DNA of 64,000 bases from Phycisphaerae bacterium (GTDB lineage: Bacteria > Planctomycetota > Phycisphaerae > Sedimentisphaerales > Anaerobacaceae). The translations under genes were made by a program, and so were the position numbers. Of this stretch, positions 1-64,000 are shown piece after piece (the stretch's first letter is position 1; every line of letters begins with the position of its first letter). The stretch spans positions 1 through 64,000 of the forward strand of contig JAAYBV010000007.1 in assembly GCA_012744475.1 (NCBI GenBank), written 5' to 3'. The notes beneath the pieces are model-generated. The model saw nothing but the letters and a program-made list of their open reading frames with translations, had not been told where the DNA came from and did no database searches.

Positions 1-287
1 CGCCTCCGGTGGCGAACCTGGCAGGCGGCCAAATGAAGAAGGTTGCCCTCTTCCCGTCGGGGCCGGATGCCCGGCCGGCAGGAGAACCGTCAATACGGCA
101 ATGAATATCATTGTGACACAGCCTGTGCGCTCGGGATGACAAAGTCGTGGTCGAGCGCGATTCCCGGTCGAGAGGGCCATTCGATCGCCAACCATTGTGT
201 CTGTCCCGCGAGATACGAGCGAAGCCTGCCCCGAGCGCAAGCCTGGAATGGTGTGCAGTGCGCACCCTGCGGCTCTGCCCACACAGC
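1..287. other. non-coding edge with repeat fragments
   Basis: I see no convincing gene here. Bases 129-144 carry the module GCTCGGGATGACAAAG, part of the TTTGTCATTCCGA repeat family found several times in this window. Bases 242-256 (CCTGGAATGGTGTGC) recur in inverted orientation at 1994-2008, so the two genes at 288-1766 sit between matching repeat ends. The open frames across this stretch read through repeat sequence and show no family features. Confidence 0.5.
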
Positions 288-803
288 CTATCGGATTTCG
301 GCGTAGTCCTCGGCCATGGTGGACAACAGGTCCGCTGCCTGACGACGGGAATCGTCGCTTGCGAACGCCGTCATCGGGAGCCAGTAGAACATCCCGCCGC
401 AATAGAGGAGAAAGCCGTGCCGCGACTTGCGCACCTTGTCGACAAGGCTCCAGTTCTGCCTCATGTCCGACTCTGAGGTCGTGATGCGGAAACCTTCGGT
501 ATCGAGCTTCCAGACGACTTCCAGACCCTGATCCTTTCTCTTGCTGTACTGGCGACGCAGTGTCCATCGCACGTCATATCGCCGCAGCAGCAGGAAGTAG
601 ACTCCCACCGCCGGAAGGGCCACTGCCGGGATAGACCACCCATCCGAATCGTAGGCACACCACCCGGCGAGGATCGCCATGACCGACAGGAAGGCCAGCC
701 CGATCCGGAACGGTGGCCGGAAAATCACGCGTCCGTGGCTCTCATGCGCCTTGAGCAGATCGTTTACCGTCCACACGTAGGATGCCGTGATCTCCTGGTT
801 CAT
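288..803 (-). CDS. YcxB-like two-TM membrane protein
   Basis: A 171-residue protein that resembles the YcxB-like family of unknown function. It has a short cytoplasmic N-terminus, two adjacent hydrophobic segments at about residues 30-50 and 55-75, and then a soluble domain of beta strands (WKLDTEGFRI, then a WSLVDKV segment, then GGMFYWLPMTAF) typical of the YcxB C-terminal region. The frame is open 48 bases further upstream, but the ATG at 803 gives the usual start just ahead of the conserved part. It lies downstream of the esterase on the same strand, with a gap of about 60 bases, and may be co-transcribed with it. The family is clear to me by pattern; the function is not known. Confidence 0.7.
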   Translation of the reverse strand: MNQEITASYVWTVNDLLKAHESHGRVIFRPPFRIGLAFLSVMAILAGWCAYDSDGWSIPAVALPAVGVYFLLLRRYDVRWTLRRQYSKRKDQGLEVVWKLDTEGFRITTSESDMRQNWSLVDKVRKSRHGFLLYCGGMFYWLPMTAFASDDSRRQAADLLSTMAEDYAEIR

Positions 804-863
804 TTCTCTGACTCGACGACGACCGTGCGATTCCCACGAATTGCACGGCAAGGTTGCGCTGGA

Positions 864-1766
864 TTATGGTCTGAGGTGTTTGGCGAAGAACTGGTCGACG
901 AGGGTCTCGACCTGGGGGTCTTTGAATCCGCCGTGGCCGGCGCCGGGGACGGTGTAGAACGTGACCTCGACGCCCGCCTTGTTCAGTGCGTCGTGGAGCA
1001 TCTGGCTCTGGTTGTGCGGCACGAGCGGGTCCTTGTCGCCGTGTACGATCAGGAAGGGCGGATCGTCCTTCGTGACATACGTGATCGGGTTGGCTCGCCG
1101 GACCAGCTCGGGGCTCTCCTGCACCGGCCCGCCGATCAGCCGCGACTCGGGCGAGTCGGCCGCATCGTGGTCCATCGTCGTCCAGAAGCTGCTCATCTTC
1201 GCAAAATCCGTCGGCCCGAAGAAATCGCACACCGCCTGCACGCGACTGGAGACGCCCGCGTGAGATCCAACGTCAAAAGCCTCGACGTTGCCCGCCGTTC
1301 CCAATAGCGCGACGAGGTGGCCTCCGGCCGAGCCGCCCCAGACGCCGAAGCGGTTCGGGTCGATGGCGTACTCGCCCGCGTGGGCCCGCAGCCAGCGGAT
1401 GGCGGCCTGGCAGTCCTGAATCTGCGCCGGGAAGATCGCGTGCCGGCTGAGACGGTAGTTGATGCTCGCGACCGCATAACCCTTCTCGACGAACCCGACC
1501 GCCAGACAGCCCTCCTTGCTACCCGCCTGCCAGGCGCCGCCGTGAACCCACACGATCAGCGGCAGCGGCGCGTTCGGCTCGGCCGCCGGAAGATACAGAT
1601 CGAGCTTCTGCCGCGCGTGCCCGTCCGGCACATACGCGATGTCCTTGAGCGTCCGCACTCCCGCCCGCTCCTGCCCCGATGCGCCCGCCGCTGCGAAAGC
1701 CAGCAGCGCTACGCCCACGAGAACTCGACCGCTGCCGCACACATCGTGACCTGTCGTCCTGTGCAT
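864..1766 (-). CDS. secreted alpha/beta-hydrolase esterase (BD-FAE/carboxylesterase type)
   Basis: A 300-residue alpha/beta hydrolase likely to cleave ester bonds, perhaps acetyl or feruloyl groups on polysaccharides, outside the cytoplasm. Residues 13-31 form a hydrophobic signal-peptide-like segment. The oxyanion HGG motif is at 75-77, the nucleophile elbow GGSAGG places Ser at 146, and the acid and base lie in HGDKDPLVPH and the later GHGGF motif. The length is normal for the family. A related esterase with the same order of motifs lies at 52514-53422, which fits an organism with many secreted carbohydrate-active enzymes. The substrate cannot be deduced from sequence. Confidence 0.85.
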   Translation of the reverse strand: MHRTTGHDVCGSGRVLVGVALLAFAAAGASGQERAGVRTLKDIAYVPDGHARQKLDLYLPAAEPNAPLPLIVWVHGGAWQAGSKEGCLAVGFVEKGYAVASINYRLSRHAIFPAQIQDCQAAIRWLRAHAGEYAIDPNRFGVWGGSAGGHLVALLGTAGNVEAFDVGSHAGVSSRVQAVCDFFGPTDFAKMSSFWTTMDHDAADSPESRLIGGPVQESPELVRRANPITYVTKDDPPFLIVHGDKDPLVPHNQSQMLHDALNKAGVEVTFYTVPGAGHGGFKDPQVETLVDQFFAKHLRP

Positions 1767-1825
1767 TGTCGTCTCTCCGAATCATGGTCATGCCAAACCG
1801 GCACGACCAGTCTACCACAAACATA

Positions 1826-2012
1826 CGTGAACCACGACTCTGTCATTCCGACCAGGGAATCCCACGCCCTTGTCATTTCGACCGGAGCGGAGAAATCCGG
1901 CCGCGAACCGACAGCGCGCAACGTCTGTAGCCAGACCCCTCGACTGCACTTCGTTCCGCTCGGGGTGACAAAGACGGCAGTAAGGTCTGCACGGCACACC
2001 ATTCCAGGCAGA
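1826..2012. repeat. TTTGTCATTCCGA-family dispersed repeat
   Basis: This stretch holds two partial copies of a dispersed repeat. One is CACGACTCTGTCATTCCGAC near 1832 followed by a TTGTCATTTCGACCGGAGCG half; the other is the opposite end CGTTCCGCTCGGGGTGACAA near 1952-1970. It ends with GCACACCATTCCAGG, the inverse of bases 242-256. The rest of the gap from 1767 to 2285 shows no gene and no clear RNA structure. Confidence 0.6.
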
Positions 2013-2285
2013 CAGCGGCATCGCGCCGCCACCGCCGTCGGGCCTGGATCTGCCCTGCGCGTCCGCACCGCTCGATCACCAAAACCGATGCAAAACGCCT
2101 TGGACCGGCCCGACCGAATCCGAAGAAAGCGCGGATTTCGCAAAAAAACTTCGCCCGGACGAGCCGCACCGGCCGCCGGACGCAAGTGCTTTCCCCCAAG
2201 TTGCTTAGCTGCATAACAAGCTGTCCGTCAGAGGCCCTCTGAGCACAAATCCCACACAATATTCTGCGACTATACAACAAAACCC

Positions 2286-2314
2286 TTGACGCCGGAGAAT
2301 GGTCATCTGACAAT
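2286..2314 (+). promoter_or_regulatory. candidate sigma-70 promoter of phage-like operon
   Basis: TTGACG at 2286-2291 and GACAAT at 2309-2314 are separated by 17 bases. Initiation 7-8 bases downstream would fall at about 2321-2322, which is the ATG of the first gene, so the message could be leaderless. The -10 hexamer is weak, so this is a tentative call. Confidence 0.35.
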
Positions 2315-2321
2315 AATCCGT

Positions 2322-2822
2322 ATGGTCGATTGGTTGATACACAACGGATGCGAATCGCCGGCCGCCTCGAAGCGGGACCTGGTCGAGGTGCTGCGTCGGC
2401 GGGTGGACCTGCTGACGGGCGCCGAGCGGGCCCTGATGGAGATGTACCTCGACAGCGGCCAAAGCTTCCGTCGGATCGCCCGGCTGACCGGCTCGAACGC
2501 CAGCACGGTCGCCCGCCGGCTGCACCGGATCGCCCGGCGACTGACCGACGACACGTTCTTCTGCTGCCTGCGCTACCGGCGTCGGCTGCGCGTCAGGGAG
2601 CTGGCGATCCTCCGCGACTATTTCGTTCGCGGCCTGTCGATCGAGCACATCTGCGCCGCCCGCAACATCAGCCGCTACTGCGTGCGCAGCGCGATCCGCA
2701 AGGCCCGTCGCCTTGCCGCGCTGTACCGCTGCGAACACCTTTCCAAGGAGAATTGTCTATGTCCATCTACACCGTCAAGAAAGAGTTCGACTGGGCCGGA
2801 CCCGTCAGCGAGCGCGTCGTGA
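2322..2822 (+). CDS. double helix-turn-helix protein (sigma-region-4-like)
   Basis: A 166-residue protein with two helix-turn-helix segments. The first is at about residues 55-75 (SFRRIARLTGSNASTVARRL), resembling sigma-factor region 4. The second is at about 105-130 (LSIEHICAARNISRYCVRSA). It opens a tight operon of phage-like genes and probably controls their transcription. No Shine-Dalgarno is visible at the chosen ATG, which lies where the candidate promoter would start the message. The last 64 bases overlap the ABC ATPase gene in another frame, and the final 20 or so residues (rich in Ser, Pro and Lys) look like read-through after loss of an earlier stop. The exact function is not recognised. 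Confidence 0.65.
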   Translation: MVDWLIHNGCESPAASKRDLVEVLRRRVDLLTGAERALMEMYLDSGQSFRRIARLTGSNASTVARRLHRIARRLTDDTFFCCLRYRRRLRVRELAILRDYFVRGLSIEHICAARNISRYCVRSAIRKARRLAALYRCEHLSKENCLCPSTPSRKSSTGPDPSASAS

Positions 2823-3409
2823 AGCTCTGCCGCATGTTCGGCGTCACGCTCGAACGGCTCGCCGACAGAGGTCCCGTCCATCAGTGCTCGCTGCAGATCG
2901 AGCCGGGCGACATCGTCTGCATCACCGGCCCTTCCGGCTCGGGCAAGAGCGTCCTGCTGCGCGAGCTGGAGCAGAGCATCCCCGCCGGTGACCGCATCAA
3001 CCTCGACGACATCCGGTTGCCGGACGACCAAACCGTGATCGACTGCTTCGACAGCGATCTGGTCACGAGCCTGCAAACACTGACGGCGGCGGGCCTGGGC
3101 GGCGTCTTCGGCCTGGTCAATCGGCCGTGCCTGCTGAGCGACGGGCAGAAGTACCGCTTCCGCCTGGCCCGGGCGCTGGCGATGGGCAGACCGTTCGTCT
3201 TCGCCGACGAGTTCTGCTCGGAGCTGGACCGCATCACCGCCGCAACGGTCGCCTTCAACGCCGCCCGCTTCGTCCGACGCGCCAGGACCACGCTGATCGT
3301 CGCCACCAGCCACGACGACATCCTGATGGACCTGTCGCCCGATGCGATCGTGGTCAAGGACTTCACCTCGCCCGCCCGGGTGATCTACAAAACCGCGAGG
3401 CGATCATGA
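2759..3409 (+). CDS. ABC-type ATPase (COG2401-like, ATPase half)
   Basis: A 216-residue soluble ABC-type ATPase. Walker A GPSGSGKS is at residues 57-64, the ABC signature LSDGQ at 126-130, Walker B FVFADE at 146-151 and a switch His at 185. There are no membrane segments and no partner permease, so it is not a transporter subunit of the usual kind. It is followed, with an ATGA overlap, by a GNAT protein. In COG2401 an ABC ATPase and an acetyltransferase form one polypeptide, so this looks like the split form. The start at 2759 follows an AAGGAG ribosome site about 8 bases upstream. Similar ATPases occur in phage and mobile gene sets; their role is unknown to me. Confidence 0.75.
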   Translation: MSIYTVKKEFDWAGPVSERVVKLCRMFGVTLERLADRGPVHQCSLQIEPGDIVCITGPSGSGKSVLLRELEQSIPAGDRINLDDIRLPDDQTVIDCFDSDLVTSLQTLTAAGLGGVFGLVNRPCLLSDGQKYRFRLARALAMGRPFVFADEFCSELDRITAATVAFNAARFVRRARTTLIVATSHDDILMDLSPDAIVVKDFTSPARVIYKTARRS

Positions 3410-4398
3410 CCGTGAGGAGAGCCACACCACGACTTTGTCATTCCGACCCAAGCGGAGCGGAGCGGAGGAATCCGGCCCAGACGAGGCGCGCGCCTGGTCT
3501 ATGGCCGGATGCTTCGACTTCACTGCGCTCCGCTCAGCATGACAAAGAGCAAATGGTGGACGGTGCCCACCCTGCGGCTGCTGGAACAAGCCATCCCCAA
3601 GCTGCGCTTGAGGCTGCCACGCGCGGAGAACTGCCACCGGAGCCGCGCTGCTCTGTCCATGCGAAGCTGGAGGTGGTGGCGGGCGAGGCGGCGGACTATG
3701 CGTCGTTGGCGGCGTATCACTATCGCGACGAGCGGCCGACCGCGATCAAGGCGGTGTTCCTGCTGCGGCCGAAGCGTCCGCTCGGATCGTTCGGCACGCA
3801 GCCGGCGGGCGTGATCGTCTACGGCATGCCCAACCCGCGCGTGGCGCTGCGCCGCGTGGCGACCAACGGGCTGTTTGCGGGCCTCGACCGGCAGACCGAG
3901 CTGGCGCTGATCAATCGCAACGTCCGCTGCATCGCCCGCGTGATCATCGAGCCGCGCTTCCGAGGGATCGGGCTGGCGACCCGGCTGGTGCGCGAGACGC
4001 TGGCGCGAATGGAGACGCCCATCATCGAGGCGCTGGCCGTGTGCGGCGCGGTCAATCCGTTCCTCGAACGCGCGGGCATGACGGCCTTCGCGCCGCGAGC
4101 GGATGCGTATCATGCCGAGCTGATCGAGGCGCTCAGCGCCGTCGGCATCGAGGCCGGGGCGAATGATTATTCGCCCCTACCGATCGACGCCAACGACCTC
4201 CAGCAGCGGATCGAGGCGCTGGACGGCGCACGGGCCGCCTTTCTCGAACGCTCGGTTCAGCGCTTTCTCAAGAGCCACGGCAGCCGCCGGACCATGCCGC
4301 CCGGGCTCGACCGAACGCGGTACATCCTGACCCGGCTGACGAACCGACCGAGGTACTACCTCTGGCGCCATCCAACCCTGGAGGTGACTTGGCCATGA
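3406..4398 (+). CDS. GNAT acetyltransferase-like protein (COG2401-like) with repeat-derived N-terminus
   Basis: A 330-residue protein. The GNAT-like core begins near residue 80 and contains the acetyl-CoA-binding stretch IIEPRFRGIGLATRLVRETL, followed by a helical C-terminal region. The start ATG at 3406 overlaps the stop of the ABC ATPase (ATGA), pointing to translational coupling. Remarkably, about 70 residues between that start and the GNAT core are encoded by two dispersed repeats (3424-3546 and 3591-3620), and a third palindrome (4154-4180) encodes GANDYSPLPID near residue 252. The frame remains open through all three. Whether translation uses 3406 or an internal start is undetermined. 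The substrate is unknown; the pairing with the ATPase is the best clue. Confidence 0.7.
   Translation: MTVRRATPRLCHSDPSGAERRNPAQTRRAPGLWPDASTSLRSAQHDKEQMVDGAHPAAAGTSHPQAALEAATRGELPPEPRCSVHAKLEVVAGEAADYASLAAYHYRDERPTAIKAVFLLRPKRPLGSFGTQPAGVIVYGMPNPRVALRRVATNGLFAGLDRQTELALINRNVRCIARVIIEPRFRGIGLATRLVRETLARMETPIIEALAVCGAVNPFLERAGMTAFAPRADAYHAELIEALSAVGIEAGANDYSPLPIDANDLQQRIEALDGARAAFLERSVQRFLKSHGSRRTMPPGLDRTRYILTRLTNRPRYYLWRHPTLEVTWP
3424..3546. repeat. TTTGTCATTCCGA-family repeat inside GNAT gene
   Basis: The left end reads CACGACTTTGTCATTCCGAC and the right end CGCTCCGCTCAGCATGACAA, roughly the inverse of the left end. The interior GGAATCC...GGCCGGATGCTTCGAC resembles the interior of the copies at 4416-4562 and 43337-43537. 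It is read in frame as the N-terminal part of the GNAT protein. Confidence 0.7.
3591..3620. repeat. half copy of GTGGCAGCCTCAAG repeat
   Basis: CCATCCCCAAG followed by CTTGAGGCTGCCAC is the right half of the long palindromes seen complete at 16973-17084 and 51500-51629. It is in frame in the GNAT gene, encoding HPQAALEAAT. Confidence 0.7.
4154..4180. repeat. GGGGCGAAT palindrome in GNAT gene
   Basis: GGGGCGAAT, a short loop, then ATTCGCCCC, followed by TAC. The 9-base arms are perfect. It is read in frame as GANDYSPLP, close to the GANHDSPLP and GANHDSPAL peptides encoded by sibling copies at 4600 and 46556. Confidence 0.75.
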
Positions 4399-4595
4399 AT
4401 GCAAAGGACATTACCGCACGACTTTGTCATCCCGAGCCCATTCGGGTTCCTCAGGGCAGGCTACGTCGAGGAGCCTGCCGAAGGGATCTGGCTGCGAACA
4501 AGGCGAACTCCACGTCGCTGGCCGGATCCCTCGACTGCACTACGTTCCGCTCGGGATGACAAGGAAGGAGACTCTGGAGGTGACCTGGCCATGAA
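4378..4595. repeat. 22-bp direct duplication of an RBS/start region flanking a repeat
   Basis: The segment CTGGAGGTGACYTGGCCATG plus AA occurs at 4378-4399 and again at 4574-4595, with one difference in 22. It contains a GGAGGTGA ribosome site and an ATG. The first copy overlaps the GNAT stop codon. Between the copies lies a TTTGTCAT-family repeat. It looks like a duplication made when the repeat arrived at the gene junction. Confidence 0.7.
4416..4562. repeat. TTTGTCATTCCGA-family repeat at gene junction
   Basis: It starts CGCACGACTTTGTCATCCCG and ends CGTTCCGCTCGGGATGACAA, with inverted ends and a central CCGGATCCCTCGACTGCAC block shared with the other copies. It sits between the GNAT stop and the ParB-like start, leaving one open frame through it. 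Confidence 0.7.
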
Positions 4596-4599
4596 GCTC

Positions 4600-4626
4600 G
4601 TAGGGGCGAATCATGATTCGCCCTTG
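4600..4626. repeat. GGGGCGAAT palindrome upstream of ParB-like core
   Basis: GTAGGGGCGAATCATGATTC followed by GCCC is a near-perfect palindrome. It lies just after the second copy of the duplicated ribosome site and is in frame with the ParB-like gene (GANHDSPLP) if translation starts at 4399 or 4591. Confidence 0.75.
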
Positions 4627-4698
4627 CCACCTTTGGGCCTTGAAGGACCTAAAGGACCCAAGGGACCCAAGAGACAGATCAGTGGAGGCAATGATTCG

Positions 4699-5364
4699 AT
4701 GACGATGCAGATTCGACAGATCGCGCTATCGCGGCTGGTGCCGCACCCCGACCACGCCAATCGCATGAGCCGGGCCGCCTTTCGCAAGCTGATGCACCAC
4801 ATCCAGCGGACCGGCCGCTACGAGCCGCTGGTGGTCCGCCGGCACCCGCACGAGCGAGGCCGCTTCCAGATCATTCACGGCCACCACCGATTCGAGGCGC
4901 TGCGCACGCTGGGGCGCGTCAAGGCCCAGGCCATCGTCTGGAACGTCGACGACGAGCAGACCGACATCCTGCTGGCCACGCTGAACCGACTGGCCGGGCG
5001 GGACCAGCTCGATCGCAAGCTCGCGATCCTGCGGCGCCTGCGCGACCGGCGTCCGCTGCGCGAGCTGGCGAGGCTGCTGCCTCAGACGCGAGGCCAGTTG
5101 GAGCGATTGACCGCCGGGCGGCCCACCGCCGCGCGGAGCCGGAGCAGGACGTATGCTTTTGCGACTCCGATGGTCTTCTTTCTTAATGACGAGCAGCAGG
5201 CGATCATCGACAGCGCCCTGACAGCGCTGGCCGAGCAATCGCACGAACCCACGAATGCCGCCCGGCGTGCCGCGGCACTCACCCGCCTGGCGGCTGCATC
5301 GTCCGTCAGGGCGAGGCATGCCTCGCCCCTACCACCCGCAACGCAGGAAAGGTCGATCCGATGA
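4699..5364 (+). CDS. ParB/sulfiredoxin-like domain protein
   Basis: A 221-residue protein with an N-terminal ParB-like nuclease/CTPase-type domain: ISRLVPHPDHANRM-like start, then IIHGHHRFEAL at about residues 56-66, matching the GHHR box of phage and plasmid ParB-like proteins. The C-terminal half is helical. The ATG at 4699 follows GGAGG at 4684-4688. In-frame alternatives are 4591 and 4399, each behind a copy of the duplicated GGAGGTGA site. The original coupled start was probably the one overlapping the GNAT stop near 4395. A GGGCGAGGCATGCCTCGCCC palindrome lies in frame near the C-terminus. The stop overlaps the next ATG (ATGA). No parA is in the operon, so a role in phage-like replication or packaging is more likely than chromosome segregation. 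Confidence 0.75.
   Translation: MTMQIRQIALSRLVPHPDHANRMSRAAFRKLMHHIQRTGRYEPLVVRRHPHERGRFQIIHGHHRFEALRTLGRVKAQAIVWNVDDEQTDILLATLNRLAGRDQLDRKLAILRRLRDRRPLRELARLLPQTRGQLERLTAGRPTAARSRSRTYAFATPMVFFLNDEQQAIIDSALTALAEQSHEPTNAARRAAALTRLAAASSVRARHASPLPPATQERSIR
5307..5333. repeat. GGGCGAGGCATGCCTCGCCC palindrome
   Basis: A perfect 20-base palindrome followed by CTACC. It shares the outer GGGCGA...TCGCCCCTAC of the GGGGCGAAT family but has a different centre. It is in frame in the ParB-like gene as ARHASPLP. Confidence 0.7.
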
Positions 5365-5927
5365 CGTACGACACGACTGCGATTCCCAGCGGGTTCATCA
5401 AGCTGATGCGCAGCGACCCGACGCGCGAGTTGCTGAAGGACTCCAAGGCGTTCACCCTGTATACGCAGATCGCCCTGCGGGCCAAGCGCACCAGCGACTT
5501 CAACCTCCACGGCCTGACGCCGGGCCAGGCCCTGATCGGCGACCACGCCTCCTGCGGACTGAGCAGGCGAGAGTATCGCAATGCGAAGAGCCGGCTCGAA
5601 CGCTACCACTTGGCGCGCTTCCAGGGGACCAACCGAGGGACGATCGCGACCCTCTTGAGCGCCGCTGTTTACGACATCAATGAAGAGCGACAGGGCCACC
5701 CCGAAGGCACACAAGGGGCCAGCCGCAGACCAACAGAAGACCAACAAGGGGCCACTAACAAGAATGAGAAGAAGGAAAAGAATGAGAAGAAGGGAAAGGC
5801 CCACCGTTTTGGTTCTTTTCAGTCAGCAGACCGTACACCAAGAACGTTTCAGGAGATGGACCGCGACCGGGCCGAGCGGGCGATGGTGCAGGCCAGAGAG
5901 GAGTTTCTGAACGATGACGAAGGATAA
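5361..5927 (+). CDS. phage replication-O-like HTH protein
   Basis: A 188-residue protein. Residues 1-100 resemble the winged-helix N-terminal domain of phage replication initiators (GFIKLMRSD, LYTQIALRAKR, GLTPGQALIGDHASCGLSRR, then a basic recognition-helix-like stretch). Residues 105-145 are a low-complexity linker rich in Gln, Gly, Lys and Glu, including the repeated NEKKEKNEKK. The tail is acidic. The start overlaps the ParB-like stop by ATGA, and the last 14 bases overlap the next gene. In phages such proteins bind the origin and recruit helicase. The assignment rests on pattern and context, not on a close match. Confidence 0.6.
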   Translation: MTYDTTAIPSGFIKLMRSDPTRELLKDSKAFTLYTQIALRAKRTSDFNLHGLTPGQALIGDHASCGLSRREYRNAKSRLERYHLARFQGTNRGTIATLLSAAVYDINEERQGHPEGTQGASRRPTEDQQGATNKNEKKEKNEKKGKAHRFGSFQSADRTPRTFQEMDRDRAERAMVQAREEFLNDDEG

Positions 5928-6360
5928 GTTTGTCACGTGGTTCGCCGACGAGGTGCAGCCGCGATGGCCTACGTGGCAGGTTAACGGCGTCCTGCTGAAT
6001 GACTGGTACACGGCGCTGGGTCGGTGTGACGCCGGGACGCTGACACAGGCTGTCCAGCGACACGCCATTTGTGACAGCCCGTCGCAGCCACGGATCAACC
6101 GGGTGCAGGCTCTGGCGCGCGAGATCGCAGACGGCGCGATGCGCCGGACGCCCGGGGTTGAGCCGCCGCACACCTGGGTCCGCGCCGCCGAGTTCTGGGA
6201 GCACGTCCGCACAAATCTCCCCCGCGAGCAGCGGATCACCCTGATGACCCAGCAGATCAAGTTCGATCCGCAAGCCCGCGACAAGGACCCTCAAGCCTAC
6301 GCCTGGCTCATGGAGCAACAGGCCGCACCAGCGGCCGTCACTCCGGCCCCGCCGCCATAG
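5914..6360 (+). CDS. phage helicase-loader-like protein
   Basis: A 148-residue mostly helical protein. The N-terminal part (FVTWFADEVQPRWPTWQVNG, then DWYTALGRCDAGTLTQAVQR) has the spacing of Trp and helices seen in phage replicative helicase loader or inhibitor proteins. The tail is rich in Ala and Pro (AAPAAVTPAPPP). It overlaps the replication-O-like gene by 14 bases and closes the operon. The pair order of initiator then loader is the usual one in phage replication modules. Function by context only. Confidence 0.55.
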   Translation: MTKDKFVTWFADEVQPRWPTWQVNGVLLNDWYTALGRCDAGTLTQAVQRHAICDSPSQPRINRVQALAREIADGAMRRTPGVEPPHTWVRAAEFWEHVRTNLPREQRITLMTQQIKFDPQARDKDPQAYAWLMEQQAAPAAVTPAPPP

Positions 6361-6460
6361 CCGTCGTGGACCGTGCCCTCTTTGACAACTTCATAGAGTT
6401 TCGTTTTTCTACTCGCCCCCGGTGTACTGGAATGTGGAACCGAAAGAGATAGAAAAAGAA

Positions 6461-6522
6461 CGGGCACGGCTGTGGCGAAGCCTTTCGTCGTCCCTTAGCG
6501 GGGTACGCCAACGCCGTGCCCG
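6461..6522. repeat. 62-bp inverted repeat downstream of phage-like operon
   Basis: CGGGCACGGC at 6461-6470 pairs with GCCGTGCCCG at 6513-6522, and the stem continues with TGGCG and CGCCA. The loop reads AAGCCTTTCGTCGTCCCTTA. It has no T-run, so it is not a standard terminator; it looks like another palindromic repeat element. The rest of the gap 6361-6624 shows no gene. Confidence 0.6.
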
Positions 6523-6624
6523 ACTCCGTCCGCGAGTCGTCTCTATTGTGAATTCTACCGCCGTACCACTGCTGCACAATCCGGGAAACTACGTATTTTG
6601 CACCACGATTGCCGGCGATGGGCG

Positions 6625-6942
6625 TCAGGGGTTGGGGGCTGTGGCGGCCTCTTCGCGGCGGATCTGCTGTTGGCGACGGTTGCCGAAGATGATCCCCATC
6701 GGCAGCAGGATGCCGTACGGAACCCACAGCAGCCAGCGCCACGGGCTCGGCAGCACCAGCAGCAGCACCAGAAACGTCACGATCGCCCCCCAGGTGACGA
6801 GCGCGGCACGGACCATGAACCGTCGCTCGCGCGGGCCGTGCGTGTTGCGAATGCTGTAGTACGTTCCGATGACGCCGCCGGCCAGCCCGACCATGCCGCC
6901 GAGCACGCCACCGATCCATCCGCCAAGCTCATTCGGACTCAT
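6625..6942 (-). CDS. small two-TM membrane protein
   Basis: A 105-residue protein. The first hydrophobic segment is Gly-rich (WIGGVLGGMVGLAGGVIG, residues 8-25) and two more hydrophobic stretches follow at about 49-66 and 70-86, with the tail charged (RRQQQIRREE). The ATG at 6942 follows AGGAG by about 8 bases. It lies 79 bases downstream of the DUF4405 gene on the same strand. I do not recognise a family. Confidence 0.6.
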   Translation of the reverse strand: MSPNELGGWIGGVLGGMVGLAGGVIGTYYSIRNTHGPRERRFMVRAALVTWGAIVTFLVLLLVLPSPWRWLLWVPYGILLPMGIIFGNRRQQQIRREEAATAPNP

Positions 6943-7021
6943 GCGAATCACTCCTTTGCCTTCTTGTACGGCGCGATTGCAGGTGTACGCGCACCAGAAT
7001 ATCGCCAAGGGCGCGCCGCGT

Positions 7022-7906
7022 CTATTCGAGAAGGCCGCGAACAGCGGAGGGGTGGACGCCGGCGGCGTCGGCGATCTCGCGGATCGTCGTGGTCTTCGTG
7101 GCAGCCACGCCGGCGGCGCGGAGCTTCTCGATGGCGACATCGGCGTCGATGCCGGCGTCGGCGCAGTATTGCTGAAGCGTCATGCGTCCGAAGCCGGAAC
7201 CACCGCCGCCGCCCATGCCTCGGCCGCCGCCCGATCCGCCACCGCCCCGCTGGCCCGCGCCGCGCCCGTGCCCGCGCTGCTCGGCGCCGATGGCGATATG
7301 GTAGAGCGCCTCGGGCGTCATACCGTTGGCCGCCGCCAGCTCGCCGACGATCACATCGGGCGAATCGACCGCAATGTTGCGCGCCCGCAGGTTCTCCAGC
7401 ATCGTGTCGAGAGGGATGTCCTCGACCTGCTCGGCCAGCGCCGAAAGCGTCAGCAGTTCCATGTGCGGGATCGGGGGCCGGCGCGCGGGGTCGTCCCAAC
7501 TGTGCTTGATCGACTCGCCCCAGGCGACCAGCGAGGAGAACGGCCGCCAGTTCGCCAGCGTGGCAACCAGCAGCGCTGCGCAGATCAGCAGCGACAAGGC
7601 CCACTCGGCGCGCAGGGCGAACCCTTTGGTCACCTTGCTCTGGCAATAGCGGACCAGGCACGACCAGTTGTAGACGATGTGGACGACAGCCGCGACCATG
7701 AACAGCACGCTGAACCAGATGTGCAGGGCCTGCCACTGGGCCTTGGTCAGTCCGAAGATCGTCCAGCCGGTCCAGTTGGCGATGCGTCCCGGCGGCACCA
7801 CGAACAGGATCACGCCCGTGATGCACATCCCCACGAACGACAGGCCCGTCAGCGTGGAGATGAACGCCCGCCATTGAAATGCCGTCCTGCTGTCCTGTGC
7901 CATCAT
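7022..7906 (-). CDS. DUF4405/cytochrome b561-like membrane protein
   Basis: A 294-residue protein. The N-terminal half has three or four membrane helices. The second helix region, ALHIWFSVLFMVAAVVHIVY, carries spaced His residues like those that bind heme in b561-type domains; this matches DUF4405. A soluble helical stretch follows, then a Gly-rich linker (about residues 210-238), then two small helical units ending GMTPEALYHIAI and GVHPSAVRGLLE. It probably takes part in membrane electron transfer; the C-terminal part may sense or bind a partner. The start is one of two adjacent ATGs after GAGGG. Confidence 0.7.
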   Translation of the reverse strand: MMAQDSRTAFQWRAFISTLTGLSFVGMCITGVILFVVPPGRIANWTGWTIFGLTKAQWQALHIWFSVLFMVAAVVHIVYNWSCLVRYCQSKVTKGFALRAEWALSLLICAALLVATLANWRPFSSLVAWGESIKHSWDDPARRPPIPHMELLTLSALAEQVEDIPLDTMLENLRARNIAVDSPDVIVGELAAANGMTPEALYHIAIGAEQRGHGRGAGQRGGGGSGGGRGMGGGGGSGFGRMTLQQYCADAGIDADVAIEKLRAAGVAATKTTTIREIADAAGVHPSAVRGLLE

Positions 7907-7931
7907 TGCGGCCCTCGCTTTCCCGGAGTCG

Positions 7932-8000
7932 AGCGGGCGAATGATGATTCGCCCCTACCGGCAGGCGCGATGGGTAGGGGCGAATAACTACTCGCCCCTG
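7932..8000. repeat. two adjacent GGGGCGAAT palindromes
   Basis: GGGCGAATGATGATTCGCCC at about 7934-7953 and GTAGGGGCGAATAACTACTC at 7974-7993, each a near-perfect palindrome with the TAC end. They lie just upstream of the DUF4405 gene. With the repeat at 8060-8118 they fill most of the 346-base gap. Confidence 0.7.
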
Positions 8001-8059
8001 CGGCCTGCCTTGCAGCAAGCCAGTATACCACAACCGGGCCAAGCCGCAAGCCGCGATGC

Positions 8060-8118
8060 CGATTGTGGATTGGCGATAGCGGATTACGGATTCGCTTCGG
8101 CGCGCCAATCCGCAATCG
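8060..8118. repeat. ATTGTGGATTGGCGAT repeat, copy 1
   Basis: GATTGTGGATTGGCGATAGC...GGATTCGCTTCGGCGCGCCAAT. A second copy with the same ends is at 9023-9092. The arms GGATTG...CAATCC can pair. Confidence 0.65.
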
Positions 8119-8252
8119 ACGACAGACGGTTGCCGGCGTTGCGGTCGGACCCGGAAAATACATTGGGGGTGTAACCGACGGGCGGGGCGGGTACACTATC
8201 CTGTGCGGATGTGACGGCATGCACAGAACGGTTCGCGATGGAAAGGTACACC

Positions 8253-8558
8253 ATGAGTATGGGCACGAATCAGGCGAATGCAGCATCGGCCGCATCGCGG
8301 CGAGGGTGGCGGAAGTGGCATGGGTGGATCGGGCTTCTCAGCGCGGTCCCGATGCTGATCACGGCCGTGTGCGGGGGGCTGCTGCTGTTTCGCAAGGTCG
8401 GGCTATACGAGCGTCGCGGCCCGTTCCGTGACGCGATCCAGGCGCTGCACAGCTACGAAATTCTCCTGCCGTATGTCGGCCTCGTCGCCGTGCTGCTGAT
8501 GATCGCCACCACAATCACCGGCGCGGTCGTCTTCGTCCAGATGCGCCGACGCCGATAG
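8253..8558 (+). CDS. PepSY-associated TM-helix-like protein
   Basis: A 101-residue protein with a basic N-terminus (RRGWRKWHGWIGLL), a first membrane helix at about residues 25-44, and a second at about 69-92 ending in MRRRR. The WRKWHGWIG motif is typical of PepSY-associated membrane proteins linked to iron or heme redox. The ATG at 8253 follows GGAAAGG. It is divergent from the DUF4405 gene, and both could serve membrane redox. Confidence 0.65.
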   Translation: MSMGTNQANAASAASRRGWRKWHGWIGLLSAVPMLITAVCGGLLLFRKVGLYERRGPFRDAIQALHSYEILLPYVGLVAVLLMIATTITGAVVFVQMRRRR

Positions 8559-8592
8559 GCCGGCCGGGGCGAGGACCGCATCTGACCCACGC

Positions 8593-8796
8593 CTACACCA
8601 CCCGGCCGCCCGGGGCGCCTCGCTGCTCGGCGCTCCGTATGAAGTAAACGTAGAGGATCAGCAGGGTCAGCGGACCGAAGAGCAAGCCCGCCAGCAGAAA
8701 GAGAAGCTGACGCGCCTGGCTGGCGCCAAGGTCCAAGGCCCATTTTGCGGACACGATCGCACAGGTGATATTGCCCACCGCGATAGACTCGATCAT
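8593..8796 (-). CDS. small membrane protein
   Basis: A 67-residue protein starting MIESIAVGNITCAIVSAKWA, with a strong membrane helix at about residues 29-49 (LLFLLAGLLFGPLTLLILYV) and a charged tail. The ATG at 8796 follows AAAGGG. It is convergent with the PepSY-associated gene. No family is recognised. Confidence 0.5.
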   Translation of the reverse strand: MIESIAVGNITCAIVSAKWALDLGASQARQLLFLLAGLLFGPLTLLILYVYFIRSAEQRGAPGGRVV

Positions 8797-9022
8797 CTCG
8801 TTGCCCTTTCCTGAATCCGGCGTTGCCGGCCGTAGTCTTCCTCCAGCGGAAGGCCTGCATGCGAGCATCTGTATTCACAGTCGGCTGTCGTGGCAAGATA
8901 TTTCACCCGGGAGTTCCGAACGGGCCGCGGGATCTCCAGAGCACAGCCCGATCTCTCGATCCCGATGTGCATCGGGACTCGGGATGGCAAAGAGGGATCG
9001 TGGAACGTGCCGGCGGCACGCT

Positions 9023-9092
9023 GTCCATTGTGGATTGGCGATTGCGGACGGCGGATTCGCTTCGGCGCGCGAATCCGCCGTCCGAAATCCGC
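9023..9092. repeat. ATTGTGGATTGGCGAT repeat, copy 2
   Basis: CATTGTGGATTGGCGATTGC, then GGACGGCGGATTCGCTTCGG and a reverse-complementary GAATCCGCCGTCC. The same unit is at 8060-8118. The small palindrome CCCGATGTGCATCGGG lies just before it at 8961-8976. I see no gene in 8797-9098. Confidence 0.65.
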
Positions 9093-9098
9093 GACGGA

Positions 9099-9674
9099 TC
9101 ACGGGATGACGGTGGGGGTTTCTGGTCGCATGATGAAGGCGGGCTCGTACTGGAACTTCTGTCCGCCGACGGAGGCGTCGACCATGAGTCCCTGGTCGGG
9201 GACGACGAAGATGGCGACGCCGAACTGGTAGTCGGTGCGGCTGGCGGAGCCCGAGTTCAGCGCCACCGCCGTGACCTGGGCCGCCAGCGTGAAGTCCTCC
9301 ATCGTAAAGCGGTCGAACGCCGCCTTGTCCTGGAAGAAGATCACCTCGCGGAAGTACTGCCCGCCGAAGGAGAAGCCCAGGCTCGCCTGCGACATGCTGC
9401 AATAGCCCGCCCGCACACCGCCGACGAAGACCTCGCCTCGCCCATAGGCGCCGCCGATGAGCACCGCGCCCTTGGTGATCTTGGGCAGCACGGCGTAGCC
9501 GTACGAGCTGTCGAAGTACGCCTGGATCGTCGGGTCGCGAATCTTGAACAACGAGACCGCTTCCTCGACCTGCATCGAGAGCAGGTCGCGCGACGCCACC
9601 GATTCGGGCCTCGTCGCACAGCCGACGCCCACGCTTGCCACCAACAACAACAGGACCACCAATGCCGCCTTCAT
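9099..9674 (-). CDS. SYLF/YSC84-domain lipoprotein
   Basis: A 191-residue exported lipoprotein. The N-terminus MKAALVVLLLLVASVGVGCA is a signal peptide with the lipobox GVGC. The rest is a SYLF (YSC84) domain, with landmarks YGYAVLPKITKGAVLIGGAY and GGQKFQYEPAF. SYLF domains bind lipids, but the role in bacteria is not known. The ATG at 9674 follows GAAGGAG. It appears monocistronic. Confidence 0.85.
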   Translation of the reverse strand: MKAALVVLLLLVASVGVGCATRPESVASRDLLSMQVEEAVSLFKIRDPTIQAYFDSSYGYAVLPKITKGAVLIGGAYGRGEVFVGGVRAGYCSMSQASLGFSFGGQYFREVIFFQDKAAFDRFTMEDFTLAAQVTAVALNSGSASRTDYQFGVAIFVVPDQGLMVDASVGGQKFQYEPAFIMRPETPTVIP

Positions 9675-9809
9675 AATCCATTCTCCTTCGGGCCAATCAT
9701 CCGTGCTTTGGATCGTGTGCGATGCGCAGGCCGGCGCCCGGCCGCATCGACCCGTGCAGCTTACCGCAGCCGGGGTATCGCCGCCAAGCACAAAACCCCA
9801 TAGTCGTGT

Positions 9810-9900
9810 GTGGCAGCGGCAAACGAAGCAAGGCGGAGTTTGCCGATGGCTTCGACTACATGCGTTTGGCCATCGGCAAGTCTTCGCTTGCCGCTGCCAC
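9810..9900. repeat. long hairpin repeat GTGGCAGCGGCAA
   Basis: The first 19 bases, GTGGCAGCGGCAAACGAAG, match the inverse of 9882-9900 at 18 of 19 positions. Inside, GCCGATGGC pairs with GCCATCGGC. It is a near-perfect 91-base palindrome without a T-run. A shortened relative is at 16915-16952. The surrounding gap 9675-10114 holds no gene. Confidence 0.75.
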
Positions 9901-9932
9901 CCAACGTTGCCACACGGGGCTCTATGGCGGTT

Positions 9933-9965
9933 GTAGGGGCGTCCCGGCGCGCCGGGACGCCCGTA
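9933..9965. repeat. GTAGGGGCG palindrome with GTCCCGGCGCGCCGGGAC centre
   Basis: GTAGGGGC then GTCCCGGCGCGCCGGGAC, then GCCCGTAC. The centre is an 18-base perfect palindrome and the outer arms are those of the GGGGCGAAT family, so the family seems to have exchangeable centres. Confidence 0.7.
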
Positions 9966-10114
9966 CGGTCACCTGACGTGGACGAGGGCGGCGCCGAAAT
10001 GCATTGACCCGGACGGGGGCGGCTGGTAGACTGCCGAGCCGTGCAGAGATAGCATGCGGCTCGAGCCGTCTGTGACGGAGCGGAGAAGAACTGGGTCAGC
10101 AACAAGGAGTCTCG

Positions 10115-10966
10115 ATGGGCTCGGATGCCGGCTTTCTCGACATCGACGGGGCACGAATCTACTACGAAGACCGCGGCGCGGGCGACGGCGTCATCATGAT
10201 CCATGGCTTCGCGATGGACACGCGGATCTTCGACATGCAGTTCGAGCGGTTCGCCGAGCGGTTCCGCGTCGTGCGCTACGACCTGCGCGGCTTCGGCAAG
10301 TCGGACCTCCCCACCGGCCAATACTCAACACTCGATGACCTGCGCATCATGATGGACCGGCTGGGCCTCGAGAAGGCCTGCATCATCGGCCTGTCGCTGG
10401 GCGGCAGCCTGGCGGTCGAGTTCGCGCTGACCTGCCCCGAACGCGTCAGCGGTCTGGTGCTGGCCGGCAGCACCCTGCGAGGCTATCCCTATTCCGACGC
10501 GTACGTGCAGGAGTTCCTTTACTACCGCAAGCTCGCCCGGCGCCAGGGCATCGCGGTGGCGCAGACCGAGATGCTCGGCAATCCGCTGCTGCGGTCCATC
10601 GCGAAGAAGCCGGAGCTGTTCGTGCACGTCAAAGCGATGATCCGCGACTACTCGGGCTTTCACTGGCTGCGGCACGATCCGCATCGCGTGTTCTATCCGC
10701 CGGCCATCGAGCGGCTCGGCGAGATCGCCTGCCCCGTGCAGATCATCATGGGCCAGCACGACGTCGACGACCTCCGGGGCGTAGCCCGGCGGCTGGTCCG
10801 CGAGATCGTTCACGCTCGCTACACCGTCCTGCCCGGCGTCGGACACATCGTCAACATGGAAGCGCCCGAGCGGTTCAGCGAGATCGTGCTCGACTTCCTC
10901 GACTCCCTGGCGGCCCGAGTCTGCGACGACGACTCACCCAGCGCCTGCGCGGCCGTGCGGCAATAG
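10115..10966 (+). CDS. alpha/beta-fold hydrolase
   Basis: A 283-residue cytoplasmic alpha/beta hydrolase of the classic fold. The oxyanion HGF is at residues 30-32, the nucleophile is in GLSLGG (Ser94), the acid is probably the Asp in GQHDVDD and the base is the His in GVGHIVNMEAPE. The start follows AAGGAG. It has no signal peptide. The family includes esterases, lactonases and haloperoxidase-like enzymes, and the substrate cannot be told apart here. It stands alone. Confidence 0.85.
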   Translation: MGSDAGFLDIDGARIYYEDRGAGDGVIMIHGFAMDTRIFDMQFERFAERFRVVRYDLRGFGKSDLPTGQYSTLDDLRIMMDRLGLEKACIIGLSLGGSLAVEFALTCPERVSGLVLAGSTLRGYPYSDAYVQEFLYYRKLARRQGIAVAQTEMLGNPLLRSIAKKPELFVHVKAMIRDYSGFHWLRHDPHRVFYPPAIERLGEIACPVQIIMGQHDVDDLRGVARRLVREIVHARYTVLPGVGHIVNMEAPERFSEIVLDFLDSLAARVCDDDSPSACAAVRQ

Positions 10967-10984
10967 GTCCCGTGACATCGATTG

Positions 10985-11227
10985 TCAGGCGCGGGCGTAG
11001 CTGCGGACGTAGGGGCGGGTGCAGACGAGATGGTAGAGGCGACGGGTGTTGGGGCAGCGCTGCTCGATTTGCTCAAACAGGCGGCGGAACAGGCCGACGT
11101 GGTTGAGCGACAGCACCGTCTTGGTGACACGGACGCATCGCACGCGGGCGAACCGGCTGGGGACATCAACGACGTGGATGGCGCCGCAACAGGGACATTC
11201 GATCTCGCAACGATGTGCCGTCTGCAT
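10985..11227 (-). CDS. small zinc-ribbon-like protein
   Basis: An 80-residue protein. Near the N-terminus CEIECPCCGAIHVVDVPSRF contains three closely spaced Cys, as in one knuckle of a zinc ribbon; a further Cys follows in VRCVRV. The rest is basic. The start follows GAGGGT. Its 3' end faces the hydrolase gene. Function unknown. Confidence 0.45.
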   Translation of the reverse strand: MQTAHRCEIECPCCGAIHVVDVPSRFARVRCVRVTKTVLSLNHVGLFRRLFEQIEQRCPNTRRLYHLVCTRPYVRSYARA

Positions 11228-11715
11228 ATACCCTCACATCCGTTTCGAACCGGCGTCTGGTCCGGCCCTGCCTGCGGTGCGGTCCCGATCGCGTCGCTGG
11301 AGATCGGAACGTGTGATGGAGACTTCGAGGTGAACCCGGCGGCTCTGGCGTGTCACGTCTCACATGGATCTGTCAGGCCCCCTCGTGCCCCCGGTTGTGT
11401 CCATACGGCGATCTGTTTCCCCACGTGCGCCTGCCGGAGGATTGCGGACGGCCCTGCTGTTTCGGCCGCCACGAGCCCATCCTCCATTATCATCAGTATA
11501 CCACGGAAGACCCCCTCTGTCAAGCGCCAGTGTCACTCGGAACCCTCTATCGGATGCAGCTTTTCGCTACCGCACGGGTTCGCTTTTCGCCCTTCGCTCC
11601 AGCCGGAGGCTGCAAGCGAATAGGCCGCTCGCTGCGACCTCATCCGAGAGTCAAAAGGAGGTGAAATTACGGGACGAGACACGCGCGTCGCACGTCGGGA
11701 CACGTCGAGCGCCGC
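11228..11715. other. gap without a confident gene
   Basis: I see no supported gene. A sequence AAAAGGAGGTG near 11657 resembles a strong ribosome site, but the 26-codon frame after it has no features. On the minus strand a 44-codon frame begins near 11490 after GGAGG-like sequence, also without recognisable content. The stretch may hold an undetected short gene or leader. Confidence 0.3.
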
Positions 11716-12894
11716 TCACCCGGGCAGGCGGCCCATGAGATCGGCCTGCCGGAACGGACCTTGCGACGCGATCAACTGGCGGGCGGCATCGACCCGGTCC
11801 CAGACGTTCCAGAGCAGCACGCCCTGCACGTGCCCGCCCTGGAGATAGTAGACTACACCCTTCTTGAATAGCTCCTGCCAGTCGGCCACAGTTTCCAGGT
11901 TGGAATCCAGCTCGCCGACCGCCTCGTACCCGAGGTCGAACAGATCGGAGTAGAAATAGGGCAGATGGTGATAGGGCTCGTTGGCGCCCGCCATGTTTCT
12001 GCCGGCCTGCTTGCCCATCATGTTGGCGTTGTCTTCGTGCTCGACACGAATCTGCTTGTCGAGAGCGGGATTGTAGAAGCGGGCTACATCGCCGGCGGCG
12101 AAGATGTCCGGCGCGCTGGTGCGAAGGAACTCATCGGCCACGATGCCGTTGTCGATCTCCAGTTGCGCGAGCCTGGCCAGCTCCACGTCGGGCTCGATGC
12201 CGATCCCGGCGATCACGCCATCGACGACGATCTCCGTCTTGTCGGCCGTCGTCAGCACGACCTGCCGGCCTCGCACCTCCATACCCCTGACCGACTGACC
12301 GGCCAGAATTCTCACGCCTCTGCCGCGATAGTATTCGTTGAGGAAAGCGGACAAGTCCTGCGGGTAGACGCGAGCGCCGATGCCGGTCTCGGGGAAGATC
12401 ATCGTCACATCTTTGCCGTTCAGGGCCAGGGCCGCCGCGATCTCCGAGCCGATGAACCCGCCGCCGATGACGGCGAAGCGGTTGGAAGTCTCCGCCAGAT
12501 CGCGGAGGCGTCGGTAGTCGGCGAGCGTGCGGAAGTAGATGATCTCCTCGTCGCCGAACGGCAGGCGTCGGGGCCGCCCTCCCGTGGCCAGCAGCAGCTT
12601 GTCGAACGTGTGCACGTTGCCCAGATCGTCGGCGACCTGCCTGGCGTGGGCGTCGACGGAGGTGACCCGGCGTCCGAGGTGCAGGTCGATCTTCTGCTGC
12701 TCGGTCGTTCGCAGGATGCTCTCGAGCGGCTTGCCCTTCCACAGGCCCTTGCTCAAAGGCGGGCGATCGTACGGCACTTCCGCCTCGGCGCCGATCAGCC
12801 CAATCGTGCCCGTCGCGTCCACCTCGCGAATGCCCTGCACCGCCGCATCGGCCGTCATCCCCCCGCCCACGATGAGATACTTGTAGTGCATCAT
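11716..12894 (-). CDS. NAD(P)H-FAD oxidoreductase (ferredoxin reductase/AIF-like)
   Basis: A 392-residue pyridine nucleotide-disulfide reductase-fold flavoprotein. The FAD Rossmann motif GGGMTADAAVQGIRE is at the very N-terminus, PYDRPPLSKGLW follows near residue 45, the NAD motif GGGFIGSEIAAALALNGKDV is mid-protein, and the second FAD motif APDIFAAGDVARF lies near residue 280. The C-terminal domain (FDLGYEAVGELD, then GVLLWNVWDRVDAAR) is like that of AIF and putidaredoxin reductases. It probably moves electrons from NAD(P)H to a small redox protein or quinone. The start is one of three nearby ATGs; I chose 12894, 6 bases after AAAGGG. Confidence 0.85.
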   Translation of the reverse strand: MMHYKYLIVGGGMTADAAVQGIREVDATGTIGLIGAEAEVPYDRPPLSKGLWKGKPLESILRTTEQQKIDLHLGRRVTSVDAHARQVADDLGNVHTFDKLLLATGGRPRRLPFGDEEIIYFRTLADYRRLRDLAETSNRFAVIGGGFIGSEIAAALALNGKDVTMIFPETGIGARVYPQDLSAFLNEYYRGRGVRILAGQSVRGMEVRGRQVVLTTADKTEIVVDGVIAGIGIEPDVELARLAQLEIDNGIVADEFLRTSAPDIFAAGDVARFYNPALDKQIRVEHEDNANMMGKQAGRNMAGANEPYHHLPYFYSDLFDLGYEAVGELDSNLETVADWQELFKKGVVYYLQGGHVQGVLLWNVWDRVDAARQLIASQGPFRQADLMGRLPG

Positions 12895-13029
12895 GGCCAT
12901 CCCTTTCCCTGGCCCACGTGGTTCGTGCGATCTGCTCTCGGTCGGCCACCCGCCACACATCAGCACAAGACCCTACGCCCAACACGCCCCCGCGTTCGCG
13001 CTTTCGAGACTGGGCGGCGCAAGAGACAC

Positions 13030-13058
13030 TTGTGGGTGACGACCGCGCAGGCTATAAT
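13030..13058 (+). promoter_or_regulatory. candidate sigma-70 promoter of signal peptidase
   Basis: TTGTGG at 13030-13035 and a consensus TATAAT at 13053-13058, 17 bases apart. Transcription would start near 13065 and leave a leader of about 70 bases before the ATG at 13136. Confidence 0.5.
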
Positions 13059-13135
13059 GGAATCGGAAGATGAAGATCGGTGTGAGGTCGCTTTCCTCGG
13101 ACTTCTCGCCGGCGACACGGAGAAATGGGAGATTC

Positions 13136-14263
13136 ATGCACGCAATCACCGCAGCCCCCGCTGATGACACAGTCCGCAACAGGGAACCCTGGCTGGCGGC
13201 CAGCCTGTCCTGGGTCCTTCCTGGCGCAGGGCACCTGTACTGTCGCCTCTGGATGGCAGGGATCGCCCTGATACTCCTGCAAGTCGCGCTTTCGGTGGGG
13301 ACTATGGCGATACTGATCGACTCGCGAGTACCCCTCGTGGCGCTCGCCCCCATGCTCTTGTGCAACTATGGTCTCCACATCGGAGCGGCGGCAGCCGCCT
13401 TTCGCACTGTGCGAAGACGGAATACCGACGATTTCGAAGGCTCACGCACTCAAACGAAAGACCCCTGGCTGGCGGTGTTCCTCAGCGTGATCTTCCCGGG
13501 CCTCGGGCACCTGTACCTGCGCAAGTGGGTCGCAGGCATAGGATTCATCCTCGCCAGTCTTCTGCTCGAGCTGCTGGTCGGCAAGAAGGTGTGGGGGGTG
13601 ATCCCGACCATTGGATTCAATATGGTGGCTCTGATTTGCGCCTACTATGCCGCGCCCGAACGGCGCGAATCGGAACGAACTCTGATTCTGGTTGCCGCCA
13701 CGTTCATGGGTCTGTTTTGGCTGGCCAGCGCGCCAATCGGGTGGGCGACGAAATCCTATGTCGCCGAAGCCAAGATCGCCACCGGGACCAGCATGGCCCC
13801 CGCAGTGCAGAAAGGAACGCGCCTCGTGGTGAACAAGCTTGTCTATCGATGGCGGGAACCTGCCGTCGGCGACATCGTTCTATTCGTTCCACCTGCCGCC
13901 GGCCCATCCGTCGACGATAGGACGCCCATGATGAAACGCATCGTTGCCATCGGAGGAGAAACGGTCCAGGTGCACAACGGCTCTGTGCAGATCGATGGGC
14001 AGTACCGCGAACCGGAAGGAACGCCTCGCCAGCTCCTGGGTTCGACGCGTCCGGTGGCTCACAAGATACCGTGGGACACATACGGCGTCACCGAACCCCA
14101 TCGTGTCCCTGAAGGCTGCTATTTCGTCCTGGGCGACAACCGTGTCAACAGTCTCGACAGCCGAGACTTCGGCGCCGTCCCCAGAAAGAGTATCATTGGC
14201 AAAGCCGTCCGGATCTATTGGCCCCTCAACGCCCCGCCTTTGTACGGGGAACCAGCCAGGTAA
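13136..14263 (+). CDS. lepB: signal peptidase I with duplicated membrane N-terminus
   Basis: A 375-residue type I signal peptidase that removes signal peptides at the outer face of the membrane. The catalytic Ser is in ATGTSMAP (Ser219) and the Lys in MMKRIVAIGGE (Lys267); the late box LGDNRVNSLDSRDFG is also present. Unusually, residues 1-200 hold two copies of a membrane unit: PWLAASLSWVLPGAGHLYCR and PWLAVFLSVIFPGLGHLYLR, each followed by W-x-AGI and hydrophobic stretches. This unit occurs in TM2/DUF-type small membrane proteins. The ATG at 13136 follows GGGAG; an in-frame ATG at 13070 lies too near the likely transcript start. Confidence 0.9.
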   Translation: MHAITAAPADDTVRNREPWLAASLSWVLPGAGHLYCRLWMAGIALILLQVALSVGTMAILIDSRVPLVALAPMLLCNYGLHIGAAAAAFRTVRRRNTDDFEGSRTQTKDPWLAVFLSVIFPGLGHLYLRKWVAGIGFILASLLLELLVGKKVWGVIPTIGFNMVALICAYYAAPERRESERTLILVAATFMGLFWLASAPIGWATKSYVAEAKIATGTSMAPAVQKGTRLVVNKLVYRWREPAVGDIVLFVPPAAGPSVDDRTPMMKRIVAIGGETVQVHNGSVQIDGQYREPEGTPRQLLGSTRPVAHKIPWDTYGVTEPHRVPEGCYFVLGDNRVNSLDSRDFGAVPRKSIIGKAVRIYWPLNAPPLYGEPAR

Positions 14264-14327
14264 GACCCTCAAAGGTAGATTCTCGTGAAAGGTATCGGTC
14301 TCCCACACCGCGGAAGACCGAGAGAGC

Positions 14328-15119
14328 TCAGACCTTCTGTTCCATCATGGCGCGGCTGATGGCGGTGGCGCGCCGGCGGGGGGTCAGGCGGAGAAAGAAG
14401 TGAATGATCAGCTTGTTGACGACGCCGGGGACGACGAGGGGTTTGCCTTTGAGCATGGCGTTGTAGCCGACTTTCGCGACACCGCGAGCCGAGACGGTCC
14501 GCGCGAAACCCTTGGCCTCGTGCAGGTTGGCCTTCTCGATGAATTCGGTCTTCACCGGTCCGGGGCACAGCGCGGTGACGGTGACACCGGTGCCCGCCAG
14601 CTCGTTGCCGATCGCCTCGCTGAACGAGACCACGAAGGCCTTCGTCGCATAATAGATCGCCTGGAGCGGCCCGGGCAGGAAGGCCGCCATCGAAGCGACG
14701 TTGAGAATCCGCCCGCCGCCCCGCGCGATCAGCTCGGGCACGAACTCGCGCGTCAGCGCCGCCAGCGCCGTCACGTTGACCTGGATCATCGCCTCGTTGC
14801 GGGCCCAGTCCTGCTGATGGAAGAAGCCGCCGTTGCCGAAGCCGGCGTTGTTGATCAGGTAGTCGATCGGCACACCCCGCGCGATCAGCTCGCGGTGAAT
14901 CTGCGCCGCTGCATCGGCACGAGTGAGGTCCTGGACAATGACGTGTACCTTGACGCCGTGGGCGCTTTCGAGTTCAGCCTTGAGTGATTCGAGCCGGTCC
15001 TGCCTCCGGGCGACCAGCACCAGATCGCCGCCTCGCCGCGCGTGGATGCGAGCCAGCTCGACGCCGATCCCACTGGAGGCGCCCGTAATCAATGCGGTCT
15101 TCTTGCGCTCCGTCACCAT
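14328..15119 (-). CDS. short-chain dehydrogenase/reductase (SDR)
   Basis: A 263-residue classical SDR, an NAD(P)-dependent oxidoreductase. The cofactor motif TGASSGIGVELA is at residues 14-25, the NNAGFG motif near 90, and the active-site YYATKAF near 160. The Arg-rich stretch after the first helix (VARRQDRL) suggests NADPH. It is most like the DltE/YdfG-type SDRs of broad or unknown substrate. The start follows AAAGGGACGAG. The gene is 9 bases downstream of the PAP2 gene, so the two are probably one transcript; a link with lipid metabolism is possible but not shown. Confidence 0.85.
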   Translation of the reverse strand: MVTERKKTALITGASSGIGVELARIHARRGGDLVLVARRQDRLESLKAELESAHGVKVHVIVQDLTRADAAAQIHRELIARGVPIDYLINNAGFGNGGFFHQQDWARNEAMIQVNVTALAALTREFVPELIARGGGRILNVASMAAFLPGPLQAIYYATKAFVVSFSEAIGNELAGTGVTVTALCPGPVKTEFIEKANLHEAKGFARTVSARGVAKVGYNAMLKGKPLVVPGVVNKLIIHFFLRLTPRRRATAISRAMMEQKV

Positions 15120-15128
15120 CTCGTCCCT

Positions 15129-15890
15129 TTACACGCCGCTGTCGATCGCGCCGGCGGCATTGGGCCGCTCGATGACGCGCCGGCTCTGGAGGAAGCAGAC
15201 CACCAGCCAGCACAGCAGCGCCCAGGTCAGGCCCGCGCTCCAGCCGGCCAGCACATCGGTCGGATAGTGCACGCCGAGATAGATCCGGCTGATGCCCACC
15301 AGCAGCGTCACGACCAGACCCAGGCCGACGAAGTACATCTTGTAGCGAAGCACGCCGGTGGTCCGCGCGAACAACGCGCCGAGCGTCAGGTACACCACCG
15401 CCGAAAGCATGGAGTGCCCGCTGGGAAAACTTGCGGAGATGACGTCCTTCATGCCGGCGGCATACTCGGGACGGGGCCGGGCGAACAGCGCCTTCATCGC
15501 AAACGTCAGCACGATGCCCCCGACAACGACCACCGCCAGCGCGACCAGCGTGCGGTATCGCCGCCCGATCAGCAGGTAGCCGGCGCACGCCAGCGTTGCC
15601 AGTGTCAGCACCGTGGCGCTGCCCAGCGCCGTCACGTCACGCCAGGCGGCCTCGAACCACGCCGGACCGATCGGTCGGCTGGGGTCCTCCGCCGAACGAA
15701 ACTGCCGAAGCACCCATTCATCGTATCGCTGCGCGTCCCCTTCGAGGACTTCGTCCGCCAGCTCGATCAGCAACCATCCACTGACGACGATCAACGCCAC
15801 CGCCGCGAGCATGAGCAGGTCCACATTCTGCCGGAGGCGACCCCATAGGCCGACGACTTTCGCCTTCACGTCTTCCGCCGTTCGCTTCAT
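15129..15890 (-). CDS. PAP2-family membrane phosphatase
   Basis: A 253-residue phosphatidic acid phosphatase type 2 protein with about six membrane helices. The three-part active site is complete: KALFARPRPE, SFPSGHSM and SRIYLGVHYPTDVLAG. It dephosphorylates lipid phosphates, for instance phosphatidate or undecaprenyl diphosphate, on the outer membrane face. The first helix (MLAAVALIVVSGWLLI) follows a basic N-terminus. Together with the SDR downstream it forms a likely two-gene operon. Confidence 0.88.
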   Translation of the reverse strand: MKRTAEDVKAKVVGLWGRLRQNVDLLMLAAVALIVVSGWLLIELADEVLEGDAQRYDEWVLRQFRSAEDPSRPIGPAWFEAAWRDVTALGSATVLTLATLACAGYLLIGRRYRTLVALAVVVVGGIVLTFAMKALFARPRPEYAAGMKDVISASFPSGHSMLSAVVYLTLGALFARTTGVLRYKMYFVGLGLVVTLLVGISRIYLGVHYPTDVLAGWSAGLTWALLCWLVVCFLQSRRVIERPNAAGAIDSGV

Positions 15891-15915
15891 AACCGATGTA
15901 CAACCTCCAAAACTC

Positions 15916-16230
15916 TCACGGCGCCGGCAGCGGGTCCTCGGGCGGTGACAATCCCGCGATCATGCCGAGAATCTTCCGCGCCGCCGCATACGCCTGCGCC
16001 GCCGAGCACTCCTGACTGGCCATGTCACTGATGAACTCCTGGGCCGCCTCGTGGGCGGCTCGCTCCTGTGGGCACTCGCCCAGGAGATAAAGCAAGGCGC
16101 CCGCCCCGACGTAGACGGCCTTGGCGATCTGGGTCTTGGCCTGTTCGTCGTGCCCGGCCTCAATGTACCTGCCAGCCTCGGCCATCTTGGCCAGCGCGAA
16201 GTTCCAGACTTGGGCGGCTTGCGGATTCAT
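15916..16230 (-). CDS. small helical hypothetical protein
   Basis: A 104-residue protein that is almost entirely helical (FALAKMAEAGRYIEAG, IAKAVYVGAGALLYLLGE, AYAAARKILGMIAGL), with three Cys and a Pro-rich end. The spacing looks like two or three antiparallel helices. The frame is clean and lies between the PAP2 and beta-barrel genes on the same strand. No family is recognised. Confidence 0.5.
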   Translation of the reverse strand: MNPQAAQVWNFALAKMAEAGRYIEAGHDEQAKTQIAKAVYVGAGALLYLLGECPQERAAHEAAQEFISDMASQECSAAQAYAAARKILGMIAGLSPPEDPLPAP

Positions 16231-16279
16231 GCGCGCTTCTCGCGCTCGATGCGGACGGCAAGGCGACAGGAAGACCGAC

Positions 16280-16816
16280 TCAGATCCGAAAGAGCAGTCC
16301 CACGTTGATCCCCAGGCCGTCGACGTCGGCTTCGGTGATGTTCTCCAGTTCGTCTTCGGCGCTGTCGACGTCGGCTTCGAGGAACAGCCAGCGAACCTCG
16401 GCCAGGATGGAGACCTTGTGGAAGCCGATCTCTAGGCCCGCCAGCGGGAAGAAGCCCACCTCGTCGTCGAGGTCGGCATCGTCGGCGTCGAAGAAGTAGT
16501 AGCCGGCGCCGGCGCCGATGTACGGCACGATGTGCTCGAAGAGGATCGGGAAGTTCAGCAGGGCCGCCGCTTCCAGCGGGATCATGTCGACGTTGGTGTC
16601 GTCGAAGTGGATCCAACTGGCGCGGGCGTCGATGCTGAGGATGTCGATGGGATTGAGCTCGACTTTGGCGCCGCCTCCGTAGCCCTCGCCGAGGTCATCG
16701 GAGTCCAGATAGGCCCCGAAGACGCCGCACTCCAGCCCCGAACCGGTCGAACAGCCCGCCCCGGCCAGTGCCAGGACCGCCAACGACAGCAAGACGGCAA
16801 ATCCTTTTGCGTTCAT
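16280..16816 (-). CDS. outer-membrane beta-barrel lipoprotein
   Basis: A 178-residue exported protein. MNAKGFAVLLSLAVLALAGA precedes Cys in a lipobox (LAGAGC), so it is probably lipidated. The remainder has alternating strands with GAKVELNPIDILSIDA, PYIGAGAGYYFFDADDADL and GLEIGFHKVSILAEVRWLF, ending in a strand INVGLLFRI with a C-terminal Ile, as in small eight-stranded outer-membrane barrels. An acidic loop is rich in Asp. The ATG at 16816 follows AAGGAG. The role is unknown. Confidence 0.7.
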   Translation of the reverse strand: MNAKGFAVLLSLAVLALAGAGCSTGSGLECGVFGAYLDSDDLGEGYGGGAKVELNPIDILSIDARASWIHFDDTNVDMIPLEAAALLNFPILFEHIVPYIGAGAGYYFFDADDADLDDEVGFFPLAGLEIGFHKVSILAEVRWLFLEADVDSAEDELENITEADVDGLGINVGLLFRI

Positions 16817-16914
16817 GCCAGACTCCTTCACAGGGTTTTGGCCGATAAGCTATCCGGCGCGCCGGCCCGCCGCAATCAGAAAATCCGCGACCCGAGAGCA
16901 CGTCTCTGCGCCGG

Positions 16915-17084
16915 GTGGCAGCGGCAAGCGCAACTTGCCGATGGGCCTGACCCCACGCCTGTCACCATCGGTGTGGCAGCCTCAAGTCCGTAGGACTTGG
17001 GGATGGCAGAAGGTGTCGCCATCTCTGGACACGCAAGACCAGATCGTATCCGCCATCCCCAAGGCTGCGCCTTGAGGCTGCCAC
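16915..17084. repeat. GTGGCAGC repeats: partial plus full palindrome
   Basis: A partial GTGGCAGCGGCAAGCGCAAC copy at 16915-16952 is followed by a full element. In the latter, GTGGCAGCCTCAAG at 16973-16986 is the exact inverse of 17071-17084, and the inner CTTGGGGATGG is the inverse of CCATCCCCAAG. The element is 112 bases. It lies directly upstream of the TerS-like gene. The gap 16817-17142 holds nothing else visible. Confidence 0.75.
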
Positions 17085-17142
17085 ACACCAGCGCGATACA
17101 TCATAGGAGTGAAACGAAGACCTTGGAAAGGAAGGTGTCACG

Positions 17143-17574
17143 ATGTCCGAATCGAAACGACTGACGAAGCGGCAGCGCGCCGTGATCGAAGACCTCTTCG
17201 CCGACCAGGCGAACGAGCGGGAGGTGCTCGACAGGCACAATGTCAGCGCCGCACTGTACGACCGGTGGCTGGGCGACGAGCGATTCCGCCAGTGCGTGGA
17301 GGAGCGGATCGCGCGGGCCTATCGTCAGGCGCGTCTGATCCTGGCCCGCAACGCACCACAGGCCGCCCAGAAGTTGATCGAGCTGACCGGCTGCCCGAAG
17401 GAAGATCTCGCCCGCAGAGCCTGCCTCGACATCATCGCCCCGCCGGCCGACGCCCGCCCGAAGGAAGCGCCGCCCGCCAACGCCGCCAGTGACCCGGCCG
17501 CAGAACTGCCCCCCGAAACCGCCGCCCGCCTCCTGGCCGCCCTGGCCAATACCGGCGATGAAAATGCCGACTGA
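17143..17574 (+). CDS. terminase-small-subunit-like HTH protein
   Basis: A 143-residue protein. Residues 5-45 form a helix-turn-helix (LTKRQRAVIEDLFADQ, then VLDRHNVSAALYDRWLGDER), then a long helical part (IARAYRQARLILARNAPQAA, KLIELTGCPKEDLARRACLD) and a Pro/Ala tail. This order matches phage terminase small subunits of the phBC6A51 type, which bind the packaging site and deliver it to the large subunit. It stands alone, with a 112-base palindrome upstream and efp convergent downstream. Its likely partner TerL is 29 kb away at 46526. The start follows AAGGAAGGTG. A generic HTH protein is the alternative. Confidence 0.6.
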   Translation: MSESKRLTKRQRAVIEDLFADQANEREVLDRHNVSAALYDRWLGDERFRQCVEERIARAYRQARLILARNAPQAAQKLIELTGCPKEDLARRACLDIIAPPADARPKEAPPANAASDPAAELPPETAARLLAALANTGDENAD

Positions 17575-17597
17575 TCCGTTCGAGCAGCGCGATGCGC

Positions 17598-18158
17598 CTA
17601 TTCCTTGGCGCGGCCGAGGTAGGAGCCGTCGGCGGTGCTGATGCGGACGACCTCGCCGATGCTGATGAAGGGCGGCACGCGGGTCTTGAGTCCCGTTTCG
17701 AGCGTGGCTTCTTTCAACTGCTTCGTGGCGGTCGCGCCCTTGATGCCGGGCTCAGTGTCGGTGACTTCCAGGTCGACCGTGTTGGGCAGTTCGAGACTGA
17801 CCACGTTGCCGTTGTGGACAGAGACGGTGATCGTCGTGTTGGGTTTGAAGTACTTGATCGCGTCGCCCACGACGTCGTCGCTGACGGTGATCTGATCGTA
17901 GGTCTTGTTGTCCATGAGGATGTGGCCGGTGCCGTCGGAATAAAGATATTCCATATCGCGTCGGTCGAGAAAGGCCTGGTCAACTTCCTCGGTGGAGCGC
18001 AGGCGCTTTTCGAGCATGACGCCGTCGGCAAGCCGGCGGAGCTTGGCCTGGACGAAGGCCCGCAGGTTGCCCGGGGTCACGTGGGTCGCCTGCGCACAGA
18101 CACACAGTTGCCCGTCGATCATGAAGGCCATTCCCGGCCGCATATCACTTGCTTTCAC
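17598..18158 (-). CDS. efp: elongation factor P, non-Lys/Arg loop
   Basis: A 186-residue translation factor that helps ribosomes through proline runs. All three beta-barrel domains are present, with the family landmarks AFVQAKLRRL, LYSDGTGHILMDN and VELEVTDTEPGIKGATA-like sequence (here DLEVTDTEPGIKGATAT). I chose the GTG at 18158, behind GAGG; this gives the normal length, whereas the frame is open 45 bases upstream. The loop that reaches the ribosome reads THVTPGNLRAF: the residue equivalent to E. coli Lys34 is Asn31, so neither the lysylation (EpmA) nor the rhamnosylation (EarP, Arg) substrate residue is present. No modification gene is nearby. Confidence 0.95.
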   Translation of the reverse strand: MKASDMRPGMAFMIDGQLCVCAQATHVTPGNLRAFVQAKLRRLADGVMLEKRLRSTEEVDQAFLDRRDMEYLYSDGTGHILMDNKTYDQITVSDDVVGDAIKYFKPNTTITVSVHNGNVVSLELPNTVDLEVTDTEPGIKGATATKQLKEATLETGLKTRVPPFISIGEVVRISTADGSYLGRAKE

Positions 18159-18350
18159 CGCAGTATCCTCGGGATAGAACGTCGCTCTTACACCGCCTGC
18201 CACCGCGGGCAGGACAAAGAGGTCGAGGCATCGTGATACCGTGGTGAGGCGCTGGCGTCAAGCGTAAATCCCCCCGGAAAACCTCGAAACCTCGGGGGCT
18301 CCCTCTGCTCGCCGGCAAGCGGCGTGCCCCTTGCCCTGGTCGGGCGGCCC

Positions 18351-18383
18351 AAAAAAACGGGCCGTAGGAGTGCCCCACGGCCC
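18351..18383 (-). terminator. rho-independent terminator
   Basis: Read on the minus strand, GGGCCGT and ACGGCCC pair around an 11-base loop and are followed by G and seven T. It ends the transcript of the PEP-CTERM-like gene just upstream. Confidence 0.8.
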
Positions 18384-18408
18384 GGCAGAATCTGACTATC
18401 GCAGCGGG

Positions 18409-19185
18409 CTACGACCTTTGGCGTCTGCGGAACCAGCCGGCCAGGCTGAGCCCTATGCCGCTCAAAAGGGCCGCACCGGGCGCCGGGGCGTGGACCGCCG
18501 GAGGGGTCTCGACCTGACGCACAGACCATTCCTCATAGCCGCCGTCGTTCTTGTAGTTCTCACCGAACTTCGAATACAGATAGACAAAATCCCCGCCGGA
18601 AAACCGCGTGTTTGGGATGTAGGCCAGCATGTCGGCGCTGCCGCTGCCGGGACCCTGGCTGACGGCGGCGTCCAGCTTGATCCAATTGTCGCCGGAGCCG
18701 TCCAGATCGAAGACCTTGGTTCCCAACTCCGGGTAGCCCCAGCGGTCCCCAGTATCGGCCAGATAGATCTCGATCTTGTCCAGTGACAGAAGGCTCTTCT
18801 CCCCCTTCTCCGGCCCTTTGGCCTCGTTGATGTCGAGCAGAAACTCGCGGTAGTCGAAACCGTCCAGGGTCACGACGGGCACGTCGGTCAGCCGCAGCGA
18901 TCGGGTGAATTTCTCGTCTGTTTTCTCATCGAATTCCGTCTTGCCATTTCGTCGTGCGTCGGTGTTATAACCCTGTTCTTTCAGCCCTCCATCGATTCGC
19001 ACGAACGACTCGATCTTGCCCGACCCAGCCGGGGCGAAGCTGCCCTGCACGAAGTAAGCGTCATTTATGGTGCAGATCGCACCAGACGCCGTCAGGTCGA
19101 GCGTCATGTCCGCGCGGACGTCCGCCAGGCCGAAGCAGGTCGCGATCAAAGCTGCACAGAGGAAAAACCGTGATCCGAACATCAC
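18409..19185 (-). CDS. PEP-CTERM-like exported protein
   Basis: A 258-residue exported protein. It starts with a signal peptide (FFLCAALIATCFGLADVRA) and ends with a sorting tail: APAPGAALLSGIGLSLAGWF followed by RRRQRS. This Pro-x-Pro, hydrophobic helix, Arg-cluster tail is the planctomycete variant of PEP-CTERM, which an exosortase would process. The body is a beta-rich domain with several Asp/Gly motifs (FDLDGSGDNWIKLDA, LDGFDYREFLLDINEAKG) and no known family. It has a strong promoter upstream and a terminator downstream, so it is transcribed by itself. Confidence 0.8.
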   Translation of the reverse strand: MMFGSRFFLCAALIATCFGLADVRADMTLDLTASGAICTINDAYFVQGSFAPAGSGKIESFVRIDGGLKEQGYNTDARRNGKTEFDEKTDEKFTRSLRLTDVPVVTLDGFDYREFLLDINEAKGPEKGEKSLLSLDKIEIYLADTGDRWGYPELGTKVFDLDGSGDNWIKLDAAVSQGPGSGSADMLAYIPNTRFSGGDFVYLYSKFGENYKNDGGYEEWSVRQVETPPAVHAPAPGAALLSGIGLSLAGWFRRRQRS

Positions 19186-19256
19186 CCATACCCCTCAAGA
19201 AGAAGCGCCACGATGGGATGCACACCCCACTCAAGTGCGTCACCCAATGAGCCTTT

Positions 19257-19284
19257 ATTATACCCATATTACCCATTATGTCAA
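19257..19284 (-). promoter_or_regulatory. strong sigma-70 promoter with tandem TACCCAT sites
   Basis: On the minus strand TTGACA (19279-19284) and TATAAT (19257-19262) are both exact consensus with a 16-base spacer. The spacer and -10 hold two direct TACCCAT units (19261-19267 and 19270-19276, plus-strand reading), which could bind a repressor. The start would be near 19250, 65 bases before the PEP-CTERM-like gene. Confidence 0.8.
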
Positions 19285-19423
19285 CGCGCGTGCAGACGTA
19301 CGTCACTCGGGTAGCCGAGGCGAACACCTCACGGCGAGCATAACGTCCTGTAATATCATGGGCATTGGGTCTGAAATCTTGGATAATGGGCAGGGATAGC
19401 CGTTGGCTGACGACCCGTGTATT

Positions 19424-20095
19424 TTACTGCCCAGCGGTCGCGATCCTGAGGCCGGCCTGAAAAGACTCGGGGATAGGGGCTTCGAGTGTCAGCTGTCGGC
19501 TGGAGAGCAAAGTCAGCCCCAGCCGCCAGGCATGGAGCATCATGCGGGCAAAACCCTGGCGCGTGGCCTCGTCGCCATAGACCGGATCGCCTGCGATCGG
19601 GTGGCCAAGGCTGTAGAGGTGGACGCGAATCTGATGACGCCGGCCGGTTCGCGGCCGGGCTTCAACGAGCGTTTGGGATCGGAAACGTTCGGCAACGCGG
19701 AACTCGGTCGTACTGGGCTTGCCCCGCTCGAGATCGACCGCGACCCGGCCCGAGCCGAACTGCCGCAACGGCCGGTCGATCACCCCGTCGTCTCCGGCGA
19801 TAACCCCTTGCACCAAAGCCAGATACGTCTTGTCGATGGCACGCGTCTCGAACAGCCGGTTGAGCCGGCGATGGGCCTCGGCGTGGCGGGCGAAGACGAT
19901 CAGTCCGCTGGTTTCCTTGTCGATTCGGTGGACGATGTAGAGCTTCTCGCGCCTTTCGGCGCAGAGCAGTTCGAACAGCGATCCGCCGCCCCTGTGCCGC
20001 TCGGGTATGGCGGCCAGGCCCTCGGGCTTGTCCACCGCCAGGATGTCATCATCTTCGTAGAGAAGGCTAATCGTCGCCAAGGAACAATGCCTCAC
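19424..20095 (-). CDS. RluA-family pseudouridine synthase
   Basis: A 223-residue RNA pseudouridine synthase of the RluA family, converting uridine to pseudouridine in rRNA or tRNA. The catalytic Asp lies in HRIDKETSGLIVFA (near residue 58); DKPEGLAAIP, ARPRTGRRHQIRVHL and GDPVYG are the other family boxes. It lacks an S4 domain, so it is at the small end of the family. It is divergent from rsmE, another rRNA-modifying gene, with both promoters in the 88-base gap. The exact target base is not predictable. Confidence 0.9.
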   Translation of the reverse strand: MRHCSLATISLLYEDDDILAVDKPEGLAAIPERHRGGGSLFELLCAERREKLYIVHRIDKETSGLIVFARHAEAHRRLNRLFETRAIDKTYLALVQGVIAGDDGVIDRPLRQFGSGRVAVDLERGKPSTTEFRVAERFRSQTLVEARPRTGRRHQIRVHLYSLGHPIAGDPVYGDEATRQGFARMMLHAWRLGLTLLSSRQLTLEAPIPESFQAGLRIATAGQ

Positions 20096-20129
20096 CAGAC
20101 GGCCCCGTGGTTATACTTTTCGGCCCGAA

Positions 20130-20158
20130 ACTATAATGAGCCGCCGCGAATTGAACAA
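20130..20158 (-). promoter_or_regulatory. candidate promoter of the RluA-family gene
   Basis: On the minus strand TTGTTC (20153-20158) and TATAGT (20130-20135) are 17 bases apart. The start would be near 20123, 28 bases before the gene. A TATAAT at 20162-20167 on the plus strand may belong to an rsmE promoter, but I see no good -35 for it. Confidence 0.5.
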
Positions 20159-20183
20159 AAGTATAATAAGATAGCTGCATCCT

Positions 20184-20933
20184 ATGAGCGCCAACCGCTT
20201 TTTCGTGTCGGAATCAGGATTTGAAGGCGATCTCGTTCGGCTCAGCGCCGAGCAGGCGCATCAGGTCTGCCACGTGCTGCGGCTCAAGGCAGGCGACGAG
20301 ATCGTCGTGCTGGACGGCGCGGGCGGCGAGTTTGACGTGACCCTGACGACCGCGGACAAGCGCGAGGCCGTCGGGCGGATCGTGGCCCGGCGACAGGCTA
20401 CAGGCGAGCCGACCGTGCGAATCACCCTGTTCCAGGGCCTGCTGGCCCGCGAGAAGTTCGAGTGGGTGCTCCAGAAGGGCACGGAGGTGGGCGTGTCGCG
20501 ATTCGTGCCGATCCAGACCGAGCGGACGCTGCTGCGGGCCAGGCAGATCGATCCGAAGAAGCTGGACCGCTGGCAGCGGATCGTCACCGAGGCCGCCGAG
20601 CAGTCGCATCGAGGCCGGGTGCCGCAGATCGAGCCGGCGATTACGTTTGCCCAGGCGCTGTCGCGCGTCGGCGAGTTCGACAGAGCGCTGATCGCCGCAA
20701 CGTCGGGCCAGGCCAGGACGCTGACCGAAGCCCTGGCGCCAAGCGGCGGAACTGTGGCGTCGGTCGCCATCCTGATCGGTCCCGAAGGCGGATTCAGCGA
20801 TGCCGAGACCGCCCAAGCCTGCGAGAGCGGCGGCATCCCGGTGAGTCTGGGCCCGCGCATCCTGCGGACCGAGACCGCCGCCATCGTCGCCCCGGCTCTC
20901 GTCCTGCACGTATTGGGGCAGATGCCGTCCTGA
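20184..20933 (+). CDS. rsmE: 16S rRNA m3U1498 methyltransferase
   Basis: A 249-residue SPOUT-class methyltransferase that makes 3-methyluridine at 16S rRNA position 1498 with SAM. The N-terminal PUA-like domain contains HQVCHVLRLKAGDEIVVLDG; the C-terminal knot has the family motifs LIGPEGGFSDAE and LGPRILRTETAAI. The length is normal. It is divergent from the RluA-family gene and precedes the TlpA-like gene by about 130 bases. Confidence 0.95.
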   Translation: MSANRFFVSESGFEGDLVRLSAEQAHQVCHVLRLKAGDEIVVLDGAGGEFDVTLTTADKREAVGRIVARRQATGEPTVRITLFQGLLAREKFEWVLQKGTEVGVSRFVPIQTERTLLRARQIDPKKLDRWQRIVTEAAEQSHRGRVPQIEPAITFAQALSRVGEFDRALIAATSGQARTLTEALAPSGGTVASVAILIGPEGGFSDAETAQACESGGIPVSLGPRILRTETAAIVAPALVLHVLGQMPS

Positions 20934-21065
20934 CGGGACCGCGCCATTTCCAATCCGGCGTCGTGCGGGTATGATGGTGTCATGGCAGACAGGGAACATC
21001 TCAATCAACTGGAGGCGGTGCTTGGCGGATTGCGCGAGACTGCCCAACAAAAGAAGGGAGCGATC

Positions 21066-22034
21066 ATGAAGACAAGAGCGGGTCTTTGCCTGGGTGTTGC
21101 GGCGTTGCTGATTCTGGCGGTCCTTGTTGGTGCGGCCCAGAGGGATGCGTCCCAGCCTGCGCCAGGTCAGATCGGCGACCCGGCGGCACCGCTGACGGGG
21201 TTGCAGTGGATCAAGGCTGGACCGGTGCAGCTTGAAAGAGGCTCGATCTACGTGGTCGAGTTCTGGGCGACCTGGTGCCCGCCCTGCCGGACGAGCATCC
21301 CGCATCTGACCGAGATCCAGCGGCAATTCAAGGACCAGGGCGTGACGATCATCGGCATCTCCGACGAGACCGCCGATATCGTCAAGCCGTTCGTCGCCCA
21401 GATGGATGAGCAGAAGAAGATGGAATACGCCGTCGCTATCGACCGCGAGGGCCAGGTCCACAAAGGCTATATGGAAGCCTTCGGCGTTCGAGGCATCCCC
21501 CACGCATTCATCGTGGGCAAGGAGGGCAACCTTCTCTGGCACGGGCACCCCATGGCCGGCATGGACGCCGTCCTCAAGGAGGTCGTCGCAGGACAGTTCG
21601 ACCACGTCGCCTACGCCAGAAAGAAGGCCGCCGAGGAGAAGGAAGAGGCCCGCGTGCTCGCGCTGTACAAGAACTACTTCACAGCCGTCGGCACGAACCC
21701 CGGCGAAGCAGCGACAATCGGCGCGCAGCTCGTCGACTCGGACAACACCGCCATGCTGAACGCTTTGGCCTGGCGGATTCTGACCGATGTGCCGCAAGAG
21801 AGCCGCGACCTCGAACTGGCCCGCGCCGCCGCCGCCAAGGCCGTCACGCTGACCGAGGAAAAGAACCCGTCCATTCTCGACACCTACGCCCTGGCGCTGT
21901 ACGAGCTGGGCAAGAAATACGTCGCCCAGGCCGTCACGCTCCAGAAGAAGGCCATCGAGCTGACCGACAACGCGCAGGCGAAGGAGAACCTGTCCAAAGC
22001 GCTCCAACGCTACGAGGCCGCCACCGTCGAGTAG
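21066..22034 (+). CDS. exported TlpA-like thioredoxin-fold protein
   Basis: A 322-residue exported thiol-disulfide protein. Residues 1-28 are a signal peptide (GLCLGVAALLILAVLVGAAQ). The thioredoxin fold carries the redox motif WATWCPPCRTSIPHL near residue 75 and the cis-Pro stretch GVRGIPHAFIV near 145. Residues 190-322 are helical, with an A-W-x-L-T pattern, and may be TPR-like. Such proteins reduce or shuffle disulfides in the periplasm, for instance in cytochrome c maturation, though no such genes are nearby. The ATG at 21066 follows GAAGGGAG; an in-frame ATG at 20982 would add a polar stretch before the signal peptide. Confidence 0.85.
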   Translation: MKTRAGLCLGVAALLILAVLVGAAQRDASQPAPGQIGDPAAPLTGLQWIKAGPVQLERGSIYVVEFWATWCPPCRTSIPHLTEIQRQFKDQGVTIIGISDETADIVKPFVAQMDEQKKMEYAVAIDREGQVHKGYMEAFGVRGIPHAFIVGKEGNLLWHGHPMAGMDAVLKEVVAGQFDHVAYARKKAAEEKEEARVLALYKNYFTAVGTNPGEAATIGAQLVDSDNTAMLNALAWRILTDVPQESRDLELARAAAAKAVTLTEEKNPSILDTYALALYELGKKYVAQAVTLQKKAIELTDNAQAKENLSKALQRYEAATVE

Positions 22035-22054
22035 ATAGCGTCGGAGAGTCCTGA

Positions 22055-22765
22055 ATGCCCGAAATGGGGAAGCTGTATCTGGTTTCGACGCCGATCGGGA
22101 ACCTCGGTGACATCACGTTACGGGCGCTGGAGACGCTGCGGGAGGTGGATTACGTCGCCAGCGAGGACACCCGCCGGACCGGCCTGCTGCTGAAGCACTT
22201 CGACATCAAGAAGCCCCAGATCTCGTTCCACGAGCACAATGAGCAGCGCGTCATCGGACGGATCATCGGGCTGCTTCGCGAAGGCAAGTCCGTCGCCGTG
22301 GTGACCAGCGCCGGCACGCCCAGCATCTCCGACCCCGGCTTCGTCGCGCTGTGGGAGGCGGTGAAGGAAGGTCTCGAAGTGACGGCGATTCCCGGTGCGA
22401 CGGCATTCGTTCCGGCCCTGGTGCTCTCGGGCATGCCGGTCTACAGCTTCACGTTCCGGGGCTTCCCCCCGCACAAACCCGGCAAGCGACGCAAGTTCCT
22501 GGAGATGGACAGAGACTCGCCCCACACGCTGATCTACTACGAAAGCCCCTACCGTCTGCGCAAGTTCCTCACCGAGGCGATGGAGGTCTTCGGCAATCGC
22601 CACGCGGCGGTCTGCAAGGAGCTGACCAAACTGTTCGAGCGCGTCACACGCGGCCGGCTGTCGCAGTTGCTCGACGACCTCGAAGAAAACCCCAAAGGCG
22701 AATACGTCATCGTCATCGCCGGCGCGGAAATTGGGGGCAATAGGGACGACGAGCCGGACGTCTGA
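22055..22765 (+). CDS. rsmI: 16S rRNA (cytidine-1402-2'-O)-methyltransferase
   Basis: A 236-residue RsmI, which methylates the 2'-hydroxyl of C1402 in 16S rRNA with SAM. The family signature [20 protein letters not shown] opens the protein, followed by [27 protein letters not shown] and [12 protein letters not shown]. The length is slightly short compared with E. coli, the C-terminal domain being trimmed. It lies 20 bases behind the TlpA-like gene and is likely co-transcribed with it. Confidence 0.95.
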
Positions 22766-22837
22766 CCTGCGCTGGGTCTGTGATCCGGTTTCGCTTGGCC
22801 CGTCCGCCGCAACGCGTGCTCTTGGAGGTACCGCAGC

Positions 22838-25288
22838 ATGTCGGCTACAGCAAGGAAGGCACTTCTGTTCGTCATCGCTCTGACTGTTTCGGCGGTGTTG
22901 TTCGGCGGCTGCAACACGCCGACGGCGCGGCAGTCCGAGGAGCATCCACATGGGAAAGTAGAGCTGGTGCGGGACCGGTGGGGCGTGCCGCACGTGTTCG
23001 CCGAGACCGACGCCGGAGCGATGTACGGCTTGGGCTACGCGGCCGCACAGGACCGGGCGTTTCAGATGTACTACAACCTGCGAATCATCCAGGGCCGTCT
23101 GGCCGAGGTCGTCGGCGACGTCAAGGTAGGCGTCAGCCGGCAGCGGCCCGAGGGCACCAACTCGGCGATCCGCTCCGACGTCCAGATGCGAACTATCGGC
23201 TACTGGGACGCCGCACAGCAGACGGCCCAGCAGCTTGCCCCTGAGTTGCGGAGCCTGCTCGAAGCCTACAGCGAAGGTGTCAACGACTGTATCCGCAGTG
23301 AGCCGAACGAACTGACGTACCTGTTCGCCAAGTACGGCCTCCAACCGGAGCCCTGGACGCCGGCGGCATGCATCGCCTCCTGGTGGCGGCTGAGTCTGTT
23401 CTTCTCGGGCGACGGCCTGCGCGAGATGACGACCTACTACGAAATCAAGGATGGGCAGCGCGAGGTGAAGTCGTTTCCGCCGGACGACAGCGAGGGCCCG
23501 ATGAATATTGCGGGTCGTCACATTCGGGACGATGCCTCGGTGATCCAGCGAGACGACGTCGGCGATGAGTGGCTCAGCGCGGTGATGGACTACGCGACCG
23601 AGCACAACCTGATGCGCAAAATCGATGTCACGCCTCTGCGGCAGCGCGTGCCGGAGGGACCCCGGTTCAGCCATGCCTGGGTGGTAGGCAAGACGCGAAC
23701 GACGAACGGCTCGGCGGTGCTCGTCAGCGATCCGCAGACGCCCGTGCGCAATCCGTCGCTGTTCCAAGAGTTTCACATCAGCGGAGAAACATTCAACGCT
23801 CGCGGCATCGGCGTTGCCGGCAGCCCGAACCTCCTGATCGGCTTCACGCCGACAGTGGCGTGGGGCCTGACCGCTCTCGGCGCCGACCAGGCGGACCTGT
23901 TTCTGCTCAAGACCGATCCCAATCGTCCCAACCAATATCGGGTCGATGGCTATTGGCTCAATATGGAGGTCCGGACAGAGACGATTCGAGTTAGAGACGC
24001 CGATCCGCAAACGCTGACGGTGCGCCGAACGCGGTTCGGACCGGTGGTGACATCGCTGGCGATGGGCGTGCGGCGAGGCGACGAAGTGGCGCTCAAGCGC
24101 ATCCCGATCTGCGATCCGCAGCGCGACACGTTCCGCGGCGTGCTCGATATGATCCGGGCAGGCAATGCGTACGAGTTCCAGCAGGCCCTCGGCGGGTGGA
24201 CCTTCCCGAGCGCCAACTGCGTCTTTGGCGATCGCGAAGGCAACATCGGTTTCAAGACGATCCTCGCACTGCCGATCCGCTCGGCGAACGCGCTGCTCGA
24301 CGAACGTGCGGCGCACGAGGGATGGGACAGCGCCAACGACTGGCAGGGCTTTGTGCCGCATGAGCTGCTACCGCAGGTGATCAACCCGAAGCAGGGCTGG
24401 CTGGTCAGCGCGAACCACCGGCCGATCGCGTCGTTCTACCCGATCTCGATAGGCATCTCGACCGGCAGTCTGGGCGACACGGACCGGTCTTGGCGTCTGA
24501 AAGAGCGCGTGCGGGCGAAGGAGTCTTTCACGCCGGAAGATGTGCTCGACGTCCATTACGACACGGTCGCGCCGATCAAACGCAACCTCGTCAAGCTCGG
24601 CTATCACCTGCGTGACATCCAGCAGTACCCGCTGGAGGAAGAGACGCGGCTGGCGCTGGATTATCTGGAAGAGTGGCGGGATGCGGGATATCGGTCCGAG
24701 ATGCAGATCAAAGGAACGGAGATTCTAAACCTGATGCCGATGGCGTTCCGGCAGAACTTCGCGGCGGCCACGATCTACGGCGGCGGCCTCTCCGGCCTGT
24801 GCAACATGCTCCAGACCCTTGATGCGCGAATCGCCGAGAATCCCAAGGCGGCGCTGACGGAAGAGGAAGCCGACTACGTCAATCTGATCCTGCGGGCCGC
24901 CTGGCGATATGGCAAAGCCAACTACGGCGACGACCCGGCCCAGTGGAACGAGAAGGCCCGCGCCGGATTGCTCGAAACGCGATTGCCCTACATGTCCACG
25001 CTCGACGGTTTCGCAAGCCTGGACGAGGCCAAGGACATCACCTTCCCGGCGCTGACGTGCATCGACGGCGGCACGATCCTCTCGCAGCGGGCGCAATCCT
25101 ACACGCAGTGTGTCCCGATGGATGATGCGGACGGCGCGATGGCCCTGCTACCGGTCGGCGTCTCCGAGCGGCCGGACAGCCCCTATCGCCTCAGCGACTA
25201 CGAGCTCTGGGAAAAAGCCCAACTCCGCCCCGCTCCCCTGTCCCGCGCCAAGGTCGAAGAAATCGCGACGTCACGCAGGGATCTATGA
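22838..25288 (+). CDS. penicillin-acylase-family lipoprotein
   Basis: An 816-residue N-terminal-nucleophile amidohydrolase. The N-terminus has a signal peptide with the lipobox LFGGC, so it is anchored in a membrane. The early part has the family motifs VRDRWGVPHVFAETDAGAMY and GYAAAQDRAFQMYYNLR; the nucleophile Ser278 in RFSHAWVVG would become the new N-terminus of the beta chain after self-cleavage. Relatives cleave amide bonds in beta-lactams or acyl-homoserine lactones, so quorum quenching or scavenging of amides is possible. The ATG follows GGAGG. The stop is close to the sulfatase gene. Confidence 0.88.
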   Translation: MSATARKALLFVIALTVSAVLFGGCNTPTARQSEEHPHGKVELVRDRWGVPHVFAETDAGAMYGLGYAAAQDRAFQMYYNLRIIQGRLAEVVGDVKVGVSRQRPEGTNSAIRSDVQMRTIGYWDAAQQTAQQLAPELRSLLEAYSEGVNDCIRSEPNELTYLFAKYGLQPEPWTPAACIASWWRLSLFFSGDGLREMTTYYEIKDGQREVKSFPPDDSEGPMNIAGRHIRDDASVIQRDDVGDEWLSAVMDYATEHNLMRKIDVTPLRQRVPEGPRFSHAWVVGKTRTTNGSAVLVSDPQTPVRNPSLFQEFHISGETFNARGIGVAGSPNLLIGFTPTVAWGLTALGADQADLFLLKTDPNRPNQYRVDGYWLNMEVRTETIRVRDADPQTLTVRRTRFGPVVTSLAMGVRRGDEVALKRIPICDPQRDTFRGVLDMIRAGNAYEFQQALGGWTFPSANCVFGDREGNIGFKTILALPIRSANALLDERAAHEGWDSANDWQGFVPHELLPQVINPKQGWLVSANHRPIASFYPISIGISTGSLGDTDRSWRLKERVRAKESFTPEDVLDVHYDTVAPIKRNLVKLGYHLRDIQQYPLEEETRLALDYLEEWRDAGYRSEMQIKGTEILNLMPMAFRQNFAAATIYGGGLSGLCNMLQTLDARIAENPKAALTEEEADYVNLILRAAWRYGKANYGDDPAQWNEKARAGLLETRLPYMSTLDGFASLDEAKDITFPALTCIDGGTILSQRAQSYTQCVPMDDADGAMALLPVGVSERPDSPYRLSDYELWEKAQLRPAPLSRAKVEEIATSRRDL

Positions 25289-25346
25289 CATGGCAGCAGG
25301 CCGCTCTTACATCGTATCTGTGAAGCCGCAATTGCAGGGGAATCGC

Positions 25347-26867
25347 GTGATCAGCCGAAAGACAACCAGACGCGACTTCGTCAGGGGCGTGGGATTGGCA
25401 GCGGCATCATACGCTCTTGGCGCGGCCGGGGTATGGGAAAGGCTCGCCTGTGCACAGGCGACAAGGAACAGCGCGAATCGCTTCGCCGCCGCAGGCAGGG
25501 AGCGGCCGAATGTTCTGTTTCTGTTCACGGACGATCAGGCGTTCGGCACGCTCGGCGCGCTGAGCAATCCGGATGTCAGGACGCCGAATATGGACCGGCT
25601 GGTGCGGCGGGGCACGACGTTCACGCACTGCTTCAATCAGGGCGCCTGGCACGGCGCCGTCTGCGTCGCCAGCCGGGCCATGCTCAATACGGGCCGGTAT
25701 GTCTGGACCTGCGGGGGCGACAACTGCGGCAACTGGCCTCTCTGGGGCCAGACACTCGGCAAGGCAGGCTACGACACCTTCATGACCGGCAAGTGGCACA
25801 ATCAGACCCCCGCGCTGAAACGCAGCTTCCAGACCATCGGCCCGACCGGAGGCGGCATGTTCGCCTCCAAAGACCCCAACGCCGAGGAGAACGCCCGGAA
25901 GAGCATCCTCAATGACCCGTACAACCGGCCGCGACCGGGCAACTCGTGGAGCCCCTACGACCAGACGCTCGAAGGACACTGGCGCCAGGTCGACGGCGAA
26001 ACGGTTCACAGCAGTCAGCTCTGGGCCGACACCGCGATCGACTACCTGCACAAGCATACAAAACAAAGCCAAAATCCCTTCTTCATGTACGTGGCCTTCC
26101 ACGCGCCGCACGATCCTCGGCAATCCCCGAAGGAATTCGTGGACCTGTACCCGCCCGAGAAGATCAAGATTCCCCCCAACTACCTGCCCGAGCATCCTTT
26201 CGACCAGGGCGACCCCAGGCTGCGGGACGAACTGCTCGCGCCGTTTCCTCGGACGAAAGAAGCGGTACAGGTGCACCTGAGCGAGTACTACGCAATCGTC
26301 ACACACGCCGATCACCACATCGGCCGCATTCTCGATGCGCTGGAAGCCTCGGGCCAGGCCGACAACACGATCATCATCTTCTCGGCCGATCACGGTCTGG
26401 CGGTCGGTCAGCACGGCCTGATGGGCAAGCAGAACCAGTACGACTGCTCGGTGCGCATGCCGTACGTTTACTGCGGTCCCGGCATCGAGACCGGCCGCAA
26501 GATCGACGCGATGGTCTACCTCCAGAGCGCCTTCGCCACCACCTGCGAGATGGCCCGCATCGAAACGCCCGAGACGGTACAGTTCCCCAGCCTCGTGCCA
26601 CTGCTGACCGGCGAGAAGGACAAGCTCTACGACTCGATCTACGGCGCCTATCGCGATCTCCAGCGAATGGTCCGCACGGAGAGGTACAAGCTGATCCGCT
26701 ATCCACACGTCAACGAGGTGCAGCTCTTCGACCTGCCCAACGACCCCTGGGAAACCACCGACCTGGCTGAGAATCCGCAATACGCCCAGACCGTCAAGAC
26801 GCTGGACGCGGAACTGCACCGCTGGATGGAACGGACCGGCGACGAACTCGAACTGAGCAGATTATGA
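25347..26867 (+). CDS. Tat-exported sulfatase (S1 family)
   Basis: A 506-residue arylsulfatase-type enzyme, removing sulfate esters, probably from algal or animal polysaccharides. The twin-arginine motif RKTTRRDF at the N-terminus sends it out folded. Metal site residues are in FTDDQAF (near residue 61) and the later FSADHGLAVGQHG. The catalytic Cys106 is in GAVCVASRAML, a C-x-A-x-R version of the usual C-x-P-x-R that must be oxidised to formylglycine by a maturase not seen here. I chose the GTG at 25347 (7 bases after AGGGG); an ATG at 25290 overlapping the previous stop would add 19 residues. Confidence 0.88.
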   Translation: MISRKTTRRDFVRGVGLAAASYALGAAGVWERLACAQATRNSANRFAAAGRERPNVLFLFTDDQAFGTLGALSNPDVRTPNMDRLVRRGTTFTHCFNQGAWHGAVCVASRAMLNTGRYVWTCGGDNCGNWPLWGQTLGKAGYDTFMTGKWHNQTPALKRSFQTIGPTGGGMFASKDPNAEENARKSILNDPYNRPRPGNSWSPYDQTLEGHWRQVDGETVHSSQLWADTAIDYLHKHTKQSQNPFFMYVAFHAPHDPRQSPKEFVDLYPPEKIKIPPNYLPEHPFDQGDPRLRDELLAPFPRTKEAVQVHLSEYYAIVTHADHHIGRILDALEASGQADNTIIIFSADHGLAVGQHGLMGKQNQYDCSVRMPYVYCGPGIETGRKIDAMVYLQSAFATTCEMARIETPETVQFPSLVPLLTGEKDKLYDSIYGAYRDLQRMVRTERYKLIRYPHVNEVQLFDLPNDPWETTDLAENPQYAQTVKTLDAELHRWMERTGDELELSRL

Positions 26868-26931
26868 AACGAGGTCCCGCCGCCCATACAGAGCGGTTGC
26901 CCTTGTGACCGAGCGGCATTACAATCAACGC

Positions 26932-27126
26932 ATGAGCGCGCCGTCGAAACAACCGAAGTGGCAGGAGGAAGCGCCGTCGCCCGACCGGACCGCCGAGCCC
27001 GTCGACGACGCCATCGACGTTTCCATGCTGCGAGCGAACCTGGCCTTGAGCCCGGCCGAACGCCTCCGCCGGCACCAGGTCGCTTTGGATCGAATGCGAA
27101 GGCTCCAAGAAGCGAGATTCCTGTGA
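26932..27126 (+). CDS. small antitoxin-like protein
   Basis: A 64-residue acidic-then-basic protein ending in SMLRANLALSPAERLRRHQV and a short Arg-rich helix. Small proteins with this MLRxNLxLSPxERLRRH pattern commonly precede a nucleotidyltransferase-like gene, as here, where the two overlap by GTGA. The arrangement is that of a toxin-antitoxin or antitoxin-toxin pair, but this is inferred from layout. An in-frame ATG at 26905 could add nine residues. Confidence 0.6.
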   Translation: MSAPSKQPKWQEEAPSPDRTAEPVDDAIDVSMLRANLALSPAERLRRHQVALDRMRRLQEARFL

Positions 27127-27635
27127 GCGGCGGACTGCTGGACCTGCTCGAACGTCTCGTCGATGCCGGCGTGGACTTCGTCCTGGTGGGCGGCTACGCT
27201 GGCGTCGTGCATGGCTGCACCTACGTCACACAGGACGTCGATATCTGCTGTGACTTCTCGGCAGTCAATCTGCTGGCCTTTCAGGAAGCGCTATCCGGTC
27301 TGCACCCGGTGCATCGAATGACGCCCGACCGAAAGCCTCTGGACCTGACGGCGTCAAACGCTGCTGAGTTCAAGAACCTGTATCTGGACACGGACCTCGG
27401 GCCCATCGACTGCCTCAGCGAGATCCAGGGTCTGGGCGGCTACGATCAGGTCGTGCGGGTCAGCTCGCCAATCGATGTCGAGGGCAGACGGCTCCGCGTC
27501 TTGACCATCGACGCGTTGATCGTCGCGAAGGAGACGATGAATCGCGCGCGTGACAGAGAGGCCGTTCGCCAGCTCAAGGTGGTACGCCGCTTGAGGGAGG
27601 AAGGGGGTCTCACGGATGGTTGCGGACAATCGTAG
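27123..27635 (+). CDS. minimal nucleotidyltransferase-like protein
   Basis: A 170-residue protein of the nucleotidyltransferase fold. LLERLVDAGVDFVLVGGYAG contains the GG of the fold, and TQDVDICCDFS holds the paired Asp that would bind metal (D-x-D). The C-terminal part has LTIDALIVAKETMNRARDRE, as in the DUF6036-type proteins. It may transfer nucleotides to protein or RNA. It starts with GTG overlapping the stop of the upstream gene and lies between two sulfatase genes. A toxin role is possible but unproved. Confidence 0.7.
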   Translation: MSGGLLDLLERLVDAGVDFVLVGGYAGVVHGCTYVTQDVDICCDFSAVNLLAFQEALSGLHPVHRMTPDRKPLDLTASNAAEFKNLYLDTDLGPIDCLSEIQGLGGYDQVVRVSSPIDVEGRRLRVLTIDALIVAKETMNRARDREAVRQLKVVRRLREEGGLTDGCGQS

Positions 27636-27651
27636 GTTGCCGGGAGACGCC

Positions 27652-29040
27652 ATGATCGACAGACGCGGTTTTCTGAAGCTCATCGGCGCCGCCTCACTGG
27701 CAGCGACGAACCTGAGTCGTACCTCCGCACAACAAGGCGCAGCCAGACCCAATGTGCTGGTTATCCTGGTCGACGATCTCGGCTATGGCGATCTGTCCTG
27801 CTACGGCGCAACGGACCTGAAGTCACCGAACATCGACCGGCTCGTCGACAGCGGGATGCGATTCGAGAACTTCTACGCGAACTGCCCGGTCTGCTCGCCG
27901 ACGCGGGCGGCGCTGCTGAGCGGCCGCTACCCCGACCTGGTGGGCGTGCCCGGCGTGATCCGCACGCACGCCAGGGACAACTGGGGCCGCTTATCGCCGG
28001 ACGCGGTCCTGCTGCCGACGATGCTCAAACAGGCGGGCTACCACACCGCCCTGGTCGGCAAGTGGCACCTGGGCTTGACCTCGCCCGACAGGCCCAACGA
28101 GCGGGGCTTCGACCACTTCCACGGCTTCCTCGGCGACATGATGGACGACTACTACACCCACCGTCGGCATGGGATTAACTACATGCGGCGGCAGAACGCC
28201 GAGATCGACCCCGAGGGCCATGCGACCGACCTGTTCACGCAGTGGGCGATCGAGTACCTTCGCGAGCGGGCCAAATCGCAACAGCCGTTCTTCCTGTACC
28301 TGGCCTACAACGCTCCGCACACGCCGATCCAGCCGCCGGACGAGTGGTTGGAGAAGGTCAGGCGGCGACAGCCCGGCATCAGCGACAGGCGGGCGAAGCT
28401 CGTCGCCTTGATCGAGCATCTGGACGCCGGCATCGGCCAAGTCCTCACCGCCCTGAGGGACACCGGCCTCGATGACGAAACGCTGGTGATCTTCACCTCC
28501 GACAATGGCGGCCAACTCGACGCCGGTGCCACGAACGGCCTGTTTCGTGGCGGAAAGCAGGATATGTACGAAGGCGGCATCCGCGTGCCGATGTGCGTCG
28601 TCTGGCCCGGCCGGATCGAGCCGGGATCGCGAAGCGACCGTGTAGCGTTGACGATGGACATCTTCCCCACTGCCTGCGCCGCGGCGGGCGCCCGCGTCGC
28701 CCACGAGATCGACGGCGTCAGCTTCCTGCCGACCCTGCTCGGCGCAACGCAGCCCGATGAAGACCGTTCTCTGTTCTGGGTCCGTCGTGAAGGCGGTCGC
28801 TACGGGGGACGGGCCTACTACGCCGCTCGCTGCGGTGATCTAAAGCTCGTCCAGAACAGCCCGTTCGAGCCGATGGAACTGTATGATCTCGCTGCCGACC
28901 CGAAGGAAGAAAAGCCCCTGGGCAAAGACCATCCGATGTACGGCCGGCTCTTTTCCGCCCTGCGAGACCACATCTCCAAAGCGGGCGTCGCACCTTGGCA
29001 GAGGGCCCCGGCCGGCTCGGATCGGCCTTCTCAGCCCTGA
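27652..29040 (+). CDS. Tat-exported sulfatase (canonical CSPTR)
   Basis: A 462-residue arylsulfatase-type enzyme. The N-terminal DRRGFLKLIGAASLAA is a Tat signal. VILVDDLGYGDLSCYG gives metal ligands, NCPVCSPTRAALLSGRYP carries the formylglycine Cys81, and FTSDNGGQLD is the second metal site. The sequence resembles N-acetylgalactosamine or N-sulfoglucosamine type sulfatases; the substrate is not predictable. The ATG at 27652 follows GGGAG; the frame is open 36 bases upstream over the end of the nucleotidyltransferase gene. Confidence 0.92.
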   Translation: MIDRRGFLKLIGAASLAATNLSRTSAQQGAARPNVLVILVDDLGYGDLSCYGATDLKSPNIDRLVDSGMRFENFYANCPVCSPTRAALLSGRYPDLVGVPGVIRTHARDNWGRLSPDAVLLPTMLKQAGYHTALVGKWHLGLTSPDRPNERGFDHFHGFLGDMMDDYYTHRRHGINYMRRQNAEIDPEGHATDLFTQWAIEYLRERAKSQQPFFLYLAYNAPHTPIQPPDEWLEKVRRRQPGISDRRAKLVALIEHLDAGIGQVLTALRDTGLDDETLVIFTSDNGGQLDAGATNGLFRGGKQDMYEGGIRVPMCVVWPGRIEPGSRSDRVALTMDIFPTACAAAGARVAHEIDGVSFLPTLLGATQPDEDRSLFWVRREGGRYGGRAYYAARCGDLKLVQNSPFEPMELYDLAADPKEEKPLGKDHPMYGRLFSALRDHISKAGVAPWQRAPAGSDRPSQP

Positions 29041-29103
29041 GAGGACCCGTGCTCGGCGCGTGAAGATAGGAAATTTGTGTGCAAAAATAAGTAGTTGCCA
29101 CAA

Positions 29104-29132
29104 TTGACTTTGCTGCGGCACGCCGAGATAAT
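29104..29132 (+). promoter_or_regulatory. sigma-70 promoter of candidate ncRNA
   Basis: TTGACT at 29104-29109 and GATAAT at 29127-29132 with a 17-base spacer. The expected start, 29139-29141, coincides with the first base of a long stem. Confidence 0.6.
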
Positions 29133-29138
29133 GACCTT

Positions 29139-29313
29139 TGTGAAGGCAGGGGATTCTCCTCGCGATTGCTGGCGCGCGCCCGCGTGGGAGCATTCCCACT
29201 GGAGGAGACCGGGTCGATGAAAAGACTGTAGTGCCTCCCCGCTTCACAAACTGGGGGGGCGCTTGCGGCGGCCCGAGGTGGATCCTGCGGAGGAGCCGAG
29301 GCGCCTCTCTTTT
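29139..29313 (+). ncRNA. candidate structured small RNA, about 175 nt
   Basis: No gene fits this stretch, but it has a full transcription-unit layout. TTTGTGAAG at 29137-29145 pairs with CTTCACAAA at 29242-29250. Inside that stem GGGGA pairs with TCCCC, TCTCCTC with GAGGAGA, and GTGGGA with TCCCAC around a GCAT loop. After it GGGGCGC (29256-29262) pairs with GCGCCTC (29301-29307), followed by TCTTTT, a terminator-like end. A promoter lies just before. It does not show the conserved sequences of 6S, tmRNA, SRP or RNase P RNA, or of a riboswitch I know. The layout is seen; the function is open. Confidence 0.5.
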
Positions 29314-29410
29314 ACGATCTCTCCCTGCCCGCATCTGGTCCCCGGTACCCGCCCCCAAACTGCCAATGGCGCAGTGAGTGGCAACCCCGCGTAGATACCT
29401 GAAGAAGACC

Positions 29411-29439
29411 TTGCCCGGAAGCCCTTTCGCCGTTACAAT
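29411..29439 (+). promoter_or_regulatory. candidate promoter of the 1002-residue protein
   Basis: TTGCCC at 29411-29416 and TACAAT at 29434-29439, 17 bases apart. The start would be near 29446, 30 bases before the ATG at 29476. Confidence 0.5.
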
Positions 29440-29475
29440 AGGTCCGGCTTGACTATACCTGTGAGAGGGACCATT

Positions 29476-32400
29476 ATGCGGCGGAAGTTCCAATTCGTCT
29501 GGGCTGTGACGCTCAGCTTGGCGTGCCTCGCGTACACGCAACCAACCTCGACAGAACAGCTACGCCAGGCCGTTTCCGAATTGCTCGAAGGGCGAATCGC
29601 GATTCTCCGGGTCTATCCGGACCCAGCCAATGATCCGGCGGGATTCGAGAAGGTCCGTGCGCCGATCACGAACCTGGCGATCGGCTCGGTGGCCATCAAA
29701 GCGGCGTATCCGGCCGTCTCCGGCCGGGCGTTCGTCGTGCTCATGGCAACCGACCAGAGGGACGAGGCCGTCGCGACGGCCCTGGGCTCACGCGTCGAAA
29801 AGGGATCGTTCTCGGACAAGCTGACGCTATCGCTCCACCTGGACCCCATTGATCCCAACTGGAATCCGATGTGGACCTTCTCTGATGCCCAAGGCGAACC
29901 CATGCCGGGCGCCGCCATAGAAATATGGACATATACGCCAGACCCTCAGGTGAACATCCTGCTTGCGCGAACGACCCTCGACGAGCGCAGCCAGCTTCCG
30001 CGCCTGTCACCAGCCGACCGATTCTTCTTCCATGTCTCACACCCGAATTACGGTACGGGACGTGTGCAGTTACGCCAGGCAAGAGAAGACCCCTCCGGCG
30101 TCTGGCTGGTCCCCCTGGCGCCGCTTGATTCCCAGGCCGTCGCGTCGTCGATTCAGGGAACCGTTGTCGACACCGAAGGCCGCCTGGTACCTGACGCGCA
30201 GGTCCTGTGCACGAAGGTATTGGGCCCAGATCACAGCCTCATCGAGTCAGAACACGGATTTCTGTTCGGCGCCATCACCAACGAGGAGGGCTGGTTCTCA
30301 CTCTGCGTCCCGATTGTCGGAAAGGACCTCGTGCTTAAGGGACTCCCCGACCCCGGGAGCAGCTATGTCATCGACATTGAGCCGCCTAAGGAACTCAATC
30401 TGCGGCGATATGGATTGGGAAGATCCCGCCACATTCCTGTCGGAACGGAAAGCACCTTCACGCTGACGCCGATAGAGGCCACCAAGGTCTTTCACACGTT
30501 CAGCTTTGAGTACTACGAAGGCCCGGTCACCGATCCTCAGGAGTTGGATAGTATCGAATTGAAACTCTATCGCGATAGCCAGCAGTGCGCACACTTGACT
30601 TACGATCAGCTCAAGGGCGGCCATGCGCTTCCACCAGGGACCCTGCGTGCGACGACAACGCGATGGGGTCGCCGGTTTGGTTTTCAAGACGTTGAGCTGA
30701 GGCTCGACAGCCCCGAGCATGTGGTCATCCATGGGGCACCGCCCGTATTCTATCGAGGTCGGGTTGTCGACGACTCTACGGACGAGCCCGTCCAAGGGGC
30801 AATTGTCTGGGGCGGCTGGCCAGACGCCGAGCAGAAATCGTCCGAGCTAACCTCCGAACGATGGCAAGAACTGCTGGCGATGGTGGCGAAGGAGGCCGAC
30901 GATGATTCTGCCGAGTTGCTGTATCGCGCGAGTGACCGCGTTGCGATGACGGAAGGCGACGGCACCTTCGAAATCCCATTTCTGCTATCGGGGATCAATT
31001 CGCTCATTTACGGTTTCACGGTGGCCAAACCGGGATACAAGCAGGTCGGCATCACGGCGATGATCCCGAGTCTCAACGTGGCCTACATCCATACAATCAG
31101 GCTCGCTCCGACCGGACAGCCGGACTACTTCCCCGTCTTCATGTTCGAGAACGAGGGGGGTTCGCTCGTCGATCCGAATGAGTTCGACAACGCCGATGTC
31201 GTCATCACAGCCATCGGGGGTGGCGGGTCTTCCGTCCCGTTGAGAATCCTCCGTGAAAGACGGCAATTCACGGCGGGCATCTACGGCGTGGACGCCTTTC
31301 GAGACGGGAAGTATTACCAGTATGGACCTGTGGACCTGAGTGTCGCCCGGCCCGAGACTGTGGTCTTTGTGCCCGCGCAGGTATGGCAGAAACAACTTCT
31401 CTGCCGCGGCCGGGTCATCCATGGAGTCACTGGCGAACCTATCTCCGGTGCAGTCGTCATCCACTGTCTGAGGGGGCCCCAGTATGACAGTTCCTCGCTC
31501 CAGCCAAGTCAATGGGAGGCCGTGGAGCGGCTTGGTCCCAACCCTGATCCGAAGAATCCCGCGATGGCGCCTCTGTTTGCTCGATACGATCCCCCCCGAC
31601 CGATTGTCACTGCATGCGCGATTACGGACGAGGACGGATGGTACCATATCACGGTTGAACTGAGCAGACCGGACCCTCCGGACTCACTCCTGGCGATGGC
31701 CCGTGACTTCCTGGACAGTTGGCATACGCTGACGCGGTTGGTCCCTGCGCCGGATGAGCCCATCAGGCACCGTCGTGAATCGCTGGTTCCGGACGCCGAG
31801 GGCATCACACAGCTCGACCCCATAAGTCTCTTCCCGGGCGGCATAGCCGTCCTTCAGCCCATCGCACCGAGTCTCGGCCCGGCTGGAGCCGATGGCACCA
31901 TTGAATTCCGCTGGATCGTCTGCGAGGAACCCAGACCATCATGGGTCGAGCAACTCTGGCCTCCGTTTGGCACCATCGCCGCCACCATGACGTATCGCCA
32001 GAGGTGGCTCCTTCCGAACCTGTCGCAGACCATCTACGTTCCCGCAGGGCTCGACCTGCGCCTGATTGTGGCTCCCCGATCACAGGACTCACATCCACCT
32101 GTTGATTTGGGATATTTCAGGGTCGAGCAGGGACAAGTCATCAAGCTCGGTCGAGTGGAGTTCCCTCCCGGTGTGGAAGTGAGGGTCTGCGTCGTCGATG
32201 AGCAGGGCCACCCGCTCGGCGGCATAACGGTCTTCTGTTTCGACGAAGATGAGATGATGCCGCAACGAAAGCGACCGACGGACGACGCCGGTATGACCAC
32301 GATTCATGTCGCCGCCCATTCGAGGGGCCTGTTTCTGGTCCAGGCTTACGATCAGCAAAGCCGCGAGACGCTCGAAGAAAGCATCCCGTATGAGGTCGGT

Positions 32401-32484
32401 GGCGAAGAGGACGCGGGCCGGCAATTCACGCTGACGGTCTCCCGCGAGATGGCCACGGCGCTGGCCGAGCAGGCGCGGCGGTAG
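29476..32484 (+). CDS. large exported protein with carboxypeptidase-regulatory-like domains
   Basis: A 1002-residue exported protein. The signal peptide is RRKFQFVWAVTLSLACLAYT. The rest is beta-rich with at least four carboxypeptidase-regulatory-like (prealbumin-fold) units: SIQGTVVDTEGRLVPDAQVL, YRGRVVDDSTDEPVQGAIVW, CRGRVIHGVTGEPISGAVVI and VRVCVVDEQGHPLGGITVFC. No catalytic domain is seen. These folds usually hold or display other domains at the cell surface. The ATG at 29476 follows GAGAGGGA. It has its own promoter. The function is unknown. Confidence 0.75.
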   Translation: MRRKFQFVWAVTLSLACLAYTQPTSTEQLRQAVSELLEGRIAILRVYPDPANDPAGFEKVRAPITNLAIGSVAIKAAYPAVSGRAFVVLMATDQRDEAVATALGSRVEKGSFSDKLTLSLHLDPIDPNWNPMWTFSDAQGEPMPGAAIEIWTYTPDPQVNILLARTTLDERSQLPRLSPADRFFFHVSHPNYGTGRVQLRQAREDPSGVWLVPLAPLDSQAVASSIQGTVVDTEGRLVPDAQVLCTKVLGPDHSLIESEHGFLFGAITNEEGWFSLCVPIVGKDLVLKGLPDPGSSYVIDIEPPKELNLRRYGLGRSRHIPVGTESTFTLTPIEATKVFHTFSFEYYEGPVTDPQELDSIELKLYRDSQQCAHLTYDQLKGGHALPPGTLRATTTRWGRRFGFQDVELRLDSPEHVVIHGAPPVFYRGRVVDDSTDEPVQGAIVWGGWPDAEQKSSELTSERWQELLAMVAKEADDDSAELLYRASDRVAMTEGDGTFEIPFLLSGINSLIYGFTVAKPGYKQVGITAMIPSLNVAYIHTIRLAPTGQPDYFPVFMFENEGGSLVDPNEFDNADVVITAIGGGGSSVPLRILRERRQFTAGIYGVDAFRDGKYYQYGPVDLSVARPETVVFVPAQVWQKQLLCRGRVIHGVTGEPISGAVVIHCLRGPQYDSSSLQPSQWEAVERLGPNPDPKNPAMAPLFARYDPPRPIVTACAITDEDGWYHITVELSRPDPPDSLLAMARDFLDSWHTLTRLVPAPDEPIRHRRESLVPDAEGITQLDPISLFPGGIAVLQPIAPSLGPAGADGTIEFRWIVCEEPRPSWVEQLWPPFGTIAATMTYRQRWLLPNLSQTIYVPAGLDLRLIVAPRSQDSHPPVDLGYFRVEQGQVIKLGRVEFPPGVEVRVCVVDEQGHPLGGITVFCFDEDEMMPQRKRPTDDAGMTTIHVAAHSRGLFLVQAYDQQSRETLEESIPYEVGGEEDAGRQFTLTVSREMATALAEQARR

Positions 32485-32512
32485 ATCGCCCGGCGCTGCG
32501 GATTCCGGGGTC

Positions 32513-33823
32513 TCATGCGGCCAGCAGCAGGCTGATGCGCAGGTAGAGGAACCACACCATGCGCACCGACAGCAACAGCACGATGAGGAAGCCCACCACC
32601 CCGAGGATGTTGGTGAAAGCGCCGTTGCGGCGTTCGCCCATCACGTTTCTGCGGTTGGCCAGCCAGAGCAGGGTGCCAGCCATGAGCGGATTGCCGATGA
32701 CGGTCATGGCCTGTCCGGCGATCATCAGGTTCACCGGGGCGGTCCGGCTCCACAGCCCGAAAACCGCAACGAGGAAGCCCACCAGCAGGACGCCGACGGT
32801 GAGGATACGCGGCCAGCGGTCGCTCAGCTTTCCGGACAGGCCCAGGCCGTCGGCCAGCGCGGTGCCGCCGATCATCGCGTTGATGAGGAAGGGATTCAGC
32901 GCGATCGGAGCCAGGCCGATGCAGAAGACGTAGAAGGCGACCGGGCCCAGCAGTGGGCCCAACGTCAGGGCCAGTGTGGCCATGTTGTCCGCCGGCCGGC
33001 CGAAGATGACCGTGGCGGCTGTCGTCATGATGATGGCGCTGACCAGCGTCAGCACGAACACGCCGGCCACCGAATCGCCGATGCCGCGATAGTAGTCCTC
33101 CACGTTCCAGTTCTTCTCGCGCACGAGGTTGCCCTGGAAGAACGCCGCCGCCACGGAGAAGGTCGTCCCCAGCAGGGACGCGATCAGGACGAGCGGATCA
33201 GAGATGGCGCCGTCAACGATTTCCGGAATCCCGAGCGAGAGCTTCTCGGGGATAGAGGGCACGAGGCCTTTGAGCGCGCCAAGCCAGTCGGGCCTGGCCA
33301 CAAAGAGGTTGAAGAGGAACGAGACCAGCACGACGCCCACCATCACCTTCATGATGCGCTCGATGGTCTTGAAAACGTGGGTCGCCTTGAAGAGGAAGAC
33401 AACCAGCACCAGGTTCAGCGCCCCCATCACGGCGATCTGCACCGTCAGCGTATGGCCTTCCGGCGCGAACGCACCGGCCACCAGGGCGATGGCGAGGTTG
33501 TTGGAGAACTGGAACGCCGCACAGGTCAGGCAGAGCACGATGCCCAATAACGCAGCAAAGGGGCGGTTCACCTCGCGGGCCAGCGTCGTGAAGTGGGTCG
33601 CGCCCGCCGTCACGCCCGTGCGCGCCGACATGGTCATGTACGCTCCCATGACCAATCCCGCCAGCGCCAGGAGCCAGAGCAGCTCGTATCCGTAGGTCGC
33701 CCCCACGTTCGAGCTGATGACCAGACTGCCCGGGCCGAAGACGACGCACGCCGTGATCAGCGCCGGGCCTATCGACCGCCACCAGGGAGCCTTGCGAGTC
33801 GCAGCATCAACCGAAGCGGGCAT
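32513..33823 (-). CDS. Nramp-related transporter lacking the metal-site motifs
   Basis: A 436-residue membrane protein with about 11 helices and Nramp-like order and length. The first helix reads GPALITACVVFGPGSLVISS, where canonical Nramp has DPGN; helix six reads TTFSVAAAFFQGNLV where canonical Nramp has a Met-Pro-His motif. Both the Asp and the Met that bind manganese or iron are therefore absent. It may carry another ion such as magnesium, as some Nramp-related proteins do, or another solute. The gene is alone and converges with the 1002-residue gene. Confidence 0.8.
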   Translation of the reverse strand: MPASVDAATRKAPWWRSIGPALITACVVFGPGSLVISSNVGATYGYELLWLLALAGLVMGAYMTMSARTGVTAGATHFTTLAREVNRPFAALLGIVLCLTCAAFQFSNNLAIALVAGAFAPEGHTLTVQIAVMGALNLVLVVFLFKATHVFKTIERIMKVMVGVVLVSFLFNLFVARPDWLGALKGLVPSIPEKLSLGIPEIVDGAISDPLVLIASLLGTTFSVAAAFFQGNLVREKNWNVEDYYRGIGDSVAGVFVLTLVSAIIMTTAATVIFGRPADNMATLALTLGPLLGPVAFYVFCIGLAPIALNPFLINAMIGGTALADGLGLSGKLSDRWPRILTVGVLLVGFLVAVFGLWSRTAPVNLMIAGQAMTVIGNPLMAGTLLWLANRRNVMGERRNGAFTNILGVVGFLIVLLLSVRMVWFLYLRISLLLAA

Positions 33824-34197
33824 AGGAGTCCTTTCATCTCATGCGTCTACCACAGAACCGTTCCCGGCGTGCAGAGGGCCGCACAATGCCAAGAGCGTAC
33901 CAGCAATAAGTCCCGAACGCCAGTATGAAAGCCCAAATCGCATCGGAGCGAAATCCGTCCATTCCGCCTCCGGGGACAGCTCGTCCTCCCAGCAAACCAG
34001 TCTGGTATAGGGGATTCCACTATCCGAAATTAGGCGCAATCCTCATGCGGCGTAGCCGCCTGCTGCTCCGATAATTACAGTAGATTTGTATCGGATTGAT
34101 TGATTTTGCGAAGAGGCAAGGACGCCCGCCGGACCGCGCGACCCCGATGTTGGGACTCCGGCAGGCCGCTCTTCGCTTCACGAACGTGAGGTGAACG
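33824..34197. other. gap without a gene
   Basis: I see no gene and no confident promoter in these 374 bases. A small palindrome GCGGCGTAGCCGC lies near 34048. The end carries GTGAGGTGA, the ribosome site of the FlgM-like gene. Confidence 0.4.
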
Positions 34198-34383
34198 ATG
34201 AACTCGTTCAACTGGCAAGAAGACATGGACACGGGCATTGCGGTCCTGGACATGGACGATCAGCCGCCGATCCGCCGGAAGAAAGTCCGGGAGATTCGCC
34301 GACAGCTCCGCCAGGGACGCTACAGCGTGGCCGACCGCCTCGACGTAGTCGTCGAAAGGCTCCTGGAAGCGCTGAACCGATAG
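34198..34383 (+). CDS. FlgM-like (anti-sigma-28 family) small protein
   Basis: A 61-residue protein. The C-terminal half, KVREIRRQLRQGRYSVADRL then DVVVERLLEAL, matches the sigma-binding half of FlgM-type proteins (helix, G-x-Y-x-V, helix). The N-terminal part is acidic and probably unfolded. In flagellated bacteria FlgM holds the flagellar sigma factor. Here it stands alone with no flagellar genes near, so the partner may be another sigma factor. The ATG follows GTGAGGTGA. Confidence 0.6.
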   Translation: MNSFNWQEDMDTGIAVLDMDDQPPIRRKKVREIRRQLRQGRYSVADRLDVVVERLLEALNR

Positions 34384-34483
34384 TGACTGACTATGCTGCT
34401 GTGGCGTAAGCGCTGCCCCCGTAAGTAGTTATGCACGTCACCAGAACACCCGGCGCTGCGCCTGCCCTTTGCGCAGTTCAAGG

Positions 34484-34512
34484 TTGCAGTATGATCCCGA
34501 TCCGACTATACT
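34484..34512 (+). promoter_or_regulatory. sigma-70 promoter of rpiB
   Basis: TTGCAG at 34484-34489 and TATACT at 34507-34512 with a 17-base spacer. The start would be near 34519, about 33 bases before rpiB. Confidence 0.65.
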
Positions 34513-34551
34513 GGCTGCCTTTTCATAGAGCGACAAGGGCAAAGGGCACAG

Positions 34552-35010
34552 ATGAAGATCGCATTGGGCACCGATCACGCAGGGTTTCAGTACAAGGAGC
34601 GCATCAAGCAGTATCTGACCGAGCGGGGACACGACGTCACCGACTTCGGGACCCATTCGCCTCAGAGCTGTGACTACCCCGATTTCATCTACCCCGCCGC
34701 TTTGGCGGTGGGCGAAGGCCGGTGTGATCGGGCCATCGTCCTGGGTGGCAGCGGCAATGGCGAAACGATCGTCGCCAACAAAGTCCGGGGCGTCCGCTGC
34801 GCCATCTGCTGGCACGAGGAGCTGGCCCGGCTGAGCCGTGCCCATAACGACGCCAACGTGATGTCCATCGGCGCACGGATGGTGTCCCTGGAATTGGCCC
34901 TGAAGATGGTCGAGATCTGGCTGGCTACGCCCTTCGACGGCGGCCGGCACGCCCAACGCGTCCGCAAGATCGCCGCGCTCGACGGCAGTGCCCCGCAGTC
35001 CGCTCGATAG
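34552..35010 (+). CDS. rpiB: ribose-5-phosphate isomerase B, Glu-type active site
   Basis: A 152-residue RpiB, interconverting ribose 5-phosphate and ribulose 5-phosphate. ALGTDHAGFQYKERIK opens the protein; the active-site loop reads VLGGSGNGETIVANK. In E. coli-type RpiB a Cys in that region acts as base, but here it is absent and a Glu follows SGNG, as in mycobacterial RpiB. The rest of the phosphate-binding residues (the His and Arg in RLSRAHNDANV) is present. The length fits. It is transcribed from its own promoter. Confidence 0.93.
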   Translation: MKIALGTDHAGFQYKERIKQYLTERGHDVTDFGTHSPQSCDYPDFIYPAALAVGEGRCDRAIVLGGSGNGETIVANKVRGVRCAICWHEELARLSRAHNDANVMSIGARMVSLELALKMVEIWLATPFDGGRHAQRVRKIAALDGSAPQSAR

Positions 35011-35174
35011 GCCGCGTACCGGCGGTGTCCCCTCACACCGTTTGCCACCCGACCGGGGAAGACGACCGGAATCCTACCTGTTTTCCGGGTTTTGGCCTAA
35101 AGACGTCCCTCGCAGACCCCGATAATATGAACAGTACCGAACATGACAACTCGGGGCTCATGAAAGGCGCGCAT

Positions 35175-38100
35175 ATGTCCATCCGGACGACGTTGTCTGT
35201 TGCCATCATGACACTTCTCGGTGCGGGCGCGGGCGAACTCCTCGCCGCTGACACGAAGGTCGAGCACAATTTCCCGCCGATCGTATGGGACTTCCAGGGC
35301 AAACCCGTTCCCGAGACCCGGTGGTCGCCCTGGCTGCCGCTGGGTGTGCAGACGGGCGTTCGCTACAAACTGGGCTTTCGCTTTTCCGACGGCACCATCT
35401 CCCTGCGATGCCCGGTTGGCGTGACGTTCACCTACGACCAGAGCAAGGCCCAGTCGGGAAGCGATTTCCGGATCAAGGTGAAGGCCACGCCCATCGGCTC
35501 CGAAAGCGACACCTTCGCCACCGCCTTCGGGATCTCTCTTCCGAACACCTTGCAGGTCGGTCTGATCGGGGTCACCGGTCTGCCGATCGAGCTGCCGTGG
35601 TTCGACCTGCCGCTGGACTTTTGGGACATGGTCGCGAACATCCCTAAGGTGGGCGAGAGCATCGCCAGCGCCGTCAGCAACATCGGCGTTAACACCGATA
35701 CGCAGGATGCACTGCCGCTGGGCAAATCGGAAACGTACCACGACGAGCGCGATCTGATCAGTTTCGATCTGACGGACAAGAGCCCCGCGGAACTGGCGCC
35801 GGAGATCTTCGACGAGATCCCCGAGAACGTGCGGACCAATGCGGTGCGCGCGGTGAAGGTCGCGAACATGGTCAGCGACGCCGAAGCGATCGACATCCTC
35901 CAGGACGCGCTGGAGACGGCCCTTTCGGCGATCTACGACGCGCCCAACCTGACGCTGAGCGCCGATCCGTACTACGTCGTCGAAGGGGTGCGCCTGCGTC
36001 TGAACGTCAAGTGTTACATCCCCGACGGCAAAGGTTCAGGCTATTACACTCTGTACTTCGACCGGCCCAATCAGGAGCAGGAGATCGTCTTCAGGGACAT
36101 CACGCCCTTCGTCGGCGACAACGACAAGATTCACATCGCCGTCGACAAGATCGCCTACGAATTCCGAGTCAAACAGGGCCTAACCGCCACGGTCAAGCTG
36201 TCCGTCCTCGATGTCGATCTGGACAATGTCGAGAAGGTGGTGACCTATCACACCGCCGAACTGACGCCTCAGGACGGCTTCCAGATCGAGGTCCCCCTGC
36301 GGAAGAACACCGCCACGCTCCAGAGCATGCGCGTCAATCCCGGCGCGACCTCGGCCTCGGTCAACTGGACCAGTCCGAACGTGCCGCTGATGGGCTACGT
36401 CAGCGTTTATGACAGCAGCCGCAAGTTCCTCAAGAAAGTGCAAGAGAACACCTACAAGAACGCGCACAATGTCGTCGTCACCGGTCTCCAGAAGGGCACA
36501 ACGTACATCTTCGGCATCGAATGCGTCAGCAGCAGCGGACAACGATTCTCAGGAGGCGAGCTCCAGACCACCACGCTCACGGAGATTCCCACCAAGGTCA
36601 GCGACACGACGTGCAACGATCTGTCCATGGGCAGTCCGCAAGTAACGGCGGGCCTGGACTATATCGACTTCCAGTGGACTACGAATGTCGCGGCCTCGAC
36701 CGAGGTGCTGTATTCCCCTTCGCCCGATCTGTCGGTGAACTACGTCGCGGCCGTGAAGAAACGCAGCGGCAACGTCGTCCAGGGCTGGGTCACGAGGGAC
36801 AGCGGACGCGAGTTCGTTACGGACCACTCGATGCGCATCACCGGCCTCGAACCCGGCGTCGAGTACCATTACAACGTGGTCTCGTGGACGTTCGAAGATC
36901 CCGAGAACGAGATCGACCCGCAGGACCGCGTCGGCGTCGTCGGCAGCGTGACCACGCTGTCCATTCCGCGCCCCTCCGTCAAGGTCAAGGCGCAGTTCCG
37001 CGACGCCGGCGTTCCCGACGTCCCCGTCATCGTGACGAAGGCAGGTGATGCGGGCTATCGCATGGCTGTCATCACAGGCGTCGGCGGCCTGACGCCGCTG
37101 GTCACGTTCGACAAGGCCAGTGCAACGTACCGGTTCGCGGTCCAGGGCCATCCGGCGTACGAAGACGTCACCTCCGGACCACTGAACGTTTCGGCTTCGA
37201 CGGAGGGCGAGATGCCCACCGTCACGCTGACGCTCGTCAGCCGCCCGTCCCCCGGAGGGTTCGTATACGACACTCAAGGCGACCCGATCCAGGGCGCGGC
37301 GGTCAAGATGCTCGCCCCGGTGCAAACCCAGACGACGACCGACCGCTTGGGACACTACACCTTTGGCGGATGGTTCGATTCCGTCGGCGCCGTACACCTG
37401 GAGATCAGCAAACAGGACTACGTCACGAAGAGGATCTTCGGAACAGTGGGGTCGGTCAGCTACGCGCGAATGTTCTCGGCGCCGAACTGCATCCTCCCCA
37501 GTGCGATTGCCACCGTCCACATCACCGCCAAGACACAGAGCGGCGCGCCCGTCTCCGGCGCGACCATCCTGGTCAAGGAAGGTGGGACCCAGAAGGGCAG
37601 TATCAGCACGAATGCCCAGGGCCTGGCTACTTTCGCCTGCAACTTCAACGACAACAACGCCAACGAGCACAATCTCACGTTCGAGCTCCAGCCGCCGACG
37701 GGATCGAAGATCATGGCGGTGGCCACCCGCCTGCCCGTGATCGGAGGTTCCGTCCAGAAACTGGACCTGACCGCCGTGGAAGATACCCAGGGCCCGCAGG
37801 TCTCCAATTTCGCCGTCAAGCAGATCGGCGCCCACAACATCTGCGCGACGTTCTCGCTCAACGACAGGACCGCGACCAGCTCTCTGGCCTACGAGGACCC
37901 GAAAGGGCGCACCGGCGCCACCGACTGGAGCAGCGGCTCGGGCAACCAGACCGATCCGACCTCGTTCCATCAGGCGATCCTCCAGGGCAACAGCATCGAT
38001 CCCGGAAGGTACAAGATCCAAGTCAAGGCCAAAGACGCTCGCGGCAACATCACCGAAGGCCCGTTCGTCGAATTCACTCTCTTCGGCGAATCGCTCTGGA

Positions 38101-39701
38101 ATCTCCATGCGACGAATGTCCGCCAGAACTCCGCCGTGCTGCGATGGAATCGATTCCCGGCGGCCAACGAGGCGAGCTTCAACAAGTTCGGCAAGTACGT
38201 CCTGAAGGTGGGCAATCAGACGCCGATCGAAATCACCAACGCCGACACCGCCAGCTACACCGTGCAGGACCTGTCCGCCAACACGACGTACAACGCGAGC
38301 ATTCACGTCGTCATGGCCGGTTCTTCCGGGTACCTGACCGTTCCGGGAACGGCGAGCTTCCAAACGCGTTCGAGCCCGCCGGCCGTATCGAACCTGACCG
38401 TTCAGCCATCCGTCTCTCCGATGAAAGAAGACATCCAAGTGACGGCGACCATCGCGGATGCCGATACGAACGTGAAGAAAGCCACGCTGACGCTCGTCGA
38501 TCCGAAGGCGAAGAAGGATCTGGCCTCCAAGACATACAACACGAACAGCGTCGCGTTCGAGCACAGCTTCAAGCTCGACCAGCCGGGCGACTACACGCTC
38601 GTGCTCACCGCCGCCGATGAGGCAGGAGAGACCGCCGCCGAGCAGAAGATCACGGTGCTCGAAACGGAGAAACCGAAGATCAGCCTCGCGAAGGTTCCCT
38701 CCACGTCGAACGTCGGCGACACGATCACCGCGACGGTTCGCATCACCAATATCGAGAACCTCAAAGGTGACCTGGAATGCCGTGTCAACTGGGGCGACGG
38801 CACGGACGAAACCGTTCCCGTCAAGGGCAAGGATAAGCTCGCCTCGGGGGCAGAGACCGAGTCAAAGAGCGATACAGTGGAACTGTCTCACGCGTACAAG
38901 AACGACGGCGCCTTCACCATCGCCGTCAGCGCCGACCTCGCCATCGCGAAGACCCGGATCACCTCCGACCCGGTCTCCAAGAACATCACGATCAAGTCCG
39001 TGGCCGCGACGGCGAGTCTGACCAAACAGGCCCAGGACAACACGTTCACGTTCCACATCAAGGCCATCCAAGGTTCGTATCCGATCGCGTCCTGGACCCT
39101 CGACTTCGGCGACGGCGCCAAAGAGAGCGGCCAGGGGCCCGTCGACAAAGACGTCACGCACGTCTATCTGAGAAAAGGCGAGTACGCCGTCAAGTTCGAC
39201 GTGACCGATTCGAAAAACGCTGTGGTCAGCAAGACCACGTCTCTGAAGATTCGCAACGATGCCGCGCTCGACAGCGCTGCGCAGAATCCCTCGGGGGGAA
39301 CCGTCCTCAAACCCGCAGGGGACGCGGACGCCGCACCTGGCGATGGAGACGGCGCCAGCCGTGGCGGAGGCGACCAGGAGGCCCGTGGGGACCTGGCCCT
39401 CGTGGAGCTGCAACTGCCCGACAGCATTCGCGCGGGGCGATCTGCGTCCGTGGCGGTCGCGGTCAAGAACGACAGCAACGTTGCCCTCGACGGCGTCGGC
39501 GTGACCCTGTACGTCGGCGGCAAGAAGATCGAAACGCAACAGGTGACTCTCAAGGCGGGCGAGACGACGACGCTGACTTTCAAGTACACGCCGAGCAAAC
39601 CGGCGACGTACACCTTCATGGCGAAGATCACCCGCCCGAGTGGATTTGCCGACAGCAACACCAGGAACGATTCGATCACGCGCAAAGCCACCGCACAGTA
39701 A
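35175..39701 (+). CDS. giant exported FN3/PKD/CARDB surface protein
   Basis: A 1508-residue exported protein with a signal peptide (RTTLSVAIMTLLGAGAGELL). After a beta-rich N-terminal region of about 380 residues come fibronectin type III units (SVNWTSPNVPLMGYVSVYDS; FQWTTNVAASTEVLYS), two carboxypeptidase-regulatory-like units (GGFVYDTQGDPIQGAAVKML), an FN3 near residue 980, PKD-type units (ASWTLDFGDGAKESG) and a C-terminal CARDB domain (VELQLPDSIRAGRSASVAVA to the end). All are binding or spacer folds; no catalytic site is seen. I chose the ATG at 35175 after AAAGG; 35127 and 35160 are in-frame alternatives. It is probably an adhesin or polymer-binding protein. Confidence 0.78.
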   Translation: MSIRTTLSVAIMTLLGAGAGELLAADTKVEHNFPPIVWDFQGKPVPETRWSPWLPLGVQTGVRYKLGFRFSDGTISLRCPVGVTFTYDQSKAQSGSDFRIKVKATPIGSESDTFATAFGISLPNTLQVGLIGVTGLPIELPWFDLPLDFWDMVANIPKVGESIASAVSNIGVNTDTQDALPLGKSETYHDERDLISFDLTDKSPAELAPEIFDEIPENVRTNAVRAVKVANMVSDAEAIDILQDALETALSAIYDAPNLTLSADPYYVVEGVRLRLNVKCYIPDGKGSGYYTLYFDRPNQEQEIVFRDITPFVGDNDKIHIAVDKIAYEFRVKQGLTATVKLSVLDVDLDNVEKVVTYHTAELTPQDGFQIEVPLRKNTATLQSMRVNPGATSASVNWTSPNVPLMGYVSVYDSSRKFLKKVQENTYKNAHNVVVTGLQKGTTYIFGIECVSSSGQRFSGGELQTTTLTEIPTKVSDTTCNDLSMGSPQVTAGLDYIDFQWTTNVAASTEVLYSPSPDLSVNYVAAVKKRSGNVVQGWVTRDSGREFVTDHSMRITGLEPGVEYHYNVVSWTFEDPENEIDPQDRVGVVGSVTTLSIPRPSVKVKAQFRDAGVPDVPVIVTKAGDAGYRMAVITGVGGLTPLVTFDKASATYRFAVQGHPAYEDVTSGPLNVSASTEGEMPTVTLTLVSRPSPGGFVYDTQGDPIQGAAVKMLAPVQTQTTTDRLGHYTFGGWFDSVGAVHLEISKQDYVTKRIFGTVGSVSYARMFSAPNCILPSAIATVHITAKTQSGAPVSGATILVKEGGTQKGSISTNAQGLATFACNFNDNNANEHNLTFELQPPTGSKIMAVATRLPVIGGSVQKLDLTAVEDTQGPQVSNFAVKQIGAHNICATFSLNDRTATSSLAYEDPKGRTGATDWSSGSGNQTDPTSFHQAILQGNSIDPGRYKIQVKAKDARGNITEGPFVEFTLFGESLWNLHATNVRQNSAVLRWNRFPAANEASFNKFGKYVLKVGNQTPIEITNADTASYTVQDLSANTTYNASIHVVMAGSSGYLTVPGTASFQTRSSPPAVSNLTVQPSVSPMKEDIQVTATIADADTNVKKATLTLVDPKAKKDLASKTYNTNSVAFEHSFKLDQPGDYTLVLTAADEAGETAAEQKITVLETEKPKISLAKVPSTSNVGDTITATVRITNIENLKGDLECRVNWGDGTDETVPVKGKDKLASGAETESKSDTVELSHAYKNDGAFTIAVSADLAIAKTRITSDPVSKNITIKSVAATASLTKQAQDNTFTFHIKAIQGSYPIASWTLDFGDGAKESGQGPVDKDVTHVYLRKGEYAVKFDVTDSKNAVVSKTTSLKIRNDAALDSAAQNPSGGTVLKPAGDADAAPGDGDGASRGGGDQEARGDLALVELQLPDSIRAGRSASVAVAVKNDSNVALDGVGVTLYVGGKKIETQQVTLKAGETTTLTFKYTPSKPATYTFMAKITRPSGFADSNTRNDSITRKATAQ

Positions 39702-39867
39702 TGACCGCGCAGGTCAATCCCGATACCGTTCGGAGGGGGCGACCCTGCGCCGCGCCGATGCCGCTTGGGGAAGCGGGTTGAAAGCGAGCCGACGCGGCGG
39801 TAGACTATCGGGAGAACTTTCTGGACCATGCCACGATCAGGATGGCAGAATCCCACAGGAGAACTCC

Positions 39868-42800
39868 ATGATACCTGCGTGCAGACCTCACATCGTGCTG
39901 TCGATTGCTTTGTTGATCTCCGTCATTTGTCCGAGTGCGCCCGCCAGAGCGGCACTGCTTCTGGTCGAGGCCGAGAGCTTCGACGATCCCGGCGGCTGGG
40001 TGCTCGACCAGCAGTCGATGGATCAGATGGGCTCGCCCTATCTGCTGGCCCACGGCTTCGGCGTTCCGGTCGCGGACGCCGTGATGACCGTCGCCCTTCC
40101 GACGCCGGGCACGTACCACGTCTGGGTCCGCACGCGCGACTGGGTCGCCACTTGGAATGCCCCGGGCGCGCCGGGCAGGTTCCAATTGCTCGTCGACGGC
40201 AAGCCGCTCGTAACGACCTTTGGCACCGAAGGCGCCAAGTGGCACTGGCAGGACGGCGGCGCCGTCGAAATCCCGGCCGCCACCGCCAGGCTTGCCTTGC
40301 ACGATCTGACCGGCTTCGAAGGCCGATGCGACGCCATCGTCCTGAGCAGCGATATGGGTTTTGTCCCGCCTGAGGAAGGCGATGCGATGAGCGCATTTCG
40401 GCGCAAGGCCCTGGGCTTGCCGGATCAGGCCGAGGACGCGGGCCGGTTCGACCTCGTTGTCGTCGGCGGTGGCATGGCGGGCACCTGCACCGCCATCTCC
40501 GCCGCCCGGCTTGGCCTGCAAGTCGCGCTCGTGCAGAATCGGCCGGTCCTCGGAGGCAACAACAGCTCCGAGGTTCGCGTGCACCTCAACGGCCAGATCA
40601 ATCTGCCTCCTTATCCACGTCTGGGCGACGTCGTACGCGAGCTTGACTCGGGCAAACAAGGCAACGCCCAGCCTGCTTCGTACTACGACGACGAAAGGAA
40701 GCTCCGCGCGGTGCGGGCCGAGCCCAATATCCACCTGTTCCTCAACACGCACGCATACAAGGTCGAAAAGCAGGGCGACCGGATCGTCGCGATTCTCGCC
40801 AGAGAGCTGACCACGTCACGCGAGCTGCGGTTCAGTGCGCCGCTGTTTGCCGACTGCACGGGCGATGGGACTATCGGGTATCTGGCGGGCGCGGACTGGC
40901 GTATGGGCCGCGAGAGCAAGGCCGAGACGGGCGAATCGATGGCGCCCGAAACACCCGACCGGATGACGATGGGCGCTTCGGTCCAGTGGTACTCGGCGAA
41001 AACCGATCAGCCAAGTCCGTTTCCTGACTGCCCCTGGGCGCTGGAATTCAGCGAGGCCAGTTGCCAGAACGCCACGCGCGGCGACTGGGACTGGGAATCC
41101 GGCCTGAACAACGACCAGATCACCGACATCGAGCACATCCGCGACCACACCTTCCGCGCGATCTACGGCAACTGGGCCTTCCAGAAGAATCATAGCAGGG
41201 ACAAGGCCAGGTACGCCAACCTCAAGCTCGACTGGGTCGCGTACATCGCGGGCAAGCGCGAATCGCGCCGCTTGCTGGGCGACGTGATCCTACAGCAGCA
41301 GGATGTGCAGGAGTTCCGTGAGTTCCCCGATGCGTTCGTGACGACGACGTGGTCGATCGACCTGCACTATCCGGCTCCGAAAAACACGGAGCATTTCCCG
41401 GGGATGGAGTTCCGCACGATCTGCGTGCAGCCGGACATCAAACCGTACCCGATCCCCTATCGCTGCCTCTACTCGCGGAACGTCACAAATCTCTTCATGG
41501 CCGGCCGCAACATCAGCGTCACCCACGTCGCGCTCGGCACCATCCGCGTGATGCGCACCGGCGGCATGATGGGCGAGCTGGTCGGCATGGCCGCATCGCT
41601 GGCGACCGAACACGACACGACGCCTCGCGGCGTCTACGCGAACCACCTCGACGAGCTGAAAACGCTCGCCACGAAGGGCGTGGGCAAAGGCGTGTGGCAG
41701 CCTCAAGCGAAGCTTGGGGATGGCGCGCCCGCGCAAGTGACTGATGCCGTCGAACAGGCCCGGCGCTCCGCTCAGATTGCCGGCTATGCCCTGAGCAAAG
41801 TCCAGCGATGGCTGCACGAGAAGGCGCTGCCGGTGATCGATCCGCAGACGGGTCTCTACCCTGCGGACGGCAAATGGAACTATCGCGACACCGCCGCCGA
41901 TTGTTATCCGTTCCTCTGCTGGGCCGCGTTCGTGGTCGACAAGGTCGCGCTCGACGGCCCGGTCCGCGACGTCCTGCACGCCGAGCAGAAGCTCTGCAAT
42001 CACCTTGACCGCATCCCCACTCCCTATGACTGGCAGAACCAGCAGAAGATCGAGGTCGATTATGACGAGCTGATCTTCCAGGCGTCGGAGTACGTCAAGG
42101 ATGGGCTGATCGCGATCGTCGAAGTGACCGGCAGGGATGAGTGGTTCGACCGCATGCTCGCGATCGAGGAGGACATCTGGAAGCACGCGCGGTACGACAC
42201 GCCTTACGGCAGGATCCCATCGAAGAACATCGAGGTCAATGGCGACAATCTCCAGTCCCTTGTGCGGCTGTACACGATGACCGGGCGTGAGGAGTTCCTC
42301 ACCTGGGCCGAGCGCCTGGCGGACTACTACTTCGATCAGCCGGACTTCGTGCCCACACGGCTTCGCGATCACGGCTGCGAGATCATCGGCGGCCTGGGCC
42401 TGCTCTATGCCGTCGAGGTGCAGCAGAACCGCCCCAAAGCCAGGGTCTACGAAGCCAGGCTCAAGCACGTCTTCGACACCATCCTCGCCAAGGGCTGCAA
42501 CGACGACGGCATGATGTACAACCACCTGACCGCACGCGACGGCGGCAACGGCAAGCTCAGCGATGGCTGGGGCTACAACTACGTCGGCTACCTCTGCTAC
42601 GACATGGCCCTCGGCCGGCCGGTCTATCGCACCAAGGTCGAACGCACGCTCAAGAACCTCACCAAGCCCGCATACGACAACTACAACTGGGAGGGCAACT
42701 ACTCGATCGACGGATTCGCCGATTCGATCGAAGGAGCGATCTACCTGCTCAACCGCGTCCCGGTCGAGGAGGGCTTTGCCTGGGTGGACCGCGAGATGGC

Positions 42801-43272
42801 CCGCAGTGTCACGCGCTCGAACGATCCGCTCGAGACTGCTGAGCTGTGGGGCACGATGAAGCTCGAAGCCAACGGCGTCCGCACCGTCCTGATGCACGCG
42901 CTGATGCACACCCAGGGCATCATCGCCCGCCCCTGGCAGAAAGGCCTCCAGCTCGGCGCCGCCCGCATCGCCTCTACGAGCGACGAGCGACCAGCGACGA
43001 GCGACGGCATCATCATTGTCGTTAAATCGGACCAGCCCTGGTCCGGCACGCTCTGCTTCGACCTCCCGCGCCATCGCGAATACCTGGGCTTCGCGCAAGA
43101 CTGGCCCCGCATGAACACCCTGCCCGAATGGTTCACCGTCGAGCCGGCTGTGAAATACACCGTCGAGGGCCTCGAAGCCGAGATCACCACCGCCGGCCGG
43201 TCCCTCCACAAGGGCCTGCCCCTGACCCTCGAACCGGGCCAGGAAAGGCACCTCCTCATCCGCCCCCTATAG
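39868..43272 (+). CDS. exported FAD-dependent oxidoreductase fused to a six-hairpin glycosidase-like domain
   Basis: A 1134-residue exported fusion. After the signal peptide, residues 30-165 form a beta-sandwich like a carbohydrate-binding domain (TYHVWVRTRDWVATW). The FAD_oxidored domain follows: VVVGGGMAGTCTAISAARLG near residue 200, then GGNNSSEVRVHLNG, and a late NVTNLFMAGRNISVTHVALG. From about residue 625 a helical alpha/alpha-barrel-like region follows (DWQNQQKIEVDYDELIFQAS, GCEIIGGLGLLYAVEV), as in glycosidases and lyases of the six-hairpin fold. The join lies at a GTGGCAGCCTCAAG repeat (41693-41724) encoding WQPQAKLGD. It probably acts on sugars outside the cell. The ATG follows CAGGAGAA. 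Confidence 0.8.
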   Translation: MIPACRPHIVLSIALLISVICPSAPARAALLLVEAESFDDPGGWVLDQQSMDQMGSPYLLAHGFGVPVADAVMTVALPTPGTYHVWVRTRDWVATWNAPGAPGRFQLLVDGKPLVTTFGTEGAKWHWQDGGAVEIPAATARLALHDLTGFEGRCDAIVLSSDMGFVPPEEGDAMSAFRRKALGLPDQAEDAGRFDLVVVGGGMAGTCTAISAARLGLQVALVQNRPVLGGNNSSEVRVHLNGQINLPPYPRLGDVVRELDSGKQGNAQPASYYDDERKLRAVRAEPNIHLFLNTHAYKVEKQGDRIVAILARELTTSRELRFSAPLFADCTGDGTIGYLAGADWRMGRESKAETGESMAPETPDRMTMGASVQWYSAKTDQPSPFPDCPWALEFSEASCQNATRGDWDWESGLNNDQITDIEHIRDHTFRAIYGNWAFQKNHSRDKARYANLKLDWVAYIAGKRESRRLLGDVILQQQDVQEFREFPDAFVTTTWSIDLHYPAPKNTEHFPGMEFRTICVQPDIKPYPIPYRCLYSRNVTNLFMAGRNISVTHVALGTIRVMRTGGMMGELVGMAASLATEHDTTPRGVYANHLDELKTLATKGVGKGVWQPQAKLGDGAPAQVTDAVEQARRSAQIAGYALSKVQRWLHEKALPVIDPQTGLYPADGKWNYRDTAADCYPFLCWAAFVVDKVALDGPVRDVLHAEQKLCNHLDRIPTPYDWQNQQKIEVDYDELIFQASEYVKDGLIAIVEVTGRDEWFDRMLAIEEDIWKHARYDTPYGRIPSKNIEVNGDNLQSLVRLYTMTGREEFLTWAERLADYYFDQPDFVPTRLRDHGCEIIGGLGLLYAVEVQQNRPKARVYEARLKHVFDTILAKGCNDDGMMYNHLTARDGGNGKLSDGWGYNYVGYLCYDMALGRPVYRTKVERTLKNLTKPAYDNYNWEGNYSIDGFADSIEGAIYLLNRVPVEEGFAWVDREMARSVTRSNDPLETAELWGTMKLEANGVRTVLMHALMHTQGIIARPWQKGLQLGAARIASTSDERPATSDGIIIVVKSDQPWSGTLCFDLPRHREYLGFAQDWPRMNTLPEWFTVEPAVKYTVEGLEAEITTAGRSLHKGLPLTLEPGQERHLLIRPL
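41693..41724. repeat. half GTGGCAGCCTCAAG repeat at the fusion joint
   Basis: GTGGCAGCCTCAAG, four bases, then GCTTGGGGATGG, equal to the left half of the palindromes at 16973 and 51500. It is in frame and lies exactly between the oxidoreductase and the glycosidase-like domains. Confidence 0.75.
42972..43005. repeat. GCGACGAGCGACCA short tandem repeat
   Basis: Tandem variants of GAGCGAC within the coding region, encoding TSDERPATSDG. It looks like an insertion in a loop between two beta strands of the C-terminal domain. Confidence 0.5.
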
Positions 43273-43336
43273 GGCGTGTCGTGCGTCCCACGAGGTGCTA
43301 TCGGCATTTGGCAGGCAGGGCCCTCACCGAGGCACC

Positions 43337-43537
43337 GCACGCGACTTTGTCATTCCGACCGGAGCAAGGCGCAGTGGAGGAATCTGGCACCGCATGGGCT
43401 ATCCTCTGCGGCCCGCGCCGGCGTTCGAGACAGAGTCGGTTGTCAGCAGTTCGAAGAGGGCCTGCACACAGGCCGGGCGACCCACCCGTTCACGGCCGGA
43501 TCTCTCCACTCCGCTTCGCTCCGGTCGAGATGACAAA
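43337..43537. repeat. TTTGTCATTCCGA-family repeat between genes
   Basis: CACGCGACTTTGTCATTCCG opens and CGGTCGAGATGACAAAC closes the element, with the centre GGAATC...GGCCGGATC shared with other copies. It is the longest copy here. It fills about half of the 442-base gap 43273-43714; the rest holds a promoter and no gene. Confidence 0.7.
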
Positions 43538-43638
43538 CAGAGGACCAGTCGCTTCCAGAAGCGATATTCAGCAGTGTTGTGGGAATCTGCCACCATTTGC
43601 CGACCGCGTCCCGGGACGTACAGCTTATAACATGCCGC

Positions 43639-43667
43639 TGGACATACCCCGGCCGATCTGCTACAAT
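43639..43667 (+). promoter_or_regulatory. promoter of the beta-helix protein
   Basis: TGGACA at 43639-43644 and TACAAT at 43662-43667 with a 17-base spacer. The start would be near 43674, 40 bases before the ATG at 43715. Confidence 0.6.
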
Positions 43668-43714
43668 CGTTCCCAGACTGGAACGGTTGAAGATGCTGTC
43701 GAGGGAGCACAACC

Positions 43715-46375
43715 ATGCGGAGGATAGTCCAGCAAATCGCGTTCGTCGCGGCGTGTCTGCTCGCCGCCGTCACCCCTGCCACCGCCCAGCGCACCGTCTA
43801 CGTCGATAACGATGGACCTGCCGACTTCGCCACGATTCAGGCGGCTATCGACGCCGCGTCGGATGGCGACACGATCCTCATCGCCTCGGGCACCTATACA
43901 GGCGACGGCAATCGCGACATCGACTTCAAGGGCAAGGCCATCACCGTAGAAGGCCGAGATGGTCCGGAGACTTGCATTGTCGACGCTGGCGGACGGCAGT
44001 ACGTCAACAATCCGGAGGCTGAACCGGAACTTCATCGGGGATTCTATTTCCACAGGGGCGAAGACGCCAACTCGATGGTCCGGGGCTTGACCATTACCGG
44101 TGGGTATTTGCGTTGGGATGGTGGGGGCGGCATCTGCTGCGAGGGCGCAAGTCCCCAGATTATCACCTGTGTCGTGACGGCCAACGTGGCCCGCTGGGGC
44201 GGTGGTATAGCGATAACCGATTCGAATGCGGTGATCGTCGATTGCACAATCTCGGATAACATGGCCTCCTTCTACCCCTGGAACAGGACCGGGGGCGGCT
44301 CCGCTGGCGGGATCTCCATGGCCGGTGGAAATGTGACCATGCTCAATTGTCTTATCGTGGGCAACTTCGCCAGCGATGATGGCGGCGGCATCCGCACTGG
44401 TCGATGCGATTTCGTCCTCCGCAACTGCACGATCAGCGAGAATCGGGCACGCTCTCGGGGGGCAGGCCTGTACTGCGCGAGCGAGTCGTCAAATACCGGC
44501 ATGCTTGACAACTGTATCCTGTGGGCCAACAAAAGCGTGAATGGCTACTCCAACGAAATCGGCTTTCTCGGCGGCATTCTGGGGTCGCCTCATCTGGAGT
44601 TGAACCATTCCGTCGTACAAGACCACGGAGATCATCTTGCCACCAGGATATACGGCACCTGGACAGGGACCGATCCATGCTTTGTCCGACCAGGCTACTG
44701 GGACCCGAACGGAACTCCAGGCCGATTGGACGATTTCTGGGTCGATGGAGATTTCCATCTCAGGAGCCAGGCCGGTCGTTGGGACCAGGAGACTGAGAGT
44801 TGGGTCCAGGATGATGTCACCAGCGCTTGCATCGACGCCGGCGATCCGTGTTCTGCTATGAGCGATGAGCCCTTCCCTAACGGTGGCGTCATCAATCTGG
44901 GCGCTTATGGCGGAACTGCCGAAGCGAGCAAATCGTATCCGGGTATCACCCGAGTGCTGTACGTGGACGACGACATCGCCACTGGCGGTGATGGCTCATC
45001 CTGGTCCAGCGCCTACCGGTATCTACAGGACGCCCTGGCTCAGGCAAGTCTCTGGGAGGGCCCTGTCGAGATCCGCGTGGCTCAAGGCCGCTACACCCCG
45101 GACCAGGGGGCTTTCGTCACACTCGGGGATCGCGAAGCCGTATTCCAAATGGCAGGAAGGATGACACTCCTTGGCGCCTACGGCGGTGCGATGGCACCCG
45201 ACCCGAACGAAAGAAATGTCGATCGGCATGAGACGGTGCTCAGCGGTGATTTGGAGAACAACGACGAGCCCACAATGCTGCCGCTCAATCTGCCCGCGGA
45301 TTCTTCCCGAGCCGACAACAGTCATAGCATCATAGCAATGACAGGATCCGAACTGTTCCCTTGCGTCTTGGACGGATTCAGGGTCGATTCGGCAGGAGAA
45401 TCCGCCGCCCTCTCTATCAGCCTCTTCTATCCATCGATCAAGAACTGCGCCTTCATCAACAACGTAGCTGGCGCCGTCACTGTAGACCTCCTTGATGGTG
45501 GACATCCTCACTTTGTCAATTGCCGGTTCTTGCGGAACACCGCCCCCGACGGCGCTGCCATCTACACCAGTGGCGGAACGCGAGAGCCAAGCCCGACCAG
45601 GTTTACTCTAAGAGAATGCACTTTCACGGACAACCGCGCCGTCGAGTCTGGCGGAGCGATCGTTCTGCGCACGTACAAAACATCTTCCCTTCAGGACTGT
45701 GTGTTCTTGCGAAATTCAGCGCGTTTGGGGGGTGCTGTCTTCCTCGCATCAGAGGAAACAGCCAACATGGCCAACTGCCTTCTTGCCGGCAATTGGGCGG
45801 CGAAATCTGGCGGCGGCGTATACCTTGAAGGAACGCAGTTGAATGCCAAATCCTGCACCTTCGCAGACAATCGAGCAACGACAGGGAGAGCCGTGGCAAG
45901 TCCGTATGCCATCGGCTCATCCGCCGCTAGTATTGCGGCCGTTGGCTTAATCGTTCGAGATGGGGGAGACGAACTATCGAATGTTCACCACTTAGTGAGC
46001 AGACGGTACGGTATGGACGGGAATGTTGCCTTCAGCGACGTTGACGGAGGCATGGCTGGCGAAGGGAACATCGATGTCGATCCCCTGTTTGCCAATCCTG
46101 GGTATTGGGATGCGAATGGGACGCCGGACGATCCGGGCGACGACTTCTTCGTCGTCGGGGACTACCATCTCAAGAGCCAGGCTGGGCGATGGGATCCGAA
46201 CAGTGCGAGTTGGGTGGCAGACGATGTCACCAGTCCCTGTATCGACGCGGGCGACCCGAACAGTCCCATTGGCGACGAGCCGGAGCCCAACGGCGGGATC
46301 ATCAACATGGGCGTCTACGGCGGCACCACCGAAGCGAGCAAGTCTGGCTCCGGCGTTGGCACCACCTTGGATTAG
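43715..46375 (+). CDS. exported parallel beta-helix protein with duplicated halves
   Basis: An 886-residue exported protein. The signal peptide is RRIVQQIAFVAACLLAAVTP. YVDNDGPADFATIQAAIDAA then DGDTILIASGTY is the opening of pectate-lyase-like right-handed helices; many short NC-containing rungs follow (LNCLIVGNFASDDGGGI, LRNCTISENRA). The protein is built of two halves, each ending in the same block: CIDAGDPxS, then EPxPNGGxINxGxYGGTxEA, at about residues 385-420 and 845-875. Such proteins bind or cleave polysaccharides; no catalytic residues can be assigned. The ATG follows GAGGGAG. Confidence 0.83.
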   Translation: MRRIVQQIAFVAACLLAAVTPATAQRTVYVDNDGPADFATIQAAIDAASDGDTILIASGTYTGDGNRDIDFKGKAITVEGRDGPETCIVDAGGRQYVNNPEAEPELHRGFYFHRGEDANSMVRGLTITGGYLRWDGGGGICCEGASPQIITCVVTANVARWGGGIAITDSNAVIVDCTISDNMASFYPWNRTGGGSAGGISMAGGNVTMLNCLIVGNFASDDGGGIRTGRCDFVLRNCTISENRARSRGAGLYCASESSNTGMLDNCILWANKSVNGYSNEIGFLGGILGSPHLELNHSVVQDHGDHLATRIYGTWTGTDPCFVRPGYWDPNGTPGRLDDFWVDGDFHLRSQAGRWDQETESWVQDDVTSACIDAGDPCSAMSDEPFPNGGVINLGAYGGTAEASKSYPGITRVLYVDDDIATGGDGSSWSSAYRYLQDALAQASLWEGPVEIRVAQGRYTPDQGAFVTLGDREAVFQMAGRMTLLGAYGGAMAPDPNERNVDRHETVLSGDLENNDEPTMLPLNLPADSSRADNSHSIIAMTGSELFPCVLDGFRVDSAGESAALSISLFYPSIKNCAFINNVAGAVTVDLLDGGHPHFVNCRFLRNTAPDGAAIYTSGGTREPSPTRFTLRECTFTDNRAVESGGAIVLRTYKTSSLQDCVFLRNSARLGGAVFLASEETANMANCLLAGNWAAKSGGGVYLEGTQLNAKSCTFADNRATTGRAVASPYAIGSSAASIAAVGLIVRDGGDELSNVHHLVSRRYGMDGNVAFSDVDGGMAGEGNIDVDPLFANPGYWDANGTPDDPGDDFFVVGDYHLKSQAGRWDPNSASWVADDVTSPCIDAGDPNSPIGDEPEPNGGIINMGVYGGTTEASKSGSGVGTTLD

Positions 46376-46386
46376 CAGCACAGCAC

Positions 46387-46470
46387 GTTTGTAGTGATGC
46401 CGTAAGGCATTATGATCTATGCCCCTTCGGCATTGCTCAGGGCAGGCTCTTGCGAGCACACTACGAACGG
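46387..46470. repeat. GTTTGTAGTG inverted repeat
   Basis: GTTTGTAGTG at 46387-46396 is nearly the inverse of CACTACGAAC near 46460. A second small palindrome, TGCCGTAAGGCA, lies inside. It precedes the terminase gene. Confidence 0.55.
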
Positions 46471-46525
46471 GGTCTGCGCCATCTCCGAATGACAATCCAC
46501 AAACCTTTCTTTGGAGGAATCTCCG

Positions 46526-48094
46526 ATGACCGAGACGATGTATCCCTGCGCTGACGCAGGGGCGAATCATGATTCGCCCGCGCTGACCAAGGCCAGGAAT
46601 GTCTACGAAACGCTGCGACGCACCCGGCCGCGATCGAGACACGACTTGAAGAACTACGTGAAGGTGTTCCTCGGAATCGACGTGCCGGACGTGCGCATCT
46701 GCCCCGACCACAGCAGCCCGATGGACTACCTCTGGCACAGCTTCTCCATTGATGATCGATTATTGATGAAGGATGATTCAAACCATCTGTCTTCCGCCTC
46801 CAATGATCCATCATCAATAATCAATCATCAATCCGGAGACGCCGTCGTCTGGGCCAATCGTGGCGGGGGCAAGACGGAGCTGGCGGCGGTCGCGACGCTG
46901 CTCGACTGCCTGTTCAAGCGCGGCTGCCAGATCCGCATCCTGGGCGGCTCGGGCGAGCAGTCCAGCCGGATGTACGAGTACCTCACCGCGTTCCTGCAAC
47001 GAGGCTTCGCAAGCGCGCTGGAGGGCCCGATCCGCAAAGGCGGCTGCCGCTTCGCCAACGGCGCTGCCGTCGAGGTGCTGACGCAGTCGGCCACCAGCGT
47101 GCGAGGCCAGCACGTGCAGAAGCTGCGCTGCGACGAGGTCGAGCTGTTCGACGAGGACGTGTTCGCAGCCGCCAAGTTCACCACGCTCAGTAAGCAGAAC
47201 CTCACCGCGGGCATCGAGCTGATCAGCACCATGCACCGGCCCTACGGAATCATGCAGCGCGAGGTCGCCGCCGCGACGAAGACGGGCGTACCGGTGTTCA
47301 AGTGGTGCCTGTGGGAGACGATCGAGAAGTGCACAGGCCGCAACTGCTCGCAGTGCCCTCTGTGGTCCGACTGCCGGGGCAAGGCGAAGCACGCGGCAGG
47401 CTACCTGCGGATCGACGACTGCATCGCGCAGATGCGCCGCAGCAGCCGCTCCGGCTGGGAGGCGGAGATGCTCTGTATCCGGCCCTCGCTCGAGAACGTC
47501 GTCTTCAGCGAGTTCGACCCGACCGTTCACGTCAAGCCGGTGGATTACAGTCCCAACCTGCCTCTGTACCGCACGCTGGACTTCGGTTTCGTCAATCCGT
47601 TCGTGTGCCTGTGGATTCAGGTCGATCAGGACGGGATGGTTCGCGTGACCGACGAATACGTCCGCAGCCGGGCGACGATCGACGCCCATGCCAACGAAAT
47701 GAAGACGCGCACGCCCTGCCCGGAGGAGCGAGTGGCTGCGACGTTCTGCGATCCGGCGGGCGCCGCCGCCGGCGACATCACCGGAACCAGCGTCGTGCGA
47801 GAGTTGCGCGGCCTCGGGATCGTGACGCGCTACCGCCGGAGCGGCATCGTCGAAGGGATCGAGCTGATCCGCCGGGCCATCCGCTCCGGCGACGGCCGCA
47901 GTTCGCTCGTGGTCTCGCCCCGCTGCTGCCGCCTGATCGAGGCGTTGCAGTGCTACCACTACCCCGACGACGGTCCCGCCGCATCCAGCGAGCTGCCCCT
48001 CAAAGACGGCGTCCACGACCACCCCATCGACGCCCTGCGCTACTTCTTCGCCAACCATCAGCACCCCCGCCAAGCCACCACCCGCCGGTATTGA
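46526..48094 (+). CDS. phage terminase large subunit (TerL), intact
   Basis: A 522-residue DNA-packaging motor and nuclease. Walker A ANRGGGKT is at residues 110-117 and Walker B CDEVEL at 202-207. The RNase-H-like nuclease acids are in TLDFGFVNP (Asp352), FCDPAG (Asp409) and HDHPIDALRYFF (Asp502). A Cys cluster (269, 274, 277, 283) in CTGRNCSQCPLWSDC may bind zinc or iron. Residues about 75-103, between the fold start and Walker A, are encoded by an AT-rich hairpin insertion, and residues 11-20 by a GGGGCGAAT palindrome. It has no portal, capsid or protease gene beside it. The ATG at 46526 follows GGAGG. Confidence 0.88.
   Translation: MTETMYPCADAGANHDSPALTKARNVYETLRRTRPRSRHDLKNYVKVFLGIDVPDVRICPDHSSPMDYLWHSFSIDDRLLMKDDSNHLSSASNDPSSIINHQSGDAVVWANRGGGKTELAAVATLLDCLFKRGCQIRILGGSGEQSSRMYEYLTAFLQRGFASALEGPIRKGGCRFANGAAVEVLTQSATSVRGQHVQKLRCDEVELFDEDVFAAAKFTTLSKQNLTAGIELISTMHRPYGIMQREVAAATKTGVPVFKWCLWETIEKCTGRNCSQCPLWSDCRGKAKHAAGYLRIDDCIAQMRRSSRSGWEAEMLCIRPSLENVVFSEFDPTVHVKPVDYSPNLPLYRTLDFGFVNPFVCLWIQVDQDGMVRVTDEYVRSRATIDAHANEMKTRTPCPEERVAATFCDPAGAAAGDITGTSVVRELRGLGIVTRYRRSGIVEGIELIRRAIRSGDGRSSLVVSPRCCRLIEALQCYHYPDDGPAASSELPLKDGVHDHPIDALRYFFANHQHPRQATTRRY
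46556..46582. repeat. GGGGCGAAT palindrome in TerL gene
   Basis: GCAGGGGCGAATCATGATTC then GCCC, near-identical in its core to the copy at 4600. It is read in frame as GANHDSPAL near the N-terminus of TerL. Confidence 0.75.
46748..46832. repeat. AT-rich hairpin insertion inside TerL gene
   Basis: The 31 bases at 46748-46778 match the inverse of 46802-46832 at 28 positions, around a 23-base loop. The arms are AT-rich (ATTGATGATCGATTATTGAT) in an otherwise GC-rich gene. It is in frame and adds about 28 residues rich in Ser, Asp and Asn before Walker A. Confidence 0.8.
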
Positions 48095-48222
48095 CCTGCA
48101 GGGGCGGCGTCCGCGCCGAGCGTCCGTGAAAGCATCCTGCCACACACGCCTCTCTACGCCTAAGATGGGCCTTGCCCTCTAAATTGAACGGACACCAAGC
48201 CAGAGGTCGGTGACAAATTGTG

Positions 48223-48252
48223 TTGCATTCGACCGGCGGGCATGTGTAGAAT
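48223..48252 (+). promoter_or_regulatory. candidate promoter of the LamG protein
   Basis: TTGCAT at 48223-48228 and TAGAAT at 48247-48252, 18 bases apart. It would make a leader of about 265 bases. Confidence 0.45.
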
Positions 48253-48259
48253 TGATTTC

Positions 48260-48524
48260 CTGGAGGTATCCTCACGGGTATTTCCTTCCAGACCTGTGAG
48301 GTGATGAAGGAGGTTGGGGCCGCACCCCAAAGGCGGAAGCAGTGACGCGGAGTCCTTCAGTGAATCGGTCGTGGGTGACAGAGTCCGACGCAGCATCCGG
48401 CCGCGCCAGCGGTGCGCGCCGGCCACCCACTACACCCAGAGGCATTCGCTCGACCGGTGCGCATCGGTCGAATCACGCGAGCACAGGAATCATCGTCCTG
48501 GAACTTCTGTGAAGGAGGATTGAC
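48260..48524 (+). other. long structured leader or gap before LamG gene
   Basis: No gene is seen in 48095-48524. Past the promoter there are several pairs: CCTCAC with GTGAGG (48271-48304 region), TTGGGG with CCCCAA near 48313-48331, and others rich in GC. I could not match it to a known riboswitch. It may be a regulatory leader, or simply GC-rich spacer. The end carries GAAGGAGG. Confidence 0.35.
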
Positions 48525-51476
48525 ATGCACCAGAGACTTCGTAGCGCAGTTCTTGTGGCCTGTGTCGCGGGCCTGGGCCTGGCGAGCGTCGCCGGGGCGG
48601 CAGATCCGAGCCTCGTAGGCTGGTGGCGGTTCGACGAGACTTCCGGCACCGTGGCGGCCGACTCGTCCGGAAACGGCAACGACGCCACGCTGTACGGCGG
48701 CCCGCAATGGGTCACCGGCACCCTGGGCGGCGCCGTTCAGATCGACGGAGGGGATGACTATCTCGAGGCCGCTCCATCGGAATCGCTGAATGTCACCGGC
48801 AGCGCCATCACGTTGACGGCCTGGGTCTACTTCGACGACGTCAGCGTCGTCCAGATCATCCTGGCCAAGGTGTTCAACAACACGATCCACACCAGCCCGT
48901 ACTTCTCGTATGGCCTGCACATCCTGTCGAACGGGCGAGGACGATGCTGGCTGTCGCTGAAGAGCAACGCAGAGTCGTTCGCCATGGCCCCGACCGGAAC
49001 CGTCACGGCCCAGCGTTGGCACCACATGGCCGGCGTCTACGACGGCGCTCAGATCCGTCTGTACCTCGACGGCCAGATCGTCGCGACCACCAACGCGACC
49101 GGGGACCTCAACGCCTATCCCGACACGATCTATCGCATGGGCAACAACGGCGGCCTGACCGAGCCGATGGGCGGCATGCTGGACGACATCCGCATCTACA
49201 AGAGGACGCTCAGCGAAGCCGAGCTCTACGATGTCATGCAGGGCATCGGGATGGAGACCGAATTCGCCGCCGACCCCGTCCCGGCCGACGAGGCCGTCGA
49301 CGTGGCGCGTGACGTCGTGTTGAGCTGGACGCCGGGCGCGTTCGCGGCGACACATGATGTCTACCTCGGCACATCCTCCGACGACGTCAACGCCGCCAGC
49401 AGGGCCAATCCGCTGGGCGTGCTGGTCAGCCAGGGCCAGGCCGACACGGCGTACAATCCGGTCCCCGGCGCGCGAGGACTCGACCTGGGTCAGACCTACT
49501 ACTGGCGCATCGACGAGGTCAACGCGGCGCCCGACAATACGATCTTCAAGGGCGCGGTCTGGAGCTTCACCAGCGAACCGGTGGCCTATCCCGTCACCGA
49601 CGTGACGGCGACCGCCTCCGGCACGTATGCCGTCGGGTCGGAACCCGAAAACACGGTCAACGGCTCCGGCCTGAACGAGAACGACCAGCACTCGATCGAC
49701 CTGGAGGACATGTGGCTCGGCGTCCCCAATCCCGATGAACCGCTGTGGATTCAATTCGAGTTCGACCGCGCCTACAAGCTGCACGAGCTCTGGGTCTGGA
49801 ACTACAACATCGCCTTCGAGGCGACGGTCGGTTTCGGCATCAAGGGTGCGACGGTGGAATACTCCGTCGACGGCCAGACCTGGGCAAGCCTCGGTGACGT
49901 CGAGCTGGCCCGAGGCCCGGCCACGGCGACCTACACGCACAACACGACGATCAACCTGGGCGGCGTGATGGCCCGGTTCGTCCGCCTGACCGCCAACAGC
50001 GGATACGGCTTCCTCGGTCAGTACGGGCTCAGCGAGGTGCGCTTCTTCTATGTCCCGGTCCAAGCCCGCGAGCCGCAGCCGGCTCCCGGCGCAACCGATG
50101 TCCCGGTCGAGACGATTCTCGACTGGCGCGGCGGACGCGAGGCTGCCTCGCATGAGGTCTTCCTCGGCGCCGATCCGCAGGTGCTCGCCGTGGTCGACGC
50201 CGTCACCGGGACGCAGTATGATCCCGGTACGCTCGATTTGGGAACCACGTACTACTGGAGGGTCGATGAGGTCAACGAGGCCGGCGACCCGGCCCGGTGG
50301 GAGGGCGAGGTCTGGAGCTTCTCCACGCTGGAGTACTTCGTGGTGGACGATTTCGAGAGCTACACCAACGACATCGACGCCGGCAAGGCAATCTTCCAAA
50401 CCTGGATCGACGGCTACGAGGACGACTCAAACGGCTCGCAGGTCGGCTATCTGGACGCCCCGTTCACCGAGCGTTCGATCGTACACGGCGGGGCGCAGTC
50501 CATGCCGCTGCTGTTCGACAACACCTCGGCCGCGACGTCGGTGGCGGATCTGGAGCTCGACGGACAGGATTGGACACAGGCCGGCATCCAGAGTCTCGTT
50601 CTGTTCTTCCGCGGCGACGCCGAAAACACCGGCGGACAGTTCTACGTGGAGATCAACGGCGTCAAGGTTGTCTACCCTGGTGCGGCTAACGTTTTGACCC
50701 GGTCGGTCTGGAAGCAGTGGAACATCGATCTGGCTTCGGTGGGCGGGAACCTGCGCAATGTCACGAGCCTGAGCGTGGGCGTCGACGGCGGCGGTTCGGG
50801 CCTTGTGTACGTTGACGACATCCGGCTGTATCGATCGGCGCCGCCTCTGCCGACGCCGGAGGACCCCGGCACAACCGGGCTGCTGGCCTGGTATACGTTT
50901 GACAACGGCGCCGTCGACAGCTCCGGCAACGGCTACAACGGCACGCTGCTGGGCGACGCCCAGGCGTTGAATGGGCAGTTGGTCCTGGACGGCGTGGACG
51001 ACGCGGTAACGGTGCCGCGGATCGGCGGGGCATCTGCGACGTTCAGCACGTTCAGCTACGCGATGTGGGTCAACCCCAGCACGTCTCTGACCTCGATCGC
51101 GTATTCCGGCGGGCTGAACAGCGACGGCTGGAGCGCCGGAGGCGTGCACTTCAAGTTCCACAACGGCGTCCTGAACGTCGGCATCAACGGTCTCGGAACC
51201 GGCGACCTCGACGGCACGACCATCGTCCCCGTCAACGCATGGACCCACATCGCTCTGACGGTCTCGCCGACGGAGATCGTCATCTACATGAACGGGCAAC
51301 AGGAGGATTACCGCGCCATCGGCGCACCATTTACCAACCTGACACTGGGCGGAACCCTCGGCGCCTGGAGCGACAGCGGAACGATTGACCGCGAGATGCC
51401 CGGAAAGATGGACGACGTCCGCATCTACGACCGGGCCTTGTCCGCCGGCGAGGTTCTGTACCTGGCCGAGCTGTAA
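48525..51476 (+). CDS. exported LamG/discoidin carbohydrate-binding protein
   Basis: A 983-residue exported protein. A signal peptide (VLVACVAGLGLASVAGAA) is followed by a LamG (concanavalin-like) domain starting SLVGWWRFDETSGTVAADSS, an FN3-like unit ending YYWRIDEVNAA, a discoidin (F5/8 type C) domain with PLWIQFEFDRAYKLHELWVW and VRFVRLTANS-like sequence, a second YYWRVDEVNEAG unit, a beta-sandwich from DDFESYTNDIDAGKAIFQTW, and a C-terminal LamG domain (LLAWYTFDNGAVDSSGNGYN). All bind sugars or proteins; no enzyme domain is seen. The pattern DVYLGTS...YYWRVDEVN is frequent in Phycisphaerae. The ATG follows GAAGGAGG. Confidence 0.85.
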   Translation: MHQRLRSAVLVACVAGLGLASVAGAADPSLVGWWRFDETSGTVAADSSGNGNDATLYGGPQWVTGTLGGAVQIDGGDDYLEAAPSESLNVTGSAITLTAWVYFDDVSVVQIILAKVFNNTIHTSPYFSYGLHILSNGRGRCWLSLKSNAESFAMAPTGTVTAQRWHHMAGVYDGAQIRLYLDGQIVATTNATGDLNAYPDTIYRMGNNGGLTEPMGGMLDDIRIYKRTLSEAELYDVMQGIGMETEFAADPVPADEAVDVARDVVLSWTPGAFAATHDVYLGTSSDDVNAASRANPLGVLVSQGQADTAYNPVPGARGLDLGQTYYWRIDEVNAAPDNTIFKGAVWSFTSEPVAYPVTDVTATASGTYAVGSEPENTVNGSGLNENDQHSIDLEDMWLGVPNPDEPLWIQFEFDRAYKLHELWVWNYNIAFEATVGFGIKGATVEYSVDGQTWASLGDVELARGPATATYTHNTTINLGGVMARFVRLTANSGYGFLGQYGLSEVRFFYVPVQAREPQPAPGATDVPVETILDWRGGREAASHEVFLGADPQVLAVVDAVTGTQYDPGTLDLGTTYYWRVDEVNEAGDPARWEGEVWSFSTLEYFVVDDFESYTNDIDAGKAIFQTWIDGYEDDSNGSQVGYLDAPFTERSIVHGGAQSMPLLFDNTSAATSVADLELDGQDWTQAGIQSLVLFFRGDAENTGGQFYVEINGVKVVYPGAANVLTRSVWKQWNIDLASVGGNLRNVTSLSVGVDGGGSGLVYVDDIRLYRSAPPLPTPEDPGTTGLLAWYTFDNGAVDSSGNGYNGTLLGDAQALNGQLVLDGVDDAVTVPRIGGASATFSTFSYAMWVNPSTSLTSIAYSGGLNSDGWSAGGVHFKFHNGVLNVGINGLGTGDLDGTTIVPVNAWTHIALTVSPTEIVIYMNGQQEDYRAIGAPFTNLTLGGTLGAWSDSGTIDREMPGKMDDVRIYDRALSAGEVLYLAEL

Positions 51477-51499
51477 TTTGCAGCATTCGATCACGACGG

Positions 51500-51629
51500 G
51501 TGGCAGCCTCAAAGCGTAGTGCAACGGAGCTTTGGGGATGGTGGACTTGACGGGCGACGTGATGGCAGAAGGTCGCCTGTGCGCTGAACCATCCCCAATC
51601 CCGATCTACATCGGGTTTGAGGCTGCCAC
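51500..51629. repeat. full GTGGCAGCCTCAA palindrome
   Basis: GTGGCAGCCTCAAA at 51500-51513 is the inverse of TTTGAGGCTGCCAC at 51616-51629; inner TTTGGGGATGGT matches the inverse of ACCATCCCCA. The centre GATGGCAGAAGG is shared with the copy at 16973. A CCCGATCTACATCGGG palindrome is nested in the right arm. Nothing else is seen in 51477-51758. Confidence 0.75.
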
Positions 51630-51758
51630 CCGGACGCTTCAATGGCTCAGGGGTGCCGATGCCCCAATCTGTACAAACACCGGCCTACACGCGGCGCGTG
51701 GCCGCCCTTGCAAAACCGGGCGGACAGGCTATGATAGCGGCCATGTGAAGGTGGTTTC

Positions 51759-52502
51759 GTGCGTGGTGGCCCGCTGTTTGAGGTGCGATTGGAAAGCTCG
51801 TTGAAGACGTTCGTCCCGCTGACGCGGATCCAGAAGCTCATCGGCAAACGGATGCTGACGTCCAAACGCACCAAGCCCTGCTTCTACCTCGAGCGCAAGG
51901 CCGACGTCACGGACCTGCTGGCGGCCCGTCACGCGCTGAGCAAACTCCACGGCGTGAAGATCACCAGCAACTCATTCCTGATCCACGCGCTGGCCCTGGC
52001 GGCCCGGCAGTACCCGCTGGTGCTGGGCCGGCTGCGAAACGACGGCGCGGACGCCTCCCTCGATTCGGCGGTGATCGACATCCCCGACGAGATCAACGTG
52101 GGGTTCGCGGTCAACAGCCCGCAGGGTCTGGTGGTGCCCGTAGTCAAAAACGCCGACCGCAAGACGCTGGCTCAGATCGCCGACGCGGAGCGGACGCTGA
52201 CACAAGACGCGCGAAGCAACCGGCTGACTCTCGAAGAGATCGAGGGCGAGACGATCGCGATGAGCAATCTCGGCGCCTACGACATCGACACGTTCGTCGG
52301 CATCGTGCCGCCGGCGGCCAGTACCATCCTCGCGGTGGGCAAGGTGCTGCACTGCATCGTCCCGGCGAACGGCCATTACGAGGTTCGCAAGCAGATGAGC
52401 CTCTCGCTGGCGGTCGATCATCGCATCGCCGACGGCCTGTACGCCGCGAAGTTCCTGAACTACATCGCAGACCATCTGAACGATCCCGAACGCCTGAAAT
52501 AG
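51759..52502 (+). CDS. stand-alone 2-oxoacid dehydrogenase E2-like acyltransferase domain
   Basis: A 247-residue protein equal to the catalytic domain of dihydrolipoamide acyltransferases. PLTRIQKLIGKRMLTSKRTK opens it, GLVVPVVKNADRKTLAQIA lies in the middle and the active-site motif LAVDHRIADGLYAAKFL is near the C-terminus. The lipoyl and E1/E3-binding domains normally ahead of it are missing, and no dehydrogenase genes are nearby, so it may serve another acyl transfer or assemble with a separate lipoyl protein. The start is GTG after AAGGTGG. It is 11 bases before the esterase gene. Confidence 0.85.
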   Translation: MRGGPLFEVRLESSLKTFVPLTRIQKLIGKRMLTSKRTKPCFYLERKADVTDLLAARHALSKLHGVKITSNSFLIHALALAARQYPLVLGRLRNDGADASLDSAVIDIPDEINVGFAVNSPQGLVVPVVKNADRKTLAQIADAERTLTQDARSNRLTLEEIEGETIAMSNLGAYDIDTFVGIVPPAASTILAVGKVLHCIVPANGHYEVRKQMSLSLAVDHRIADGLYAAKFLNYIADHLNDPERLK

Positions 52503-52513
52503 GAGGACTTGCC

Positions 52514-53422
52514 ATGAACGGCCACACTCGAACGCTCGTCGGTTTCAGTTTGCTCGCCCTGCTGCTGGCCATGTTCCCTGCCGCCTGCATCGCCGCTGAG
52601 CCTTCGGTCACTGTGCTCTGGCCCGCCGGAGGGCCCGGCGCCAAGGGCGCCGCCGACGGCGACATCCCCAAACTGACGATCTATCTGCCGGACAAGGACA
52701 AGGCGACCGGCGCGGCCATCGTGATCTGCCCCGGCGGCGGCTATGGCCATCTGGCGATGGACCACGAAGGACATCAGATCGCCCAGTGGCTGAACTCCTT
52801 CGGCGTTGCCGGCTTCATCCTCCAGTACCGCCACCGCAACAGCGGCGCCGGCTACGGCCACCCTGCTCCGCTCCAGGACGTCCAGCGGGCGATTCGCACC
52901 GTGCGCAGCGGCGCGGACCGGTGGAGCGTGAAGCCCGATCGCATCGGCGTTCTGGGCTTCTCTGCCGGCGGGCATCTGGCCTCGACCGCCGTGACGCACT
53001 TCGACGACAAAGTGTATGACCCGCGCGACGAGATCGACAAGGCCGGCGCCCGGCCCGACTTCGGCGTGCTGATCTACCCGGTGATTTCTTTCGTCGAGCC
53101 GTTCACGCACGTCGGCTCGCGCCAGAACCTGCTCGGAGCCGACGCCGGCAAAGAGCTGATCGAGAAGTTCTCCAACGAAAGGCAGGTGACCGCGCAGACT
53201 CCGCCGTGCTTCCTGATCCACACCTGGGAGGATACGGGCGTGCCGGCCGAGAACAGCGTCTACTTCTGCCTCGCCATGCGAAAGGCCAGGGTGCCCGTCG
53301 AGATGCACCTGTTCGCCAGAGGCCCGCACGGCTTCGGGCTGGGCCAGAAGATCGAAGGCACCTCCGCCTGGCCGACCCTCTGCCAGAACTGGATGAAGGT
53401 CTCCGGCTTCCTCGGGAAATAG
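52514..53422 (+). CDS. exported alpha/beta-hydrolase esterase
   Basis: A 302-residue exported esterase. The signal peptide is TRTLVGFSLLALLLAMFPAA. The oxyanion motif is CPGGGYGHL near residue 72-80, the nucleophile elbow is GFSAGGH (Ser150), and the Asp and His are likely in HTWEDTGVP and RGPHGFGLG. It resembles acetyl xylan esterases and other BD-FAE proteins. It is close to the E2-like gene on the same strand and probably shares its message, though no functional link is evident. The ATG follows AGGAGG. Confidence 0.87.
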   Translation: MNGHTRTLVGFSLLALLLAMFPAACIAAEPSVTVLWPAGGPGAKGAADGDIPKLTIYLPDKDKATGAAIVICPGGGYGHLAMDHEGHQIAQWLNSFGVAGFILQYRHRNSGAGYGHPAPLQDVQRAIRTVRSGADRWSVKPDRIGVLGFSAGGHLASTAVTHFDDKVYDPRDEIDKAGARPDFGVLIYPVISFVEPFTHVGSRQNLLGADAGKELIEKFSNERQVTAQTPPCFLIHTWEDTGVPAENSVYFCLAMRKARVPVEMHLFARGPHGFGLGQKIEGTSAWPTLCQNWMKVSGFLGK

Positions 53423-53441
53423 AACTGCAGCGTGGCACTCG

Positions 53442-54809
53442 TCACTGCGAGCTGCCGGCTCCGTCCGACGCAGGTGGCGCCGGGTCGTTCGGAGCGTCGC
53501 TGTCGGCGTGCGAATCCTGCGACCGGCGGGGCGGGGGGATCGGATAGCTCTTCAGCGGGGGCGGGTTGTACCGTCGCGGCAGCGGCGGATGGATCTCGCG
53601 AATCTCGATCGGCGCCGATTCGGAGCCTTCGGCCTGCGACTCCATCGCGCTATCGCCTTCGACCGGTGACGCGGGTGGCAGCCTCAAGTCCTGCGGACTT
53701 GGGGATGGTTCCACGCCTTCAGAGTCGCCCGGCACCGATGGCGGCTCATGTCCCCCGCCGGACCAGGACTGAAGCTCCGACTCGACGATGGCCTCGACGT
53801 CGTCGGAAGGGTTCGCTTCGGCAGCAAGCGGAACCGGCTCGCCGACCTCCCCGAGCAAGCCGTCCATCTCATCGGAGGTCACGCCGGCCTCCGGCTCAAC
53901 CGTAGCCGCCTTGGGTTCCCACTCGACGCGCGTGGCTTCCGCCGGAGCGACCCGGGCGGCAGGCTCGACTTCGGGCACAGATTCCTGCTCGGCGTGCGAC
54001 TCGGCGCTGAGTTCCGCCTCCGATTCGACACCCAGAAAGAACCGTGCGACGCGCCGGTAGTCCTCGGCGCCGTTGCAGGTGGGGTCGTATTCGAAGATGG
54101 TCTGGCCGTAGCTTGGCGCCTCGGCCAGCTTGATATTGCGTCGGATGAACGTCGGTACCAGACGCGCATCGGCCCACGCGCACGCCGAGCCGCGCGCGTT
54201 CTCGAGGAACCGCTCGATGTCCGCACGCACTTCATTCGGCAGCGACGCCCGCGTGTCGAACATGCACAGCAGCACGCCGCTGACCTTCAGGTCCCGATTG
54301 ATCCGCCGGTTGACCAGATCGACCGTCTGGAGCAGCTTGCCGAAGCCCTGAAGCGCCAGGAAGTGCGGCTGGAGCGGGATCAGCACCTCCTGAGAGGCCG
54401 CCAGCGCGTTGAGCGAGAGCAACCCCAGCGACGGGGCGCAGTCGATCAGGCAGAAGTCGAACCGGTCCTGGCTGGCCTGCATCGCCTCGCGAAGGATGAT
54501 CTCCCGTCCGACCACGCTGACCAGCTCCGTCTCGGCGCCGACCAGATCGATATTGGCGCCCAGCAGCCAGAGATTGGAGCGGACCATCATGAGGCTCTGC
54601 TCGAACTCGGCCGACTGCATCAGTACTTCGTACGAGCCGGGACGGACCGACTGAGGCTCGATGCCCAGATGGATCGTCAGGTGCGCCTGCGGGTCGAGAT
54701 CGATGACTACGACCCTCTGACCCAGGGCCGCCAAGGCCGCCGCGGTGTTGGCAGTCGTGGTCGTCTTGCCCACGCCGCCCTTCTGGTTTAGGACTGCAAT
54801 CGTTCTCAA
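53442..54809 (-). CDS. ParA/Soj-family ATPase with long acidic Pro-rich tail
   Basis: A 455-residue protein. Residues 1-260 are a ParA/MinD-type ATPase, with the deviant Walker A VLNQKGGVGKTTTTANTAAA at the N-terminus, VVVIDLDPQAH for switch 1 and FCLIDCAPSLGLL for Walker B. The next 195 residues are a tail of Glu, Pro and Ser without known domains; a GTGGCAGCC half repeat (53674-53709) is inserted in frame in it. The TTG at 54809 follows GAGG and overlaps the nusB stop (TTGA), giving the usual MRTIAVLNQKGG start; ATG at 54839 is the alternative. No ParB gene is adjacent. Confidence 0.85.
   Translation of the reverse strand: MRTIAVLNQKGGVGKTTTTANTAAALAALGQRVVVIDLDPQAHLTIHLGIEPQSVRPGSYEVLMQSAEFEQSLMMVRSNLWLLGANIDLVGAETELVSVVGREIILREAMQASQDRFDFCLIDCAPSLGLLSLNALAASQEVLIPLQPHFLALQGFGKLLQTVDLVNRRINRDLKVSGVLLCMFDTRASLPNEVRADIERFLENARGSACAWADARLVPTFIRRNIKLAEAPSYGQTIFEYDPTCNGAEDYRRVARFFLGVESEAELSAESHAEQESVPEVEPAARVAPAEATRVEWEPKAATVEPEAGVTSDEMDGLLGEVGEPVPLAAEANPSDDVEAIVESELQSWSGGGHEPPSVPGDSEGVEPSPSPQDLRLPPASPVEGDSAMESQAEGSESAPIEIREIHPPLPRRYNPPPLKSYPIPPPRRSQDSHADSDAPNDPAPPASDGAGSSQ
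53674..53709. repeat. half GTGGCAGCCTCAAG repeat in parA tail
   Basis: GTGGCAGCCTCAAG, then a short spacer and GGACTTGGGGATGG, the left half of the element complete at 16973. The gene reads it on the other strand and the frame is kept. Confidence 0.75.
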
Positions 54810-55261
54810 CCTGTCGACCTCGGCTTGTCTTCCATGCACTGCGGGTTCGTGTTGAGTCTCTTCAAAACCGCGTCGAGCACGCCGTTGACGAACGGGCCCG
54901 ATTTCTCGGTACTGTACTTCTTGGCCAGCTCGATCGCCTCATTGATCACCACCTTGGGCGGGATGTCACTACAGCACTTCAACTGATAAACCGCCAGACG
55001 AAGGATGCTCTTGTCCACGGGCGACAGACGCGAGAACTGCCAGCGGATGGTCGCGGTGACGATCAGCTCGTCACAGACCTCGACGTGCTCCCACGTCCCT
55101 TGCGTCCATTCCCAGGCCAGTTTGCGGGTGCGCTCGTCGGGCTCGTTGACGGTGAAGAACTCGCCCATCAGACGCGGGAGCAGCTCGGCCCCTTGAACGT
55201 CCAACTGATAGAGCGCCTGGATCGCCAGCTCTCTGGCCCGTGTTCGTTTGTCAATATGCAT
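54806..55261 (-). CDS. nusB: transcription antitermination factor NusB
   Basis: A 151-residue NusB, which with NusE/S10 binds boxA RNA and prevents termination in rRNA operons. RTRARELAIQALYQLDVQGA is the typical opening, LSPVDKSILRLAVYQLKCC and PPKVVINEAIELAKKYSTE the middle, and FVNGVLDAVLK the end. ATG 55261 is chosen over an upstream TTG. It is the middle gene of ribH-nusB-parA; ribH-nusB is a widely conserved pair. Confidence 0.95.
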   Translation of the reverse strand: MHIDKRTRARELAIQALYQLDVQGAELLPRLMGEFFTVNEPDERTRKLAWEWTQGTWEHVEVCDELIVTATIRWQFSRLSPVDKSILRLAVYQLKCCSDIPPKVVINEAIELAKKYSTEKSGPFVNGVLDAVLKRLNTNPQCMEDKPRSTG

Positions 55262-55302
55262 CCCGATGCGAGCGTCCTTGCACAAAAGTGCGGTTGCCGC
55301 GA

Positions 55303-55767
55303 CTATAGCTGCCCCATGACGCTGGTCATTTCCATGGCGGTCATCGCGGCGTTGGCGCCGGCGTTGCCCATCTTCGTGCCGGCCCTCTCAACCGCCTGTT
55401 CGAGCGTCTCGCAGGTCAGCACGCCGAAGACCGTCGGGACCGACGTGTCGTAGTTGATCTGCCCGATGCCCCGAACAACCTGCTGAAACACCGCTTCGTA
55501 GTGTCCGGTCTGACCCCGGATGACGGCGCCCAGGCAGATGACCGCGGCGAACTTGCCGCTGTCGGCCAGCTTCTTGGCCGCGACGGTGATCTCGCAGGCG
55601 CCAGGTACCCAGACCACCGAGATCTGCTCGTCGGAGGCGCCGTGACGCTGGAGGCAATCGATCGCGCCGCCGAGAAGCTTCGACGTGATGAACTCGTTGA
55701 ACCGGCTGACGACGATGCCATATTTGCCCTTGCCGGCTGTGATCTGGCCTTTGATTTCCTGGATCAT
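55303..55767 (-). CDS. ribH: 6,7-dimethyl-8-ribityllumazine synthase
   Basis: A 154-residue lumazine synthase, which joins 5-amino-6-ribitylaminouracil with 3,4-dihydroxybutanone 4-phosphate in the riboflavin pathway and assembles into pentamers or capsids. IVVSRFNEFITSKLLGGAID and VWVPGACEITVAAKKLAD are substrate-site segments; the catalytic His is in AVIRGQTGHYEAVFQQ; VPTVFGVLTCETLEQA closes the site. The ATG at 55767 gives the usual length. It starts a three-gene operon with nusB and parA. Confidence 0.95.
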   Translation of the reverse strand: MIQEIKGQITAGKGKYGIVVSRFNEFITSKLLGGAIDCLQRHGASDEQISVVWVPGACEITVAAKKLADSGKFAAVICLGAVIRGQTGHYEAVFQQVVRGIGQINYDTSVPTVFGVLTCETLEQAVERAGTKMGNAGANAAMTAMEMTSVMGQL

Positions 55768-56052
55768 GATCTGGACTCTCCACGCTCTCGGTCGGTCACG
55801 CCAACCGATCCTACAAAACGGACCTTCCCGCCTTGTCACTTTACCGGCTTATTATAGGATGCTTGGCGGCGCGTTTCCACAAAAACCCCTGTCGCCGCCG
55901 CCGGCCTGCTCGCAAACAGGCGCAACACCTTGTCAAAAAACACTTTACGTCATCGAGAATTGGCCGGCCCTCCACCTGGCGCGCAAAGCAACGGCGGCAC
56001 CGCCGATCCGGTGCCGCCTGATGGGGAACTGCCTCGAAACCACTTACGACGT

Positions 56053-56448
56053 TTAGCTGCTGCGGATTTGGATGCGTTTCGGTTTGGCCTCTTCCGGCTT
56101 GTTGATGCGGACGGTCAGCACGCCCGCGTTCATCTCGGCGCTGATATGGCCGGCGTCGACGTCGTTGGGCAGAGTGAACTCGCGGCGGTAGTCGCCGATT
56201 CGCGTCTCCCGGTAGACCGGCGTTCCGGACTCCTCGGGATCGACCTTGCCCGTGACGATCAGCGTGCCTTTGTCGACGGTGATGTCCGCGTTCTCTTTCC
56301 GAACGCCGGGCATGTCGTACCGAAGGGTCAACCCGTCCGGCGTTTCACTGGTGTCGACCGGGGGCACGAAATACTGTTGTGTCTGCTCTTCTCTTCGCGT
56401 CACCGCCGCGTGCTGCGGCCGGGTGATGTCCTGCTGATTCGGTGCCAT
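56053..56448 (-). CDS. small heat-shock protein Hsp20
   Basis: A 131-residue alpha-crystallin-type chaperone, which keeps unfolding proteins soluble. The N-terminal arm is polar; the alpha-crystallin domain covers about residues 30-125 (LTLRYDMPGVRKENADITVD, then YRREFTLPNDVDAGHISAEM, GVLTVRINKPEEAKPKRI). The end IQIRSS has the I-x-I motif that links dimers. It lies about 55 bases downstream of a second hsp20 and probably follows the same promoter. Confidence 0.92.
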   Translation of the reverse strand: MAPNQQDITRPQHAAVTRREEQTQQYFVPPVDTSETPDGLTLRYDMPGVRKENADITVDKGTLIVTGKVDPEESGTPVYRETRIGDYRREFTLPNDVDAGHISAEMNAGVLTVRINKPEEAKPKRIQIRSS

Positions 56449-56502
56449 AGCTCTCAACCTCCCATCAAACGATAACGGTCCTGTTGTCGCCGTTGGGTCC
56501 TC

Positions 56503-56937
56503 TTACGATGCAATCTTGATCTTCTTTGCCTTCGCTTCTTCGGCCTTCTCCATGTACACGCGCAGCACGCCGTCGCGGTACTCGGCCTTGACCGAGTTCG
56601 TGTCGACCGGAGTGGGCAATGTCACTGTCCGCGTGAATGCCCCCATCGGTCTCTCGCGCCGGTAGTAGCGCTCCTGCTCGGACTCCTCGACCTTGCGCTC
56701 GCCCTTGATGGTCAGCGAATCGCCCAGCACGGTCAGCTCGAAGTCGCCGCTCTTCATCCCCGGCGCCTCGGCGGTCATCACGAGCGCCTGGCCCTGGTCG
56801 TATACGTTGATCGCCGGGAAGGTGCCACGCGGCACACTCCGAAGACTCAACGGACGACCCACCGCATTGAGGATCCGATCCATCTCTTCCAGCGTCTTGC
56901 CCACGTCAAAGAATGGTGACCAGTTCTCGAACCACAT
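56503..56937 (-). CDS. small heat-shock protein Hsp20
   Basis: A 144-residue Hsp20 chaperone. The arm (MWFENWSPFFDVGKTLEEMD) is followed by the alpha-crystallin domain with PAINVYDQGQALVMTAEAPG, LTIKGERKVEESEQERYYRR and GVLRVYMEKAEEAKAKKIKI; the I-x-I-type motif KIKIAS ends it. The ATG at 56937 follows GGGAGG. A sigma-54-type promoter lies about 80 bases upstream. The two neighbouring Hsp20s differ in sequence and may form mixed oligomers. Confidence 0.93.
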   Translation of the reverse strand: MWFENWSPFFDVGKTLEEMDRILNAVGRPLSLRSVPRGTFPAINVYDQGQALVMTAEAPGMKSGDFELTVLGDSLTIKGERKVEESEQERYYRRERPMGAFTRTVTLPTPVDTNSVKAEYRDGVLRVYMEKAEEAKAKKIKIAS

Positions 56938-57017
56938 CGTCAGTACCTCCCAGGGTCTCCACCAACTCTTCTGCGGCATCCATGCCTTCATGCCTTTTCC
57001 ACTCTACAATCCACTGT

Positions 57018-57033
57018 TGCAAACTGCGTGCCA
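57018..57033 (-). promoter_or_regulatory. sigma-54 promoter of the hsp20 pair
   Basis: On the minus strand TGGCACGCAGTTTGCA fits the sigma-54 consensus TGGCACG-N4-TTGCA, with GG (-24) and GC (-12) 12 bases apart. The start would be near 57007. No CIRCE element is visible. An enhancer-binding protein would be needed; ACATGT near 57070 is a small dyad upstream. Confidence 0.75.
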
Positions 57034-57484
57034 GAACACATGCACTCTTCTCAACCCTCTGTAATATCACATGTTAGACATACCCTCACGCGTGTGCCAC
57101 CCCGCCAGAATCTGCCATTCTTGCAGACGCCCGCGGTGCCGTCGCGGACGTGATCTGACATGTGTGTGCCAGCAACAGATCATTGGGCTTGAGGGTTCGG
57201 CGCTGGACCTGGACTGAGCGGCGGCAGCTCGGGGGTTATGAGACGGTTTGCGCGGGGTGGAGGAAGAAGGGTTCGCGTTGGGGTTATCGGACGGGGACGG
57301 TTAGGCGGGGGTTCGGCCAAGCTTCATTCTGCAAGGGACTTATGCACAGGCGCGGGCAGCGAGCCGGGCGGGCGAAAAGGACTTCGCCGGCGGCGGAAAA
57401 CGGGTTAAGAGCCTGCCGTCAGCGGGCGATATAGCCGGGTGTAGTCAGGCTGTACCCTGGGAACGCTGGAGGCAAGCAACGACG
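57034..57484. other. gap without a gene
   Basis: These 450 bases hold no gene I can support; the one longer frame (from 57162) is rich in Arg, Gly and Trp with no fold. Upstream sequences of the sigma-54 promoter probably occupy the left part. GGAGG near 57470 is the ribosome site of the TPR gene. Confidence 0.4.
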
Positions 57485-58858
57485 ATGCTGTTCGACGATA
57501 TGGAGTTCGGGACCTACGACCGCGCCGAGCGCAACGCCCGCAAGGCTTATGAGCTGTACGAAGACGGCCAGATGGCCCAGGCGCTCGTGGAGCTGGACCT
57601 GGCTCTGGAGATCAACCCGACCAACAGCGCCTGGCACTTCAACAAGGGCCTGACGCTCGACTCCATCAGCCGGTTCAGCGAGGCGATCGAAGCGTACGAG
57701 GCGGCGCTGGAGCTGAGCCCGGGCGATCTGGAGATCCTCAACTCGCTGGGCGTCGATTATACCCGCACCGGACAGTACGACCGGGCGATCGCCACGTTCG
57801 AGTACATCCAGCAGCTTGACTCGCGATTCGAGCCGTGCTACTGCAATCGCATCATCACCTACACCGAGATGGGTCTGCACGACCAGGCCGAGCAGATGTT
57901 CTACCTCGCCCAGCAGCTCGAGCCCGACTGCGCCCTGTGCTACTACAACATCGGCAACAGCCTCTTCGCACGCGGTCAGTACAAGAAGGCCGTCCAGTGC
58001 TGGCTCAAAACCGCCGAACTCGAACCGAGCCATCCGCAGATCCACTATCGCATCGCGCAGGCTTACTGGTCGCACGGCGACCCCGTCGAGGCGCGCGAGC
58101 ATTTCCTGTCGGAGCTGCGCGCCAATCCGGGCGACATCGAAGTCATCATGGACTTCGCGCTGTTTCTTCTGGAGCTCGGTGACATCGCCTCGTCGCGCGA
58201 GAAGTTCCGCCGCATCCTCGAACTCGACCCGGACTTCGCGCCGGCGCTGTTCTATCTCGGCGAGATCGCATTCAATCAGAACGATCTGACCCGCGCCGAA
58301 CGTCTGTTCCGGCAGGCGCTCGATCGCGACTCGACGCTGGCCGGCCCACACTATCGCATGGCCCAGTGCGCGCTGGCCAACGGCCGGCCGAAGGAGGCCC
58401 GGGCGTGCCTGATGGCCGAACTGGAGCTCGACATCGAGGAGGCGGGCACGCTGATCTCGATGGGCTCGATGTTCCTGACCCTGGGCGACAACGACAACGC
58501 CATCGGCTGCCTGCTGCGCGCCAGCAATCTCGACATGACCAATCCCGACGCCCACTACTACCTCGGCGTCGGCGCCGCCAACAAGGGCCACCTGGACGAT
58601 GCGGCGCAGTTCTTCGCGCACGCCCTCGACATAGACCCGGAACACCTCGGCGCGCTGCGCGACTCGGCCTTCACGTACGTGGCCGCCGGTCGAATGGACA
58701 AAGCGGCCGAACGCGTCCGGCGGGCCCGCGTCCTGATGCCCAGCGACAGCCGGCTTCGCATGCTCGATTACAGTCTCCGCGTGCTTGCCGTGGGCCGGGG
58801 CATCACCGACGCGTTCCGCAAGCTCGATCCGCGTCGGCTCCTGAAGCGCCGCCGCTGA
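57485..58858 (+). CDS. TPR-repeat protein
   Basis: A 457-residue soluble protein built almost fully of tetratricopeptide repeats, about 11 units from residue 5 to 420. Typical units are AQALVELDLALEINPTNSAW, AIEAYEAALELSPGDLEIL and AARFFAHALDIDPEHLGAL-like (DDAAQFFAHALDIDPEHLGA). No signal peptide. TPR arrays bind other proteins. The ATG follows GGAGG. The ECF sigma factor starts about 100 bases on, so the two could be linked. Confidence 0.85.
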   Translation: MLFDDMEFGTYDRAERNARKAYELYEDGQMAQALVELDLALEINPTNSAWHFNKGLTLDSISRFSEAIEAYEAALELSPGDLEILNSLGVDYTRTGQYDRAIATFEYIQQLDSRFEPCYCNRIITYTEMGLHDQAEQMFYLAQQLEPDCALCYYNIGNSLFARGQYKKAVQCWLKTAELEPSHPQIHYRIAQAYWSHGDPVEAREHFLSELRANPGDIEVIMDFALFLLELGDIASSREKFRRILELDPDFAPALFYLGEIAFNQNDLTRAERLFRQALDRDSTLAGPHYRMAQCALANGRPKEARACLMAELELDIEEAGTLISMGSMFLTLGDNDNAIGCLLRASNLDMTNPDAHYYLGVGAANKGHLDDAAQFFAHALDIDPEHLGALRDSAFTYVAAGRMDKAAERVRRARVLMPSDSRLRMLDYSLRVLAVGRGITDAFRKLDPRRLLKRRR

Positions 58859-58960
58859 CACAACGGCTGCGGCTCACAGCCACCCTGCGATTCTTCCATT
58901 TCTCCCAACAGGCGGGAACTTTCGCCGGCCTCCGTCCGACTTTAGAATGGACGCACAGGC

Positions 58961-59464
58961 ATGGCACGCACGTTCCAAACCGAGTTCGATCAGTTCTGGA
59001 GACAGACCTGCGGCAAGGTCCGGGCGTACATGTTCTGCGCATCCAACAGCGCCAGCGATGCCGACGACCTGGCCCAGGAGTGCTACCTGCGTGCCTTTCG
59101 CAACTGGGACCGGTTCGACGAGCGGGGCAGCCGGCAGGCATGGCTGTTCGCCATCGCGCGAAACACGCAGACCGACTGGTTCCGCAAGCGAGGCCGCGAC
59201 GCACGCGTGCTCGAACGGAGCCTTGTGGAGCGGGCATCCGAGGCTTCGCCGCCAGAGCTTGACGACGCCGAAGCCCTCTGGCGGGCGATTGGCCGACTGA
59301 CCGCAGAACATCGGGAGATCGTCCACCTGAGGTTCGGGGCGGACCTGAGCTACGACGAGATCGCCCGGACGCTGAACGTGCCGGTCGGGACGGTCCGCTC
59401 GCGGCTGCATCGCGCCTTGAAGGCCATACGAGAACAAATGGAGGAAGTCCGGAATGAAACGTGA
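58961..59464 (+). CDS. ECF-family RNA polymerase sigma factor
   Basis: A 167-residue ECF sigma factor. Region 2 is at about residues 10-75 (SDADDLAQECYLRAFRNWDR, RQAWLFAIARNTQTDWFRKR), region 4 at 105-160 (LTAEHREIVHLRFGADLSYD, then EIARTLNVPVGTVRSRLHRA). It directs RNA polymerase to its own set of genes. It overlaps the anti-sigma-like gene by 11 bases, the usual arrangement for a sigma and its partner. Confidence 0.92.
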   Translation: MARTFQTEFDQFWRQTCGKVRAYMFCASNSASDADDLAQECYLRAFRNWDRFDERGSRQAWLFAIARNTQTDWFRKRGRDARVLERSLVERASEASPPELDDAEALWRAIGRLTAEHREIVHLRFGADLSYDEIARTLNVPVGTVRSRLHRALKAIREQMEEVRNET

Positions 59465-59990
59465 GACGATCGAACGGCTTGCCATGGACCGCGCGCTTGG
59501 CGAGCTGAACGAAGATGCCGCTACGTTGTTCGAGACCTATCTGGCCGAACACGCCGAAGCGAGGCAGTGGGCCGAACCGATGACGCAGACCTGCATCCGA
59601 ACGCGCCAAGCCATCGCGCAGAAGACGCAGCCGTCATCAGCCCAATTGGCTCCGCCCAAGCCATTCCGCGTGGATTGGAGCGCGCTGGCGCGCTGGGCGG
59701 CGGTGATCGCAGTCGCCGCGATCCTCGGAGCCGCCATCGGACGCCGATCCGCGCCCTCGCCGACACCAGAGCCCGAGACTGTCATCGTTCGGACCGTCCC
59801 GCGCCAAGCCGGCGCGGAAGGCTGGCGACGCGTCCTGGGCGAGACCGAAGAGGGCTTCTGGCAGACCAAGGCGGTCGCCATGCTGCAATCGCAGCCACGC
59901 GAAGTCCAACGCTCGACCGAGTCAGGGCCGAGCCTTTGGGATCGATACCGACAGTTCAGAAAGGAGCGGAGCCGTGAAAAGGTCTATTGA
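59454..59990 (+). CDS. single-TM anti-sigma-like protein
   Basis: A 178-residue membrane protein. The cytoplasmic N-terminus (residues 1-70) is helical and resembles anti-sigma domains (MDRALGELNEDAATLFETYL), without the zinc-site Cys/His of ZAS domains. A membrane helix lies at about residues 79-98 (WAAVIAVAAILGAAIGRRSA). A polar outer part follows. Overlap with the ECF gene supports an anti-sigma role. The next gene overlaps by 17 bases, so all three form one operon. Confidence 0.7.
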   Translation: MKRETIERLAMDRALGELNEDAATLFETYLAEHAEARQWAEPMTQTCIRTRQAIAQKTQPSSAQLAPPKPFRVDWSALARWAAVIAVAAILGAAIGRRSAPSPTPEPETVIVRTVPRQAGAEGWRRVLGETEEGFWQTKAVAMLQSQPREVQRSTESGPSLWDRYRQFRKERSREKVY

Positions 59991-61434
59991 GAGTTGTAGT
60001 CTGTTCGTTTTGTGCTGTGTCCTCACGTTGCTGGTGGGCTGCTTCCCCGAGGCTACTGTCGAGTGGTCGGCCGACGGCTCCTGGGGTCTGCTGCGTATCC
60101 CGGAAGAACTCTGCGTCGTCGATGGGACCAGCGGCGCGCTGACGCCGATCCAGACCGATGGCGAGGTAGGCTCGATGCCGGGCATCTCGTCCGACGGCAA
60201 ACAGATAACGTACGTTGTAGCGTCGCCTTGCGCGACGCTGGAAGAAGGCCTGAGACTGTTCCCGGCGAACGTGGCCGAGATGGTCCGCCGTGATGCCCGG
60301 CGCCTGATGGACAAGGTCCTCGCCGGCGACGTGCTGCCGACCGATCTTCCCCTCGGCGAGGGCAGCAAGTCCGGCGTCGAGGAATCGTACCATCGCTGGG
60401 TGGTGCGCGCGATGTGCGAAGAGCCCAACGCGCTGCTGGTGACGCGGATCGGGCGGGACAAGCTCGAAGAGTGTCGCAAGTGCGAGATCGGATGCAGCCG
60501 CTTGATCGTGGCCGACCGAGCCGAGCCTGGACGGAACGCGACCGCTGCAATCCTGCCCCTGACGATGTTGCGGCCGAGGCTCTCGCCCGACGGGCGCTGG
60601 GTGGCCTTTCTGGTATCGGCGCCGCACGACAAGGAAAAGGTGGCCCTGATCGTCGCCTCCACCGATGGAAAGACCGATGCGATCGAGGTGGCTGACGGCG
60701 TCGCCCTCGGCTTCGATTGGCGACCTGACGGCAAGGCCATCGCCTACGTCAAACAGGATGGCGATCCGATCCTTGGCGCGGTCGAGGAGAAGGTGCTCGT
60801 CGCGGACACCGGCGTCGTTCCCACCGAAGCCACCAACCCGATCGAGGATGACACGGTCTGCACGCGCCGGTCTGCCGGAGCGGCCAAGCAGTTCGCGGGA
60901 ACCTTGTTTCAACCCTTCATGAACGTCCAATATGGACTCGAGGGCCGCGTCCTGTTTTCCAGCGCCACCGCCACCATTCCTACGACCGATCTGGAGGAGC
61001 CCAGGAGCTCGCTGTTCTGCTACGACCGCCTGACGGGAACGGTCACGGACATTCTGCCCTCGGCCCTCCGCAATCAGACGAGCGAGAACGTCAACTACTT
61101 CTGTCTCTCACCTGACGGCAGGCGCCTGCTGGTGCCGCTGGAATCCAATCGCTTCGCGATCTGTGAACTGGGTTCAAAGCAAGTACAGTATCCGCTCAGC
61201 GCCGAGGAGGGGTTCGGAGATGACGACATACCCGATCTTCTGCCTTCCTGGAAGGGCAACGATCAGATCACGTGCCTGGTCCCCGAGACAAGCCACTTCC
61301 TGACCGGGGCCGACGGCAAACCCCCCCATCGCAGAGAGATCGTCGTCATCGATACGACCGGGCATCTGCTCAGGGTTCTCAGCACAGACTGGCCCGACGC
61401 GGCTGTCCCGGAAGCTTCGCAGGCTACTGATTGA
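59974..61434 (+). CDS. PD40/TolB-like beta-propeller lipoprotein
   Basis: A 486-residue exported lipoprotein. The signal peptide ends with the lipobox LLVGC at residue 23. The body is a beta-propeller with WD40-like (PD40) repeats: VEWSADGSWGLLRI, PGISSDGKQITYVV, RLSPDGRWVAFLVS, FDWRPDGKAIAYVK and CLSPDGRRLLVPL. It may sense or bind a ligand outside the membrane and signal to the anti-sigma-like protein. The start is GTG after AGGAG. Cys are unusually common in the 160-175 region (ECRKCEIGC). Confidence 0.78.
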   Translation: MKRSIESCSLFVLCCVLTLLVGCFPEATVEWSADGSWGLLRIPEELCVVDGTSGALTPIQTDGEVGSMPGISSDGKQITYVVASPCATLEEGLRLFPANVAEMVRRDARRLMDKVLAGDVLPTDLPLGEGSKSGVEESYHRWVVRAMCEEPNALLVTRIGRDKLEECRKCEIGCSRLIVADRAEPGRNATAAILPLTMLRPRLSPDGRWVAFLVSAPHDKEKVALIVASTDGKTDAIEVADGVALGFDWRPDGKAIAYVKQDGDPILGAVEEKVLVADTGVVPTEATNPIEDDTVCTRRSAGAAKQFAGTLFQPFMNVQYGLEGRVLFSSATATIPTTDLEEPRSSLFCYDRLTGTVTDILPSALRNQTSENVNYFCLSPDGRRLLVPLESNRFAICELGSKQVQYPLSAEEGFGDDDIPDLLPSWKGNDQITCLVPETSHFLTGADGKPPHRREIVVIDTTGHLLRVLSTDWPDAAVPEASQATD

Positions 61435-63202
61435 TAGCGCTTCTCAACAGGTGGATGGGCGTCGCCGTGGGTAACTGCTTCTGCGCCGCATCGATGGCAG
61501 CCTTCGCCTCGGCCGGACGGTCCATTTGATAGTAGATGTACGCAATCAGGAATTGCAGTTGAGGCACTCCGTCAGCTTGGATGAGCCGGTCCAGTTCGTT
61601 GAAGTGCCGGACGAAGGGATCCGGACCACCCACGAGCTGAATCAGATCCGTCCTTTGCAGCGCGGCGGGCAGGTCCAGCTCGACGGCCTTGGCAATGGAC
61701 AGCGCACTGTCGAGGTACCGGCCGGCTGCCAGAAGCGCGTGGCCCTTGCCCAGATGGGCCCGCGCATCATTCGGCCGATACGCGGAGGCGAGGGTGAAGG
61801 CTTCGGCGGCCCGCTGGAACTGACCCTGTTGCATGAGTTGCCGGCCCGACTGAAGGTGGCGTTCGAACATCTTCGCAGAAGACGAATCGTTGTTCAGCGG
61901 CGACGCCGGCGTCAGTGCGGCGTTCGTGGCCGCCTTGATCGGGGACAGCGCCGAATCGCCGTCTTGCCCCAGGACACGATAGCCGCTGGGCAACTCCGCA
62001 CCGGGCGACGCTTGAGGCAAAGGCATTGCCGTTTGCGGGCGTTTCAGAACCGCATTCGTCGTGTCGAAGGCCCGCGCGGTTTCCTGGATGCGCTGCACGG
62101 CAGGCAATAGACTGGTGCTCGGGCTCGCCGGGACGCCGGCGGTCTGGCGCGTGCGAGGCGCGACCAGGGCGTCGATGGACAACGGCGCTTCGGACGACGC
62201 CTGTTCCTGCTCTTCGTAGAGCCGCAGTCGGGGCTGTGCGTCCGCGACGGTGTCGGAAGCGACGCCGGCATCCGCTTGGCCGCGTGCGGCGGCGCTTTGT
62301 GCCGCAGAGCCCTCGAGCAAACCCGTCGTCGCCGACAGCAATCGCGCGGTCTCCTGCAACAGCTCCCGCCGGCGCGAGGCATCGGCGGGCGACACGGGCT
62401 GTGCAGCCTGCATCACACTGTCAGGCAGCGCCGGGGAATCTGCCGGAACGCTCCGTGTCTCCGGCTCGGCAGCCTCCGCGCCGGTCGCGATGCTCCGTTC
62501 GAGCTGTACCAGCTCGGCCTTGACCTGTGCGAGCGTCTCCTGCAACTGCCGCATCTGCTGCCGGTAGTCCTCTCGCGTCGCGACGGTGCCGTCCTGTGTC
62601 GACGTTGGCCAACCAGTCACAAGGTCGCCCACAGGAACCTCCGCCGACGCTGGGTCGCTGGGTCGCAGCCCCAGATCCGATCCCGACGCGTATCGGGACG
62701 GGGATGTTTGTCCGGTATGTGCGGTTCCCGCGCCGGGGGTCATCACGGTTCCGGTCGGCGAGTAGAACGAATCAGATGCTCCCAGGTAATCCTCTCCGGC
62801 CGTCGCGGGCGCGGTGCGCCGCAGGAACGGATCGAGCGAGGTCGAGCCCAGAGGCGCGTCGATGCTCGTCGGCGGGCGGTAGGGAAGAGCGCCGCGGAAG
62901 TGCTTGCCCCCTGTGACGTTGCCGGTGACGACGCGATCGCTGCTGTCGATGGGATCGGGCGTGTCAACGAGGCCGTTCTCGTAGCTGGTCAGCGGGGTCG
63001 TCGCTGAGCGGACCGCGCTGGGCACCGAGCCGACGCCGTAGCCGCCCGTGCGATTGCCCGACGAGAAGGACGTGACCGCGCAGACCACAATCAGCGTGAC
63101 GACCCACGCGACGATCTTGCGACGGCGCATCAGCCGCCCGGCATCGGATCGACCGATGCGTCCGGCGTTCGTTCGTCCTGAAAACAGCGAATCTCTCATC
63201 AT
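61424..63202 (-). CDS. membrane-anchored TPR-domain protein
   Basis: A 592-residue protein. A basic N-terminus (RLMRRRK) precedes a single membrane helix (IVAWVVTLIVVCAVTSF, about residues 29-45). Residues 50-430 are low-complexity, rich in Ser, Ala, Pro and Gln, with a coiled-coil stretch (YRQQMRQLQETLAQVKAELV). Residues 440-590 contain TPR units (RQLMQQGQFQRAAEAFTLAS, GHALLAAGRYLDSALSIAKA). A CCCGACGCGTATCGGG palindrome near 62679 is in frame. It overlaps the propeller gene at its 3' end by 11 bases. The role is unknown. Confidence 0.75.
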   Translation of the reverse strand: MMRDSLFSGRTNAGRIGRSDAGRLMRRRKIVAWVVTLIVVCAVTSFSSGNRTGGYGVGSVPSAVRSATTPLTSYENGLVDTPDPIDSSDRVVTGNVTGGKHFRGALPYRPPTSIDAPLGSTSLDPFLRRTAPATAGEDYLGASDSFYSPTGTVMTPGAGTAHTGQTSPSRYASGSDLGLRPSDPASAEVPVGDLVTGWPTSTQDGTVATREDYRQQMRQLQETLAQVKAELVQLERSIATGAEAAEPETRSVPADSPALPDSVMQAAQPVSPADASRRRELLQETARLLSATTGLLEGSAAQSAAARGQADAGVASDTVADAQPRLRLYEEQEQASSEAPLSIDALVAPRTRQTAGVPASPSTSLLPAVQRIQETARAFDTTNAVLKRPQTAMPLPQASPGAELPSGYRVLGQDGDSALSPIKAATNAALTPASPLNNDSSSAKMFERHLQSGRQLMQQGQFQRAAEAFTLASAYRPNDARAHLGKGHALLAAGRYLDSALSIAKAVELDLPAALQRTDLIQLVGGPDPFVRHFNELDRLIQADGVPQLQFLIAYIYYQMDRPAEAKAAIDAAQKQLPTATPIHLLRSAINQ

Positions 63203-63263
63203 GTCACCTCGACTTCGAGAGCAGGCGTGGCGTGGTGCGAACGCGATCGTCGCCGTCGAGCGC

Positions 63264-64000
63264 TCAATAGCTCGCGTACTTGGGTCTCTCCGCCCAGCCG
63301 AGCTTCGAGGCCAGCGTCTGCCACGGCGTCCGCAGAGGGTTGTTCACCACGAGGAAGCTGCTCGATTCCCGTGCGACCTTCACGACGTCGTCGACGCACA
63401 GCGCTCGCGAGACCTGGCCGTCGATCGAGACGGTGGTGCCCTCGTTGATCCGCGTGCAGCAGATCTCCACGCGGCTGCGGGCGTCGATCACGATCGGACG
63501 GAAGCTCAGCGAATGGGGACAGATGGGCGTGATGACCATCGCCTCCATCGAGGCCGCCAGGATCGGGCCGCCGGCCGCGAGGCTGTAGGCCGTCGAGCCG
63601 GTGGGCGTCGAGACGATCAGGCCGTCCCCGCCGCAGGTGGCCACGTGCTGGCCGTCGACGGCGATCTTCAGCTCGATCATCCGAAACGGCGGGCCCGAGG
63701 TGATGAAGACCTCGTTGACCGCGGGCGAGTGGAACTTCTCCCGACCGCCCTGGGAACTCTCGGTGACCCAACAGCCCAGCAGCATCCGCCGCTCAATGGG
63801 CGCCTTGCCTGCTACAACACTGTCAAAGAATTCCTTCAGCTCCTGAACGCTGAATTCGGCAAGGAAACCGAGCTTCCCGAGGTTGACCCCGATGACAGGC
63901 ACGTGGGACTGACTGAGGTCCCTGGCCGCCGAGATGATGCTGCCGTCGCCGCCAAAGACGACGGCGAAATCGCTCTCGCACAGGACGTCGGTCGAGCAGC
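63264..64000 (-). CDS. nadK: NAD kinase, 5' part outside the window
   Basis: The 3' part of NAD kinase, which phosphorylates NAD to NADP using ATP. Read on the minus strand from the window edge it contains FAVVFGGDGSIISAARDLS, the GGDG phosphate motif, then GVNLGKLGFLAEF, and NEVFITSGPPFRMIELKIAV, GDGLIVSTPTGSTAYSLAAG and INEGTTVSIDGQ. The start codon lies beyond base 64000. A GTG at 63902 could be mistaken for a start, but it would cut off the GGDG motif. The gene is 61 bases upstream of the TPR gene. Confidence 0.93.
   Translation of the reverse strand, partial: CSTDVLCESDFAVVFGGDGSIISAARDLSQSHVPVIGVNLGKLGFLAEFSVQELKEFFDSVVAGKAPIERRMLLGCWVTESSQGGREKFHSPAVNEVFITSGPPFRMIELKIAVDGQHVATCGGDGLIVSTPTGSTAYSLAAGGPILAASMEAMVITPICPHSLSFRPIVIDARSRVEICCTRINEGTTVSIDGQVSRALCVDDVVKVARESSSFLVVNNPLRTPWQTLASKLGWAERPKYASY

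Follow-up and report, generated by a model that had tools for sequence, protein, structure and literature searches.

Does the region between the sulfatase gene at 27616-29040 (PF00884) and the ORF at 29476-32484 harbor a gene for a small RNA, and what might be the function of its product? The window, i.e. the whole stretch of 64,000 nucleotides analyzed here, represents contig C23 (G000:C23) of a 5.7-Mb genome from the Sedimentisphaerales (class Phycisphaerae, Planctomycetota). The original prediction had placed an orphan transcription unit in this gap, made up of a good promoter, a structured RNA and a terminator-like hairpin, at a site where no gene fits. The latter statement was upheld, as the antisense ORF of 233 amino acids did not reveal any Pfam match. 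A search for a phage origin of the locus gave no match. The downstream ORF encodes a secreted-type protein of 1002 amino acids with CarboxypepD_reg domains. It lies on the same strand as the RNA, begins approximately 165 bases beyond the 3' hairpin and possesses a promoter-like site of its own (29411-29439). The features of the locus are compiled in Table 1.

Table 1. Features of the small RNA locus in the window
Feature	Position	Strand	Remarks
Small RNA, ~175 nt	29138..29312	+	kept in L005 and L006; fold z = -2.1
Promoter element AATAAGTAGTTGCCACAATTGAC	29086..29108	+	20 sites in own genome; activator-like site fused to -35 box
-35 hexamer TTGACT	29104..29109	+	10 of 12 matches together with the -10 hexamer
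-10 hexamer GATAAT	29127..29132	+	17-base spacer; -10 box present at 85 of 118 element sites
Closing stem, 5' strand TTTGTGAAG	29137..29145	+	conserved core GTGAAG, 29140-29145
Closing stem, 3' strand CTTCACAAA	29242..29250	+	conserved core CTTCAC, 29242-29247
Hairpin motif GGAGGAGACCGGGTCGATGAAAAG...GCCTCCC	29201..29239	+	orthologues have GGAGGCCGGGTTGATGAA; motif also in sibling sRNAs
3' hairpin module R3, G-rich stem	29251..29312	+	79.1 bits to model R3; two-sided changes

Comparison with known RNA classes

The original prediction had found no known class to fit, and the proposed covariance search led to the same result. With Rfam 15, including the models of tmRNA, SRP RNA, RNase P RNA, riboswitches and sRNAs, the window gave no match at the gathering score. 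The sole match at relaxed thresholds was a chance miRNA hit (23.1 bits at a cut-off of 54, E = 0.05). 6S RNA (RF00013), which has a similar length and a long closing stem like the RNA of the window, was rejected since its model did not match in the window and the 6S RNA of this genome resides at another locus (G000:C13:46286-46470, 63.1 bits).

The promoter and the genes behind it

The promoter of the unit was confirmed. Its two hexamers show 10 out of 12 consensus matches, and the -35 box is part of a 23-base element, AATACGTAGTTNCCACAATTGAC, for which a pattern search permitting at most two mismatches yielded 20 sites genome-wide versus none for the reversed pattern. All six genomes of the genus contain 13 to 24 sites. 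Within the taxonomic family, 23 of the 89 genomes have one site or more. Over 118 sites, which include orthologues and are thus not all independent, conservation is confined to the 23-base block, the A bases next to it and weak -10 positions. A -10 box (at least four of six matches to TATAAT) follows the element at 85 of the 118 sites, compared to 16 to 31 after shuffling, mostly at a spacing of 16 to 18 bases. The TACGTA half of the element presumably resembles binding sites of LuxR/FixJ-type regulators. Judged by its sequence, this is a recurring promoter that looks activator-dependent.

Many sites of the element precede ORFs whose first residues, such as MKKTASLLLLVLGLSSTALG and MKKILFIAVVLMLVSTVAFA, resemble signal peptides. 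Besides sRNAs and such exported proteins, the units behind the element in this genome include a prepilin-like gene and a glycosyltransferase-like gene. The units often occur in tandem, about 320-440 bases apart, and at least one member of each pair is an sRNA gene (L028, 1141/1500; L013, 1337/1653; L016, 1179/1503; L049, 221/542; L062, 1061/1500). By eye, the convergent genes beside two of these sRNAs (L028 and L062) seem to end like PEP-CTERM proteins.

The RNA and its orthologues

By BLAST, the whole RNA was recovered from two congeners (G004, 81%; G005, 76%). In both of them promoter and RNA are intact, and the RNA is located downstream of the same sulfatase gene as in the window. There, the RNA is followed by a convergent gene for an Nramp transporter, and the 3-kb ORF seen in the window does not occur. 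Since the downstream neighbor differs, this RNA does not constitute a leader tied to one fixed gene. In the window, the region 29449-32484 with the 3-kb secreted-type ORF separates the RNA from the Nramp gene; this difference to the two congeners goes back to either an insertion or a loss. G002 and G003 did not give an RNA match, and their Nramp homologues are more distant (56-58%). The locus of G001 is not readable, as a contig end interrupts the Nramp gene.

Besides the promoter, GTGAAG/CTTCAC and GGGGATTYYC, the three-way alignment retains the GGGTYGATGAARAG loop together with GCCTCCC; the 3' hairpin is almost unchanged. The closing stem of 9 bp that had been predicted exists in the window, but only its 6-bp core is retained in the two orthologues, while the outer three T-A pairs are not. 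Likewise, the terminator-like hairpin with TCTTTT proved to be strongly conserved as a hairpin, whereas the T-run was not (CTCTCTTGCC and CTCTCTCGCC in the two orthologues), and a strict terminator scan at the RNA found none. The boundaries of the RNA were deduced from the -10 box (start at ~29138) and from the last hairpin, which probably forms the end of the transcript.

The folding energy is moderately better than that of dinucleotide shuffles (z = -2.1 and -2.2), a score that would not be convincing on its own. The 5' domain, for which the whole RNA provides three orthologues only, allows two competing folds, because GGAGG can pair either with the upstream TCTCCTC or with the downstream CCTCC.

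The 3' hairpin module R3

Model R3 was built from 11 sequences, the copy of the window among them. Further copies were found in G002, G000:C89, G001, G004, G005 and the genus g32 with E-values of 5e-12 to 1e-7. Each genome of the genus contains two to three copies and each of three genomes of another genus a single one; R3 is limited to these two genera of the family. Its stem contains two copies of YTGCGG-N4/5-CCGAGG on opposite strands. Within 18 distinct sequences, 96.8% of the cells are paired, and eight pairs exhibit two-sided changes versus 3.3 in shuffles, a value reached by none of 500 shuffles; the alignment was fitted to the structure, and slid controls gave at most 4. The compensatory changes to be looked for according to the original prediction are hence present in the 3' hairpin across its paralogues. 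Selection acts on the structure of this hairpin.

All six genomes of the genus also contain short RNAs consisting of the R3 hairpin only. Two R3 groups, the C12-type and the C89-type, represent orthologous sets of such RNAs, whose genes in the genome studied (G000:C12:13510-13572, L223, and G000:C89:29237-29300, L239) have orthologues across much of the genus. The C12-type ends in a T-run, and the C89-type has the -10-like sequence TATGGTTTA directly before the hairpin. In the C12-type, CUUGCGG-UGGA-CCGAGG and CCUGCGGA-NGA-UCCGAGG reside on opposite strands, so that each strand could also form a small hairpin of its own. A second hairpin behind the sibling RNA L017 is similar to R3 (11.3 bits, E = 0.9), which is suggestive only.

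A family of sibling RNAs

About 18 sites of the element are followed by the motif GG(T/C)GA(T/C)GAA, 90-119 bases past the -35 box. Most of these loci are free-standing RNAs of ~115 nt ending with GGGGAGRC...GTCTCCC-TTTT. Thirteen of the siblings, from which model R1 was built, could be aligned and have the stems CUGC.GUGC/GGCAC..GCAG and GGGGAGRC/GUCUCCC in common, followed by a T-run. Within the family, R1 detected relatives in 47 of the 89 genomes, belonging to 25 out of 45 genera, with E-values from 4e-11 to weaker ones in more distant genera. With the broader model R2, two families of the order were found to have members, as was a single genome of the class outside the order, and its matches in a phylum sample of 294 genomes are confined to the same order; the E-values of the models are rough, and weak matches (E ~1e-3 and above) in the family and phylum searches may be due to chance. 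When 33 members were aligned by sequence only, 96% of the cells paired, compared to 35-58% in slid versions, and two-sided changes were observed at eight pairs (32 cells) versus 4.8 (11 cells) in shuffles. Rfam families did not match any of the members searched.

The genome studied possesses three unannotated copies of approximately 115-130 nt (C86:3991-4113, L028; C50:95490-95607, L025; C25:135763-135891, L217). At least two loop types exist in the family, GGGTGAYGAA versus GGCCYACAAC together with a CCGCGGTA loop. A third sibling type contains GGTCAGGGTGATGAACGA within a long GGCGGTGGGCACCG hairpin (G000:C10:78393-78415, minus strand, L020; G001, L041). A small peptide starting at the conserved ATG/GTG of the loop was rejected, as the frame that follows is not conserved among the members and L017 has no ATG. 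Interpreting UGAUGA/CUGA of the siblings as box C/D-like elements was also given up, since the RNA of the window is devoid of CUGA in the matching place.

The 5' domain of the RNA in the window (L001) carries the hairpin GGAGGC-CGGGTTGATGAA...GCCTCCC, which corresponds to the profile of the 3' hairpin of the siblings and is situated at a similar distance from the promoter. Out of 1000 shuffles each, two reached the profile score of L001 and none those of the orthologues L005 and L006. The full-length covariance model of the siblings did not give a significant match to L001 (E = 2.3); the values for L005 and L006 were 0.31 and 0.0067, the latter locally only. Thus, the hairpin is a shared motif and does not indicate membership in R1/R2. 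The RNA resembles this family in its promoter, in the GGAG-RC...GAUGAA hairpin motif and in forming its own unit, but its 5' domain, enclosed by a single outer stem, is a different one, and the R3 hairpin is present in addition. While a unit composed of promoter and RNA is indeed kept in the orthologues, the term orphan does not apply, because the RNA has siblings under the same promoter and modules that are common to other sRNA groups.

Discussion

The region 29138-29312 is very probably a real sRNA gene. Like trans-acting sRNAs, it shows an independent promoter, a 3' end (deduced from the hairpin) and no tie to a neighboring gene. We favor an sRNA of an export regulon that regulates in trans or is bound by a protein; that the RNA would act in trans within the regulon of the element is quite possible. 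According to this model, the regulator of the promoter would activate several sibling sRNAs along with proteins that are exported or located at the surface, and the RNA of the window would then act in trans. Contacts could be made through the conserved, purine-rich GGGUYGAUGAARAG loop of its 5' domain. The compact 3' hairpin would end and protect the transcript and probably bind a partner common to the other RNAs carrying the same hairpin. The most likely outcome would be a post-transcriptional tuning of envelope or secretion genes. Hfq was searched for in the genome and not found, so that help in base pairing would have to come from another source. We regard this explanation as a whole, a free-standing sRNA acting in trans on envelope or secretion genes, as rather probable.

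MicA and RybB of the sigma-E regulon as well as OmrA and OmrB are sibling trans-acting sRNAs of envelope regulons. The RNA described here is similar to them in that several short RNAs would stand under one regulator of surface or exported proteins; an own promoter and a GC-rich 3' hairpin are further common features. It differs by residing in a genome in which Hfq was not found, by the missing Rfam match and by an extra 3' module common to RNAs outside the regulon.

The position of the next gene, on the same strand and close behind the hairpin, might suggest a cis-acting leader, attenuator or riboswitch controlling read-through into the ORF near 29476. We consider this very unlikely, as promoter and RNA are kept in congeners that have the convergent Nramp gene and no 3-kb ORF, a separate promoter-like site belongs to the downstream ORF and no riboswitch family matches. 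A response-regulator-driven CsrA sponge like CsrB or RsmY would fit a genome that encodes CsrA and in which Hfq was not found, the LuxR/FixJ-like half of the element and the seven GGA triplets within 175 nt. This number is, however, no enrichment (mean of dinucleotide shuffles 5.6, p = 0.30), which sets the RNA apart from CsrB and RsmY and leaves the sponge unsupported; ANGGA does not occur in the RNA, and the GGA in the R3 module is not conserved across R3 members. A sponge is thus improbable.

Another conceivable function is that of a structural or housekeeping ribonucleoprotein RNA, whose R3 core would be bound by a dedicated protein, the 5' domain being accessory. The near-invariant borders of the internal loop, the two-fold arranged motifs of R3, the hairpin-only RNAs in all genomes of the genus and the one copy each in three genomes of a second genus speak for this role. 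But R3 does not extend beyond two genera of the family, sits behind quite different 5' domains and varies in its loop sequence between types, and we judge the role to be rather unlikely. A GC-rich repeat without function, folding merely by composition, would be in line with the energy z-score of only -2.1. It is contradicted by the covariation; promoter and RNA are conserved and both modules recur, which makes such a repeat hardly credible.

Small RNAs of planctomycetes are almost uncharted. For the PVC group as a whole, a survey from 2022 listed no more than eight sRNA families of Rfam (PMC9029176), and our literature search on sRNAs in Sedimentisphaerales found nothing in the papers covered. 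The favored reading, a regulator or protein-bound sRNA of an export regulon, may tentatively be extended to a new RNA system of the Sedimentisphaerales, in which one activator would control exported proteins and modular sibling sRNAs, with an RNA-binding partner of the R3 module and without a recognizable Hfq. The order-wide GGGAGRC/GAUGAA hairpin and the two-fold arranged R3 hairpin would be exchangeable modules of this system. Starting from an unannotated gap, the analysis led to an RNA family in about half of the sampled genomes of one taxonomic family, to a hairpin module that covaries and recurs in several RNAs, and to a defined promoter tying these RNAs to genes of exported proteins. It provides concrete sequences to be traced by RNA-seq and an initial access to the post-transcriptional regulation of these sediment bacteria. 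As far as can be read from the DNA, the conserved structured-RNA gene points to an unstudied layer of RNA control in a poorly known bacterial group.
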